The notes below the pieces were generated by a model. That model was not told the DNA's origin. It was given only the letters and a program-made list of their open reading frames with translations, and ran no database searches. Shown here in pieces: positions 1 to 49,715 of a DNA stretch of 49,715 bases. The position numbers were made by a program, and so were the translations under genes. Source of the stretch: a virus; IMG/VR virus record IMGVR_UViG_3300024520_003663, positions 1 through 49,715 of that record. One strand, 5' to 3'. The stretch's first letter is position 1; each line of letters starts with the position of its first letter.

Positions 1-1
1 T

Positions 2-286
2 AAAGATATCATCAACGACAATAAAATTACACTTACTCAAACTGGTGTTACAGATAACCCGTGGATTCGTGCGGAGGAAAAGTACAAACCTATGAGCGCA
101 CATACTGGGACAGTTACTAAAATGACAGAGTTTGGAGCTTTCGTAGAACTTGAAGAAAGTATAGTTGGCTTAATACATATTAGTAATTTCGGTGATGAAG
201 AACTTAAACGAGGTGATTCTGTTAACATCAGGGTAAGAAGTATATCTCCACTAGAACAAAGAATTAGCTTAGCATTAACAAACTAA
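2..286 (+). CDS. S1-domain RNA-binding protein, C-terminal part (5' end outside window)
   Basis: The frame is open from the left edge and stops at 284-286, so only the last 94 residues are visible. They read as the end of one S1 domain (an 'ITLTQT...NPW' segment, as in the linkers of ribosomal protein S1) followed by a complete S1 OB-fold with 'GTVTKMTEFGAFVEL', 'VGLIHIS' and 'ISPLEQRISLAL'. S1 domains bind single-stranded, often A/U-rich, RNA; tandem copies in bS1 deliver mRNA to the 30S subunit. At least two domains in series suggests a bS1-like protein rather than a lone S1 fold as in PNPase or RNase E, but the missing front part could carry another activity. A phage S1 homologue would fit this genome's lack of Shine-Dalgarno sequences. 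The ATG at 92 is internal and is not the true start. Confidence 0.8.
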   Translation, partial: KDIINDNKITLTQTGVTDNPWIRAEEKYKPMSAHTGTVTKMTEFGAFVELEESIVGLIHISNFGDEELKRGDSVNIRVRSISPLEQRISLALTN

Positions 287-309
287 GTTATTCATTTTAT
301 CTGGGCCGC

Positions 310-319
310 GATATATAAA
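310..319 (+). promoter_or_regulatory. T4-late-type promoter box
   Basis: GATATATAAA lies 14 bases before the ATG at 334. The same ten-base string recurs at 11657, 33445 and 47822, each time just upstream of a gene. It resembles the T4 late -10 element TATAAATA. A start about six bases beyond the box would leave a leader of under 10 bases. Confidence 0.5.
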
Positions 320-333
320 GAAACAGCGGCTTA

Positions 334-1629
334 ATGCACTCAGACGAATATCTTAACGCAATACACTCTTCTAAGGTTGGCTTTGAATTTGAATTCTTTT
401 CAAATTCAGATATAGGCAAAACCAAGGAAGGGTTAACGCGTGCTCTTAATAAACGAATACAGATAGAGGAAAAAGCACACAGTGACTTCACTCCATCTGA
501 AACTGTTTATAAGCTTGAACCTGACAATTCTGGAGGTTCAGGTATGATTGAATTAGTTACGGGTCCTATGAAGTATCCTGAAGCTAAAATTATCTTAGCA
601 AAGACACTTAAATGGATAAAGGAAAACGGCCATACAACTGACCGCTGTTCTATCCATGTTAATTTAGCATTTGATCTTAGTATAATGGGGCCAGAGTTTG
701 ACATGAAGATGTTAGACATTGGGAAATTTGTATTAAGCTTCGATGAAGATGCGGTGTACGATCTGTTCCCTGGGCGTAGAGATTCTGTTTACGCTAAAAC
801 TATAAAATTCGTAATGCCTCTAAATGGCATGGTTCATAATTCCCCAGACAAAGTAAACTGGAAGAATTATCAATTTGTAAACAGCAAATACTATGGAGTA
901 AACTTTACTAAGGTACCTAAGGGTTATATTGAGTTTAGATATCTTGGTGGAAAGGACTATGAGAAAAACTATCCGAGGATTCTTAAAATGATGGATCATT
1001 TTATTGCTGCTCTCTACTATACACTTAGTGACCCTACATACAGTGAAGATGAAAAGAAAGAACTTGATAAACTTCTTAAACTTCATGGCAATGTTATTAA
1101 GGCATTCCGTTCTTACGATGATTTTACTAAGCTATATCCTAAGATTAAATTGTCAGTCGATTTAAGAACTGCTAAAGAGATCATTAAGATGTACTATCCA
1201 AATATAAGACAACGATTATTCGATCTATTGACTAAAGCTGATATGAAGGAAGGTTTCGTTAATTATGATAGTGACCAGGGGAAAGTACAAGTAAAGAATG
1301 CTAAACTCGACAGATGTTTTATGATAAGTGGCATAGATCTTGTAGATTGTGAAATAAGAGGCAATGTAGAAAACTGTGATATTTTTAGTTGTAAAGTTAA
1401 AGATTCTTCACTTATAAATTGTAACTTATTTAATATTACTGAAGTTGCAGATAGTAAAATTGAATCTTGCTATATCAGTAGAAACGTAATGTTAAAAAAC
1501 TGTTATGTTTATGGAGAGAAGACTGTCTTTAGTGGTAAAATGGAAGGTGGAATATTCAGAAAGGGTAGAGTTACTAAACATGGTGGCTTTAAAGATACTG
1601 AAGTAATAGAATATGAAAAAATTAAATAA
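334..1629 (+). CDS. Amidoligase-like enzyme with C-terminal beta-helix repeats
   Basis: A 431-residue protein. The first ~300 residues look like the amidoligase branch of the glutamine-synthetase/COOH-amine ligase fold: E18-x-E20 in 'VGFEFEFF', D64 in 'EPDNSGG', E73 in 'MIELVTGP', H108 in 'CSIHVNL' and E200-x-R202 in 'YIEFRYLGG'. Members are predicted to form amide or peptide bonds using ATP. Residues ~318-392 form a run of short C/N/D-rich repeats ('LVDCEIRGNVENCDIF' style) typical of pentapeptide-like right-handed beta-helices. I infer a ligase tethered to a binding or scaffold tail, possibly modifying a virion protein or the cell wall. It sits between the S1-like gene and the structural block and has its own late-type promoter box. 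Substrate unknown. Confidence 0.6.
   Translation: MHSDEYLNAIHSSKVGFEFEFFSNSDIGKTKEGLTRALNKRIQIEEKAHSDFTPSETVYKLEPDNSGGSGMIELVTGPMKYPEAKIILAKTLKWIKENGHTTDRCSIHVNLAFDLSIMGPEFDMKMLDIGKFVLSFDEDAVYDLFPGRRDSVYAKTIKFVMPLNGMVHNSPDKVNWKNYQFVNSKYYGVNFTKVPKGYIEFRYLGGKDYEKNYPRILKMMDHFIAALYYTLSDPTYSEDEKKELDKLLKLHGNVIKAFRSYDDFTKLYPKIKLSVDLRTAKEIIKMYYPNIRQRLFDLLTKADMKEGFVNYDSDQGKVQVKNAKLDRCFMISGIDLVDCEIRGNVENCDIFSCKVKDSSLINCNLFNITEVADSKIESCYISRNVMLKNCYVYGEKTVFSGKMEGGIFRKGRVTKHGGFKDTEVIEYEKIK
382..410 (+). other. AT-rich hairpin inside the amidoligase-like gene
   Basis: A 12-bp stem (382-393 with 399-410, one G-U pair) closes a 5-base loop about 48 bases into the coding region. It overlaps codons for the repetitive F-E-F-E-F stretch, so it may be a by-product of those codons. 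Confidence 0.3.
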
Positions 1630-1632
1630 GAC

Positions 1633-2481
1633 ATGTCATTAGTAGATTGCAACGACCCAGCATCACAAGCATGTTTGGACCAATTAGTAAAAGAAATAAA
1701 TGACGAACTTTCAATAGGCTGTCAAATTCCATTTACGGTACCAAAAAGAGCTCTTGTGAGAATGATCAATAGAGCTAAGGATTATTTCTATAAGATGTAT
1801 GAAGATAGTGTTGAAGAAATGTATCTTGGTTTACCTGGAAGTACCTTTAGAAAGGAAAGCTTTAAGAGGGGTATAGGTACACGAGACGATGAACTAAAAT
1901 CATCAGATTTAGAAATAACAAGAGGTATAGTGCCTATGCCAGATGGTGTATTTTCAGTCAATAATGTATTTGAAATTGGTGGGTTTCAGGGAGAGGATGG
2001 AGGTTTTGGTGGTAACTCATTTAATGGTAACGATACTGATTTTTCACTTGATAAGTTTATGCTAGCAAGTTCATATCAAAATGGTGCAGGTCTTGCATCT
2101 GAAAATTTAATGTACTATGTTATCAATAAAAAGTTTGCCGACAACACAAGACAAGCATTACAGGCTCAAATTTCATATACATACAATAGATTAACTCACA
2201 AGTTTAGATTTCAAGGTGAACTTCCAAAAAACTCTGTTTGTTTTCAAGTTTATACAAAAGTTCCAGACTGTGCATTATTCAGTGATGAATTATTTATACG
2301 ATATGTTATAGCTCAAGCTAAGATGCAGCTTGCTAGGATTCAAGGTACATTTACTTATAATTTACCAGGAAGCATTACGATCAACTACGATATGATACAG
2401 AGTGAAGGTCAAGAGGAACTTACTGAAATTAAGGAAATACTTAAAGAAGATGATTCACCAGATTATTTTCTCACTGGGTAA
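1633..2481 (+). CDS. Virion structural protein, possible neck/adaptor
   Basis: A 282-residue protein starting three bases after the amidoligase stop and lying directly upstream of gp25. I cannot assign a family firmly. It has an acidic N-terminus ('MSLVDCNDPASQ'), a helical region at ~20-60, a glycine-rich stretch at ~118-130 ('GGFQGEDGGFGGN'), and a conserved-looking C-terminal third with 'YTYNRLTHKFRFQGELP', 'FIRYVIAQAKMQLARI' and 'INYDMIQSEGQEEL'. The position at the head of the baseplate operon and the lack of enzyme motifs suggest a structural or assembly role such as head-tail joining. Function inferred from context only. Confidence 0.55.
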   Translation: MSLVDCNDPASQACLDQLVKEINDELSIGCQIPFTVPKRALVRMINRAKDYFYKMYEDSVEEMYLGLPGSTFRKESFKRGIGTRDDELKSSDLEITRGIVPMPDGVFSVNNVFEIGGFQGEDGGFGGNSFNGNDTDFSLDKFMLASSYQNGAGLASENLMYYVINKKFADNTRQALQAQISYTYNRLTHKFRFQGELPKNSVCFQVYTKVPDCALFSDELFIRYVIAQAKMQLARIQGTFTYNLPGSITINYDMIQSEGQEELTEIKEILKEDDSPDYFLTG

Positions 2482-2494
2482 GAAATTCTGGTTA

Positions 2495-2536
2495 CTCTAT
2501 ATCATAGAGAATATATACACTAAAGCAATTCTCTAT
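2495..2536 (+). promoter_or_regulatory. Leader with two mutually exclusive hairpins over the gp25 start
   Basis: CTCTAT (2495-2500) pairs with ATAGAG (2504-2509) across a 3-base loop. The overlapping ATAGAGAAT (2504-2512) can instead pair with ATTCTCTAT (2528-2536), which covers the first two bases of the ATG at 2535. The shared middle segment makes the two folds alternatives. A late-promoter-like ATATATAC also lies at about 2511-2518. Confidence 0.4.
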
Positions 2537-2897
2537 GTTAAATGACATCTACAGCAGGGACCCTGAGGCAACCAACTATAATTCTACACAGTTGGAAGTT
2601 AATGATGAACTCTCCGATCTCATTTTAAAGATAGAAAACACTCTTTTTACTAGAAAGACAGAAGTGTTGGGAGATCCAAACTTTGGAGCTAACCTTGACG
2701 ATTTAATCTTTTCACTTGTACTAAACGAAAGTGCAGTTGAAAATAGCATAATGACTCAAATTTCAAACTACTGTGTTGCTGGAGATGGCAGGTTTAAAGT
2801 TAATGCAACAGTACAGTTCTTTTCTACTCCTGAAAGAGATGGTGCATTTATTGACATCTTTATAAATGATCAAAGAGTAATTGGAGCAATATTTTAA
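2535..2897 (+). CDS. 25: Baseplate wedge subunit gp25 (lysozyme-like GPW/gp25 family)
   Basis: A 120-residue protein matching the usual ~120-130 residue length of T4 gp25 and P2 W. The diagnostic segment is 'LGDPNFGANLDDLIFSL' around residues 46-62, corresponding to the family motif in which a short strand leads into an L-x-x-L-(I/L)-F helix. gp25 joins wedge protein gp6 to the sheath in contractile baseplates, and gp6 follows 14 bases downstream here. No Shine-Dalgarno sequence precedes the start, which is itself part of an alternative stem. Confident at family level. Confidence 0.85.
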   Translation: MLNDIYSRDPEATNYNSTQLEVNDELSDLILKIENTLFTRKTEVLGDPNFGANLDDLIFSLVLNESAVENSIMTQISNYCVAGDGRFKVNATVQFFSTPERDGAFIDIFINDQRVIGAIF

Positions 2898-2911
2898 AAA
2901 CATAAAACTGA

Positions 2912-4732
2912 ATGTCATTCTTCACTAAAACAAGAATCAAAGCAACTGAATTATTTCAGGACTCGTTCATATTTCTCCAAGAGAAATACGACCAAGCATC
3001 TGAGGTCTTTACCCCAGCTTCACCATTTGGACAGATCCTTACAGTAGTTGCGAATCTTGGTGAAATGATTTTCTATTATATTGAATCAGCAATCACTGAG
3101 CTTAACATATACCGAGCTAGGAACATAGAATCGATTTATGGATTAGCTCGGTTAACTGGACACGATCCTACTCGTGGAATTTCGTCAAGAGGTATAATTG
3201 GCATTAGACCAAATACTGCAGCAGCCATAGACATCACCGGAAACTATATACAAATTAATAAACTATCCAAGATTCAAATTCAAGAGAGTGGTTTAAATTA
3301 TTTCCTTAACTTTGATAGTGATTTTATTAGACTTCAAAAGAATACGAGAGAATTTGTAAATGTAGAAATAATACAAGGTGATATTGAATCTCAGACTTTT
3401 ACTGGGACTGGTGGTGCACTACAAAGCTTTAATGTTACTACTAAAGAACCTACTGATAATGACAATGTAGTTGTGACAGTTGACGGTGAGCGATATGAAA
3501 TTGTAGAATCTTTGTATGATATGAACAAAGGACAGAAAGCAGCACTTGCTAAAAGTGGTGTAAACGGTGGCTTAAGTGTATTCTTTGGCAATAACCAATT
3601 TGGAAATCCACCTGCACTAGGTTCAACAATAAACATAGAATACATCAAGACAAGAGGTGCAGCTGGTAATATCGGTGGCAAAATACTAACGTTTAAATTC
3701 TTAGATCTTGGAACTGACCAAAGTGGAAATCAAGTTGACTTAGATAAGTACATATCAATTGACATTGTAAGAAATCCAAATTTTGGAAGTGACACTGAAG
3801 ATCCAGCTTTTACTAGACTTATTGCACCAAGAGCAAGTAAATCGTTCGTGCTGGCTAATCCAAATAACTACATTTATTATTTAAGCAAATATGATTTCTT
3901 TTCATTTATAAACGCATACAATACTAAGAACGACGAATACTTAGATGACGATAATATCATTTACTTATTCTTAATTCCAGACATAAAGAAGAAGCTTACT
4001 ACGGATGTTGATTATTTTACTGTTCCTGAAAAAGAATTCACTCTTACAGTAGATGAAAAAGAACAAGTGATAGATATTCTAAATGAAAGTGGACGACAGG
4101 TAGTTACCGCAGAGGTAAGAATTAAAGATCCTATTATTCAAAGATATTTGTTAAACATTGTAATCAGATATTTTGATGATGTAGACAAAAATGAAATGCG
4201 AAATCAGATAAGAAAGAATCTGAATGAATATTTCTTAAATGTAAATAGGAGAGATAGAATACCAAGATCAGACCTAATTTCGATCATCGAGAATGTTGAC
4301 GGTATTGATAGTGTTAATGTGTTCTTTATATCTGAGGAAAACGAATCAGCCATACGAAATGGTTTTTATTTTGTACCTGTCTATGGGACTGATCCTGTCA
4401 CGGATCAAAGGGTACTTATTGAAAATAAGAAAATTGTTTTAGCTGAAGGTCAAGATCCACAGCTTGGGCTAGATGAATTTGGTGATATTGTTATAGATTC
4501 TGATGATCTTGCAATTATAAGAGGTGGATGGGAAGATAGGAATGGAAATTACTACGATGATGTTCCTACTGACAATAGCTTAGGTTCACTTAACATATTC
4601 TTTAAAGAATCTATCGCTAACAACTTATACAATAAGACTCAACAAGCAAAGTTTGAAAGTCTTAAGAGAACACCTGGAACTACGATAGCAACGGGAAGAG
4701 GAAGTAAAGCGATTAAAAAATTAAAAGCATAA
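2912..4732 (+). CDS. 6: Baseplate wedge protein gp6 (baseplate J-like)
   Basis: A 606-residue protein, near the 660 of T4 gp6. The N-terminal third ('MSFFTKTRIKATELFQDSF', 'GEMIFYYIESAITELNIYRARNIESIYGLARLTGHDPTR') has the helical start and 'L.GHDP' turn common to gp6/baseplate-J wedge proteins. The C-terminal part at ~400-470 has 'YLLNIVIRYFDDVDKNEMRNQIRK' and 'NRRDRIPRSDLISIIENVDGIDSVNV', the typical gpJ ending in which a strand describes integration onto the next ring. It forms the inner wedge ring of the baseplate. The downstream ATG follows the TAA immediately, implying coupled translation. Confidence 0.75.
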   Translation: MSFFTKTRIKATELFQDSFIFLQEKYDQASEVFTPASPFGQILTVVANLGEMIFYYIESAITELNIYRARNIESIYGLARLTGHDPTRGISSRGIIGIRPNTAAAIDITGNYIQINKLSKIQIQESGLNYFLNFDSDFIRLQKNTREFVNVEIIQGDIESQTFTGTGGALQSFNVTTKEPTDNDNVVVTVDGERYEIVESLYDMNKGQKAALAKSGVNGGLSVFFGNNQFGNPPALGSTINIEYIKTRGAAGNIGGKILTFKFLDLGTDQSGNQVDLDKYISIDIVRNPNFGSDTEDPAFTRLIAPRASKSFVLANPNNYIYYLSKYDFFSFINAYNTKNDEYLDDDNIIYLFLIPDIKKKLTTDVDYFTVPEKEFTLTVDEKEQVIDILNESGRQVVTAEVRIKDPIIQRYLLNIVIRYFDDVDKNEMRNQIRKNLNEYFLNVNRRDRIPRSDLISIIENVDGIDSVNVFFISEENESAIRNGFYFVPVYGTDPVTDQRVLIENKKIVLAEGQDPQLGLDEFGDIVIDSDDLAIIRGGWEDRNGNYYDDVPTDNSLGSLNIFFKESIANNLYNKTQQAKFESLKRTPGTTIATGRGSKAIKKLKA

Positions 4733-5002
4733 ATGCCAAAAGCAGTAGAAAAACGAGAAGGATTTCCAAGTCCATTTAGGGCAACTTATGAACAGGATTG
4801 GGAGCTTAAGAATCTTGGGTATGACTATGGTTCTAATCTTATGAAGAGAACATTCTCTACTTATATGTTTAAGAATCCGAATCTATCTGAATTTTTAACG
4901 AATCACTTACAGCCTATTATGGTTGCTTATATTAATGCGGTAAAATACATACGAGTATATTACAACTTTGCAGTGCCTAAGTATTACGACAAAATTAATT
5001 AA
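4733..5002 (+). CDS. Small hypothetical baseplate-region protein
   Basis: An 89-residue protein whose ATG abuts the gp6 stop. It is rich in aromatic residues and predicted largely helical, with 'YEQDWELKNLGYDYGSNLMKRTF' style features and a Y-rich end ('YIRVYYNFAVPKYYDKIN'). No known motif recognised. Its place between gp6 and a gp7-sized protein suggests a small wedge component or assembly factor. It could also be a split-off N-terminal piece of the next gene, although the stop and the GTG start 5 bases later look normal. Confidence 0.6.
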   Translation: MPKAVEKREGFPSPFRATYEQDWELKNLGYDYGSNLMKRTFSTYMFKNPNLSEFLTNHLQPIMVAYINAVKYIRVYYNFAVPKYYDKIN

Positions 5003-5006
5003 CTGA

Positions 5007-8000
5007 GTGGAGAACTGGAGATACTTACATTTCTTTGATAAGAATGGAAAGAACTACAATTTTGATTACGATAGTACTCAAGATATGTGGAGTGGTACTA
5101 TATACTTACCTCAGGTCTCTGTTGATTTATTTGAAGTAGGACAGATATTCATCCTTGAAGAATTTATCAACAGTGCTACGAGCACACGTGAATTTGGATA
5201 TCCTCATTCTCAAGATGGAACTACAAGTACACCTGGAACCGGTGGATGTGGGTGGCAGGCAGAATGGCAAGAATCAACTCCGAGTGAGATATTTCTATTT
5301 ACTTTTAATAGAGACTATGTTAGTGGAATACAATCTGCGCTTGTAAGAGAGCCTGATGGTCCACCAATAGAAATTTATGATGAGATTGAATACTTATTAG
5401 ATTCGGGTGGAAGTGATACTGTTTCTACAGATGGTTTAGTTACGACTGATTTTATTACATCTACTGCCTTACAAGTCGATTTTACAATTAACTCAAAAGT
5501 AGAAAATACATATAAGCGAACACTTCTTATAAGAGATCTTTGTACAAATACACTCGTTGGTAAATTTGAAGTTGTAGGTGAGACAATAGCAGAGGACGAA
5601 AGATTTAGAACACTTACGCAGAACTTAGGCTATAGCGTAATAAGCAACGACAGTTCAGTATTTAGAGATACCGATGTAAATGAAATTTTACCAGATTGGG
5701 TTGAAGTAAATCTGAAGCGTAAGGAGATCATCCTAGAAGGACAAAACATATATCCATTCATCGGTTCATATAAAGGTCTTGTGAATGCTATCAAATTCTT
5801 TGGATACGATAATTTACAAATCAAAGAGTTTTGGAAGAACGTAGATAAGAACAGTGCTAATTTTGGTAAGTACCTGCAGAGTAATCCTATAGCTGCATTT
5901 GATCCAACTATTGTCAATTGGAACGATGAGAAAATAACACTTCCAAATAAGAAGTACAGAAAGACAAGTATGTTTAGTTTGATTTATCGTATTAATCAAA
6001 TTAAAGAGGATGAATACGGAATTGATGATTTGCCTGTAACTGAGGAGACTTCAGATTTTACTATAGAAGAAGTACTGATAAAACTATTTGGACTAAAGCG
6101 TAAGCTTGAAAATGAATTTCTTCCACTTAATGCTCATATTAAAGACATTGTTGGTGAAGCAGATTTCTTTGGACTAAATCAAGTTACAAATACTATAAGT
6201 AGAAACGACAAGAATAATGTCAACGTTGGTATAAATGCTTGCTTTAAATCTATCCCAGGAGAATGTACATATCTTCAGGATTTAAGAGACTTGATGTATC
6301 TTATTAAACCATGTGCACAGGTTGGATTTAGTATTGTCGGAAATTCATACATATGTCCACTTCCAGGATTTCCAGATCAAAATCTTGTACTAGGACCATA
6401 TAGTAGTGGAGAGACAATACCACTTCCACCAATTGGCCCAGATCCTAATGGCGTATTAGGAGAACCTACCGATGGAGACAACTATAGATTAAGCGATATT
6501 TCTAATTTTTACTTAGGATACTTTAGTAATTATGCACCTGATATTAATACGTTAGAGCATATTCCTGGAAGATCTTCTAATAGACTTCCCGACCAACCTA
6601 ACATTCCAGTTGGAGCACCGGTAGTACTAGAAAACTGTAGCTTTGGTAACTTAACTTGGAACGATATTAATTCTAATTGGAATGATGTAAGTGGTGGTGG
6701 TGTTTATTACAATATTGACTTTGAACCAGTAGACCCATTAGAAGGTGATGTGTTTACATTAATAGACCCAGTTACTAATACTGGTGCAACTTATACAGCA
6801 CTTCCGGGTGATACTGCGACTGATGTGCGTAATGCTATCTACACTCAAGTGCAAGCATTAAGAACTTCATTAGTAGACCCTTGGTACATTTGGGATATTT
6901 CCACAGAAACTACTCCGTCTGGTCCAACTGTAAGATTTTTTGGGGAAACACCTAACAGATTAGTTGCAAACGTAGCACATAACTTTCCGTATAGCAACTC
7001 TCAGTTTAGAGAAGAAGTCTTAGTAGGACCTAACTTATTTACTTGGGATAGTATACTTCAAGGAAACTTCCAGGAAATAGAATGGACAGTTTGGAAAGAC
7101 GAAGATGAGACGCCTGCTTTCTATTACACCTTAAGAGGACCTTTAGTAGATCTTAACCAGCTTCCAATTATTCTTCCATATTACGGAAACTATAATGTAG
7201 AAATTAAGCTCTTCGATCTTTATAACAACATTTCATCTAATGTACAGTTAGACTATATCTGTGTTGAGCCAAAGGAAGTTGAATATAGTGGGTGGTACCA
7301 ATCAAGAAAGTTAGAATATACATGGTCGGAAGAAGGTGAATATATTTGGAATGACTACGGTGCGTTTTGGGATCTTCCGATAGAGCCATCTACAACCTGG
7401 GAAGAAGAAACGCCGAGCTTATACGAATCTTTAGATATAGTAAATGCTATACTTAATAATTTTGGAGTTGGCGTTACTCCTAACTTTACACTTATGAATT
7501 TTCAAAATAACGGCCAAGAGAGTTTCTCAGGACCGTATTTTTGGGATAACTTAGATACTGGGGGCTGGAATGATACTTATCATTTATGGTGGGATTTGAC
7601 ATGTTTAACTGGAGATACTCCAGCTTACTTTCAATTTAGACAAGTTTATCCAAATACCTATTTGAAGATTATTGACTCTGCTGGAAATGAAGGAACTCAT
7701 TTCTTTGGATTAGATCCACTTACTTTAAGAGAAGCCACAAATCAACTTAACTTAAGTACAGATCCTATCATCCATAAGTACATATACAACTTGGTCTTAG
7801 ATGCTACAGAACAGCAACTATTTGTACAAGCAGTTGCACGGTATACTGGAAGTTACGGTGACTTCAGATATGTTGATGTTGTTGATGTAGATGGAAATAC
7901 GATTTGTGCAAGTCCTGATGTAACTGGTGCAACTGGGTCAACTGGGTCAACTGGGTCAACTGGCACTGGATGTGAAAGTTTAATTTTTGCAAGTGGTCAA

Positions 8001-8294
8001 CACAAAAGCTGCAACCCTACCTGGAATACTGCAAAGTTTATTAATGATGGAAAGGTTCTTCCAAGAATGACATGGACTATGTTTGTTTACGACAAATGCC
8101 AAATTGCTGGCAAAGATAAAGCTAAGTGGAAGATCGTGAATACTACTGATCCAAATTCTTCTGATATATACTTTGATAGTAAATACTTAACCTATCTGTT
8201 TAAAGACCGTGGGAAGTACGAAATCACATTAGAGTTAGAAGATTCAAATGGAAATAAATATACAAAGTCAAGAAATATTCTTGTCATAGAATAA
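5007..8294 (+). CDS. Very large virion protein in the gp7 position, with W-rich repeats and PKD-like ends
   Basis: A 1095-residue protein with a GTG start (the only start between the upstream stop and the conserved-looking 'ENWRYLHFF'). Size and place after gp6 match T4 gp7 (1032 aa). Visible parts are an N-terminal region to ~220; a helical section at ~330-395 ('EEVLIKLFGLKRKLENEFLPLNAHI' type); Trp/Asn-Asp repeats such as 'TWNDINSNWNDV', 'YIWNDYGAFWDL' and 'GWNDTYHLWWDL'; a (TGS)n segment near residue 978; and a C-terminal Ig/PKD-like strand pattern ('FKDRGKYEITLELEDSNGN'). An earlier PKD-like unit ends near 'NNISSNVQLDYICVEP'. The repeats suggest surface-exposed domains added to a wedge protein. 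gp7 homology is inferred from order and size, not seen directly. Confidence 0.55.
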   Translation: MENWRYLHFFDKNGKNYNFDYDSTQDMWSGTIYLPQVSVDLFEVGQIFILEEFINSATSTREFGYPHSQDGTTSTPGTGGCGWQAEWQESTPSEIFLFTFNRDYVSGIQSALVREPDGPPIEIYDEIEYLLDSGGSDTVSTDGLVTTDFITSTALQVDFTINSKVENTYKRTLLIRDLCTNTLVGKFEVVGETIAEDERFRTLTQNLGYSVISNDSSVFRDTDVNEILPDWVEVNLKRKEIILEGQNIYPFIGSYKGLVNAIKFFGYDNLQIKEFWKNVDKNSANFGKYLQSNPIAAFDPTIVNWNDEKITLPNKKYRKTSMFSLIYRINQIKEDEYGIDDLPVTEETSDFTIEEVLIKLFGLKRKLENEFLPLNAHIKDIVGEADFFGLNQVTNTISRNDKNNVNVGINACFKSIPGECTYLQDLRDLMYLIKPCAQVGFSIVGNSYICPLPGFPDQNLVLGPYSSGETIPLPPIGPDPNGVLGEPTDGDNYRLSDISNFYLGYFSNYAPDINTLEHIPGRSSNRLPDQPNIPVGAPVVLENCSFGNLTWNDINSNWNDVSGGGVYYNIDFEPVDPLEGDVFTLIDPVTNTGATYTALPGDTATDVRNAIYTQVQALRTSLVDPWYIWDISTETTPSGPTVRFFGETPNRLVANVAHNFPYSNSQFREEVLVGPNLFTWDSILQGNFQEIEWTVWKDEDETPAFYYTLRGPLVDLNQLPIILPYYGNYNVEIKLFDLYNNISSNVQLDYICVEPKEVEYSGWYQSRKLEYTWSEEGEYIWNDYGAFWDLPIEPSTTWEEETPSLYESLDIVNAILNNFGVGVTPNFTLMNFQNNGQESFSGPYFWDNLDTGGWNDTYHLWWDLTCLTGDTPAYFQFRQVYPNTYLKIIDSAGNEGTHFFGLDPLTLREATNQLNLSTDPIIHKYIYNLVLDATEQQLFVQAVARYTGSYGDFRYVDVVDVDGNTICASPDVTGATGSTGSTGSTGTGCESLIFASGQHKSCNPTWNTAKFINDGKVLPRMTWTMFVYDKCQIAGKDKAKWKIVNTTDPNSSDIYFDSKYLTYLFKDRGKYEITLELEDSNGNKYTKSRNILVIE
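7931..7963 (+). repeat. Nine-base tandem repeat encoding Thr-Gly-Ser
   Basis: AACTGGGTC occurs three times exactly (7931-7957) and is followed by a partial AACTGG. In frame it encodes TGSTGSTGSTG, a flexible linker before the C-terminal PKD-like domain. Copy number could vary by replication slippage without a frameshift. Confidence 0.85.
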
Positions 8295-8313
8295 TAAAAA
8301 GAAAAGATAAAGA

Positions 8314-8964
8314 ATGATTTCAGTAACAGAAATACTCGGCACAGACTCTCTATCAGGATCAAGGTTGGTCATTAATGACAATTTTAGCATCTTGGCTAGT
8401 GAAATTAATAGCATTGAAACTTACTTCAATCCAACTGCAGGAACAATAACAAATCTTAACGATGTAAGGACAGAGTCTTTACGAGTTGGGTTAAGCACTG
8501 TTCTTCTTGATATTAATGCTGCAACGTTTGATATTCTTACAAACGTAAGAGTAAGCAATGGTGATATTACTTTAAGTGGTGGTGGATTAGTTAGAAATGA
8601 TATTGATCCAAACGTACTCAATGATACTTTTGCTGGTCCACTGCCAGCAACTTATGATATTGGAACAAGTACAGCTGTTCCACCATATACTACAGAAAGA
8701 GTTGGTAATTTCGATACGGTTAATACTTTAACATTGCAACTGAATGAAGGTGCTATCGGTCAAGAATTATTCTTTATCTACACTGATGCAACTACAGGTG
8801 ACATTGATATAACTGGAGTAGGTGGAATTTTAATTCTTCCTCCGACTAATACGATTGTTAGACTTAACGATCAAGGTCAGACTGCTCACTTTATGTGTAT
8901 TGACGATGGAACTGGAAACGGACAATGGTACCTAGTAGGTGGAACAAATTATACATTAGCATAA
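8314..8964 (+). CDS. Short fibre-like virion protein
   Basis: A 216-residue protein. Its first ~28 residues ('ISVTEILGTDSLSGSRLVIN') share a pattern with the start of the 781-residue fibre at 20809: I-x-(V/I)-x-E-(I/L)-L-x-x-D-(S/T)-(L/I)-S-G, then I-N-x-N-F. This suggests a common anchor to the particle. The rest is beta-rich, Gly/Thr/Asn-rich and ends in 'NGQWYLVGGTN', typical of fibre tips or trimeric decoration proteins. No enzyme motifs. A small fibre or baseplate ornament is the likely role. Confidence 0.55.
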   Translation: MISVTEILGTDSLSGSRLVINDNFSILASEINSIETYFNPTAGTITNLNDVRTESLRVGLSTVLLDINAATFDILTNVRVSNGDITLSGGGLVRNDIDPNVLNDTFAGPLPATYDIGTSTAVPPYTTERVGNFDTVNTLTLQLNEGAIGQELFFIYTDATTGDIDITGVGGILILPPTNTIVRLNDQGQTAHFMCIDDGTGNGQWYLVGGTNYTLA

Positions 8965-8975
8965 AAAATAACGCA

Positions 8976-9425
8976 ATGAAACATATATTAGAATTTAACG
9001 AGTTTAAAGGTAATCTTCTTAATGAAGCCACAAGTATTTCTACTTGGAAAGACGCTGAAATTATTGATTTGTTTAGACAGCTTACAGACAAGAAATCAAA
9101 CATATATAAAAGATTTGAGAAAGAGTTCAATAAAAGAAATTTAGATCAAGCACTTCTAGTAAAGGAAGATCTTAACGAAGCTCAGAAATATGATATCGAA
9201 GCAGCATTAAGAAAAATTCGTGAATTTAATAGGGGCAATTATAAACAATTTAAGTCTGGCGATATTGAAGAACTTTCTGCGGATATCCTAAAGGACCTAG
9301 GATTAAAGGTAACCGGTGGTAATGTTGATGAGGTTGCATACCACATTGGCGCCTCAATGGTTGGCAAAGATAAAATACCAGAAGACAGAGATTTAGTAAA
9401 AGAAATATACGCAATCGTAGCATAA
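8976..9425 (+). CDS. Capsid-targeted internal protein (CTS type), 149 aa
   Basis: The start is placed at ATG 8976 because the protein then begins MKHILEFNEFKGNLLNEA, which fits the recurrent capsid-targeting-like motif; an upstream in-frame ATG at 8925 overlaps the preceding gene and would bury it. L-N-E-A at about residues 15-18 fits the (L/I)-x-E cleavage pattern of T4-type prohead proteases. The mature part is charged and helical ('YDIEAALRKIREFNRGNYKQF') with a compact C-terminal region. I recognise no enzyme. It lies among tail genes, as internal-protein genes do elsewhere in this window. Confidence 0.6.
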   Translation: MKHILEFNEFKGNLLNEATSISTWKDAEIIDLFRQLTDKKSNIYKRFEKEFNKRNLDQALLVKEDLNEAQKYDIEAALRKIREFNRGNYKQFKSGDIEELSADILKDLGLKVTGGNVDEVAYHIGASMVGKDKIPEDRDLVKEIYAIVA

Positions 9426-9429
9426 AGAA

Positions 9430-9489
9430 ATGGGAGAAAATGCTAAAGATGCAAAGACATTGAAGAAAATTGAATCTCTATTCAACTAA
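9430..9489 (+). CDS. Possible 19-residue microprotein
   Basis: ATG four bases after the preceding stop opens a frame MGENAKDAKTLKKIESLFN ending at TAA 9487-9489, filling most of the gap before the next gene. The lysine-rich amphipathic composition and tight spacing are suggestive. At this length coding status cannot be shown from one sequence, and it may be a decayed end of the upstream gene. Confidence 0.3.
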   Translation: MGENAKDAKTLKKIESLFN

Positions 9490-9505
9490 AAGATAGATTA
9501 GATAA

Positions 9506-11623
9506 ATGGCAACGACTCCGCTAATAAGAACACCTCAAGCAGACGGTGGTACATTTTATACCTTCTCATCTGCTGCACGTGATCTTTCAAGAACTCTTAG
9601 CAATGAGAATTTAAGACTTGTGTTCTCTAAATTCGTTTGTCTTAATCTTCCAGATTTAGACAGACTGGATCCCAATAGCTTTAGTAGCAGACAGAACTAT
9701 ATGCAGTTTAATACTATCGACGGTAATATATTTGATGGTGGGCTAAAGGCAGATCCTAATGTTAACTTCACTGAAAGTTTACAAAACTATGCACTTAACT
9801 TAGAAGAAATAATTATAAGCGATAGTGATTACGACAATACGACTAATCATTCTGTTGCTGAAAGAGTATTTTTTAAGTGGTTAAAAGAAACTGGTGCAAT
9901 ACGATTTAGATCTGCTACAAATTTAGAGCAATCTGGAACTGTTACTGATCCTCTTTTTGTAGAAGAAGATGAAAGAACCTCAGGCAATGTACAATATCAA
10001 AGAGTAATTAAGTATATTGGAGATATTGATATTGTTAACAATGTAGATCGAGCAGGTGAAGCATACACTGAACTTTATATAAATGTACCTACAGAAGTAG
10101 GAAACACTCCAACTATATTATTTCAAGCTTTAGAAGATTCAAACTATCAGCCTGGACTAAAACTTCAAGGTGACGATGAATTCATACTTGGACGGAACGC
10201 TTCTAGCATTCACCCCCAAGGATTAAGTATAGATGCATTTTATGATTATGATAGTGCATTGCTAGGAACTGGGCCAGCTGGCTATACAGATCCTAATGCA
10301 AATTGGATGAACGAATCGACACCTCCAAGTACAACTGATTCTTATTTCACTGAACCTACTTCATTTATAGATCCTACGAACGTAGATATTCGTAAATACC
10401 CAGCAGATTATGGAAATCCAGCTGGATTTAGTAGTCCAGTAGCTTACAGAAGAAGTAGACTTGACGGTATTTCAGTTGACTTCAATCCTAATGATTATCA
10501 ACAAATCACAGAGAATCCAGAAATTAGTACTATTGCTCAATTTAACGGAACAGATCTTTCTGGTACATTTGAATTTAACTCAGTATTAGTTTACTACGAT
10601 GTTGTAGATTCAAGTGATTCTTCAAAGACAGCAACGAACTTATACGGAATTTTACTTTTAGATAACGTAACACCTACTACTGACGGTGGTTACTTCCAAA
10701 GATATCCGAAGTTTAAGCCAAATAAAATAACAGGACAGAACGGCAACTCTTATGGGTTTAAGATGAACCTAAGGTTTGATGCTTCACCTGGAAGTAACGG
10801 AATTGATACTATTGTCAATGATTACAATACCTTTTCTATGGGACTGTTTTCAGATGCAACTGCTCAGCTTCAAGAATCTGCTAAGATATTCCAAAGACAG
10901 CAGCTTGAAATTTCTGAATTAGAACAGAGAGTTCAGGGACTTGAAAACCAAGTAAGTGCGGTTAGTGAAAGTGCATTTTTACAAAGTCAGATTGATAATC
11001 TCCAAGTACAATTAAATCAAGCTAACCTTGCTTTTGCAGATGGTGCAACTTTACTTGATCTTATTGCTAAAAACGCAGACGAGATTCAAGATCTTGCAAA
11101 TGGAGAAGTTTCAATTAACTTGCAGTATAATACTGATGTGCTAAGACAAGGTCCTGGCATTATAGTAGACAAGACAGTTCCTAATCAAGTAACACTTTCA
11201 TTAGGCTCTCAAGAATACATTTTAATGTCATCATTCGATCTTAATGATATTGAAATCAATGCAGCTAATCCTCTTAACTTAAATGTTTCTCAACCACAAG
11301 CATTTATGGAACTTTTACCGTTCACTAATATGCTAAGACTTGAAACTTTAAATGAAGCAGGCGGTGACTTATTGCTTTATATAGATGATTCTGATATTCA
11401 ATGGAAAGAAGGTCAGACTGTAAGGTTTGCATTTACGGACGGTGTCAATATGGGAAGTAGAAACATTAGAATTTTTACAGATGCACAAAACCGTATGGGT
11501 GGTGGAGCGTATGGGTTCCAAGCAGCTGTAATTAGTAACGCAGAAATATCTTCAAATCCTCTCTTCGAATTAGTTTGTCTTGAGCAAGGAGTACTGAATT
11601 TTGCGTACGACATCATCAAGTAA
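9506..11623 (+). CDS. Virion structural protein with central coiled coil
   Basis: A 705-residue protein starting MATTPLIRTPQADGGTFYTF. The N-terminal ~450 residues are beta-rich and Asp/Asn/Ser-rich. Around 455-515 there is a heptad region ('ISELEQRVQGLENQVSAV', 'LQSQIDNLQVQLNQANLAF') typical of trimeric coiled coils. A beta C-terminal domain of ~170 residues ends 'LVCLEQGVLNFAYDIIK'. Architecture and location in the baseplate/tail-fibre block suggest a trimeric baseplate or fibre-attachment protein, comparable in place to T4 gp8-gp10, but I see no direct homology. Confidence 0.6.
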   Translation: MATTPLIRTPQADGGTFYTFSSAARDLSRTLSNENLRLVFSKFVCLNLPDLDRLDPNSFSSRQNYMQFNTIDGNIFDGGLKADPNVNFTESLQNYALNLEEIIISDSDYDNTTNHSVAERVFFKWLKETGAIRFRSATNLEQSGTVTDPLFVEEDERTSGNVQYQRVIKYIGDIDIVNNVDRAGEAYTELYINVPTEVGNTPTILFQALEDSNYQPGLKLQGDDEFILGRNASSIHPQGLSIDAFYDYDSALLGTGPAGYTDPNANWMNESTPPSTTDSYFTEPTSFIDPTNVDIRKYPADYGNPAGFSSPVAYRRSRLDGISVDFNPNDYQQITENPEISTIAQFNGTDLSGTFEFNSVLVYYDVVDSSDSSKTATNLYGILLLDNVTPTTDGGYFQRYPKFKPNKITGQNGNSYGFKMNLRFDASPGSNGIDTIVNDYNTFSMGLFSDATAQLQESAKIFQRQQLEISELEQRVQGLENQVSAVSESAFLQSQIDNLQVQLNQANLAFADGATLLDLIAKNADEIQDLANGEVSINLQYNTDVLRQGPGIIVDKTVPNQVTLSLGSQEYILMSSFDLNDIEINAANPLNLNVSQPQAFMELLPFTNMLRLETLNEAGGDLLLYIDDSDIQWKEGQTVRFAFTDGVNMGSRNIRIFTDAQNRMGGGAYGFQAAVISNAEISSNPLFELVCLEQGVLNFAYDIIK

Positions 11624-11656
11624 TCTTGACGTATTTTAAGAGTTCCTTTTCATACT

Positions 11657-11666
11657 GATATATAAA
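11657..11666 (+). promoter_or_regulatory. T4-late-type promoter box
   Basis: GATATATAAA in the 80-base gap before the 1279-residue virion gene, 37 bases from its ATG. It is identical to the boxes at 310, 33445 and 47822. Confidence 0.5.
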
Positions 11667-11668
11667 CC

Positions 11669-11685
11669 TGTGGTAGTATACCACA
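11669..11685 (+). other. Perfect 7-bp hairpin in late leader
   Basis: TGTGGTA and TACCACA flank a 3-base GTA spacer, directly after the late-type box and 18 bases before the ATG at 11704. It could be an operator-like inverted repeat or a 5' stem protecting the mRNA. No T-run follows, so it is not a terminator. Confidence 0.4.
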
Positions 11686-11703
11686 TTAGATTAAATATAT
11701 TAG

Positions 11704-14700
11704 ATGGCTGAACAAAATTCTCTTTCAACATTATTACCTGAACTACTTAGGCTCTTCAATAATTCTTTGGAGAGCTTCGAGAAAATCAATCAGGCTATAA
11801 CATCCAACCGTGATTCTGTCACTGTGGATCTGCAGGGTAGTGACGGAAATATCTCAAAAGTAACTATCCCAAGTTTTGGTTTCTTAAAGAATCAAATCGA
11901 TACATTACAGAGTAACATTAACGTTATAACAAATGTTGATGGTGCTGGTAGTTCAATAAGATTGGCAGATGGTACATTTAGAAAATTAGTATTGGCTAAA
12001 TTACCAGCAGAGGCGCAAGATCTTACAGCGTTAAACTCTGTAAATCAATTTGGCTTCAAGTCTAATTGGTTTTTTGAAAGTTTAATTAACCCTCTACTAT
12101 TCGTAACATTCGATGTGACTGGACAAGTTCCTATTGACACTGAAAGAGCTATCAATAAAAGATATATTTTAGAACTTAATACTCAAAGCAAAAAGAATTT
12201 CTTCAATAGCAATTATAAAGGAAGGTCAGATGTAGACTTTGACAAGTTCTTATCTGATTTAGTTGAGCGTAACATTTCTTATGTGTTAGATGAAGCTGTT
12301 ACTGATTTACCACCAAGGGAAAAGAGGTATAGCGGAAAGTTCAGCGTTACTCGTATATCTGAAACAGATTTTACCGAGGAAGTAAATGGAGTAACTCAAA
12401 CAACACAGAAAAAGTTATACAAGCTTAACAAGTTACTATATTCAGATGCAGAAGCGAACTTCTCAGATACGATCCAAATTAAAGTTGGAGATAGTCTTGA
12501 AGTAGTTTCAAATCCTGTAGATACACGATATACTGTACTTCAGGTTGATAGCAGTTCAAATACTGTTGTGCTTCAACTTGCTGAAGGATCTAAAGCAATT
12601 GGTATTGGTGCTGACGTATTAAAGATTGGAAGTAGTCTTAACGATCAGGTAGAAATTGAAACGACAGTTGGATTTGACGAATACTGTATGGTATTCATTA
12701 AGCCGATTGACCCAAACTCAAAAATGCCTGCGGTTAACTGGTCTCCAGGTGTAGCTTTCTATACTAACGAGCTTACAACCATTGACCAATTCGGAACTGA
12801 ACAAACACTTTCAAATTTTTATCAGACTCAGGCGGTTGACTTTGGTAGATTCTTATTATCATTTGCACAAGATAAACTACCAACTTCAAAAGAAGGTGTT
12901 ACTCCAAATGCCCCTACATTAGTTGCTGGTGATTTTAGTGTTAAGAACATCAATAAGCAAGTAACAGATTCAGATGCAATAGTTCAACTCCAAGATCTTA
13001 ATAACCAAAAGACTTCATTAGAATCTAAGCTAAAAGAACTTGACACTGCAATTAAGCAAAAGCGAACTCGCATTCAAACTACGAACTATGCAACTGAAGT
13101 TGAGCGTGATGCTGATAAGAATGAATTACAAGGATTAATAACCGATAGGTCTACTCAAGCTGAGCTATATGCTTCGGTCGTAAAAGAAATTGCAGCTAAG
13201 GCTTCAGATAACTCTGTCTCAAGTGTAACACCTAAATATAGAGTGAGAGGTTTCTTCCCAATGCCGGAAGAAAAATCTACACCTTCAACAGGAGTTCAAG
13301 ACTTAGTTAAATTTAAGACACGATTCAGATATCTTTCACAAGATGGTGCAGCTAATCCTGTAGATCAATTTTCATTCGGAGATGGCGTTGGCCAATCACA
13401 AGCAGCATTTTCTAACTGGGAAGTTATTGAAAGTGTAATAAGACCACGAGTTAAAAATAACTTGACTGGCCAGTACGAATGGGCAACTATAGATAATGAA
13501 GATGCAGACGCAGTCAACATTAACCAAGTAAATATCCCAATAAGAAAAGGAGAGATTGTAGAAATGCAAATCTTATCAGTTTCTGAAGCAGGTTGGCCAA
13601 GCAATCCATTGGAAAGTGCATGGTCTAATTCTGTTAGAATAACATTCCCGGCAGATTTAAGTTCAGATAGTGCTGTAGAATCAATCGTTTCTCAAAACAG
13701 AGAAGATTTAGCAAAAATTGCATTAGAAGAAGATCTTAATGCAAAAGGAATAGATCAACATTTAGCAAGTTCATTTACAGCAAATGAACAATACTTCGGG
13801 CATACTGCAGCCGCAATAGCTTCAGGGTTCCTGTCGGAAAATCAAACACCAATTGACTTATTTGCGAAACTTACTCAAATGCAAGGCCAACTTGATACGT
13901 TTAATGAAATACTCAGAAGAGCTCAAGGAAAGCTTAAAGTTACTCTTATTGATGATCAAGGAAATGTTATAAACCTAGTTAAAGATACACTTAATAGAGT
14001 ATTTGCTGGGTATTACTCTCAGGAAGTATCAACACTCGATGATCCAAGAGGAGCTATCGTATCTAAAACATTCTTTATAAGTCTTGAAAATGTAGAGCAA
14101 ACAACATTGCAACTTATTGCGAGAGTAACTGGCAATAGAGGTAGAATGGTTAAGCAATCTGAAAATCCTGGATTCTCTGTAGCAGAAGGTGGAAATGGAA
14201 CAGTAACTTTGCCAGGAACATATACTTGGCTTGATAACAGTGCTGCTTCTCAATCTAACTTAAGACCAACTTACTTAACTAACGATGGTGATTATAACCT
14301 ACAAAGAAAGTATGACTTAACTCCTATATTGCTTATTAACCCAGAAGTACAAAGTGCTTACGGACAAGATAAGTCATTGCCACCATTCCAATCTGCACAA
14401 AACAAAAATCAATTTATTTACAGTAGATTTAAAGATGTCTCAAGTGAAGAGGAATTTTACAACTATGTAAATCCAGAAATAGAATACGTTATCAATCTTG
14501 ATACTGCAGAGAACTTCTACGGAAGAACTGGCTTTTCTACTGTACAGACTGCTGGAGAGTTTGTATGGGGTGGAGGATTTGAAAATGACATCACTCCAAC
14601 GACAGCGGCAGTATTAGATGATTCTGTTATTGAGGTTCATATAGAACATCCAATTGTTGCAAAATATGAAGCGTTTAAAGCTGAATACGAACAGAAGACT

Positions 14701-15543
14701 GGTGACGGAATTACACTTGCACCTCCTCCAGCTTATCCATTTAATTGTACAAGCACTGGTAATAGTACTGCTGATGTATTATTTAGACAATCTAAATTCG
14801 CACCACTTAAATCTGATGATGTTCGTGGAAAGCAACAGAACATCTACCTAAATGAAAATTTAATAGCGATTTCTCAAATTGCAATTGATCCTACTTTAAA
14901 TTATCCAAGTTTTGGTAATCCTAATATGGAAACGCCTGATGGTTCTCCACAAGTATTTCAGCCAAGTCCTTCGTTGGCAGCAAACACAAACTTAATTAAT
15001 GTTGGTGTTGACTATGGACGTAATACCAAAAATAGCTTTGATACATTTGATCAATATCTACTAGGTAAACCATCTTGCGGTTCTTATCTATTCTTATCTA
15101 CTGAAGACCACGTAAACATTCAAGTTGATGGCGATGCAACAACTTCGTTTAAGCCTGTTCAATTCGGTAGTTCATCTGCGCTTACTGTTCCTTTGGTATT
15201 CCAATATAGAATGACAGACTATTTTGGTGATGGTAGTGGTGTACTTGGAGGACTTGGAAATGTTGGTGGTGATACTACTGGAGCAACTACAAACATTACA
15301 TATGCTAAGAGAGTTGGATTTGATGTTTATCCAAATAACTTAGATGTATTCCAATATGACATTGAAGTATTTTCAAAATATAGACCAGATGGTTTAAATA
15401 TTGACGTATTTCCAACAGCTACACTTGCACGTGGTCTTAATGACTTAGAACGAGTAGTTAGCACATTGGCACCATCGATAACTGAGACTGCTGTGAATCA
15501 GCAAGTAAGAGGAGAGCAAGGATTTACTAGAAGAAGTACCTGA
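11704..15543 (+). CDS. Very large virion protein (1279 aa)
   Basis: Begins MAEQNSLSTLLPELLRLFNN and has an N-terminal helical/coiled segment ('LESFEKINQAITSN', 'LKNQIDTLQSNINVIT'). A second coiled coil at about 435-500 contains 'LNNQKTSLESKLKELDTAI'. The remainder is long, beta-rich and Asn/Thr/Ser-rich, with a glycine-rich stretch near 1180 ('GDGSGVLGGLGNVGGD'). No catalytic motif was seen. Size and the dedicated late-type promoter suggest a major baseplate or tail-fibre component. Followed by two small capsid-targeted genes. Confidence 0.6.
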   Translation: MAEQNSLSTLLPELLRLFNNSLESFEKINQAITSNRDSVTVDLQGSDGNISKVTIPSFGFLKNQIDTLQSNINVITNVDGAGSSIRLADGTFRKLVLAKLPAEAQDLTALNSVNQFGFKSNWFFESLINPLLFVTFDVTGQVPIDTERAINKRYILELNTQSKKNFFNSNYKGRSDVDFDKFLSDLVERNISYVLDEAVTDLPPREKRYSGKFSVTRISETDFTEEVNGVTQTTQKKLYKLNKLLYSDAEANFSDTIQIKVGDSLEVVSNPVDTRYTVLQVDSSSNTVVLQLAEGSKAIGIGADVLKIGSSLNDQVEIETTVGFDEYCMVFIKPIDPNSKMPAVNWSPGVAFYTNELTTIDQFGTEQTLSNFYQTQAVDFGRFLLSFAQDKLPTSKEGVTPNAPTLVAGDFSVKNINKQVTDSDAIVQLQDLNNQKTSLESKLKELDTAIKQKRTRIQTTNYATEVERDADKNELQGLITDRSTQAELYASVVKEIAAKASDNSVSSVTPKYRVRGFFPMPEEKSTPSTGVQDLVKFKTRFRYLSQDGAANPVDQFSFGDGVGQSQAAFSNWEVIESVIRPRVKNNLTGQYEWATIDNEDADAVNINQVNIPIRKGEIVEMQILSVSEAGWPSNPLESAWSNSVRITFPADLSSDSAVESIVSQNREDLAKIALEEDLNAKGIDQHLASSFTANEQYFGHTAAAIASGFLSENQTPIDLFAKLTQMQGQLDTFNEILRRAQGKLKVTLIDDQGNVINLVKDTLNRVFAGYYSQEVSTLDDPRGAIVSKTFFISLENVEQTTLQLIARVTGNRGRMVKQSENPGFSVAEGGNGTVTLPGTYTWLDNSAASQSNLRPTYLTNDGDYNLQRKYDLTPILLINPEVQSAYGQDKSLPPFQSAQNKNQFIYSRFKDVSSEEEFYNYVNPEIEYVINLDTAENFYGRTGFSTVQTAGEFVWGGGFENDITPTTAAVLDDSVIEVHIEHPIVAKYEAFKAEYEQKTGDGITLAPPPAYPFNCTSTGNSTADVLFRQSKFAPLKSDDVRGKQQNIYLNENLIAISQIAIDPTLNYPSFGNPNMETPDGSPQVFQPSPSLAANTNLINVGVDYGRNTKNSFDTFDQYLLGKPSCGSYLFLSTEDHVNIQVDGDATTSFKPVQFGSSSALTVPLVFQYRMTDYFGDGSGVLGGLGNVGGDTTGATTNITYAKRVGFDVYPNNLDVFQYDIEVFSKYRPDGLNIDVFPTATLARGLNDLERVVSTLAPSITETAVNQQVRGEQGFTRRST

Positions 15544-15549
15544 TAAATA
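15542..15549 (+). promoter_or_regulatory. T4-late-type promoter box
   Basis: GATAAATA overlapping the stop of the 1279-residue gene, 30 bases before the ATG at 15580. The same octamer is at 16171 and 31896. Confidence 0.4.
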
Positions 15550-15579
15550 TTAAAAGCACCTCGTAAAATAAAGTAAAGC

Positions 15580-15906
15580 ATGAAACATATTAAAGCATTT
15601 GACGAATTTATAAGTGAGTCCTACTATTCATATTTAGGTGGGTCGACTCCGTATGATGATAAAGATATGAGAAAGACAGTAGTTGAGCCAAACCTTGGGA
15701 AACGGTACGATTCATATATCATGTTCAAGGACGATGATTACAATAAAATGAAAAGTAAGTTCGCTCCTAATACTGATGGTTGGAAAAAACTATATAGGTC
15801 AAGATCAAGTCAAGGTCAAGCTTTCATTTCACCCGACGGTAAAGTAATCAAAGCAGCTATTTTAGATGGTGGTGGGATTGTTGGTGCTATATACATTAAA
15901 AAGTAA
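15580..15906 (+). CDS. Capsid-targeted internal protein (CTS type), 108 aa
   Basis: Starts MKHIKAFDEFISESYYSY, a near-ideal copy of this genome's capsid-targeting-like motif; I-S-E-S at residues 11-14 is a candidate prohead-protease site. The remaining ~95 residues are Asp/Lys-rich with a compact beta-rich end ('GQAFISPDGKVIKAAILDGG', then 'YIKK'). Cleavage would leave a small basic/acidic protein inside the head. No family recognised. It is paired with another CTS gene three bases downstream. Confidence 0.65.
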   Translation: MKHIKAFDEFISESYYSYLGGSTPYDDKDMRKTVVEPNLGKRYDSYIMFKDDDYNKMKSKFAPNTDGWKKLYRSRSSQGQAFISPDGKVIKAAILDGGGIVGAIYIKK

Positions 15907-15909
15907 AAC

Positions 15910-16125
15910 ATGAAGGATATCAAATTATTTGAAGAATTCGTCGAAGAATCACAAGACGGATGGGGTTCTGATCCTAAAAAACCTAAGGCTATTGATAAAA
16001 TAGAGAACCGAATTTATAATGCAAAAGAAAGACTAGATAAGCTTGAATTGCAATGGGAAGCTGCGGTTGAAAAGCATCAAGGCAAATGGCAACCTAAATA
16101 CAACTTCGGAGATTTATTAGCATAA
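15910..16125 (+). CDS. Capsid-targeted internal peptide (CTS type), 71 aa
   Basis: Starts MKDIKLFEEFVEESQDGW; V-E-E-S at residues 11-14 is the presumed cleavage site. The mature part is a single charged helix ('IENRIYNAKERLDKLELQWEAAVEKH') and ends 'YNFGDLLA'. It resembles small T4 internal peptides or prohead-core pieces in size, but there is no sequence identity I can claim. It lies directly behind 15580-15906 and before a late-type promoter. Confidence 0.6.
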   Translation: MKDIKLFEEFVEESQDGWGSDPKKPKAIDKIENRIYNAKERLDKLELQWEAAVEKHQGKWQPKYNFGDLLA

Positions 16126-16170
16126 TAAAGCCAAAGTACTCATACATAATTTATTGTCATTGTCTTCTTA

Positions 16171-16178
16171 GATAAATA
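16171..16178 (+). promoter_or_regulatory. T4-late-type promoter box
   Basis: GATAAATA followed by TA, 16 bases before the ATG at 16195. It is bracketed by a 7-bp inverted repeat TTGTCTT (16160-16166) / AAGACAA (16184-16190). Confidence 0.5.
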
Positions 16179-16194
16179 TAAAAAAGACAACTAA

Positions 16195-19100
16195 ATGGCA
16201 GAAAGGCTTTTAGATAAAGCTTCGTTCAGTCTGGTTAGGACAAATCCAAAGCTTACTACTAATATTAAAGTTGTAACGAATGGAGACGATATCTTTTTAG
16301 AATCGTTTAGTGCTAACACTGAATTATCTTCATCTACGTTTAAATCGTTTAAGGTAGATGCAGCGTCTACTTATGATAAGGACATTTATCGATTCTATCA
16401 GAACGGTAATTTCCCAAAGGCATTGGCTTATGATGTCTATCAACAATTTAGAGATACATCTGTGCTATCTTCGTATAATTCTCAATACGAAATGTTCTAT
16501 ACTTCTGGGACAGAATCTATTAACTCTGAAGTCTATACAGAAAATATGGGAATGGTTGCACCACTATGGCTCAACGAACAAGTTCCAAATTACTTTGTAA
16601 TATTCAGACTTGACGACCCAGCTTCAGTAAACAACATTGACGCGCTGGAACCAACTGATGGTCAAAATGATGCACAGACTTCTGCTAAGTTTAGTAAGTT
16701 TGTACTTGAAAACTGTACAGCTATCAAAACATTCGATCTTACTGGAAATAGTAACATAGGAAAATATATTCGTAATTATAGAGAGCAGAATGATTTTCCA
16801 ATAGCACCGATTACTGCAACTTGGAGAAGAGATGAACCATTTCTGTGGAACGGCATCTCTTATAAGAATGGTGGATTTACTTCAAGTGGAAATTTTGCTT
16901 ATGATGATTTAGTAGGAAAAGATTCTACTATCATACAAGATGATTATTTCTTCACTCAAGGATTTCAGAGAAACGGTGTAATACTTGCTAATCTTCTAAA
17001 TATGCAATTCTTATTTAACGATAAGTACGCACCAGAATATTCTGTAAATCGATACTTTGGCCTATATGTAAATGAAGTAGAAGAAGGATCAATTGAACTT
17101 TCAGGTGAAGGATTTTACAAAAGCACAGAACCTGAACAAACGCCTAAGATAAAAACTGTAACAGAAGTTTCAGATGAACTTAATACTGAACTTGTATTAT
17201 CTAACGATAGAGGTATTATGATTTATGGAAAGGATCCACAGACAATAACTGGATATCCTACGTGGCAACGCGTCAATGAAGTAGAATCTATCTTCTATGT
17301 AAAAGATAAGCTTAATGAATTCCACACTATAAAGAAGGGTGGGAGATGGAATGAAGCAAATGATGAAGTTAGATTATTTGATAAAAAGATTGACATATCA
17401 TTGCTTACGGGTTATAAGAAGCCCGATTCGTTTGCATCTGCTACGATCATAGATCCATTAGCCAAAGCAACATCAAGCTTTAAAGTTCTAGGTGAAGTAA
17501 CAGCTGGGATAGCAATAACATTCTTTGATAGTGGAGTACAAGTTGGGCAAGTTGCCGCTAATACTACACTTACAAATGGTCCGGGAACATTCAGTGACTC
17601 ATTTTTTAATCCTACTGGAACCCCACAAGAAATAGCAATCGCTTTAACGAATGCAATCAATAATGGAATACCATCTGACGACAGATACTTTAAAGCAACG
17701 TATAATGATGACACAGTATATGTTCAGAGTCTTTTTGGTGGAAGTAGATTTAATAGACTATCGTTTGACATTGATTGGGTAAATTATCCAAACGCTCAAT
17801 TTGAAACTTACCCAGCTACAAGCGAAGCTACACCGTCAGCATCATTTGTTGGTGGTGGTGATAATAAAGGTGCTCAGCTTAAGGTAAAGAGTGGAGATGA
17901 GAGTAGATTTACAATGGGAAACTTTGTAAAGAGTAAAGGTGCATATGCTCAAATTGGAAATTATATACCATACTTAGAAGAACCTATCCTAGATCCTACT
18001 GGTAGAACAATTGGTTATCGAGGAGTAAACGATAATGTCGTAATTACTTTAGATGAAGGTAACATAGCTGTGACGAGTGCCGGTCAAGTTGCATTATATT
18101 CAGATTTCAGGGTTTCGTACGGTAGATTCTCAATGTTTCAAGTTAGGGATTTGGACTTTGATTTTTATAGCGATCTTTATAGTCAGAACGGTGAACTTCT
18201 TTATGAGGAGACTTATTATAATCAAACTATTCCAGGAAGTGAGCCGTTAGAATATATTGGAACTTCTACAAATCCTAACATTAGAGAGTTTTATGATGAA
18301 GGCGGGTTTGCTGAACTTATTGGTTTACTAAGAGAGGCACAGCCTGATGTGGAATTTGATTCTATCATAGCATCTGAATACGATAGACTAGAAGAAAACT
18401 TTTTAAAGGAACAAGCAGTAGCATCAAGAGTGATTCCTTACATTAATAAGTGGGGTTATTTAAAAGATGGTAAAGATACAAGAAATCATCCATATCGTCT
18501 TAATTTAAGTGAAGCATTTGCACAGAATAACTTTGCCCCATCTAAGTATGATCTTGGCCAAAGGCCATTGGGATTCTCTCACGAATGGTATTACTTATCT
18601 GAATTTCCACCGTACTTTGGACAGACTGCTATAGAAAATAGTTGGAGTTATTTTGAAAATGCCCCAACAGATTCTATTGAACCTGTGTCTTTCCCAAGTA
18701 CACCGTACATACCTGGTACATTTCAATCAATAACAAATAATTACTTTGATGAATACTTTATTGCAGACAGGTTTAATGTAGATAATCAAATTACTCTTAT
18801 TGATAGACAGTTAAGATACAGCAGATTAAGAGGAGGAGACAGCGAAAATTTCGCAGAAGGATTCCTAAGAGGTGTTAGAATAATTGCAAAGCAAAAAGCA
18901 CTTAGAAGCCAGAAAGCTAATTTTAATGCTAAGAAACTTTCTTATGTAAGAAATGGCAGCTTTAATGATTATAGATTCTCTGTTATGATGGTGCCAAATG
19001 AACCAGGAAAGCCTAAGACGCAAGTAAAGTTCATTAAGAATGAGAAGTGGAAAACTATTACAATGCTTGTCTTTTTAACTATAGATGAAGATTGTGTTAC

Positions 19101-20802
19101 TGATGGCCAGCAGTATATAGATCGTACTACATTATATTCACTTAAGGACAAATTCATATATGATCAAAACACGTGTGAAGTATTAGAATCGACAGATGGT
19201 TCTTACTCTTATAAAAATGGTTCTATGCAAGGAGCTATAAGATTAGCATCTTCAAGCTCAGGGACAATTGTTGGCCAGGCAGATATAAATGGAAATCCTA
19301 CTAGATTTACTCAAGATATAACCATTGGACTTAACGGTCAGTATACACCTATACAATTTACGATAGGAGGTGACGTGTACTTAATAAGTGGTATTTCAAA
19401 TGTTATTAGTGATAGCCAACTAGAAGCAAGTTCTGTTACTATTAATGGTCTTCCGATAACTTTACCGTACTTTAGTTTAGCTAACTCAGTATTAAGGAAC
19501 GCAACTTATATAACTATAGGCGGTGGGTATGGAGCATATAATTCAATAATGGATAATGTTTCTTTTGCAGATATCTTCAGGGACGTTAATCTTGGTTCTC
19601 CAGATGTTGTATACGAAACTATAGACATAGATGGAAATCCAGTAAGAGACGATGATGATACTTTATCTCAAACATTTTCAATTGAGTTAAGAGCTCAAGA
19701 TGATATAATGAAGTCAGTATATTTAGGTATACTCCCAGATCAAAATAAGCCAACTGTATTTAATCTTATTGATGTTATTGGGTATGATCTAAGTTTGCAA
19801 AGAACACCAAGAATTTCACCAATAGGCAGACATTCTGGTTATTATGAACCGATTTCAAAAGATCTTGTGTTTTTCAGAGATCCATACTTAAACATTGACT
19901 TTGATAATGTCACAGGACTAACAAATACTTCGACTGGTGGTAGTATACCAGATGAAGATTATAAGCTTAAGGTTCTTGATCTTATGAGATATAAAAATAC
20001 CCAGTTCTACAGTGCAGACGAAAGTTTTGGGCAGATCAAGAATATGTTTTACCATAAAGTAAACGTTGAAGATTCATCAAGTGTTCTTGAGTTATCTCAG
20101 GATAGTGCATTCTTAAGTCTCTATCCTCTTGTTAATGAAGTAGGAATTGATTATAGAGATTTTTACATATTCTCTTCAAATTGGGAGCCTGGATATTTTA
20201 GAAAGAGTATTGATAAGACACAAGTCCAAAACATCATTGGCACAAGATCAATGACTGAAAAGAAATCATTCTTTGGAAGTAAGTACTTAAAAGTGCCACA
20301 AGAAATTAGCCTTGAAACTTTTACACTTGGCGCATTTAATGAAGCTGCTATAAGAGACTCTTCATTAGTTGATGGAACGTTTATGGTAAGAGAATTAGAT
20401 GTAAGTATTGAAATGTACTTATTTATTCAGAAGAGATTAATTGCTGAACTTGCACCAAATGTAAAAGCAACGTTCCAAAAGTATGTTAATCCACTTTATG
20501 GTTTTGGTAATGAAGAAACTCTTGACGATGATGTAGAAAAATATATCGTTCAAAATTTACTTAAACTATATAAAATCGACAGAATCGAATTATTTGAAAA
20601 GGCTGAAAGAGCAGAGGTACCAAATGATTATCAAACTGCTGAGCTTACTGATTTAGAAAAAGTTGAGTCTGGACTTAGTTTAACTGATAGCTTTTCATCT
20701 AAGATACTTAATACAAATCAATTCGATACACGCTTAATATATAACAAAAGGTTAGGGTACTCGGAATCATTTGGGTTCAACGTAGTCCTAGTTAAAAAGT
20801 AA
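16195..20802 (+). CDS. Giant virion protein (1535 aa)
   Basis: The largest gene in the window. It starts MAERLLDKASFSLVRTNPKL, is beta-rich and Tyr/Phe/Asn-rich throughout, and has no visible transmembrane or catalytic motif. Landmarks include 'MGMVAPLWLNEQVPNYFVIFRLDDP' style sheets at about 120, a Gly-rich loop near 551 ('FVGGGDNKG'), and a helical C-terminal region at about 1460-1500 ('VEKYIVQNLLKLYKIDRIELF'). It is six bases from the next fibre gene and probably co-transcribed with it from the box at 16171. A tail-fibre or baseplate-periphery role is likely. I recognise no T4 counterpart. Confidence 0.55.
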   Translation: MAERLLDKASFSLVRTNPKLTTNIKVVTNGDDIFLESFSANTELSSSTFKSFKVDAASTYDKDIYRFYQNGNFPKALAYDVYQQFRDTSVLSSYNSQYEMFYTSGTESINSEVYTENMGMVAPLWLNEQVPNYFVIFRLDDPASVNNIDALEPTDGQNDAQTSAKFSKFVLENCTAIKTFDLTGNSNIGKYIRNYREQNDFPIAPITATWRRDEPFLWNGISYKNGGFTSSGNFAYDDLVGKDSTIIQDDYFFTQGFQRNGVILANLLNMQFLFNDKYAPEYSVNRYFGLYVNEVEEGSIELSGEGFYKSTEPEQTPKIKTVTEVSDELNTELVLSNDRGIMIYGKDPQTITGYPTWQRVNEVESIFYVKDKLNEFHTIKKGGRWNEANDEVRLFDKKIDISLLTGYKKPDSFASATIIDPLAKATSSFKVLGEVTAGIAITFFDSGVQVGQVAANTTLTNGPGTFSDSFFNPTGTPQEIAIALTNAINNGIPSDDRYFKATYNDDTVYVQSLFGGSRFNRLSFDIDWVNYPNAQFETYPATSEATPSASFVGGGDNKGAQLKVKSGDESRFTMGNFVKSKGAYAQIGNYIPYLEEPILDPTGRTIGYRGVNDNVVITLDEGNIAVTSAGQVALYSDFRVSYGRFSMFQVRDLDFDFYSDLYSQNGELLYEETYYNQTIPGSEPLEYIGTSTNPNIREFYDEGGFAELIGLLREAQPDVEFDSIIASEYDRLEENFLKEQAVASRVIPYINKWGYLKDGKDTRNHPYRLNLSEAFAQNNFAPSKYDLGQRPLGFSHEWYYLSEFPPYFGQTAIENSWSYFENAPTDSIEPVSFPSTPYIPGTFQSITNNYFDEYFIADRFNVDNQITLIDRQLRYSRLRGGDSENFAEGFLRGVRIIAKQKALRSQKANFNAKKLSYVRNGSFNDYRFSVMMVPNEPGKPKTQVKFIKNEKWKTITMLVFLTIDEDCVTDGQQYIDRTTLYSLKDKFIYDQNTCEVLESTDGSYSYKNGSMQGAIRLASSSSGTIVGQADINGNPTRFTQDITIGLNGQYTPIQFTIGGDVYLISGISNVISDSQLEASSVTINGLPITLPYFSLANSVLRNATYITIGGGYGAYNSIMDNVSFADIFRDVNLGSPDVVYETIDIDGNPVRDDDDTLSQTFSIELRAQDDIMKSVYLGILPDQNKPTVFNLIDVIGYDLSLQRTPRISPIGRHSGYYEPISKDLVFFRDPYLNIDFDNVTGLTNTSTGGSIPDEDYKLKVLDLMRYKNTQFYSADESFGQIKNMFYHKVNVEDSSSVLELSQDSAFLSLYPLVNEVGIDYRDFYIFSSNWEPGYFRKSIDKTQVQNIIGTRSMTEKKSFFGSKYLKVPQEISLETFTLGAFNEAAIRDSSLVDGTFMVRELDVSIEMYLFIQKRLIAELAPNVKATFQKYVNPLYGFGNEETLDDDVEKYIVQNLLKLYKIDRIELFEKAERAEVPNDYQTAELTDLEKVESGLSLTDSFSSKILNTNQFDTRLIYNKRLGYSESFGFNVVLVKK

Positions 20803-20808
20803 AGGTAA

Positions 20809-23154
20809 ATGGCTATAACTATTAGAGAGCTGCTTGCGTCTGATACTATTTCAGGTGCAACTGACAAGATTAATTTTAATTTTGATCAACTCCTACTTAA
20901 CGGTGGTGGGCCAGCTGGACCTCCTGGTATTCAGGGCCCACCTGGACCAATCGGCGGACGAGGTATAAGAGGATCGATTTGGTATGAAGGTACGGGAGAT
21001 CCAAATACATTTCCACCTACACTTACACCTGAAGATGAAGACAACTATCTAAATTCTGATGACGGTTTTGTTTGGACTTATGTTGAAGCATCATTTACTT
21101 GGGTTATAACAGCTGTTAATCTTACTGGACCAATAGGACCTGCTGGAAGCGGTGGCAAATTTGCTGAGTATAATTCTAGTCAAACACCACCATACGGTAC
21201 TGCAGGAGATACGACGATCTACCCTGAAGAGATGGCAATCAGTGACAACCCGTTCAATCAGTCTGTAAGATCAACTTTGCTTGGTGGATTTCCAGAGCAA
21301 CCTGGGATGTTAGCAAACCCAGTTCCGGGTGGTACGTCAGTTGTACCACAAAGTATAGCTGAGTCAATAGTTATGCCAAACTTTACGCTATTTCTTCATC
21401 AATTTGATGCTAATGGAAAAGCAATTGTTTTTCATGGTGGAGATACTGCGCAGAATTTTGAACAAGGAGTTATAGGTAATCTTGCTAATATTGGTTTAGC
21501 TGAGGATGACACTCTAAACATAAGAGTACCAAAGGCACCTACATCGTCATCGACTACACCAGACTTAGATGGATTGCGAGTATTAACGCCAGAGCGTAAT
21601 CAGCACTTTCAGGCAGGCAAGAGAATATGGCTTCAAGCAGGAAACAGTAATATTCAATACGGACCTGGTGACCTTGCATCAGTATGGATAGAGGCAAAAA
21701 GAAATAATGGTGCTATAGCTAAACCTACCATAGAACTAAGAGTAGATGATATAGGTGCAGCTTATGAAGCTGAACTTAGATTAGGTGGTTATTTAACAGC
21801 TCCTACATCTTCTAACAACAGTGGCGACTTTTGGGTAGAGGCAGGTCTGATCGACATACTTAGCAATGGCACTACTACAGTGAACTCTGGCTCGGGCATA
21901 ACTATGAGCGCTACAAGTAATATAGTAGCAACATCAACTTCGGGTGATATAAGACTAAATGCTGCGTTCGGTGAGCTTTATACAACATCACAAACAGTAG
22001 ATGTCAATAGTACTACCAGTATTGACATAGACGCAGGCACTGATATTAACAATACAGCCGGAAATATTGGTAATTTCACAGCAACTAACAATGTAAACAT
22101 AGAATCTTTATCTGCAGATGTAAATATAGATTCTGCGATAGATATAAATTTAACTGCAAACGTTGACGTAAATATATTCGGGAGTTCGAATGTTAACATA
22201 GAGACTAAAACTGATGATGTTCATATCTTTACTGGTACCGGTAGTGGTGGAGATGTATTAATCGACACTAATAATGTTTCTTCACAGATTAAGCTTGAGA
22301 CTGATGGTGCTACTTCAAGAATACTACTTCAGACTAATACTGACAATTCACCTGTTTCATTAAGTACACTTGCATTAAGTGATATTACTTTAAACTCAGC
22401 TCAAGATATAGCACTTGGTGCTGCTGGGTTAGTGTCTTCATTAAGTTTGCTAAATACTGAAATATACTCTACTTCTAATATACTACTTGATACTGCAACA
22501 GTTGGCGGTGGTAACATATCACTATCGGCCGATACTGGTAGTATTTCTGCTATTACACAAAGTGGTTTAATTTATCTTCATTCAGTTACCTCTCCTGCTC
22601 TAATTATCGGTAATACTGCTGGTATGACTGCTTCGGGTGGTGATGTAAATATCTCGGCATCAGCAAATGTTAACATTACTGCTGAAACTGGAGTAAATGC
22701 AAGTACCGGTGCTACATTTGAACCTAGATTAGAGGTAGATGCATCAATTCATGCTGTTCACTCAGCACAACTTGTTGTAGCGTTAGACGAGAAAATATTC
22801 GGTTCAGGTGAATTTGATGAGGCATCACCTGGAAATTGGACTGAAATAAAGATAAATTGGACCCGCGTTGGTAATGTAGTAACTGGGTCCGGATTTGCTT
22901 TCGACTACGTCGGCCCTACAGGTTCGTCTATATTCAGTGCACCTATAATAGGACCAAATGGTATCGATAGACTTTACGGTACATGGCTTAAAAATCGTGC
23001 TACTGCAGTTGATCCAATACATTGGGGTCAACTTGAAGATCAAGGAGCACCACCAGTAAACTTTGATGTCTTGCCGTTAGAATTAGCAAGCGATGATGGA
23101 GGATTAGCGGTGGGGGATTCAATTAAATTTACATTTTCATATACTATAATATAA
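20809..23154 (+). CDS. Tail fibre protein with collagen-like segment and beta-helical repeats
   Basis: A 781-residue protein. Residues 1-28 share the anchor pattern of the gene at 8314. Then comes a Gly-X-Y stretch ('GPAGPPGIQGPPGPIGGRG', ~34-52), which in phage fibres forms a collagen-like triple helix, with a second short one near 'LTGPIGPAGSGG'. The middle section (~390-590) is a long run of short D/N/I/V repeats ('VNIDSAIDINLTANVDVNIF' type) expected to form a beta-helix or triple-beta spiral. The C-terminal ~120 residues, with 'NWTEIKINWTRVGNVVTGSG', look like a globular receptor-binding tip. Most likely a trimeric adhesin. Confidence 0.7.
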   Translation: MAITIRELLASDTISGATDKINFNFDQLLLNGGGPAGPPGIQGPPGPIGGRGIRGSIWYEGTGDPNTFPPTLTPEDEDNYLNSDDGFVWTYVEASFTWVITAVNLTGPIGPAGSGGKFAEYNSSQTPPYGTAGDTTIYPEEMAISDNPFNQSVRSTLLGGFPEQPGMLANPVPGGTSVVPQSIAESIVMPNFTLFLHQFDANGKAIVFHGGDTAQNFEQGVIGNLANIGLAEDDTLNIRVPKAPTSSSTTPDLDGLRVLTPERNQHFQAGKRIWLQAGNSNIQYGPGDLASVWIEAKRNNGAIAKPTIELRVDDIGAAYEAELRLGGYLTAPTSSNNSGDFWVEAGLIDILSNGTTTVNSGSGITMSATSNIVATSTSGDIRLNAAFGELYTTSQTVDVNSTTSIDIDAGTDINNTAGNIGNFTATNNVNIESLSADVNIDSAIDINLTANVDVNIFGSSNVNIETKTDDVHIFTGTGSGGDVLIDTNNVSSQIKLETDGATSRILLQTNTDNSPVSLSTLALSDITLNSAQDIALGAAGLVSSLSLLNTEIYSTSNILLDTATVGGGNISLSADTGSISAITQSGLIYLHSVTSPALIIGNTAGMTASGGDVNISASANVNITAETGVNASTGATFEPRLEVDASIHAVHSAQLVVALDEKIFGSGEFDEASPGNWTEIKINWTRVGNVVTGSGFAFDYVGPTGSSIFSAPIIGPNGIDRLYGTWLKNRATAVDPIHWGQLEDQGAPPVNFDVLPLELASDDGGLAVGDSIKFTFSYTII

Positions 23155-23158
23155 CATA

Positions 23159-23395
23159 ATGACAACTGAAGATCAAAAGAAACTTAATAGTTTCGTAAAG
23201 GAGTACAAAGAAATTCAATTCAACTTAGACCTAATGCAGAAGAGCATTAATAGTTTAGCTGAAAAGAGAGATAATTATATCTCAAGATTAGATATGATGA
23301 AAGATGAAGAACAAGAATTCTTAAAGCATATCATTGAAGAGTACGGTGAAACAGAAGTTACTCCAAATAAACTTGCACAATACATAGAAGAATGA
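23159..23395 (+). CDS. Small coiled-coil protein
   Basis: A 78-residue, highly charged and almost entirely helical protein ('LNSFVKEYKEIQFNLDLMQK', 'LAEKRDNYISRLDMMKDEE'). Its stop overlaps the next start (ATGA at 23392), implying translational coupling to the membrane protein downstream. Function unknown. It could be a chaperone for the fibre upstream or a partner of the lysis candidate downstream. Confidence 0.55.
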   Translation: MTTEDQKKLNSFVKEYKEIQFNLDLMQKSINSLAEKRDNYISRLDMMKDEEQEFLKHIIEEYGETEVTPNKLAQYIEE

Positions 23396-24231
23396 ATCCT
23401 TTAATATTCACTAAAATCATTGCTTGGTTTGCTGATCCTAAAAATCGGCAACTTATAAGCATTGGTATTATAGCCGCACTTATCATAATGCTTATGGTAA
23501 CGTGTGGTAGAGTGAGTAATTTAAAAGGAGCAGTTAAAGCTGAGAAGAAAGAAACTCAACGGGTAAGTAATAATTGGGAAGCATCTATGGACTCTGTCAA
23601 AATGGCTCTTAATAAGAACGGTGAACTTGTAGGTACGATTTCTGGATATGACATAAAGCTCAACGAACTTGAAAGTGATTATGAAGAACTTCTTGGTGCA
23701 TATAATATTGAAAAGAATAAGCCGCCTGTAACTATAACTGAAACAGTCACTGAAGTAAGAGATACTACGATTTATGTAGATGCTGCTATTGTTGGAGATA
23801 GTCTTATTTCAGTTTCTGATAGTGCTGTGTATAGTACTACTAATTGGAGATACTTGTCTGGAACGATTCCATTTGCTATAGATACTGCTTTAAATAAGAT
23901 CAATCTTGGTCAAAGTATATTTAACTTAGAACAATCAATGACCCTCCAGACTGTCCTTACAAGAGATAAGAAAACTGGAAAAATACAGATCAATGTTACG
24001 ACAGCTTATCCTGGTGTTACCTTTCCAAGTATTCAAGGTGCTGTAATTCAAGATGATAAAGAAAATGCTAAAGTGCTAAGACAAGCTCGGAAGGAATTTT
24101 CAGTCGGAGTAAATGTAGGATATGGTGCAATGCTTAATCTTATGGATATAAATAGAATAGGAATAGCACATGGTCCTTATGTTGGAGTTGGATTGAATTA
24201 CTCTCCAAAGTGGGCACAGTGGGGAAAATAA
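23392..24231 (+). CDS. Membrane-anchored periplasm-spanning protein, possible spanin
   Basis: A 279-residue protein. Residues ~21-38 ('LISIGIIAALIIMLMVTC') are a clear hydrophobic segment ending in Cys38-Gly, so it is either a transmembrane anchor or a poor lipobox. Then come a charged coiled-coil stretch (~45-110) and a beta-rich middle. The end, 'FSVGVNVGYG...GPYVGVGLNYSP', has the alternating Gly/aromatic strands seen in outer-membrane hairpins of Bacteroidota and their phages. A protein reaching from the inner to the outer membrane is the layout of a unimolecular spanin. No holin or endolysin is visible beside it, which weakens the lysis assignment; a host-surface or structural role is the alternative. 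Confidence 0.45.
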   Translation: MNPLIFTKIIAWFADPKNRQLISIGIIAALIIMLMVTCGRVSNLKGAVKAEKKETQRVSNNWEASMDSVKMALNKNGELVGTISGYDIKLNELESDYEELLGAYNIEKNKPPVTITETVTEVRDTTIYVDAAIVGDSLISVSDSAVYSTTNWRYLSGTIPFAIDTALNKINLGQSIFNLEQSMTLQTVLTRDKKTGKIQINVTTAYPGVTFPSIQGAVIQDDKENAKVLRQARKEFSVGVNVGYGAMLNLMDINRIGIAHGPYVGVGLNYSPKWAQWGK

Positions 24232-24245
24232 AATAATTAAACGAT

Positions 24246-25601
24246 TTGGATTCATCTAGGTACATACAACTATCCGCGGATATTTTAGTCGAGTATATCT
24301 ATACTGACCAGGCTAACCCTGCTACTTACAATACAGCTGGGTTTCCAATTGAAATAATGCGAGATGGTTATACTGATGGCTCTTATCTTTGGAACGCTGC
24401 GAGTGTAGTAAGCACAATGGGAAACAGTAGAGATCGTTCTGCTGCGTCTATTAATGCAAACAAAACAGAATCAGTAAGTCTTAATAGTAGCTTTGGAGTT
24501 CCGTATAACGATTACGATTCTCAGTTTACTGATACTCCCCAATTAGTACAATCATTCTCACCTCAGATAGATGTTGAATATGACACTGTAAGAGTTTACT
24601 TTACAGCAGGATATAGCTTTGACGATTACGATGGACTGATATTTGAAATTCTAACTAATCGTAGAGATGGTATAGAATTGAATTTAGCTTCTATCAATTA
24701 TCTACGAACTGATACTCCACTTCTTGTAGCTGAACCGTTCTTATTAGCAAGTAAGTTATATAGTACGTACATTGAATTTAAAGTACCTGCATTGTTCTAT
24801 ATGAATAATGCATTTAATCAATCAGATCCTAACGGACTTGGTTTTAGATTAACTGAAGGTGCAGGATTTATTGGTACACCGTCTATTTCTATAAGAGCTA
24901 ACGGAATAACTGCAACGACGGTTGAAAACAGCTATAGTTACTACGATGTTGAAGAAATAAACTCAGCATCGATTCTAAATAGAGATATTTATGATAACTT
25001 ATACGCTGAAGTTATCGAAGCACCAGACGGAGATTACTTTCAATTGTCTGGCCAAGTATTAGGTTCTACATTTGAGAACTTTATTCAAACACTTAATAGT
25101 AACAGTGGACCTTATGTAGTGTTCCACGAAATTACAATCACCGAGCAGATAGGAACTAATTTTGTTCAGACGAGCAATCAGGTATTTACACAGACTGGAC
25201 AATTTGATGAAGCTATTGACTTCAGACCAATCATTACAAATTCTGCAACCGCAATTAGCTTTGTGATAGATTATACGCTTAGACTTTATAATCGTCAAGA
25301 TAGTACTCAAATTATAAAGAAAGCAAGATTATCCAGTTTCGATGTAAAGAAATACGGAAGAAAGCTAATGAAGATAAATCTTGGCACTGTTCCTACTGTG
25401 GCGAGAGTTTATAATCAACTTCAACCAGATGACGGTAGACGAATAGTTATTACTGATTCTTCTTCAAATGCTGGAGAAGGTTCTGACAAGCAAGCTGAAA
25501 AGCTCGTAGTAAGAACTCGTTACATAACTTCATTCAGAGATAGGATGAATGTTAAAGCTGCAATATCACCTGCTACTGTAAAAACAATTACCGGAGAATA
25601 A
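24246..25601 (+). CDS. Virion structural protein (451 aa)
   Basis: The frame begins at a TTG (24246) giving MDSSRYIQLSADILVEYIYT; no better start precedes that conserved-looking segment. It is beta-rich with Asn/Ser/Asp-rich loops, and ends in a basic region ('KLVVRTRYITSFRDRMNVKA'). The stop shares one base with the next ATG (TAATG). It forms a tight trio with the coiled-coil protein and tail-tube-like protein downstream, suggesting a joint role in the tail or baseplate hub. No specific homologue recognised. Confidence 0.55.
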   Translation: MDSSRYIQLSADILVEYIYTDQANPATYNTAGFPIEIMRDGYTDGSYLWNAASVVSTMGNSRDRSAASINANKTESVSLNSSFGVPYNDYDSQFTDTPQLVQSFSPQIDVEYDTVRVYFTAGYSFDDYDGLIFEILTNRRDGIELNLASINYLRTDTPLLVAEPFLLASKLYSTYIEFKVPALFYMNNAFNQSDPNGLGFRLTEGAGFIGTPSISIRANGITATTVENSYSYYDVEEINSASILNRDIYDNLYAEVIEAPDGDYFQLSGQVLGSTFENFIQTLNSNSGPYVVFHEITITEQIGTNFVQTSNQVFTQTGQFDEAIDFRPIITNSATAISFVIDYTLRLYNRQDSTQIIKKARLSSFDVKKYGRKLMKINLGTVPTVARVYNQLQPDDGRRIVITDSSSNAGEGSDKQAEKLVVRTRYITSFRDRMNVKAAISPATVKTITGE

Positions 25602-26434
25602 TGGCAAGCATTGAAACAAACATATCAGTTGGCAGTAAACAAGCTGAAGTTTACAAAGAGTTTAAAGCTACTTCAGTAAATGAACAACCACTACCTATGG
25701 GTGATGGTACAATACGAATAAGCCCATTTGATGATTACTTTCTGTTTACACTATATGAAGATACGAGTGGCGAAGATACACCAATAGATCTTTCTAACGT
25801 AGGAGTAATAAACATTTCTTTTATTGGAGAAAATACGGAAATAAAGATTCCGTACTATACAAATGTAAAAGAATTGGACTTATCTCAAGGCCAAGTAATA
25901 TTTAGAATAAGTGCTGAAGAAAGTAAAAAGATACTTAAATTAGACAATGATAATTTTTACATATCTTCCCAGGGCGTAAGTCCTGAAGGTGATGCATCAG
26001 ATGAATCTGTACTATATACTGGAAAGTTTTTAACACTTACTGACGATGCTAGGCAATCACTGACATCCCAGATCGAAGCATTAACTAAGAAATATACTGA
26101 AGAAGTTGCTAAACTTAGAACCGAAGCTTCATTGCTTAAAACCGAACGAAGTGATTTAGCTCAACAAGTTGCAGAGCAAGACGTAACGATAGCTGCATTA
26201 AAAGCATCTAACTTAGAAATGTCAAATACTATTTCATCTCTTACTACTGAGAATGAATCTCAAGATAGCACAATAGGAACAGTTCAAAATAATGCAAGGG
26301 AAGCTCAGAAGAGAGCACAAAATGCACAAAATAAAGCAGGACAGACTTCTGCGGTGCAGAATAAACAGAAAGGCAAAAAAGATAAAGCAACAGTTGCTGT
26401 CGCAGCTGCCGCTCTACAAAGGACAACAATTTAA
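25601..26434 (+). CDS. Structural protein with beta N-domain and long coiled-coil tail
   Basis: A 277-residue protein. Residues ~1-150 form a beta domain with the feel of baseplate upper-protein N-domains ('IRISPFDDYFLFTLYEDTSG', 'LSQGQVIFRISAEESKK'). Residues ~155-240 are a heptad coiled coil ('LTSQIEALTKKYTEEVAKL'), followed by an Ala/Gln/Lys-rich basic tail ('AREAQKRAQNAQNKAGQ', 'KQKGKKDKATVAVAAAAL'). It shares overlap bases with both neighbours. It may be a baseplate or tail-fibre adaptor, or a tape-measure-like helper; the length is far too short for a tape measure itself. Confidence 0.5.
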   Translation: MASIETNISVGSKQAEVYKEFKATSVNEQPLPMGDGTIRISPFDDYFLFTLYEDTSGEDTPIDLSNVGVINISFIGENTEIKIPYYTNVKELDLSQGQVIFRISAEESKKILKLDNDNFYISSQGVSPEGDASDESVLYTGKFLTLTDDARQSLTSQIEALTKKYTEEVAKLRTEASLLKTERSDLAQQVAEQDVTIAALKASNLEMSNTISSLTTENESQDSTIGTVQNNAREAQKRAQNAQNKAGQTSAVQNKQKGKKDKATVAVAAAALQRTTI

Positions 26435-26991
26435 TGTTTTTAAGTTCACGAAGTAATCAGTTTAGGTTTAACTTTCCTAGAAAATTTATACCTCAGCATA
26501 TAGTTGATAAGTACAAACCAGTCCTTACTAGGATTCCTGGGAGTATGATCAAAGAACCGATTGATGCTTTCAATTATGGCATACAATCTATGAGTCTTCC
26601 CGGACCGTCTTTTGACCCAGTTACTCAGAATGATAGACCAGGATTTACTAGAAATTTTAGATCTGCTGAACCTACACAAGAGTTGTATGACAAGAACCTA
26701 ACTGTTACTATGCAATCATTCGATGGATTTTTCAATTATTGGATGGCAATTGAAATATACGAATACTATTACGGCTTAAGTGGTGATGATCCTTGGGTTC
26801 CTGAAGGTACAGGTATTCAAATGTTAGATGGTGAAGGTAATGTTTTCGTTACCGCTAAACTTCAACAAATGATAATGACAAGTGTAGGTGGCTTAGATTT
26901 AAACTTTAGTAGTAACACAGTTGATTTTCAGACTTTTGATATAAACTTTACGTATAACATACTTGACATAAACTATGGCTATTTGTCTTAA
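26434..26991 (+). CDS. Tail-tube-like protein (gp19/gp48/gp54 fold)
   Basis: A 185-residue protein. 'RFNFPRKFIP', 'IQSMSLPGPSF', 'LTVTMQSFDGFFNYWMAIEI' and the ending 'VDFQTFDINFTYNILDI' follow the order seen in contractile tail-tube proteins: a strand, a 'sLPgp' turn, a strand before a Trp helix, and a final F-x-V-x-(F/L)-x-Y strand. Length is close to T4 gp19 (163 aa). Because it sits with baseplate genes rather than beside a sheath gene, it could be the tube initiator or baseplate-tube junction protein rather than the main tube subunit. Confidence 0.5.
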   Translation: MFLSSRSNQFRFNFPRKFIPQHIVDKYKPVLTRIPGSMIKEPIDAFNYGIQSMSLPGPSFDPVTQNDRPGFTRNFRSAEPTQELYDKNLTVTMQSFDGFFNYWMAIEIYEYYYGLSGDDPWVPEGTGIQMLDGEGNVFVTAKLQQMIMTSVGGLDLNFSSNTVDFQTFDINFTYNILDINYGYLS

Positions 26992-27012
26992 TCAATATAT
27001 AATATATACAAC

Positions 27013-27366
27013 ATGGAAACCTATAAAGAGTATCTAGAAAGTAACACAGATGAAGCTTTATTTAACCAAGCACTTCATGAGTCTGTTGACTTGACAGATG
27101 AACAAGAAGAAGTCATAAACTCAATAGTCGAAAAGATTTTGACTGAAGATGCGAACGGCCGAGACTTAGAAGAAGTAATGGAAGAATTAGTCAATGAAGG
27201 AATTCTTGGTTCAATTTTCGGTGGACTTACTGGATTTGCACTCGGAAAAACTGTAGGTAAGATAATTGCTAAAGTGCTAGGAATTGATAAAGGTGTATTG
27301 TATGATCTTCTTACGAGTAGATTGGTAGGAGCCGCACTTGGCTCAGCGTTAGGAAAAAAATTATAA
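27013..27366 (+). CDS. CTS-type internal protein with glycine-zipper hydrophobic tail
   Basis: A 117-residue protein starting METYKEYLESNTDEALF, the copy here most like T4's MKTYQEFIAE. Candidate cleavage sites are Y-L-E-S and L-H-E-S. An acidic helical middle ('LTDEQEEVINSIVEKIL') leads into a C-terminal ~50 residues with small-residue spacing, 'GILGSIFGGLTGFALGKTVG' and 'LVGAALGSALGKKL', typical of glycine-zipper membrane-inserting helices. I infer a head-packaged protein that may enter the host membrane on ejection. An AT-rich ATATATAAT stretch just upstream could be its promoter. Confidence 0.6.
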   Translation: METYKEYLESNTDEALFNQALHESVDLTDEQEEVINSIVEKILTEDANGRDLEEVMEELVNEGILGSIFGGLTGFALGKTVGKIIAKVLGIDKGVLYDLLTSRLVGAALGSALGKKL

Positions 27367-27368
27367 TC

Positions 27369-27656
27369 ATGAGAAACATAAAGTATAAATTTAAAGATTT
27401 TTTAGCAGAGGGACAAATATCTGAAGGCTCTTTATCTAATGAAGTAGATAAAGCAGTAGCCCACGTCGAAAAAATGAGAGGGAATGGGATAAACATAAGT
27501 GATTATGGTTTAGAAGATGTAGCTGATCATATTGACTCATATAGTAGTGGACGCGAGATAATCTATACGTCCAAAACAATTAAAGCATTTAAAGCATTGC
27601 TTAAAGCAATGTCTGATGACGAGATTGCAAATAATCAATGGAACGATAAAAACTAA
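27369..27656 (+). CDS. CTS-type internal protein, 95 aa
   Basis: Starts MRNIKYKFKDFLAEGQISEG. L-A-E-G and I-S-E-G both match the prohead-protease pattern, so the leader could be cut twice. The remainder is a charged helical domain ('NEVDKAVAHVEKMRGNG', 'IKAFKALLKAMSDDEIAN'). It begins two bases after the glycine-zipper protein and ends four bases before the next CTS gene. No known family recognised. Confidence 0.6.
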   Translation: MRNIKYKFKDFLAEGQISEGSLSNEVDKAVAHVEKMRGNGINISDYGLEDVADHIDSYSSGREIIYTSKTIKAFKALLKAMSDDEIANNQWNDKN

Positions 27657-27660
27657 CATA

Positions 27661-27975
27661 GTGCACAAATTATTTTCATTTGATGAGTTTGTTAGCGAGT
27701 CAGAAATACCAGAACGCTATCGTAAAGATGGATTTACTAAAGTTGGTGTGAAAAAGAAGTCATCCGATAAAGATAAAAAATGGATGGTACTTGCTAAGAA
27801 GGGCGACAAATACAAGGTAGTTCACGGTGGAGATCCTAATATGGAAGACTTTAGCCAGCATAAAGATAAAGATAGGCAAGATAATTTTTGGAGTCGTATG
27901 GGTGGAAGAGATTCTAAACATGCAAAAGATCCGTTTTCTGCATTGTACTGGCACAAGAAATTTGGTACTTGGTAA
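27661..27975 (+). CDS. CTS-type internal protein, 104 aa (GTG start)
   Basis: I place the start at GTG 27661, giving MHKLFSFDEFVSESEIPERY, because it restores the capsid-targeting-like motif and fits the four-base spacing to the previous stop; an upstream in-frame ATG at 27616 would overlap that gene. V-S-E-S is the probable cleavage site. The mature protein is strongly basic ('GFTKVGVKKKSSDKDKKW') and ends with 'DPFSALYWHKKFGTW', suggesting nucleic-acid binding. Third of three consecutive CTS genes. Confidence 0.6.
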   Translation: MHKLFSFDEFVSESEIPERYRKDGFTKVGVKKKSSDKDKKWMVLAKKGDKYKVVHGGDPNMEDFSQHKDKDRQDNFWSRMGGRDSKHAKDPFSALYWHKKFGTW

Positions 27976-27999
27976 ACTAACCTTTAAAGAATAGAACAT

Positions 28000-28662
28000 T
28001 TGTCAATAGTAGGCATAGATTTTTCACTTAACAGTCCAGCAGCTTGCGTATACGAGAACGGGACTTACCATTTCATATCATATTTTAATTATCCTAAGGA
28101 AGAATTTAAAGCGCCAATTCGTAAGGCATTTGAGCTTCACGATAAATTTATGAATACTGATATAGCAGAATGTGTAATGTATAATAGAAAGGTTACGTCA
28201 AAAGATTTTGCAAAGAGAGAATCAGAGAAAATGTTTGATGCTGAACAAATTTCTACCATGCTCGTAGGTAACCTGGTTAATAATTTTGACATCACTGATT
28301 TTGCACTTGAAGGATTTTCTTATGGTTCTAAGGGAAATAGCTTTATAGACATGATAGTTTATAATAGTTTCCTAAGACAAAAGCTAATAAGTACTTACGG
28401 ACTAGACGCATTCAATATATTTCAACCATCTGCTGTAAAGAAATTAGCTGGTAAAGGAAACTGTGATAAGTTGTATATGATTAATGCTTTTAAAAATAAT
28501 GTCTTAGAAGATCCTTGCTTAGAAAAGAATCCGTTTTGGTTATGGATTCAAGATAAAGAATATTTAGATAAGAAAAAGATTCCTAAACCTCTTGATGATA
28601 TGTGTGATTCATATTTCATTGTAAGATCTTTGAAGGATAAACTAGAAAATTGTAATATCTAG
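28000..28662 (+). CDS. RuvC-like Holliday junction resolvase
   Basis: A 220-residue protein from a TTG start that gives MSIVGIDFSLNSPA, the first strand of an RNase H fold with catalytic D7. E104 in 'FALEGFSYGSKG' and the final acidic cluster D199/D200/D203 in 'PLDDMCDSYFIVRS' complete the RuvC-type metal site. Such enzymes resolve branched DNA; in T4-type phages debranching before packaging is normally done by endonuclease VII, so this may be the functional substitute. It opens the replication/recombination block. Confidence 0.7.
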   Translation: MSIVGIDFSLNSPAACVYENGTYHFISYFNYPKEEFKAPIRKAFELHDKFMNTDIAECVMYNRKVTSKDFAKRESEKMFDAEQISTMLVGNLVNNFDITDFALEGFSYGSKGNSFIDMIVYNSFLRQKLISTYGLDAFNIFQPSAVKKLAGKGNCDKLYMINAFKNNVLEDPCLEKNPFWLWIQDKEYLDKKKIPKPLDDMCDSYFIVRSLKDKLENCNI

Positions 28663-28733
28663 AAATAACTAGACTCTTTTCCTTCGTAACATCCAGTAAA
28701 CATTATACCGCAGATTTAAACCTTTGTTTCATC

Positions 28734-29021
28734 ATGATAAGACCAATCGGAAAAAAAGTTCTATTACTTAAAGAAAAAGCACCTGAAATGTCAGGTTCAA
28801 TATATCTAGTTACATCAAGTGAGACCGGTAGTAATACACCACCTTACGCTGGGACGATTGTCTCTATTGGCTCAAAGTGTAGTGGTAGACTTAAACCAGG
28901 AATGAAAGTTGCATACCACTGGTCAGGAGCTGTTGAAATAATCTATAATGACACACTCTATATTTTAGCTGATGAAGAAATAATTAGCGGAATAATAGCA
29001 AAAAATGTCACTTTAGGTTAA
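28734..29021 (+). CDS. GroES/gp31-like co-chaperonin
   Basis: A 95-residue protein, the usual length of GroES (97) and a little under T4 gp31 (111). It starts 'MIRPIGKKVLLLKEKAPEMS', has a mobile-loop region at about 18-35 ('SGSIYLVTSSETGSNTPP'), then 'AGTIVSIG', 'LKPGMKVAYH' and a final strand 'YILADEEIISGII' as in cpn10 proteins. It would cap host GroEL and enlarge the chamber for folding the phage capsid protein. The 71-base gap upstream holds only a weak CTAG-rich hairpin (28658-28673) followed by CTCTTTT. Confidence 0.75.
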   Translation: MIRPIGKKVLLLKEKAPEMSGSIYLVTSSETGSNTPPYAGTIVSIGSKCSGRLKPGMKVAYHWSGAVEIIYNDTLYILADEEIISGIIAKNVTLG

Positions 29022-29180
29022 AACAAATCAACAGTCTCAATATATAACTAGTGGAAGGTAGGCACCTTTCAATGTAGGCAAAACGAGGCGAGTTAATTGG
29101 CAGAATCCTAGGCGGTTGGTTGGCAAGTATTGTGGAACTTACATAAAAATAAGTAAAAACAAAAATAAGGCAAATTAAAA
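29022..29180 (+). promoter_or_regulatory. Structured leader of the gp32 gene
   Basis: The longest gene-free stretch in the window (159 bases). It holds an AATATATAAC box (29039-29048), a hairpin GGAAGGT / ACCTTTC (29053-29070, 7 bp with one G-U, loop AGGC), a G-rich middle with repeated GGC motifs, and an A-rich run up to the ATG. T4 gene 32 is autoregulated through a structured leader and an unstructured A/U-rich start region. The layout is similar here, though I could not trace a pseudoknot. No tRNA features (no T-loop) are present. Confidence 0.45.
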
Positions 29181-30104
29181 ATGGCAAAAGAATTCGATAT
29201 TTTCAGTGTTGGCGTAAGCGATCTTGATACTGGAAGTGAAAAGAAAGGTGGAAGTGATTTATACGCACCAAAACCAGAGCAAGGCTCAGACGGAACTTAC
29301 AGTTCCCAAATTAGATTCCTACCAAATCCTTCTAATCCAAGAAAACCATTCATACGTAAGTGGGTATACTGGTTGACTGATGCTGATGGGAAAGGTTTTT
29401 ATGTTGACTCTCCGTCAACTGTAGGCGATAAGTGTCCTATTCAAGACATGTTCTTCAAACTTCGTAACAGTGATTCTGCTGTAGACAATAAAATGTCTGA
29501 AGAATTAAAGCGTAAAGAGGTGTACTATTCATTAGTACAAATCGTAACTGATCCTCATAACCCTGCCCTTGAAGGTCAAATCAAAATATTCAAATTTGGA
29601 TATAAGATTAAGGCTAAGATTGACGATGAGTTAAATCCAAAGTTTGATGATCCAGTTCAAGTATTTGATCCGTTCGAAGGTAAGAACTTTGAACTTAGTA
29701 TCTTTAAGAAGGGTGGTTATCCAAACTATGACTCTTGTAAGTTCCTAAGCAAGACATCAGCAATGGTTCTTGAAGGTGAACCTGTTAATGACAGCGCAGA
29801 AAGCAGAACAGCAATTCTTGCATATCTTAACGATGCACCGAAACTTGATAGTTGGGATTACACACCTTGGACAACTGAACAAGCAAATCGTGTAAATGGC
29901 GTTCTTTCAATGTTCGCTTCACCTGGAAGTTCAATCGCATCTGTTACTCAGCAAACTATGAGCACTAAACCAAGTGCTGATATTAAAACTGAAGCAGCGG
30001 CAGAAACCGCAACCGCAACTGTAAAGGCACAAACTGCAACAACAGAAGCATCTGCTGGAGGTGACGAAAAATTAGATGACTTTCTTGAAGGCTTAGACCT
30101 GTAA
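29181..30104 (+). CDS. 32: Single-stranded DNA-binding protein gp32
   Basis: A 307-residue protein (T4 gp32 is 301). Recognisable landmarks are 'IRFLPNPSNPRKPFIRKWVY', 'DPHNPALEGQIKIFKFGYKI', 'VFDPFEGKNFELSI' and 'NYDSCKFL', which line up with the gp32 OB-fold core, and an acidic tail 'GDEKLDDFLEGLDL' that recruits partner proteins. Only one Cys (in 'GDKCPIQDMF') remains where T4 has the Cys/His zinc cluster, so this version probably lacks zinc. An Ala/Thr-rich linker precedes the tail. It is followed three bases later by the primase gene. Confidence 0.85.
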   Translation: MAKEFDIFSVGVSDLDTGSEKKGGSDLYAPKPEQGSDGTYSSQIRFLPNPSNPRKPFIRKWVYWLTDADGKGFYVDSPSTVGDKCPIQDMFFKLRNSDSAVDNKMSEELKRKEVYYSLVQIVTDPHNPALEGQIKIFKFGYKIKAKIDDELNPKFDDPVQVFDPFEGKNFELSIFKKGGYPNYDSCKFLSKTSAMVLEGEPVNDSAESRTAILAYLNDAPKLDSWDYTPWTTEQANRVNGVLSMFASPGSSIASVTQQTMSTKPSADIKTEAAAETATATVKAQTATTEASAGGDEKLDDFLEGLDL

Positions 30105-30107
30105 GAA

Positions 30108-31181
30108 ATGGCTGAAGAAGCTGTAAAACTTGATGTAAATATGAGATCCCAGATCATCGATAAGGTGACTGGGATCCTTTACACCTCACACCCACCTGGA
30201 GAAAAGAGAAGACTAGAAGATAGCAAAGACCGTTTAAATTTTGCTTGTCCGTACTGTGGAGATTCTGCAGACAGCGACAGAAAGAAACGAGGCAATATCT
30301 ACTGGAACGATCTTTACTATCATTGCTATAACTGCAATGTACATGAAACTGTAGATGTCTTTTTAGAACATTATAATAATAACTTTGAAGGAGAAGAACG
30401 AGTAAATGTAATTAACTACATTAAAGATCATCGTTTTAAAGTACAGTTACAAGAAACATTAGACTTTTATCTTTTTGATGAAATTGATAAGTATGGTCTA
30501 ACTTACGAACAGATTGGCATTGCATTTAATGCGTATCCTATTAACGAACAGACTCACCGAGTTTATCCGTATCTTAAAAGCAGACTGTTACATAATAAAG
30601 CTAAACAGTTTGCATACGATCCAAGACGAAAGGATCTATACATATTTAACTTTTCACCTAGTGGTAAGATCATAGGATTTCAAGTACGTTCGTTAGATGG
30701 TAACGGTCCTAAATATAGAACTTACAACATTGAGAGAATTTACGAAAGATTAAAGCTGAAGATAGATTTGCCAGAAGATCATATCATTAGCTTAAATAAA
30801 ATATCAATGATCTTTGGTATACTTGAGGTTGATATGTCAAAAACATTTACAGTATTTGAGGGACCTATAGATGCAATGTTTATGCGTAACTCATTGGGTA
30901 TAACTGGAGTAAAGAAAAAGATTTCCGAGTTTGATGATATCCCACATGTTCGTTACTTTTTTGATAATGACGTAGAAGGCAAACGAAAAATGATAGAAAA
31001 AGCACAATTAGGACAGAGTGTATTTATGTGGAAGAAATTGTTAGAAGATTATAATATCTCAGGAAAATCAATTAAAGATTTAAACGATTTAGTGAAGTAT
31101 GAATATAAATATAGAAAGGGTTGCTTATCTAATTTAGATTCTTATTTTACAACTACAGCATTAGATATAGTTTACCTATGA
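30108..31181 (+). CDS. 61: DNA primase gp61
   Basis: A 357-residue protein (T4 gp61 is 342). C47-x2-C50 in 'FACPYCGDS' and C73-x2-C76 in 'HCYNCNVHE' form the zinc ribbon. The TOPRIM core shows E251 in 'FEGPIDAMF' and D286-N-D288 in 'YFFDNDVEGK'. It makes RNA primers for lagging-strand synthesis with the gp41 helicase, which is not in this window. The stop overlaps the next ATG (ATGA), so the small downstream gene is translationally coupled. Confidence 0.85.
   Translation: MAEEAVKLDVNMRSQIIDKVTGILYTSHPPGEKRRLEDSKDRLNFACPYCGDSADSDRKKRGNIYWNDLYYHCYNCNVHETVDVFLEHYNNNFEGEERVNVINYIKDHRFKVQLQETLDFYLFDEIDKYGLTYEQIGIAFNAYPINEQTHRVYPYLKSRLLHNKAKQFAYDPRRKDLYIFNFSPSGKIIGFQVRSLDGNGPKYRTYNIERIYERLKLKIDLPEDHIISLNKISMIFGILEVDMSKTFTVFEGPIDAMFMRNSLGITGVKKKISEFDDIPHVRYFFDNDVEGKRKMIEKAQLGQSVFMWKKLLEDYNISGKSIKDLNDLVKYEYKYRKGCLSNLDSYFTTTALDIVYL
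30145..30176 (+). other. Hairpin inside the primase start, between gp32 and gp61
   Basis: GATCCCAG (30145-30152) pairs with CTGGGATC (30169-30176). After a single-base bulge a further five pairs (30154-30158 with 30164-30168) close a 5-base loop. It lies 37 bases into the primase gene and is followed by CTTT only. It may act as an attenuator or 3'-end stabiliser for the highly expressed gp32 message. Confidence 0.4.
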
Positions 31182-31408
31182 AAATAACTGAAGAATTAGT
31201 GGCTGATGAACTTGAAGATTTCTACGACGACGTAAATAACAGTGACCGCAAACTAAGGTATCTTTTAAAATGGCCGTCTACTTTGGATATCTCTGCAGAT
31301 ACACCAAAGATGACGTTTAGTCCACCGAAGAAGAAATTTAAACCGAAGGTTAAACGACCAACAACACTATCAAAACATGGCAGACGAGGACGGAGCTCTA
31401 CTTTTTGA
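31178..31408 (+). CDS. Small hypothetical protein between primase and UvsY
   Basis: A 76-residue protein overlapping the primase stop by ATGA and overlapping the UvsY gene at its end. The N-terminal half is acidic and helical ('ITEELVADELEDFYDDV'); the C-terminal half is strongly basic and Pro/Lys-rich ('PPKKKFKPKVKRPTTLSKHG'). The split charge suggests a nucleic-acid or protein adaptor. The position could suit a helicase loader or late-transcription coactivator, but there is no motif to support either. Confidence 0.5.
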   Translation: MKITEELVADELEDFYDDVNNSDRKLRYLLKWPSTLDISADTPKMTFSPPKKKFKPKVKRPTTLSKHGRRGRSSTF

Positions 31409-31877
31409 GAGCACTAAAATAAAGAATAAGGAATACGACGAAGTGGACACTCGAGCTAAAAACGTCGTATTAGAAAAGAAGCTAATCCAGAATCGTAAAG
31501 ATTGGACTGAAAAGATTAAGCTGCTTGCTGTTAGACTCAAAGAAGTTCGTAATTTAACTGATGTTCAAATCGATATGCTTTCTTATAGACAAGTTGTTGT
31601 AGATTTGATGGTTGAACTTAAAGCTACAATTTATAAGCGTAGTGCATTCTGGGATTCTTATCATAAGACGAAATACAGAACCTACAGTTTAGATTACGAT
31701 ATGAAATTGACTAAGGAAGAAAAGATTTCATTTATAAGAGCAGATATGGCTTCTCTTAAATTCCAAATAAAACTGCTTGGCGCACATCTTGAATTTTATC
31801 AAGACTGTGTCAAGACATTAGACAACATGGCGTTTGCTATTAGAAATCGTATTACACTAAGTGAAAGTGATTACTGA
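31377..31877 (+). CDS. uvsY: Recombination mediator UvsY
   Basis: A 166-residue protein (T4 UvsY is 137). It has the T4-like order of motifs: an acidic start, 'STKIKNKEYDEVDTRAKN', a long charged helix, a central 'SAFWDSYHKTKYRTYSLDYD' corresponding to the Y-rich turn of T4 UvsY, and an ending 'LKFQIKLLGAHLEFYQDCVK' plus 'MAFAIRNRI'. UvsY loads the UvsX recombinase onto gp32-coated single strands; gp32 and the UvsW helicase are neighbours here, as uvsY-uvsW are in T4. The start at 31377 overlaps the preceding gene by 32 bases. Confidence 0.75.
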   Translation: MADEDGALLFESTKIKNKEYDEVDTRAKNVVLEKKLIQNRKDWTEKIKLLAVRLKEVRNLTDVQIDMLSYRQVVVDLMVELKATIYKRSAFWDSYHKTKYRTYSLDYDMKLTKEEKISFIRADMASLKFQIKLLGAHLEFYQDCVKTLDNMAFAIRNRITLSESDY

Positions 31878-31895
31878 TTGGTCTCTAGACACTTA

Positions 31896-31903
31896 GATAA
31901 ATA
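31896..31903 (+). promoter_or_regulatory. T4-late-type promoter box before uvsW
   Basis: GATAAATA, 26 bases before the uvsW ATG at 31930. In T4 uvsW is transcribed late, so a late-type box here is consistent with the family's biology. Confidence 0.5.
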
Positions 31904-31929
31904 GATTGGATAGAATACATAACACATAG

Positions 31930-33432
31930 ATGCAATTAACATTATCTGAGAATAATAAATTCTTGGTTATTTCTTCTTGTACAGAGTTAGAATACGAACA
32001 ACTCAAAGCAAGTTTAACTAAAAGAATTGACGGATGGCGATTTCATCCGCTGGTCCGGAAAAAAGTGTGGGATGGAAAAATCTCCTTCGTTAAGAAAAAC
32101 TTAATCCCAGCTGGCCTTTGGAAAGAGGTAGCAGATATATGTAAGGAGTATGATTTCCAACTTACGATGGTTGGAATTACCAGAATCTTTAACAGAGAAA
32201 TTAAACAAGACGAATTTGAAGCTTGGGCTCTTAAGTTCTTTGAGGGTAGAGAAATAACACCGAGAGATTATCAGATAGATGCTGCATTTAAAATACTAAA
32301 GTATAAAAGATGTTTAGCAGAATTAGCAACTTCAGCAGGTAAGACACTAATATCATTTATGGTGATTGGCTATCTTATGGAAGTTATGAATAAGCAGAAG
32401 ATCTTAATGATCGTACCAAACGTAAGTCTTGTGATTCAAGCAACGGGTGACTTCGAACAATATAACGCTGGTAAGTTAAGCATTAAAACTCAGCAAATTT
32501 ATTCTGGTTCAGAGATAAGAAAAAGTAGTAACATAGTAGTAGGTACTTATCAATCGCTTGTTAATTATGACGAAGAATACTTTAAGCAATTTGATGTAGT
32601 ACTTATTGATGAAACACATAAAGCTAAGGCTAAGTCTATTCAGACAGTAATGGATAAATGCTGGCACTGTGATTACCGCTTTGGTTTAAGTGGAACGATA
32701 CCTAAAAGAGGAACTGTTGACCGACTAACTTTAATGTCTGCAATGGGTCCATTAGTAACCCAAGTAAAAGCGAAACACCTTCAAGATGAAGGTCATATTG
32801 CAAACTGTAAAGTTTTACAGATTACAATGGACTATGCATCTGATGAACAAAAAGAAGCATTTGCATTCTTATCTAAAAATCCAAAACAGCGTAGGGAATT
32901 ATTTACACTTGAAAAGAATTTCATTAACCAAAATGAAAAGCGACTTAACTTTGTCACTAAAGTAATAAATAAGTCTCATTCAAATTCACTTGTTCTATTT
33001 CATAAAATAGATTACGGTGAAGCATTATACCGTAGCTTAAGAAACATTACTGATAAGAAAGTCTATTACGTAGACGGTAGCATCAGTGGTGATATGAGGG
33101 AAGAGTTTAAAGCTAGGATGGAGCAGAATGATGATGTAATAATTGTTGCAAGTTATGGAACATTCTCGACTGGTATTTCAATTAAGAATATTCATAACAT
33201 ATTTTTTACTGAAAGTTTCAAAAGTGAGGTAGTTATAAGACAGTCTATTGGCAGAGGGTTAAGAAAGCACCGTTCTAAAGACTTGGTAAAAATCTATGAT
33301 TTCATAGATGATTTTAGATATACTGATGAAGAAATGAATTGGAAGAACTATATGTACAAACATGGTGCTGAAAGAAGGAAGATATACGAAGAGGAACAAT
33401 TTAAGTACGATGTACAGACTGTAAAGTTTTAG
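31930..33432 (+). CDS. uvsW: UvsW-type superfamily 2 helicase
   Basis: A 500-residue protein (T4 UvsW is 503). Walker A is 'ATSAGKT' (133-139, K138), the Walker B/DExH box is D227-E-T-H230 in 'VVLIDETHKAK', motif III is 'GLSGTIPK', and motif VI is 'IRQSIGRGLRKH'. The N-terminal ~90 residues match the small DNA-binding domain that precedes the motor in UvsW ('SLTKRIDGWRFHPLVRKKVW'). It unwinds R-loops and branched recombination intermediates, shifting replication from origin-dependent to recombination-dependent initiation. Confidence 0.88.
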   Translation: MQLTLSENNKFLVISSCTELEYEQLKASLTKRIDGWRFHPLVRKKVWDGKISFVKKNLIPAGLWKEVADICKEYDFQLTMVGITRIFNREIKQDEFEAWALKFFEGREITPRDYQIDAAFKILKYKRCLAELATSAGKTLISFMVIGYLMEVMNKQKILMIVPNVSLVIQATGDFEQYNAGKLSIKTQQIYSGSEIRKSSNIVVGTYQSLVNYDEEYFKQFDVVLIDETHKAKAKSIQTVMDKCWHCDYRFGLSGTIPKRGTVDRLTLMSAMGPLVTQVKAKHLQDEGHIANCKVLQITMDYASDEQKEAFAFLSKNPKQRRELFTLEKNFINQNEKRLNFVTKVINKSHSNSLVLFHKIDYGEALYRSLRNITDKKVYYVDGSISGDMREEFKARMEQNDDVIIVASYGTFSTGISIKNIHNIFFTESFKSEVVIRQSIGRGLRKHRSKDLVKIYDFIDDFRYTDEEMNWKNYMYKHGAERRKIYEEEQFKYDVQTVKF

Positions 33433-33444
33433 GAGTTTTAACTA

Positions 33445-33454
33445 GATATATAAA
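33445..33454 (+). promoter_or_regulatory. T4-late-type promoter box
   Basis: GATATATAAA, 15 bases before the ATG at 33470. It heads the 33470-41025 block of capsid-targeted genes. Confidence 0.5.
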
Positions 33455-33469
33455 TCAAATAAGAAAAAC

Positions 33470-34270
33470 ATGAAAAGAAGAATTAAGAAATTCTCTGATG
33501 CTGTCAACGAATCTAATGGCAGGCACGCCAACGTTCTTGAAATCATCAAGAAGCTAGGATTTAGTAGCTTAGAGGAAATTAAGAAAGAAAAAGCTGTATT
33601 AACTAAACTTGAAGCTCTAGCCAAAGAACTTCCTAAATCAGCAGACATAAGCGAAGATTCAGCAGACGACATTGAAGCAGATGTTAAAGCTAAAGCTGAA
33701 GAGAAATCACTTGAAGATAAAGCTGGAGAGAAAGAAGAAGATAAAGCTGAAGAAGTGGCGGAAGATGTTGCTGATGATGTTGAAGCTATGCAGACCGCTA
33801 AGAACGAACCTAAGAACAAACCTGATGAGGACGGTGAGGAGTTAGTAACTAACGACCAAGAAGTTACTATGGAGACTCCAGATAGTGCAGAAGATACGAG
33901 CGATGCAACAGTAATTCCTAAAGCAAGAATTATGTCATTCGAAGAGTTCGTTAAAGAGGGCGAAGAAACAGTTAATAAGAACGTTAGCTATCAGGATGAT
34001 GAAGAAGAAGATGAGGATAACGCACTTCCAGTAGCTGAAGGTGATGATGACGAGTATAAAGGTGCTGATGACTTAGACGATGATGAAGATGAAGAAGATG
34101 TAAACGAAAAAAATATCGAAAACGATAAAGATTTCGAAGAATATGCAACTGCAGTATTAATGAAAGCTCATCCAGATGATTTCGATGAGGCAGTAGCTAA
34201 GAAAGTTATTGATGGCCTTAAGAAAAAATATAAAGATGATTACGGCGCTATGATTGGCGCATTGTCATAA
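33470..34270 (+). CDS. Acidic prohead-core-like protein with two CTS-like motifs
   Basis: A 266-residue protein. It starts MKRRIKKFSDAVNESNGR (V-N-E-S cleavage candidate) and carries a second copy at residues 154-164, 'IMSFEEFVKEG'. Between and after these are long Glu/Asp-rich stretches ('EEDKAEEVAEDVADDVEAM', 'YKGADDLDDDEDEEDVNE'). Very acidic, protease-sensitive proteins such as T4 gp67 line the prohead core and are chopped to peptides to leave room for DNA. The C-terminal ~50 residues are a mixed helical domain. A core/scaffold role or a packaged polyprotein are the two readings. Confidence 0.55.
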   Translation: MKRRIKKFSDAVNESNGRHANVLEIIKKLGFSSLEEIKKEKAVLTKLEALAKELPKSADISEDSADDIEADVKAKAEEKSLEDKAGEKEEDKAEEVAEDVADDVEAMQTAKNEPKNKPDEDGEELVTNDQEVTMETPDSAEDTSDATVIPKARIMSFEEFVKEGEETVNKNVSYQDDEEEDEDNALPVAEGDDDEYKGADDLDDDEDEEDVNEKNIENDKDFEEYATAVLMKAHPDDFDEAVAKKVIDGLKKKYKDDYGAMIGALS

Positions 34271-34303
34271 TAAATACGCGACACAGAGTAAAAAAAATTG
34301 CAA

Positions 34304-35584
34304 ATGGGATATATTATGTTATTCGAACAATGGCTGGCTCAAGAAAGCCAGCCATTGTTGTTAGAGGGTGGTGCGTACGGTCATTTAAGTCATCCTTTTG
34401 AGGATCTAAACTTGACTATGAAGGACGTCCAAGACATGATCGATGCAACTGTAAGTGGTGCATTCGGTCCAGATAATTTTGTACAAGAAAAAGTTGATGG
34501 GCAGAACATCATGATTTCTTGGAAAGACGGTCGGTTAATCGCAGCCAGAAATAAGTCACATCTAAGAAATGCTGGTGAGAATGCACTTACCGCTCAGGGT
34601 ATGGCTGAACTATTCAAGGGTCGAGGAGATATTGAAATTGCATATAATACTGCAATGACAGATTTAGCAGCTTCTATCGGTGCATTGTCAGAGAAAGATA
34701 AATTAGACTTATTCGATAACGGCAGAAAATTTGCAAGCGTTGAAGTAATAACACCTGTGACTCAAAACACAATCCCGTACGGCCAGAACATTTTAGTATT
34801 TCATGGTTTAGTGGAATATGATGAAGCTGCTAATGTAATTGGAGAAGACAAAAGTGCTGCTAGGAAAATAGGTCAACTTATTAACGATGCTAATGCAGCT
34901 GCACAAGCAACTTATTATGTAAGAGGGCCAGTTGATATTTCTATTATGCCGTTTCCAAATACTAAGAAAAGAGCATCGTACTATAACTCTCAACTTAAAA
35001 CCATAATGAAAGAAAGTGGTACTAACCTTAATAGTACTATTAGAGATTATGTTATGGGTAGTGCTGTTAAAGTGCTTCAGGAAGAAGCTAAAAAAGCCAA
35101 AGTTAGTATACCAACTGATGCCGTTGAAGGTCTTGCTAGAAGAATCGGAGGAGTTGACAAATCATATACCATCCCAACAATTAAACACGAACTTGGTGCT
35201 GACGCTCAATGGTTCATTAATTTAGAGAAGAAAGACTATAAAAGATTAAAGCGTAAAATTTATGCACCTCTTGAAGGTATCTTTTTAGAGGTAGGAACTG
35301 AAATGATGAAAAACATATCAGCATTCTTATCAGCTAATCCTACTGCTGCTGCACAGGCAATGAAAAAAGAAGTTGAAGGTGTTATTAATAACATCAAGAC
35401 CAATGGAGATGCCGGAGATGTTGAAAAGCTTGAGGCCGAACTTCTAAGACTAACAGCTGCTGGTGGACTAGAAAGTATTGTTCCTACCGAAGGAATTACA
35501 TTTGTCTATAAAGGTAAGCCTTACAAATATACTGGGATTTTCGCGCCCCTCCACCAAATTCGTAGCATTTTAGCATATAAATAA
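34304..35584 (+). CDS. CTS-type ligase-like nucleotidyltransferase
   Basis: The start is placed at ATG 34304 (MGYIMLFEQWLAQESQPL), two codons after an in-frame TTG, because the motif then aligns with MAYIKLFEEF in the next gene; 426 residues. K63-V-D-G66 in 'FVQEKVDGQN' matches motif I (KxDG) of ATP/NAD ligases and capping enzymes, with the lysine that takes AMP. 'FASVEVITP...FHGLVEYD' resembles motif III. Near the end 'TEGITFVYKGKPYKYTGIFA' has the E-G and final-lysine pattern of motifs IV and V. It is therefore likely an RNA/DNA ligase-like enzyme carrying a head-targeting leader (L-A-Q-E-S and L-L-E-G sites). Substrate unknown. Confidence 0.6.
   Translation: MGYIMLFEQWLAQESQPLLLEGGAYGHLSHPFEDLNLTMKDVQDMIDATVSGAFGPDNFVQEKVDGQNIMISWKDGRLIAARNKSHLRNAGENALTAQGMAELFKGRGDIEIAYNTAMTDLAASIGALSEKDKLDLFDNGRKFASVEVITPVTQNTIPYGQNILVFHGLVEYDEAANVIGEDKSAARKIGQLINDANAAAQATYYVRGPVDISIMPFPNTKKRASYYNSQLKTIMKESGTNLNSTIRDYVMGSAVKVLQEEAKKAKVSIPTDAVEGLARRIGGVDKSYTIPTIKHELGADAQWFINLEKKDYKRLKRKIYAPLEGIFLEVGTEMMKNISAFLSANPTAAAQAMKKEVEGVINNIKTNGDAGDVEKLEAELLRLTAAGGLESIVPTEGITFVYKGKPYKYTGIFAPLHQIRSILAYK
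34326..34359 (+). other. Perfect 14-bp hairpin within the CTS codons of the ligase-like gene
   Basis: AACAATGGCTGGCT (34326-34339) and its exact reverse complement (34346-34359) flank a 6-base loop CAAGAA. This is the longest perfect stem I found in the window. It starts 22 bases after the ATG and has no T-run, so it is more likely translational control, mRNA processing or a 3' stabiliser of the upstream transcript than a terminator. Confidence 0.6.
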
Positions 35585-35589
35585 ACGAC

Positions 35590-36474
35590 ATGGCATATAT
35601 AAAATTATTTGAAGAATTCATATTATCAGAAAGTGGAAACTCTGTAGAAAATGCAGTACCGTTTCAGCAAGATCAAGTTGCTGGAACTTTAAAGTGGCTG
35701 GAGAAAAACGTTTTTCCTAAGATTGGAATATCTGGGATGGGTGACGATGCTGCAGTTATTGGAAGTGCCGGTAAGAAATTACCAGGAGACACAAGTGGCG
35801 ATATCGATATTGCAGTTTCAGCAGATAAGATTGCGGGTTATTTAGATGTTTCACTTCAGAATGTTTTAGGTGAACTTAATACGACATTAAAAAAATATGG
35901 CTACGAAACAAAAATGGCAGCAGGTTTTGGTCAAGTAAGTATAGCAGCTCCAATAGACGGTGACATTAATAACGGCGTTGGTCAAGTTGACCTAATGCTT
36001 TCAACTGATATGAAATGGTCTAAGTTTATTTACGAATCACCTGACTTTAGAACTGGAGAATCAAAATACAAAGGTGCATATCGTAATATTTTGTTAATGT
36101 CAATCATAGGACAATGCTTCGGAAAGACATTAAGTAAAACTCCAGAAGGAGCAACCAAAGAATATGAAGCCAGAGTAATTAGAATGAACCAAGGGATAGT
36201 GCAGATTAGAAAGACGTTCCAAGGTAAGAAAGGATTAATTAAGACTGCAAAGTTAATGAGAGACTTTGATAAAGAAATCACAAGAGAACCCCAAGAAGTG
36301 GTTGATATGATATTTAATAATTCAAAACCAAGCGATATTAATACATATGAAAAATTAAAGGCACTATTAGAATCTGGATTATTTAAATTTCCAGAGAAAG
36401 TAGATTCTATACTTGCAGAATTTAAAACGAGAATGACACATTCGGGTTTACCATTACCATCAGACATAGGATAA
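35590..36474 (+). CDS. CTS-type pol-beta-superfamily nucleotidyltransferase
   Basis: A 294-residue protein starting MAYIKLFEEFILSESGNS, an excellent capsid-targeting-like leader with L-S-E-S as cut site. The catalytic pattern of the pol-beta nucleotidyltransferase fold is clear: G58-S59 in 'AVIGSAGKK', D71-I-D73 in 'SGDIDIAV' and a third acid D134 in 'GVGQVDLML'. This superfamily includes CCA-adding enzymes, poly(A) polymerases, aminoglycoside and antitoxin-like transferases. The C-terminal half is helical. It follows the ligase-like gene by five bases, so the two enzymes probably act together. Confidence 0.65.
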   Translation: MAYIKLFEEFILSESGNSVENAVPFQQDQVAGTLKWLEKNVFPKIGISGMGDDAAVIGSAGKKLPGDTSGDIDIAVSADKIAGYLDVSLQNVLGELNTTLKKYGYETKMAAGFGQVSIAAPIDGDINNGVGQVDLMLSTDMKWSKFIYESPDFRTGESKYKGAYRNILLMSIIGQCFGKTLSKTPEGATKEYEARVIRMNQGIVQIRKTFQGKKGLIKTAKLMRDFDKEITREPQEVVDMIFNNSKPSDINTYEKLKALLESGLFKFPEKVDSILAEFKTRMTHSGLPLPSDIG

Positions 36475-36475
36475 T

Positions 36476-36661
36476 ATGACAGCAAAAGAACAGCAGAGAT
36501 ACGAAAGAGTATTTGAAAAATTAAAAGAATCTACAACCAAGGATGAATTCTTAGAATCAGTAGATTCTTTATTAGATGAAATTTTTGAAAGTAAGATTCA
36601 CCAACAACATAATCTTGATACATTATACGATGATGATTGGTGGACCAGTACTATGTCATAA
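36476..36661 (+). CDS. Small acidic hypothetical protein
   Basis: A 61-residue protein whose ATG begins one base after the preceding stop. It is helical and charged ('RYERVFEKLKESTTKDEFLE') with an aromatic/acidic end 'DTLYDDDWWTSTMS'. It lacks the capsid-targeting motif of its neighbours. It could be a small partner or inhibitor of the nucleotidyltransferase; no family recognised. Confidence 0.45.
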   Translation: MTAKEQQRYERVFEKLKESTTKDEFLESVDSLLDEIFESKIHQQHNLDTLYDDDWWTSTMS

Positions 36662-36704
36662 CTTTATACTATATTTGTTCAATAAATAAACAAAATCAAT
36701 TATA

Positions 36705-37271
36705 ATGGGGAAGTACGTAGATAGCTTTAAAATATTCGAAGCAAAATATCATACTTATGCAGATTACATGCAAGACGGTGATGAGTGGGGTACTCCCGAA
36801 GAACTAAAAAAAGATGCAACTATTTTAGTTAAGCATATGATTCCTAAAGATTGGGATAGCTCAGAAGATGCAATTAAAAACATTACTGACCAATCTAACG
36901 ATAAGAAAGGTATTAAGTTTGAGTTTACACTTGATTCTGGTGATACGATAACAGTATTTAAACTTGGAAGATTTAGAGGTAGTTGGGAAATTTACTTTAA
37001 CAAAAAGAAAGTTAAAGATAAAGCAGCAGTTAAGAAAATCTTAAGTGAAAGAATGACTGACTTAGATCAGTATTTGCATTCTATGAAAGGTTATGATTTT
37101 ACTCATCAGTATGCAGATGATGCAAGGTCACGAAGAAGTGGAGAGGCACATCAGAAAACATTAACTCAGTTATATAGCAAGCTTTCACCTTCAGATAAGA
37201 AGAAAGCATACGATAAGTATAAAGAAATATTTAAAATAGATACGAAATTTAACAACTTTAGTGGTACATAG
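36705..37271 (+). CDS. CTS-type protein, 188 aa, unknown function
   Basis: Starts MGKYVDSFKIFEAKYHTY, a degenerate capsid-targeting-like leader with I-F-E-A as possible cut site. The body has a small beta section ('GIKFEFTLDSGDTITVFKLG', 'SWEIYFNKKKV') and a basic helical end ('DARSRRSGEAHQKTLTQLY'), which would suit nucleic-acid binding. It sits in a tail-to-head pair with the 987-residue multi-enzyme gene three bases downstream. AATAAATA at 36681 may be its promoter. Confidence 0.5.
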   Translation: MGKYVDSFKIFEAKYHTYADYMQDGDEWGTPEELKKDATILVKHMIPKDWDSSEDAIKNITDQSNDKKGIKFEFTLDSGDTITVFKLGRFRGSWEIYFNKKKVKDKAAVKKILSERMTDLDQYLHSMKGYDFTHQYADDARSRRSGEAHQKTLTQLYSKLSPSDKKKAYDKYKEIFKIDTKFNNFSGT

Positions 37272-37274
37272 GAT

Positions 37275-40238
37275 ATGAAAGAACTTCATAGCATATATAG
37301 GGAAGCAGGGAAGGAATTTGTTAATGATTTACTTAATAACTATGTTGTAGTTACAGAGAAATTATCGGGTTCATCTTTTGCAGTTGAACACAATCCCACT
37401 GGACTACAATTCTTTAAAGGTACTTCTCAGAAGCCTATAAATTTAATAGATAGGACTATGATGGTTTATTATGAACCACCGATAGAACATATCAAAAACG
37501 TACTAGCATCAGGTAAAACAACAATCCCAGAGCATTGGAGATTTTGTTTTCAATATTTTGTTCATAACGAGCCAGGTGTTATAGCATACACTAAATTGCC
37601 AGAAAATAATTTAGTACTTACACATATTCATGTAAGAGGTGAAACTGGCAAAACTGCTAAAATTATAGATGACCCAAGAGTCATTAGAGATTGGGCAACT
37701 AAACTAAAAGTAACAGCATTACAACCATTCTACGCTGGTAATTTAACCGAAGAGCAGAAACTTAAGGTTGATGAATTTTTATCAATACCACTCGAAGACC
37801 AAGAAGAACTCTTTGGAACATCTTCATTCGTAGAATATATCCTAAAGGTTCTAAATCCAAAAGTAACAGCAACTACGTTACACGGAAATTTATCAAATCC
37901 AATCGATTCTTTAGTATTCAAGTTCATAAAAGCAGGTCATGGTAAATCATTTTCTGCTAGGATGATAGATCCGTATACGAGAACACTAATGAAAGATAAG
38001 GTGCCAGTTGATATAAGACGTGCACCGGCAGATATGAACGAAATCATTTTACTTGATCTTCTTGCTTTTATTGAAGAGCGAGGTATCAATAAAAGTGATA
38101 CAATGAAAGGTGATAGTGAGGAGCGCTATATTGAATTAATCTCCACATTGTTTAATGAATATGTAAGCCAGAAAGATGAAAGCCTTAGTGGTTTAACTTT
38201 CGATAAAGCAGATTTTGCATCTACACCTGAATTTGATTTGAATTTAGATCTTGTATCAAATGATAAGACTAAAGAACTATTATCAAAATCAGATCATCTT
38301 AAAGACCTATATAAAGTTATGTTAGGATCTTTAAGAAAGAAAAGAGACACAAAGAAAACAGGTGCTATATTAACACCATCTGTAATAGAAGACTTTAATA
38401 ACATGGTAGATAAAATTAACAAGATTAGCAATTCCAAAGATGATGGAGAATTCAAAACTTTTGAAGATTATCTTAAGCTTAAAAAAGTAAACGAAAATAT
38501 AGAAGAAGATCCCATAGAAAGTGTTACCGAAGAAAAGATATTAAGCTTCAATGACTTTAAGTCTCTTGATAAGATTAGTTTAAAGTCAGAAGTATCTGAA
38601 GCACTAACAGTTCCTCACAAAGAACGTGGTAAGAAAAAAGTAAATATGATAGTTGGAAGATTCCAACCTTTTACTTTGGGTCATGTTAAAGTGTTTGAGC
38701 AACTTCATAAACAAAATGGTTTTCCAATAGTTGTATTTACTGTAAGAGGTAAAAAGGTAAACTTAGAGAAATCTCCGTTTAATGAAGATGAACAAATGAC
38801 TATGTTCAATAAAATGAAGAAGCAATATTCATTTTTAGAAGCAATGTTCATAGTGCCTAGTGCAGCTATCGATACATTATTTTCAACTTTAAGACCAGCA
38901 TACGAACCAATCTTATGGGGATTTGGTACAGACAGAAAGAAGGCATACGAAGGTATGATTAATAAACCTGAGTACCGAAAGGATTTAGATGTGGAGCCAG
39001 ATTTCGCTGGATATGAAATTAAAAGAGGAGATGATGATGTATCAGCTTCTAAAGTTAGAACAGCTCTTGAATTAGATGACGAATCTACATTCAATAAAAT
39101 GACACCTAAGAGCATACACGATATGTACCAAATTCTTAGAACTGTTCTTGCACCAATCGAAGAATCATCTGATGTACTTGTCGAAAAAAAAGAAACAGAT
39201 CTAAGCGTTGAAGCTACTTCTCCTGGAGAGATGTACAGCAATCCATTCTTTATCGATGAAATCGTAAAAGCTAAAAAGCTTCCACAGTATAACAAATTTG
39301 TACAATTGTTACCGCATGGATTAGTAGCAGATGGATTTATTAAATTTGTAAATGGATTAGATCAAAGAGAAACTAAAGAGATAGTAGGCTATTTATATAG
39401 CTTAACTAAACCTACTCAATTAGATGCGAATGCATTATACGGAAATCCAAGTTCGCCATTAGGTCAGTTATTTGTATTAGAACCAAAGGGTGTTGGTAGA
39501 GGTGAAGTTGCAATCGCTTGGTTGATTAAAGATGCTGAAATTCAAGGTGGTGGAGAAAGCTACGATGTAAGCATCAAAGGTAAAAAGTTTGAAGTTAAAG
39601 CATATGAAGCCGGTGGTCCAAGTGATGCTATCCGAGCAGGTGTAAAAGCAAAGATTACAAACTTCAATTTCTATAATGAACTTTTAGATACGATTAGTAG
39701 AATTGATAAACTAACAGGCTTCTCAAGCGGTATTCCTAAATTCGATCTTAATGCTTATTTCCCAGAATCATTTGTGGCACTTGGTAATAAACTAATGGCT
39801 GAAAGAACAAGCATCTTATCTGGTGAAATTAGTAAAGGCAGACTGGCGACGATACAGAAATTCTATGATGAAGCAAATGCGATTGAAAGTCATATCAAGG
39901 GTTTCTCGAATGTGATATTAAGAGGACCGCACAGTAAGCCACGAGAATTAAGTGTAGTTCCAATTTCAGAAGAAGAGGTTGCAGCTGGAACATTCACGGT
40001 TAAGATAACTGAAAAAGATGAAAGTCTAACTTATATTCTATCTGAGCTAAGGAGATTGAAATACGTTAGAGATCCTAAGGCATTAGCAGTTGATTTACAA
40101 AATGCTGTAGATAAAAGTGTTAAGGGTACGGTTTATATCGTATTCAGAAGAAATAAAGTTAACATTGTTCCGGAGACAGGATTCAAATTCAGTCACATTA
40201 CAGCAGCAAGTGTAAAGTTCGTAGAACGGGACTTATAA
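37275..40238 (+). CDS. Three-module protein: ligase-like, NMN adenylyltransferase, PD-(D/E)xK-like nuclease
   Basis: A 987-residue protein. Module 1 (~1-415): K29-L-S-G32 in 'VTEKLSGSSF' fits ligase motif I (KxxG), and 'NPIDSLVFKFI' resembles motif IV. Module 2 (~450-630): 'GRFQPFTLGH' (461-470) and 'VSASKVR' (589-595) are the (H/T)xGH and ISxTxxR signatures of NadM/NadR-type NMN adenylyltransferases. Module 3 (~650-987): E744, D764 and E773-V-K775 in 'YDVSIKGKKFEVKA' match a PD-(D/E)xK nuclease core. The linkers look processable: 'KILSFNDFK' (421-429) with V-S-E-A (440-443) before module 2, and L-V-E (635-637) and V-E-A (645-647) before module 3. The N-terminus itself has no capsid-targeting leader. 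I infer a polyprotein possibly cut by the prohead protease. Confidence 0.65.
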   Translation: MKELHSIYREAGKEFVNDLLNNYVVVTEKLSGSSFAVEHNPTGLQFFKGTSQKPINLIDRTMMVYYEPPIEHIKNVLASGKTTIPEHWRFCFQYFVHNEPGVIAYTKLPENNLVLTHIHVRGETGKTAKIIDDPRVIRDWATKLKVTALQPFYAGNLTEEQKLKVDEFLSIPLEDQEELFGTSSFVEYILKVLNPKVTATTLHGNLSNPIDSLVFKFIKAGHGKSFSARMIDPYTRTLMKDKVPVDIRRAPADMNEIILLDLLAFIEERGINKSDTMKGDSEERYIELISTLFNEYVSQKDESLSGLTFDKADFASTPEFDLNLDLVSNDKTKELLSKSDHLKDLYKVMLGSLRKKRDTKKTGAILTPSVIEDFNNMVDKINKISNSKDDGEFKTFEDYLKLKKVNENIEEDPIESVTEEKILSFNDFKSLDKISLKSEVSEALTVPHKERGKKKVNMIVGRFQPFTLGHVKVFEQLHKQNGFPIVVFTVRGKKVNLEKSPFNEDEQMTMFNKMKKQYSFLEAMFIVPSAAIDTLFSTLRPAYEPILWGFGTDRKKAYEGMINKPEYRKDLDVEPDFAGYEIKRGDDDVSASKVRTALELDDESTFNKMTPKSIHDMYQILRTVLAPIEESSDVLVEKKETDLSVEATSPGEMYSNPFFIDEIVKAKKLPQYNKFVQLLPHGLVADGFIKFVNGLDQRETKEIVGYLYSLTKPTQLDANALYGNPSSPLGQLFVLEPKGVGRGEVAIAWLIKDAEIQGGGESYDVSIKGKKFEVKAYEAGGPSDAIRAGVKAKITNFNFYNELLDTISRIDKLTGFSSGIPKFDLNAYFPESFVALGNKLMAERTSILSGEISKGRLATIQKFYDEANAIESHIKGFSNVILRGPHSKPRELSVVPISEEEVAAGTFTVKITEKDESLTYILSELRRLKYVRDPKALAVDLQNAVDKSVKGTVYIVFRRNKVNIVPETGFKFSHITAASVKFVERDL

Positions 40239-40277
40239 GAAATACAAACTGAAGAATTGATCTTTCTGTCAACCTCT

Positions 40278-40287
40278 GATATATAAT
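40278..40287 (+). promoter_or_regulatory. T4-late-type promoter box plus rare Shine-Dalgarno
   Basis: GATATATAAT, 13 bases before the ATG at 40301. The same leader holds AGAGGAAG just upstream of the start, one of the few Shine-Dalgarno-like sequences in the window. Confidence 0.5.
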
Positions 40288-40300
40288 AAAAGAGGAAGAT

Positions 40301-40624
40301 ATGAAACACATAAAGTCATTAGACGATTTTCTTTTAGAAAAAAGGGTTGTCATCAAAAGAAAGTATACTGAGAATTATCCCGCTAAACATGCATCTACAT
40401 CAGCTCGTGTTAGAAACGCTGTATTAGATGCTATGGCAGATGGTGTAGTAACTGAGGAAGAGATTAAGAATATTCTACAAACCGCTAACGCTGGTAGCAG
40501 GTGGCTTAAGAAAAACGGAAGTCTTTTTAAGATTACTGAAGATGAAGCTGGTGTAAAGAGTTACACCTTATCTAAAAGTGGCAATCGTATCAGAACTCGT
40601 ACAAGAAATATAAACGAAGACTAA
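40301..40624 (+). CDS. CTS-type basic protein, 107 aa
   Basis: Starts MKHIKSLDDFLLEKRVVI; L-L-E-K is the candidate cleavage site. The mature part is strongly basic ('KRKYTENYPAKHASTSARVR', 'GNRIRTRTRNINED') with a helix-turn-like middle ('ADGVVTEEEIKNILQTA'), consistent with DNA binding inside the head. Its stop shares a base with the next ATG (TAATG). Confidence 0.6.
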   Translation: MKHIKSLDDFLLEKRVVIKRKYTENYPAKHASTSARVRNAVLDAMADGVVTEEEIKNILQTANAGSRWLKKNGSLFKITEDEAGVKSYTLSKSGNRIRTRTRNINED

Positions 40625-41025
40625 TGCCGGCAAAATCCAAAGCACAGCAAAGATTAATGGGAATGGCTTATTCTGTAAAGAAGGGCGATTCTGATATTGG
40701 AGATATTGATTCTTCATATAGAGATAAAGTGAAAGATCTTGTTGATGGAATGTCATTAGCTAAACTTAAAGATTACGCTAGTACTGATCATACGAACCTT
40801 CCTGATAAAGTTGAAGAAACTTCAGTGAATCTTAACCCGAATATGAACGTTCCGGGTATGGGTGATGTTGTACTTCCTGGAAATCCCGGAGATGCAAATT
40901 CTTTTGCTGGCCAAACACGTGGCAGTGGAGATATTCCTTTTGACTTAAAGAAGAAGAAAAAGAAGAAAAAGCTAAAGTATATTAAGACATACGAAAGTTT
41001 CATTCTAGAAAATAAGAAACGCTAA
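40624..41025 (+). CDS. 'MPAKSKAQQ' family protein with C-terminal CTS-like motif
   Basis: A 133-residue protein. 'MPAKSKAQQRLMGMAYSVKK' is the hallmark start of a small phage/bacterial family of unknown function (DUF3008-like, from memory). A Pro/Asn/Gly-rich middle follows, then a lysine run (KKKKKKKK, residues ~109-116) and a final 'KYIKTYESFILENKKR'. That end is a capsid-targeting-like motif, close to T4 MKTYQEFIAE, but at the C-terminus. No start codon precedes it in frame, so it is not a separate gene. I-L-E-N would release only the last few residues. Confidence 0.6.
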   Translation: MPAKSKAQQRLMGMAYSVKKGDSDIGDIDSSYRDKVKDLVDGMSLAKLKDYASTDHTNLPDKVEETSVNLNPNMNVPGMGDVVLPGNPGDANSFAGQTRGSGDIPFDLKKKKKKKKLKYIKTYESFILENKKR

Positions 41026-42105
41026 GTGGCAATTAAACCAAAATATCAACTTAAAGATCTTTTTCAGACAGGTGATCTTATAAGCCAGGGGTCTATGAAT
41101 GACCTTATAGATTCTACTTATAACCCATCACTTATTGCTGGGTCAAATATTTTCATTACTGGTGTTGATACACCATCTGGGAGACAAATAACTATATCTT
41201 CATCTGGCGGGGGCGGTGGCGGTGGAACTCCAAGCGGATCAGACACAGAGATACAGTATAATAATTCTGGAGTTTTTGGCTCCGACCCAGGCTTTATTAG
41301 GACACCAAAGGGATTTTTCGCATCACAGGCAGAAGGAGGACCTCTTCAAGCTGAAACAATAGTTGGCTCTGGTGATTTTACAGAGGTTGGGGGAGATCCA
41401 GCATTTGCAACAGGGTCTTTGTTTTTTGATGATGAAACAGACATTTTTTGTCTTGCTGGTGACTTAACTCCACTAACAGGAGAGAAAAGTATTGTAAATT
41501 ATATTCTAGGGCCTACCGCATCATCCCTATACCTCCAGGTTCAAGACGAAGTTGACATTATTACTGAAAATATTGCTGGTGATGAAGTCACTAGTATTTC
41601 AGCAGCAACTAATGAAGCTGTACTAAAGCATGAGTCACCAACTCTAACTACTCAAATAATAGTAGATACTCTTGGGGTTACATTTAACTTTAATGAAGGC
41701 TCGGACGTTTACACTTTCCCAACCACAGCCGGAACAGCAGGTCAAGTGTTAACAACAATTGGTGTAGGTCAAGTATCGTGGATCACACCAACAGTACCTG
41801 GGAAGTTTGTAATTGGTGCAGAGCAAACTGCCAACTTCAGAGCAGTTAAAGGAACATTACATCCAATCAATACCTTAGGTGGTGCAGTAGCAGTATTACC
41901 TCCACTCGGTCCGCATTCTCCTGGAGATACATGGGCAATTGTAGACTCTAGGTCAAATGCAGCCGCAGCAAATATCACTATAGGTTTCTTTACAGATAGT
42001 CAATTATCTTATGGTAGTGCTGCTAATAAAACTATGGGTAGTGACGAAGAAATGTATACTTATCATTACATCAATGCAACTGTTGGTTGGATAAGACAGA
42101 GATAA
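41026..42105 (+). CDS. Fibre-like virion protein
   Basis: A 359-residue protein from a GTG directly after the preceding stop. A short anchor-like N-terminus ('LKDLFQTGDLISQGSMNDLI') leads to a seven-glycine linker near residue 65 and then 'SDTEIQYNNSGVFGSDPGFI', a segment type common in phage fibres. The rest is a beta-rich shaft and tip ending 'YHYINATVGWIRQR'. It lies away from the other fibre genes, convergent to the minus-strand gene, and its sequence looks more GC-rich than neighbours, so it may be a mobile adhesin or capsid decoration gene. Confidence 0.6.
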   Translation: MAIKPKYQLKDLFQTGDLISQGSMNDLIDSTYNPSLIAGSNIFITGVDTPSGRQITISSSGGGGGGGTPSGSDTEIQYNNSGVFGSDPGFIRTPKGFFASQAEGGPLQAETIVGSGDFTEVGGDPAFATGSLFFDDETDIFCLAGDLTPLTGEKSIVNYILGPTASSLYLQVQDEVDIITENIAGDEVTSISAATNEAVLKHESPTLTTQIIVDTLGVTFNFNEGSDVYTFPTTAGTAGQVLTTIGVGQVSWITPTVPGKFVIGAEQTANFRAVKGTLHPINTLGGAVAVLPPLGPHSPGDTWAIVDSRSNAAAANITIGFFTDSQLSYGSAANKTMGSDEEMYTYHYINATVGWIRQR

Positions 42106-42108
42106 TTT

Positions 42109-42864
42109 TTAGTTGATTAGTGCAACTCTCGTAAGGATGGTAGTTCTCCGCCCAACGATTTCTCTTTGTGCCTTTACGGTACCCCGGAAATTCAATTCAG
42201 TATCTTTTTCAAATACCTTTCCACTCCAGAACTGAATGATGTTCCCATTACTATCTTTGCAGGTGTACTTATAGCGAGTGTTGCCACCTAACCAATCATC
42301 AGTGTGTTTTTTGATGAAGGTAATAGTAAGACCTAGATCTAATCGTTCTTTCAGTTCTCCAACGTATTCACTTGTACATTCTGCGAGGTTGATTTCCGTT
42401 ACCATCTGCCAGTGCATTTCAGAAAGGTGCTTGGCATGTTGAACGATATCCCTCATATGCTTAGTTCGTGGTTCGAACTTATTCGCAATCCATAGAACGT
42501 ACCCAGAGTCACTTTCGTAAATCTCGTTCAGATCTTTTCCTTTGTGCTTACCGAAATTCAGTAAGCCAGATTTCGGAAAGTCAGGATTGAAGTTGTCAGT
42601 TTCTGAAAGTTCAACTCGATTTCCACGACCTGTACAGATTTTCTTAACAGCCTCAACAATATTCGTAGAAAGATTTCCGAGGTAGGTGTACGGATTTCTG
42701 ATGCCCATGTGATTAAATCGATAGAGGGTGAAATAAACGCTTTTGCGCCCAGTCACATCCACGATGTAAAAGCTTTTTGAATCTGAAGCCGTGGCATTGT
42801 GTGCTTCGACGATAGATTTCGCCTCGTCAAGTTCAGCCTCTGTGTATTCGTTTAATGTTCTCAT
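42109..42864 (-). CDS. Minus-strand moron-like gene with exonuclease-X-type C-terminal motif
   Basis: The only convincing minus-strand gene. I start it at 42864 (MRTLNEYTEAELDEAK, 251 aa); an upstream in-frame ATG at 42891 is possible. 'LLNFGKHKGKDLNEIYESDS...YVLWIANKF' matches the F-G-K-(H/Y)-K-G-K ... W-L pattern found in DUF3820-like proteins and the C-terminus of exonuclease X relatives. The rest is not recognised. Base use differs from surroundings: I count 29 G/C in the 60 bases 42121-42180, unlike the A/T-rich flanks. Three bases separate its stop from that of the fibre-like gene. Probably a horizontally acquired accessory gene. Confidence 0.6.
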   Translation of the reverse strand: MRTLNEYTEAELDEAKSIVEAHNATASDSKSFYIVDVTGRKSVYFTLYRFNHMGIRNPYTYLGNLSTNIVEAVKKICTGRGNRVELSETDNFNPDFPKSGLLNFGKHKGKDLNEIYESDSGYVLWIANKFEPRTKHMRDIVQHAKHLSEMHWQMVTEINLAECTSEYVGELKERLDLGLTITFIKKHTDDWLGGNTRYKYTCKDSNGNIIQFWSGKVFEKDTELNFRGTVKAQREIVGRRTTILTRVALIN

Positions 42865-42900
42865 TTTTATGTTTGTTTGATTACAATACAATATAACTAT

Positions 42901-42926
42901 TATTTGTCTAGTTCATTGGACAAATA
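42901..42926. promoter_or_regulatory. Operator-like inverted repeat between divergent genes
   Basis: TATTTGTC and GACAAATA (8-bp perfect arms) flank a 10-base spacer in the 107-base divergent gap between the minus-strand gene and the dUTPase gene. Symmetry, position and A/T-rich surroundings suit a repressor or activator site controlling one or both promoters. There is no T-run on either side. Confidence 0.4.
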
Positions 42927-42971
42927 TGAAAACAATTCTGCTTAGCCTCATATAATCTTTAAACGATAAAT

Positions 42972-43463
42972 ATGGCAAACGTAGATAATAAATGTGCAGA
43001 TTTAGAAGTAAGAGATTACTATACAGAAAATGGATATAATGATTCTTCTTCTTTAGGTGACCTCTACGAACTTCAAAGTAAGACCCAAAAGATGTATGCA
43101 CAAAAACAAGGTAAGAAAACATTTGAAGAATATACTATCGGTGATACTGTAGATTTCCTTATGATGAACCATCATGCATTAGTAGATGAACTACATGAAA
43201 TGATGGATGCAGTTGGTGGAATTGATGACGGTGTTGGTAATGCTGCATGGAAGCCTTGGAAAAGTGCAAACACAGATATAAGAAATAAGAAACTATCTGA
43301 CTTATCAGAAAGTGATATGAAGGAACTGAAAATGGAGTACATAGATGCAATGCACTTCATGTTTAACAGTGGGTTAGCACTTGGAGTAACACCGAAGGAA
43401 CTATACAATTATTACTTAGCAAAGAACGAAGAAAACTGGGACAGAGTCCGTAGAGGTTATTAA
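42972..43463 (+). CDS. Dimeric dUTPase-like pyrophosphatase (all-alpha NTP-PPase)
   Basis: A 163-residue protein. The metal-binding pattern of the all-alpha dUTPase/MazG superfamily is visible: E73 and E76 in 'LVDELHEMMDAV', 'AWKPWK' in the substrate loop, and E122/D125 with H128 in 'MEYIDAMHFMF'. 'LALGVTPKELYNYYLAKNEEN' is the typical final helix pair. It would hydrolyse dUTP (or dCTP) to the monophosphate, feeding thymidylate synthesis and keeping uracil out of DNA. It opens the nucleotide-metabolism run with polymerase and ribonucleotide reductase. Confidence 0.75.
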   Translation: MANVDNKCADLEVRDYYTENGYNDSSSLGDLYELQSKTQKMYAQKQGKKTFEEYTIGDTVDFLMMNHHALVDELHEMMDAVGGIDDGVGNAAWKPWKSANTDIRNKKLSDLSESDMKELKMEYIDAMHFMFNSGLALGVTPKELYNYYLAKNEENWDRVRRGY

Positions 43464-43511
43464 ACTATTCTTTTGACTCTGATAAAACTAACAACCAATA
43501 ATTTTTAAAGA

Positions 43512-44921
43512 ATGCTTTTAGACATATCACAACACAACAACCAAATTTGGCTTTCGTATTATAACTTAGACGGTAAAACTAGATTTAAGACTTACGATGT
43601 TGAACCCGAAGAAATGTATAACTGGGAAGTGTGTCGAGAAGGTGATAAGAAGGCTGATAGTAAAATAAAGAATTGGGATGGTCGTCCAGTTAAGAAAGTC
43701 AAAGCATGGCGCCTTAATAAGCATAGGATGATTCAGTATATTTCCGAACTTGGATTTTCTGACAGAGAATTAATTTTTGGCTATCATTTCCCAAGAACAT
43801 ATTTTGTAGATATTGAAGTTGAAGTTACTGATGAATTCCCAGAGCCAAGTAAAGCAGCTATGCCAATTACTGCTATCTGTGTTGTGACACCGAACCGACA
43901 GTGTATCGTATTAGCAACTAAACAACTTCCTAAGGGGGAGATTGGAAAGATTGAGGATCGTATAAACAGCCACTTTAAGGAACTTGATGTAACTTACCAA
44001 TTTGAGTTTAAGTGTTTCGATTCTGAATACGATATGCTATATACATTTTTGGATAAGTTCGTAAAGAACTTCCCAATGATGACAGGTTGGAACTTTATAA
44101 ATTTTGACTGGGCATATATAAGAAACAGAGCTCGTAACATTAACATCGACCCAAAGATAGCATCACCTATAGCTGAACTTGGTCAGACGAAAGATGAATT
44201 TCCATTGCATGTAGGAATCATGGATTACATGGACATTTATAAAAAGTGGGACAGAACTGTTGACATTAAGGAAGACTTCAAACTTGATACTGTTGGTGAA
44301 GCAGTTTTAGGAATTAGGAAAGTAAAGTACGATGGTACTATTCAAGATATGTATGAAAAGGAATATCCTAAATACATATTCTATAATGGTGTTGATACTA
44401 TCCTCGTTCAATTAATACACGAACGAATTAAAACGATGGAAATAGCGCTGACTATTTCACATTTAAGTCAAGTGTCAATATTTAAAGCAGGTTCACCAGT
44501 TGCAGTAACAGAATCTTTAATATGTAGAGCACTTTTAGGTAAGGATCTTGTAATGGCAAAGGATCCGAGTAAAGTAAATAAGAAGACTGGTAAATACGCC
44601 GGTGCTTTCGTTAAGCCTCCGATTACAGGTATGCACTCTGCTGTAGCTTGCTTTGACTTTGCATCTCTATATCCGTCAATTATGAGACAGATGAATGTTT
44701 CACCAGAAAGTTTTATTAAGAAAGTTGCACCTGAGAAAAAAGATGCAGAATTACGAGACGATAGAATCGTAGCAATTAACGGTGCGGTCTACGATACTGA
44801 TACTTCAATACTAAAGGAAATATTAGCAGATTTGTATGGCCAGAGAAAGACTTATAAAAAGAAATCCTTTGAGCTTAAGACTAAGGCGTACGAAATGGAA
44901 AAAGCCATATCTAAGTCCTAG
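43512..44921 (+). CDS. 43: DNA polymerase gp43, N-terminal fragment (split gene)
   Basis: A 469-residue family B polymerase piece. The 3'-5' exonuclease is complete: D100-x-E102 in 'FVDIEVEV', D199 in 'NFINFDWAYIRN' and D295 in 'YNGVDTILVQ'. Polymerase motif A is present at D382 ('FDFASLYPSIMRQMNVSPES'). The protein then stops in the fingers helix ('LYGQRKTYKKKSFELKTKAY'), before motif B (K-x3-N-S-x-Y-G) and motif C (D-T-D-S); T4 gp43 is ~898 residues. No continuation is found in any frame before nrdB and no matching C-terminal half lies in this window. No intein splice motifs were seen at the end. Split gp43 genes are known in some T4-like phages, and the missing part is probably encoded elsewhere. 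Confidence 0.85.
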   Translation: MLLDISQHNNQIWLSYYNLDGKTRFKTYDVEPEEMYNWEVCREGDKKADSKIKNWDGRPVKKVKAWRLNKHRMIQYISELGFSDRELIFGYHFPRTYFVDIEVEVTDEFPEPSKAAMPITAICVVTPNRQCIVLATKQLPKGEIGKIEDRINSHFKELDVTYQFEFKCFDSEYDMLYTFLDKFVKNFPMMTGWNFINFDWAYIRNRARNINIDPKIASPIAELGQTKDEFPLHVGIMDYMDIYKKWDRTVDIKEDFKLDTVGEAVLGIRKVKYDGTIQDMYEKEYPKYIFYNGVDTILVQLIHERIKTMEIALTISHLSQVSIFKAGSPVAVTESLICRALLGKDLVMAKDPSKVNKKTGKYAGAFVKPPITGMHSAVACFDFASLYPSIMRQMNVSPESFIKKVAPEKKDAELRDDRIVAINGAVYDTDTSILKEILADLYGQRKTYKKKSFELKTKAYEMEKAISKS

Positions 44922-44948
44922 TAAGTTCTTTATAGTACAAGTATAAAG

Positions 44949-44956
44949 TATAAATA
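44949..44956 (+). promoter_or_regulatory. Exact TATAAATA box between gp43 fragment and nrdB
   Basis: TATAAATA followed by TA, 67 bases before the nrdB ATG, in the 102-base gap after the truncated polymerase. It is identical to the T4 late consensus. nrdB is usually expressed early to middle, so either it is also expressed late or the box is fortuitous. Confidence 0.4.
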
Positions 44957-44976
44957 TACTACATCATCAAGAAAAA

Positions 44977-45003
44977 TAATGCAACTCTTAGAGGGTTGCA
45001 TTA
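44977..45003 (+). other. Strong hairpin in the nrdB leader
   Basis: TAATGCAAC pairs with GTTGCATTA, extended inward by a G-U pair and two further pairs to a 12-bp stem with a 3-base loop. It lies 20 bases before the ATG at 45024 and has no T-run. It overlaps an in-frame upstream ATG (44979), which folding would hide, favouring the downstream start. Confidence 0.55.
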
Positions 45004-45023
45004 TAGTCAAAAATAAAATAAAC

Positions 45024-46025
45024 ATGAGCAAATTATTCGAAGAAAGAGTACATTATAAGCCGTTTGAATACCCAGAGTATTACACTGATGGTTGGCTACC
45101 TCAAGCACAATCTTTTTGGCTGCATACTGAAATATCTATGCAAAGTGATGTTAAAGATTGGAATGAAAATTTAAGCCCAGAAGAAAAGAATTTAGTCGGC
45201 AACATTCTATTAGGATTTGCACAGACAGAATGTGCAGTGAGTGACTATTGGACAGGCATGGTGACTAAATGGTTTCCTAAGCATGAAATACGACAGATGG
45301 CAATGATGTTCGGTAGTCAAGAAACGATTCATGCTGTTGCTTACAGTTATTTAAACGAAACTTTAGGTCTTGATAACTTCGAAGCTTTTTTACATGAGCC
45401 ATCTACCGCAGCTAAATTCGAGTTCTTGATGTCAACTGGTGGAGATTATACATATAAAGAACTGGCAGAGAGTCCAGAAGTAAGAAAGGATGTAGCTAAA
45501 TCGTTAGCAATCTTTTCTGCCTTTGCAGAAGGAGTTTCATTATATAGTTCTTTTGCTGTTCTTTACAGTTTCCAACTTAGAAACTTACTCAAAGGAATTG
45601 GTCAGCAGATGAAGTGGTCGGTAAGAGATGAATCTTTACATAGTAAGATGGGATGTAAACTATTCAAGCACATGTGCACAGAGTATGAAGGTCTTAAAGA
45701 AGAAGTTTACGATGATGTGTTAGAAGCAGCTAAGTTAATCGTAGATATGGAATTTAAGTACATTGATATGATATTTGAAATGGGAGATCTTGAAAATCTC
45801 AAGAAGAAAGATTTAAAGAACTTCATACTGAAGAGAACCAATGAAAGATTAACTGAACTTGACTATCAAGGTACATTTGAATACGATGTAGATTCAGCAG
45901 CAGAATTAGATTGGTTTGATCATTTGACGGGTGGTGAGACATGGACAGATTTCTTTGCAATGAGATCTACTGACTATGCAAAAGCAGGAGAAGGTGACGA
46001 CTGGAATGATATATGGGAAAACTAG
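45024..46025 (+). CDS. nrdB: Ribonucleotide reductase small subunit NrdB
   Basis: The start is set at ATG 45024 (MSKLFEERVHYKPFEYPEYY, 333 aa); a longer frame from 44979 would add residues encoded by the leader hairpin. Di-iron ligands are visible: E69 in 'AQTECAVSDYW', E100-x2-H103 in 'SQETIHAVAYSY', E169 in 'AFAEGVSLY' and E203-x2-H206 in 'RDESLHSKMG'. Y107, four residues after H103, is the expected radical tyrosine. The first ligand is Glu rather than the Asp of the E. coli enzyme. It supplies the radical for NrdA, whose gene starts four bases after this stop. Confidence 0.9.
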   Translation: MSKLFEERVHYKPFEYPEYYTDGWLPQAQSFWLHTEISMQSDVKDWNENLSPEEKNLVGNILLGFAQTECAVSDYWTGMVTKWFPKHEIRQMAMMFGSQETIHAVAYSYLNETLGLDNFEAFLHEPSTAAKFEFLMSTGGDYTYKELAESPEVRKDVAKSLAIFSAFAEGVSLYSSFAVLYSFQLRNLLKGIGQQMKWSVRDESLHSKMGCKLFKHMCTEYEGLKEEVYDDVLEAAKLIVDMEFKYIDMIFEMGDLENLKKKDLKNFILKRTNERLTELDYQGTFEYDVDSAAELDWFDHLTGGETWTDFFAMRSTDYAKAGEGDDWNDIWEN

Positions 46026-46029
46026 AAAT

Positions 46030-47823
46030 ATGATAGAAGAAAACAACTTAGCAGATAATATAGCAAGAGAACTAAATTGGGAACGTGGCGTAGATTACCC
46101 AGACTGGGGTCATACTGACGTATACTTAAGAACAATATCACGTGGGTATTGTTTAGAGAAAGAAACACCAAGAGATGCATATTGGAGAGTTTCAACAACT
46201 GTTGCATATAGACTTAAGAAGCCAGATATGGCCAAGAAGTTCTTTGACTATATTTGGAAAGGATGGTTATGTTTAGCCAGCCCAGTACTTTCAAATACGG
46301 GCACAGAGCGTGGTTTACCAATCTCATGTTTCGGTATTGATGTAGCAGATAGTATTCATGACATTGGCATGAAGAACTTGGAATTAATGTTATTAGCAAA
46401 GTACGGCGGCGGTGTTGGTATTTCACATAATCAAATAAGAGGGGCAGGAACTCCGATTACAGATAACGGTACAAGTGATGGCGTAGTTCCATTCATTAAA
46501 ATTAATGACTCTACTATATTAGCAACTAACCAAGGGACTGTAAGAAGAGGAGCAGCAAGTTCAAATATAAACATTGAACATAGCGACTTTTATGATTGGT
46601 TAGAAATTAGAGAACCTAAAGGTGACATAAATAGACAGTCTTTAAATATGCACCAATGTGTAGTGATTGGAGATAAGTTTATGAGAAGACTCCAAGAAGG
46701 TGATATTGATGCAAGAGAAAGATACACTGCTGTTCTAAGAAAAAGAAGACAGACTGGAGAACCTTACATAATGTACAGAGGTAATGTTAATAAACAAAAC
46801 CCAGAGGCATATAAGAAAAATAGTCTGAAGGTGTATATGACTAACATCTGTTCTGAGATAGCACTTTATACTGATGAAAATCATTCTTTCGTATGTTGCT
46901 TGAGTTCACTTAACTTAGCTAAATATGACGAATGGAAAGACACGAATTTGATATATGACGCTACTTGGTTTTTGGATGGAGTATTAGAAGAGTTCATACA
47001 GAGAGCTAAAGGTCTTACTGGTTTTGAAAATTCAGTACGAAGCGCACAGAAGGGACGAGCGCTTGGACTTGGTGTACTTGGATGGCATACGTATTTACAG
47101 CAGAGAGGAATATCGTTTGAAGGATTACAGGCTCAGTTTCATACTAGGAACGTATTTTCTCAAATTAAGATAGAAAGTGAAAGAGGCAGTAGAGATTTAG
47201 CAGACGAATACGGTGAACCATTATGGTGTAGAGATACTGGGTTTAGAAACTCACATCAGAGAGCTATAGCACCAACAGTTTCAAATAGTAAACTCTCGGG
47301 TGGAGTATCTGCAGGAGTAGAGGCAATACCAGCTAACGTATTCACTGATCAATCTGCAAAGGGTACATTCATTAGAAAAAACCCAGTTCTTATAGATTAC
47401 CTAACGGAAATGGGTCACGATAATAAAAAGGTCTGGGACAAGATATTGACAGACGGTGGTTCTGTACAGGGTCTTAAGTTCTTAGATGAATGGGGATTCT
47501 ATTTAGGTAAGCTTGTAAAGAATAAAGACGTTAAAGATAAATCTGACATTGTTCCATTCAAGGAAGTATTCAAAACATTCAAAGAAATAAATCAACTTGA
47601 AGTTATCAAGCAAGCTGGTATTAGACAGCAATATGTTGACCAATCAGTTTCACTTAACTTAGCATTTCCAAAAGAAGCAACACCTAAATGGATAACTAAG
47701 TGTCACGTAGAAGCTTGGAAGCAAGGTATTAAAACTTTATATTACATGAGAACAGAATCTGTTCTACGAGGTGACATTGCAGTAAGTGCTCTATCTGACG
47801 ACTGTATAAGTTGTGATGGTTGA
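46030..47823 (+). CDS. nrdA: Ribonucleotide reductase large subunit NrdA, lacking the ATP cone
   Basis: A 597-residue protein from ATG 46030. Active-site residues are all visible: C100 ('LPISCFGID') and C289/C290 for the redox pair, N272-x-C274-x-E276 in 'MTNICSEIAL', Y571-Y572 in 'TLYYMRTES' for radical transfer, and the C-terminal thiol pair C592-x2-C595 in 'DDCISCDG'. Relative to E. coli (C225) the N-terminus is ~125 residues shorter and the ATP-cone domain is absent, so dATP feedback on overall activity is probably lost. Product: deoxynucleoside diphosphates for phage DNA synthesis. Confidence 0.92.
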   Translation: MIEENNLADNIARELNWERGVDYPDWGHTDVYLRTISRGYCLEKETPRDAYWRVSTTVAYRLKKPDMAKKFFDYIWKGWLCLASPVLSNTGTERGLPISCFGIDVADSIHDIGMKNLELMLLAKYGGGVGISHNQIRGAGTPITDNGTSDGVVPFIKINDSTILATNQGTVRRGAASSNINIEHSDFYDWLEIREPKGDINRQSLNMHQCVVIGDKFMRRLQEGDIDARERYTAVLRKRRQTGEPYIMYRGNVNKQNPEAYKKNSLKVYMTNICSEIALYTDENHSFVCCLSSLNLAKYDEWKDTNLIYDATWFLDGVLEEFIQRAKGLTGFENSVRSAQKGRALGLGVLGWHTYLQQRGISFEGLQAQFHTRNVFSQIKIESERGSRDLADEYGEPLWCRDTGFRNSHQRAIAPTVSNSKLSGGVSAGVEAIPANVFTDQSAKGTFIRKNPVLIDYLTEMGHDNKKVWDKILTDGGSVQGLKFLDEWGFYLGKLVKNKDVKDKSDIVPFKEVFKTFKEINQLEVIKQAGIRQQYVDQSVSLNLAFPKEATPKWITKCHVEAWKQGIKTLYYMRTESVLRGDIAVSALSDDCISCDG

Positions 47824-47831
47824 TATATAAA
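47822..47831 (+). promoter_or_regulatory. T4-late-type promoter box overlapping the nrdA stop
   Basis: GATATATAAA begins inside the nrdA TGA and lies 13 bases before the ATG at 47845, separating the ribonucleotide reductase genes from a late-type capsid-targeted gene. Confidence 0.5.
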
Positions 47832-47844
47832 CAAACAATTAAAA

Positions 47845-48501
47845 ATGAAGCACATTAAATTATACGAAGAATTTATAACTGAACGCTACGGCTTAAGAGG
47901 GCAGTCTTCAACATACAAAGATAACGCTAAAACTGAATATGGTAAATCTATAATCAAATTCGTAGATGCTTACTCTAATGGGACTGGTGATACTTCAGTT
48001 TCAAGTACAGTTAAAAGTTATATCTATGACATTATTGAAACTGAAGTAAATGATGAACTGAATGTTGTAGATTTAGACGAATGGGATGAAAAAGCATTCG
48101 ATGATTTTCTAATCAGACTTATTAATGCTGTTGAAGATGGTGAACATATTGTAGCATCTAAAGTTGAAGATTATCTTACAGACTTAAACGCACAAGACGT
48201 AGACGATAGAGTTTATGATTTGCAGATAGATCTTGAACAGGCTGAGCAAGAACGAGAGGATATGGATGCTGAGATGGATCTTGACGCTGGCTCAGTTATA
48301 GCTCAAGGTAAAGAATGGACTGACGCTGATGGTAATCGTTGGGGTGCTGAAATGAACAAAGCAGACGCAGAAATTGATAAGATAAAGGCAGAAATTGAAA
48401 AAGTAAAATCTCAAGGTTTAGATTCTAAAGTAATAAAGAACCTTAAGAAAGTTACAAAAAATGAAGTCAATTCTGTAATAAAATTAATCAACAGAATTTA
48501 A
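47845..48501 (+). CDS. CTS-type internal protein, 218 aa, acidic coiled coil
   Basis: Starts MKHIKLYEEFITERYGLR, one of the best capsid-targeting-like leaders here; I-T-E-R is the cut-site candidate. The body is acidic, with helical regions ('LINAVEDGEHIVASKVEDYL', 'LQIDLEQAEQEREDMDAEM') and a lysine-rich coiled end ('AEIDKIKAEIEKVKSQ'). It could be an internal head protein or a prohead-core component. Its transcript may end at the terminator-like hairpin embedded in the next gene. Confidence 0.6.
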   Translation: MKHIKLYEEFITERYGLRGQSSTYKDNAKTEYGKSIIKFVDAYSNGTGDTSVSSTVKSYIYDIIETEVNDELNVVDLDEWDEKAFDDFLIRLINAVEDGEHIVASKVEDYLTDLNAQDVDDRVYDLQIDLEQAEQEREDMDAEMDLDAGSVIAQGKEWTDADGNRWGAEMNKADAEIDKIKAEIEKVKSQGLDSKVIKNLKKVTKNEVNSVIKLINRI

Positions 48502-48519
48502 CTTAGTAATTCATATTAT

Positions 48520-49260
48520 ATGAACACATTTATATTGGGTCCTTGTTCAATTGAGAACAAGGACCTTTTTTATTCTATAGCCACTGTACTCTATCCTAAG
48601 ATGCATGGCAAAACTTGGTATCTTAAAGGTTCGTTTGATAAAGCAAATAGAACTTCAATTCATTCAGATCGTGGGCCTGGCTTAACAGAGTCGATTGAGA
48701 TTTTTGATGAAGTGAAACGAAACTTCCCAGGAATTAAACTATCGACAGATGTACATGAAGCATGGCAGATTAACAGATTAGTAGGTCAGGTTGATCTTAT
48801 TCAAATTCCAGCATTTCTATGTAGACAGACAGACCTCGTTGTAGAGGCAGCCCGTTCTTTTAAGAGTATAAATATAAAGAAAGGTCAATGGATGTCTGCA
48901 GAGGCAATGGAGCATATCGTTGGAAAAGCTAAAGATGCTAATCCGAACTGTCACGTTATGGTATCGGAAAGAGGAAGTCAATTTGGATATGACAGAGTTG
49001 TGGTAGATTTCAGAGGTGTTGATGTAATGAAAAAATTCGCAGATGAAGTCATATTAGACTGTACTCATTCAACACAAATGTCAGGAGATGGCACAACCGG
49101 TGGTGACAATGAATTGGCTAAAAAATATGCACAAGCTGCTGGAATATTTGGATACGACGGTGTCTTTGTAGAAACACATACTAATCCACAAAAAGCTATA
49201 TCTGACAAGGATAGTCAAATTGAACTATCTTGGGTTGAAGATTGGATAAATACTATATGA
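48520..49260 (+). CDS. kdsA: 3-deoxy-D-manno-octulosonate 8-phosphate synthase (KdsA)
   Basis: A 246-residue protein, slightly short for KdsA (~265-285). Diagnostic segments are 'LGPCSIEN' (6-13), 'GSFDKANRTSIHSDRGPGL' (37-55), 'IQIPAFLCRQTDL' (94-106), 'ERGSQFGYDRVVVDF' and 'DCTHSTQ'. C9, H183, E218 and D229 match the metal ligands of metal-dependent KdsA; E. coli has Asn at the Cys position. It condenses phosphoenolpyruvate with arabinose 5-phosphate to make the Kdo precursor of lipopolysaccharide. A phage copy implies reshaping of host surface sugars or supply of Kdo for another use. The stop overlaps the Nudix start (ATGA). Confidence 0.88.
   Translation: MNTFILGPCSIENKDLFYSIATVLYPKMHGKTWYLKGSFDKANRTSIHSDRGPGLTESIEIFDEVKRNFPGIKLSTDVHEAWQINRLVGQVDLIQIPAFLCRQTDLVVEAARSFKSINIKKGQWMSAEAMEHIVGKAKDANPNCHVMVSERGSQFGYDRVVVDFRGVDVMKKFADEVILDCTHSTQMSGDGTTGGDNELAKKYAQAAGIFGYDGVFVETHTNPQKAISDKDSQIELSWVEDWINTI
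48538..48571 (+). terminator. Intrinsic terminator embedded in the first codons of kdsA
   Basis: GGTCCTTGTTC (48538-48548) pairs perfectly with GAACAAGGACC (48555-48565) across a 6-base loop and is followed at once by six T. It starts 18 bases after the kdsA ATG and encodes the conserved G-P-C-S-I-E-N-K-D-L segment. It would stop transcription coming from the capsid-targeted gene upstream, or attenuate kdsA. Confidence 0.7.
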
Positions 49261-49715
49261 AAGCTAAAGAATCTGCTGGGTTAGCAATTATCTTCGAGGG
49301 TAAAGTGCTATTAGCCCATACTACAGGCCGAGGTTGGTGGGGAAGCTATGGTATTCCTAAAGGTGGAATAGATGAAGGAGAATCTAAATTAGATGCTGCT
49401 ATCAGAGAGACTTACGAAGAGATTGGTGTAAAAGTTCCTAAGAAGCTCATTGATAAAACTGAACATACATATACACTTACAAGTAGAAATGGAACTACCA
49501 ACAAAATAGTTTATTGGTATATCGTTAAGATAGATAGTTTAAGTCAACTTGGAATAAAAGATTTAAAAATTCCCAAATCACAATTACAGGTAGAAGAAGT
49601 TGATTGGGCTGGGTTCATCGATTATAAAGATGCAATGAAAAGAACAATGAAAAGCCAATTAAATGTAATCAATAATCTGCGTGGTTCTGGTTTAATAGAA
49701 AGCTTAGATGACACT
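49257..49715 (+). CDS. Nudix hydrolase (3' end outside window)
   Basis: The frame opens at the ATG overlapping the kdsA stop and stays open to the window edge, giving 153 visible residues. The Nudix box is complete: G36-x5-E42-x7-R50-E51-x2-E54-E55-x-G57, within 'PKGGIDEGESKLDAAIRETY'. 'GRGWWGSYGIPKGG' precedes it as in mutT/ADP-ribose-type members. It would cleave a nucleoside diphosphate linked to another group (a nucleotide sugar, ADP-ribose, dinucleotide or mRNA cap-like end); substrate cannot be told. ATGA coupling to kdsA suggests coordinated expression. Confidence 0.85.
   Translation, partial: MKAKESAGLAIIFEGKVLLAHTTGRGWWGSYGIPKGGIDEGESKLDAAIRETYEEIGVKVPKKLIDKTEHTYTLTSRNGTTNKIVYWYIVKIDSLSQLGIKDLKIPKSQLQVEEVDWAGFIDYKDAMKRTMKSQLNVINNLRGSGLIESLDDT

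What the first reader, a model, noticed from the sequence alone, without database searches (positions are those of the whole stretch)
34304..40238. Candidate head-packaged enzyme set: two ligase-like domains, a pol-beta transferase, an NMN adenylyltransferase and a nuclease
Within 6 kb and one strand lie a KxDG ligase-like protein and a pol-beta nucleotidyltransferase, both with capsid-targeting leaders, followed by a KxxG ligase-like/NadM-like/PD-(D/E)xK fusion. Pre-made enzymes delivered on injection could repair tRNA or DNA cut by host defences and restore NAD+ before phage transcription starts. Ligase plus terminal transferase recalls tRNA repair; NMN adenylyltransferases take part in known phage NAD+ rebuilding pathways. 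The combination in one targeted cassette is not something I recognise.
Basis: inference. Interest (0 to 1): 0.85.

Follow-up and report, generated by a model that had tools for sequence, protein, structure and literature searches.

The report
Head-packaged phage ligase and polymerase kit
A large T4-like phage carries, side by side, two RNA-ligase-like enzymes, a DNA-polymerase-beta-like enzyme and an adenylyl/cytidylyltransferase, some tagged for packing into its head; the same set recurs across many phages, and single members are reported in the virions of two related phages, so it may be a pre-made nucleic-acid repair kit injected at infection.

Summary
ORFs at 34304-35584, 35590-36474 and 37275-40238 encode a ligase-fold protein with catalytic motifs intact, a pol-beta nucleotidyltransferase with an invariant Asp triad, and a fusion of a T4-Rnl2-like RNA ligase domain, a HIGH (NMNAT/PPAT-fold) transferase and a poorly modelled, possibly PD-(D/E)xK tail. 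The fusion's ligase domain is degraded in this copy. The combination is not a one-off. The four enzyme families lie together in 23 contigs and are joined by four kinds of gene fusion; a related ligase-HIGH pair sits in hundreds of T4-like cyanophage records. Leaders like T4's capsid-targeting sequence occur far above chance on the ligase, pol-beta and stand-alone HIGH proteins, but not on the Rnl2-like protein; 15 of 16 related records encode a T4-type prohead protease. Published virion mass spectrometry already contains a leader-bearing HIGH homologue (S-CREM2 gp154) and a pol-beta homologue (PA5oct gp253). Best reading: a head-packaged end-healing and sealing kit, more likely for RNA than DNA. 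The nuclease is motif-level only. No enzyme activity has been shown.

The parts
34304..34366 (+). Capsid-targeting-like leader of ligase 1 (MGYIMLFEQWLAQESQPLLLE, then GGAYGH), residues 1-21
   Evidence: AF2 residues 1-26 have pLDDT <50 while the core is >90; leader motif in 23/35 distinct ligase-1 N-termini vs 7.4 shuffled; (L/I)xE before GG is conserved
34304..35584 (+). Ligase 1: covalent nucleotidyltransferase (ligase superfamily) with a ~200-residue helical insert and no recognisable C-terminal OB domain
   Evidence: Motifs I, III, IV, V invariant; Foldseek top hits are RNA/DNA ligases; BFVD hits are cytidyltransferase-fused phage proteins, S-PM2 and PA5oct proteins, then RNA ligases
35590..35631 (+). 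Capsid-targeting-like leader of pol-beta (MAYIKLFEEFILSE)
   Evidence: Motif in 24/50 distinct homologues vs 3.3 shuffled
35590..36474 (+). Pol-beta superfamily nucleotidyltransferase (GSAGKK..SGDIDIAV..QVDLM)
   Evidence: D71, D73, D134 invariant in 35 sequences; weak DNA_pol_B_palm and thumb Pfam matches in some members, no RlaP match
36705..37271 (+). Small protein of unknown function; its homologue in L009 starts MKNIPTFESFVNEYQTY (leader)
37275..38429 (+). Fusion residues 1-385: Rnl2-like RNA ligase domain, probably impaired (K28 kept; motif III E to Q, IV EG to DS, V K to R)
   Evidence: the lysine is replaced by N or D in LR756500, LR745206, LR756501, LR756504
38634..39149 (+). Fusion residues ~454-625: HIGH-superfamily adenylyl/cytidylyltransferase (GRFQPFTLGH ... 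SASKVR)
   Evidence: Pfam PF01467 1.1e-6; Foldseek NadM and PPAT
39492..39644 (+). Fusion residues ~740-790: possible PD-(D/E)xK nuclease core (GRGE...SYDVSI...FEVK)
   Evidence: Motif and strand pattern only; pLDDT ~55-66
40301..40624 (+). Small protein with leader-like start (MKHIKSLDDFLLEKR); in L014 its homologue is fused in front of the HIGH domain
31377..33432 (+). Context: UvsY-like gene and UvsW-type helicase directly upstream; the virion-detected HIGH gene of S-CREM2 lies in a similar place
   Evidence: UvsY; helicase assigned from its sequence and position next to UvsY

Best explanation
These genes encode a head-packaged, nucleic-acid end-healing and sealing module of T4-like phages. 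Shown by computation: a ligase with an intact adenylation site, a pol-beta transferase with an intact metal site, an Rnl2-like ligase domain that is impaired in this copy, and a HIGH transferase, all genetically linked across many phages. Inferred: leaders put the ligase and pol-beta (and, in relatives, the HIGH enzyme) into the prohead core, the S77 prohead protease trims them after (L/I)xE, and they enter the cell with the DNA. There pol-beta restores lost nucleotides and the ligase seals the ends before phage genes are expressed. The likeliest substrate is RNA cut by host defence nucleases; nicked or gapped incoming DNA is the main alternative. The HIGH enzyme probably makes or recycles an adenylylated or cytidylylated intermediate for the same reaction; its substrate is unknown.
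For: Linkage: all four families in 23 contigs; HIGH with ligase 1 in 79/100 contigs, in one ORF in 40; contiguous four-gene sets in L039 and L045; fusions HIGH-ligase1, ligase1-HIGH, Rnl2-like-HIGH and pol-beta-DUF6267 ligase. The DUF6267 ligase is found in 469 phage records, often beside a cytidyltransferase, and phrog_455 spans both. Pol-beta lies beside ligase-like genes in isolates Bhz51, Phosso, Atu_ph07, PA5oct (ligases by motif). Packaging: leader statistics with the Rnl2-like protein as negative comparison; disordered leader; prohead protease in 15/16 records; S-CREM2 gp154 is a virion protein by MS, is a HIGH homologue (1.1e-20) and starts MKNFSSFLTEADEK; PA5oct gp253 pol-beta is MS-detected. 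RNA: nearest folds are T4 Rnl2, tRNA ligase, Rnl1 and archaeal Rnl.
Against: No activity or substrate shown. Pol-beta is not RlaP; its weak Pfam hits are to DNA polymerase beta palm/thumb, which favours DNA. The Rnl2-like domain is impaired and lacks a leader. Ligase 1 has no recognisable end-binding C-terminal domain and its Foldseek E-values in PDB are weak (2.5e-3). S-CREM2 authors caution that detected enzymes may be co-purified. Several related modules sit beside replication genes, not head genes. No virion data exist for this phage.
Confidence: 0.55

Rival explanations
1. DNA repair kit: a Pol-X-like gap filler plus ligase (plus nuclease) mends nicks and gaps in the incoming genome, as African swine fever virus does with virion repair enzymes (own knowledge).
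For: Palm signature GS..SGDxD; DNA polymerase beta palm/thumb are the Pfam families that most members match; ASFV ligase among Foldseek hits, prob 0.97; related modules near primase/helicase genes in P-RSM1, Bhz51, Phosso, PA5oct and a helicase gene in the window.
Against: Both ligases are structurally nearest to RNA ligases; Pfam matches are E 0.035 or worse.
Confidence: 0.25
2. NAD+ module: the HIGH enzyme makes NAD+ from NMN to counter NAD+-depleting defences.
For: GRFQPF(H/T)xGH and SGTxVR signatures as in NadM; NMNAT structures among best hits; phage NAD+ synthesis is known (PMC9503650).
Against: PPAT scores about as well (2.3e-8 vs 1.7e-9 for MJ0541); NMNAT cutoffs missed (28 vs 127 bits); NadV-type PF04095 absent in 12/16 records, whereas the published survey found every NadM phage to carry NadV; does not explain the constant linkage to ligase and pol-beta.
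Confidence: 0.15
3. Non-repair role: the enzymes adenylylate, cap or tail host RNA or proteins to seize the cell, like T4 Alt.
For: Ligase 1 has the adenylation core without an OB domain and resembles capping enzymes too; an ART-like and other leader proteins lie in the same arrays.
Against: Recurrent partnership of ligase and pol-beta points to end repair; several different ligase types fill the slot.
Confidence: 0.15
4. Not packaged: the leaders serve another purpose and the enzymes act inside the cell late in infection.
For: No virion data for this phage; some module members lack leaders.
Against: MS detection of homologues; S77 protease; resemblance to T4 CTS.
Confidence: 0.15

Closest known systems
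T4 internal head proteins (IPI-III, Alt) with capsid-targeting sequence
   Same: Short N-terminal aromatic-rich leader ending in xxE, S77 prohead protease in related genomes, otherwise unrelated passenger proteins
   Different: Passengers here are ligase, polymerase-like and HIGH enzymes; relatives carry arrays of about ten or more tagged genes
[quoted passage not shown]
   Same: Ligase and pol-beta transferase as partners
   Different: Pol-beta is not RlaP by Pfam; HIGH enzyme and head leaders are added; ligase 1 is not matched by Pfam ligase models
T4-like cyanophage DUF6267-cytidyltransferase pair (phrog_455, T4-GC 71/190)
   Same: Ligase-type protein fused or adjacent to HIGH transferase; cytidylyltransferases found in virions
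   Different: Ligase subfamily differs; no pol-beta was recognised beside the pair in P-RSM1 or Syn19; the ligase is annotated as hypothetical
Phage NAD+ salvage (NadV-NadM/NadR)
   Same: HIGH transferase domain
   Different: No NadV in most records, no Nudix or kinase fusion seen in the window protein, linked to ligases instead
African swine fever virus virion repair enzymes (Pol X, ligase, AP endonuclease)
   Same: Idea of virion-packaged gap filler and ligase (own knowledge)
   Different: Eukaryotic virus; ligase here closer to RNA ligases; no AP endonuclease seen

Membership tests
T4-type CTS internal proteins | N-terminal targeting leader | tested here: met
   Ligase 1 23/35 vs 7.4 shuffled, pol-beta 24/50 vs 3.3, HIGH 26/34 vs 3.2; Rnl2-like 2/18 vs 2.2. 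The pattern was chosen after seeing the sequences
T4-type CTS internal proteins | Genome encodes T4-type prohead protease | tested here: met
   PF03420 over cutoff in 15/16 related records; the window itself is a fragment and was not shown to hold one
T4-type CTS internal proteins | Present in the virion and injected | not testable with these tools
   Published MS for homologues only
Covalent nucleotidyltransferase (ligase) superfamily, ligase 1 | Motifs I (KxDG), III, IV, V | tested here: met
   32-33 of 33 homologues
Covalent nucleotidyltransferase (ligase) superfamily, ligase 1 | Adenylation-domain fold | tested here: met
   Foldseek PDB top ranks all ligases, weak E 2.5e-3; BFVD RNA ligases 3.5e-4 and weaker
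ATP-dependent RNA/DNA ligase, Rnl2-like domain of the fusion | Complete catalytic motif set | tested here: not met
   Fold met (4.6e-7) but motifs III, IV and V altered in the window
RlaP | Match to PF10127 | tested here: not met
   No member of A8 matches at E<=1; in G011 the RlaP gene is a different locus
Pol-beta superfamily | GS plus DxD plus third Asp | tested here: met
   35/35 for D71, D73, D134
Family X DNA polymerase | Palm and thumb profile match | tested here: inconclusive
   4 members match the palm at best 0.035, 2 the thumb at best 0.18
NMN adenylyltransferase (NadM/NadR) | Curated NMNAT model score | tested here: not met
   28.4 vs 127 bits and 24.9 vs 181.2 bits; the HIGH superfamily itself is met
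NMN adenylyltransferase (phage NAD+ pathway) | NadV partner in genome | tested here: not met
   PF04095 in 4/16 related records; the window record is too short to test
PD-(D/E)xK nuclease | Fold with E..D..ExK | tested here: inconclusive
   Motif present, model confidence low

The most novel reading that the evidence does not exclude
A widespread, previously unnamed phage system: a pre-made end-repair kit (ligase, pol-beta gap filler, HIGH nucleotidyltransferase and probably a nuclease) packed in the head by a modular address tag and delivered with the genome, with several interchangeable ligase lineages filling the sealing slot, including in hundreds of T4-like cyanophages.
Probability: 0.45. 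Interest if true: 0.88.

Novelty: new variant of a known kind. Interest (0 to 1): 0.74.

Why it matters
If right, phages repair damage at the moment of entry with enzymes made in the previous host, which would blunt fast-acting nuclease defences. It would give a function to DUF6267 and the 'cytidyltransferase' genes found in hundreds of T4-like cyanophages, and the leader becomes a way to read a phage's injected protein set from sequence alone.

Tried and rejected
Pfam, PHROGs and NCBIfam gave no family for ligase 1 or pol-beta. PDB profile searches with the ligase and pol-beta alignments gave only chance hits. The search for related loci with the first Rnl2-like alignment had no usable conserved stretch. 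RlaP membership was considered and rejected. A bacterial source for ligase 1 was sought in 84,980 species and not found, within the limits of two peptide patterns. The reading 'both ligases active' was rejected for the fusion copy in the window. 'Unique combination' was rejected. The RNA-repair review I wanted to check (doi 10.1093/nar/gkw722, as I remember it) is not held, so prior description of the ligase-HIGH link cannot be excluded. No paper naming DUF6267 was found.

Full report
What is there. The window is a 49.7-kb IMG/VR fragment of a T4-like phage with baseplate, tail tube, SSB and UvsY genes. Directly after a UvsW-type helicase gene and one acidic protein gene, on the + strand, lie ligase 1 (34304-35584), a pol-beta protein (35590-36474), a small protein (36705-37271) and a 987-residue fusion (37275-40238).

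Ligase 1. No Pfam, PHROGs or NCBIfam family matches. In 33 diverse homologues the motif I lysine is kept in 32, and D65, G66, E147, E396, G397, K408, T410 and G411 in all. The AF2 model is confident (pLDDT 87.7, pTM 0.83) except residues 1-26. PDB neighbours are ligases and capping enzymes, RNA ligases first, with modest scores, plausibly because of a long helical insert between motifs III and IV. In the viral library the best hits are phage proteins with a cytidyltransferase domain; an S-PM2 cytidyltransferase protein, RNA ligases and a 446-residue PA5oct protein (the length of gp256) follow. Relatives were not found in bacterial and archaeal genomes with the patterns used.

Pol-beta. G58, D71, D73, Q132 and D134 are invariant in 35 homologues of 27-63% identity. 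It is not RlaP by Pfam; the few weak Pfam matches that fit are to DNA polymerase beta palm and thumb and to Polbeta.

The fusion. Residues 1-385 fold like T4 RNA ligase 2 (E 4.6e-7) and fungal tRNA ligase. The lysine is kept in 19 IMG/VR homologues, but the window has Q for the motif III E, DS for the motif IV EG and R for the motif V K, while L062, L065 and L068 keep them. Four more distant homologues even lack the lysine. So the fold is a ligase, but this copy is probably impaired. Residues about 454-625 are a HIGH transferase; NMN and phosphopantetheine enzymes match about equally. In several relatives the Rnl2-like protein carries a HIGH domain that has lost both signatures, next to an intact stand-alone HIGH gene. 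The C-terminal third is modelled poorly; a GRGE-D-ExK motif suggests PD-(D/E)xK but does not prove it.

A conserved module. Searches with the ligase and pol-beta alignments gave 160 loci. Ligase 1, HIGH, pol-beta and the Rnl2-like protein are all found in 23 contigs; HIGH accompanies ligase 1 in 79 of 100 contigs and is in the same ORF in 40; HIGH accompanies pol-beta in 60 of 85. In L039 and L045 the four genes are contiguous. The families are fused in several ways: HIGH-ligase 1, ligase 1-HIGH, Rnl2-like-HIGH and pol-beta-DUF6267 ligase. DUF6267 is encoded in 469 phage records, mostly T4-like cyanophages, and in many of those listed the neighbouring gene is annotated cytidyltransferase. By motif, ligase-like genes also adjoin or lie close to pol-beta in Stenotrophomonas phage Bhz51, Sinorhizobium phage Phosso, Agrobacterium phage Atu_ph07 and Pseudomonas phage PA5oct. 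Counts of related contigs are not independent events; the different fusions are the stronger argument.

Packaging. A pattern [FY]xx[FYW][LIVMF]x(1-2)E in the first 26 residues occurs in 6 of 47 window genes against 0.42 in shuffles, and in 13 of 27 genes of L009 against 0.23. With a slightly wider pattern, ligase 1, pol-beta and stand-alone HIGH proteins have it far more often than shuffles; the Rnl2-like protein does not. The pattern was drawn up after looking at the sequences. The leader resembles T4's capsid-targeting sequence; T-even internal proteins are known to be a diverse set of defence proteins sharing only that sequence (PMC3012670). A T4-type prohead protease is present in 15 of 16 related records. 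Published mass spectrometry places a HIGH homologue, S-CREM2 gp154, in virions; I find it starts MKNFSSFLTEADEK and lies three genes after UvsW (PMC10665884). The PA5oct record marks its pol-beta homologue gp253 as detected by ESI-MS/MS. The S-CREM2 authors warn of co-purification.

Function. Ligase plus pol-beta is the signature of end repair; the ligase folds lean to RNA, the pol-beta profile leans weakly to DNA. The NAD+ reading fails two tests: NMNAT model cutoffs and the NadV partner, found in 4 of 16 records, against the published rule that NadM phages carry NadV (PMC9503650).

Known or new. Each ingredient has precedent: T4 internal proteins, RNA ligase with RlaP (PMC7824862), phage NAD+ genes, cytidyltransferases in virions. 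In the literature held I found no description of the ligase-pol-beta-HIGH set as one packaged system; one key review could not be read. I rate it a new variant of a known kind.

Noticed in passing
L008:10103-15634, L009:9326-17073, L010:9236-14341, L112: Long arrays of mostly unrelated small genes, most starting with the same leader (MKYVKTFESF.., MKNIPTFEDFVNE..): apparently whole sets of tagged head proteins.
   Followed up: partly
L008:12183-12713: Leader protein with VYHYT just after the leader, reminiscent of ADP-ribosyltransferases such as T4 Alt/ModA; by eye only.
   Followed up: no
L007:13142-13519: Leader protein ending DGSHRMLALQEIG..., resembling ParB/sulfiredoxin-like nucleases; by eye only.
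   Followed up: no
L021:8474-11221: One 915-residue protein with ParB-like, HIGH and ligase 1 domains, about 3.3 kb upstream of a terminase-like gene; a similar position in L012, L013 and Mel-JY01 (L017).
   Followed up: partly
L040:11371-11868, L042:12361-12852, L043:13447-13938, L047:4200-4679: HIGH domains fused to the Rnl2-like protein that have lost both catalytic signatures, beside intact stand-alone HIGH genes in L040, L042 and L043: a possible pseudo-enzyme partner.
   Followed up: partly
L002:4870-6119: The UvsW-type helicase gene is interrupted by about 1.25 kb relative to L003, and another ~0.85 kb lies between ligase 1 and pol-beta: possible introns or homing genes.
   Followed up: no
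window 15580-15906, 15910-16125, 27369-27656, 47845-48501: Four further window genes bear the leader, outside the cassette.
   Followed up: partly
window 40624-41025: DUF3008 protein with a leader-like sequence at its C-terminus (KYIKTYESFILENKKR) rather than its N-terminus.
   Followed up: no
records of L007-L073: The prohead protease domain often lies in a ~640-residue open frame, much longer than the ~220-residue frames in Mel-JY01 and G011: it may be fused to another head protein.
   Followed up: no
L190:21013-21726 (S-CREM2 gp156): A different nucleotidyltransferase-like protein (GGNANYNYTPYSDIDLHLVV) two genes after the virion-detected HIGH gene; by eye only.
   Followed up: no
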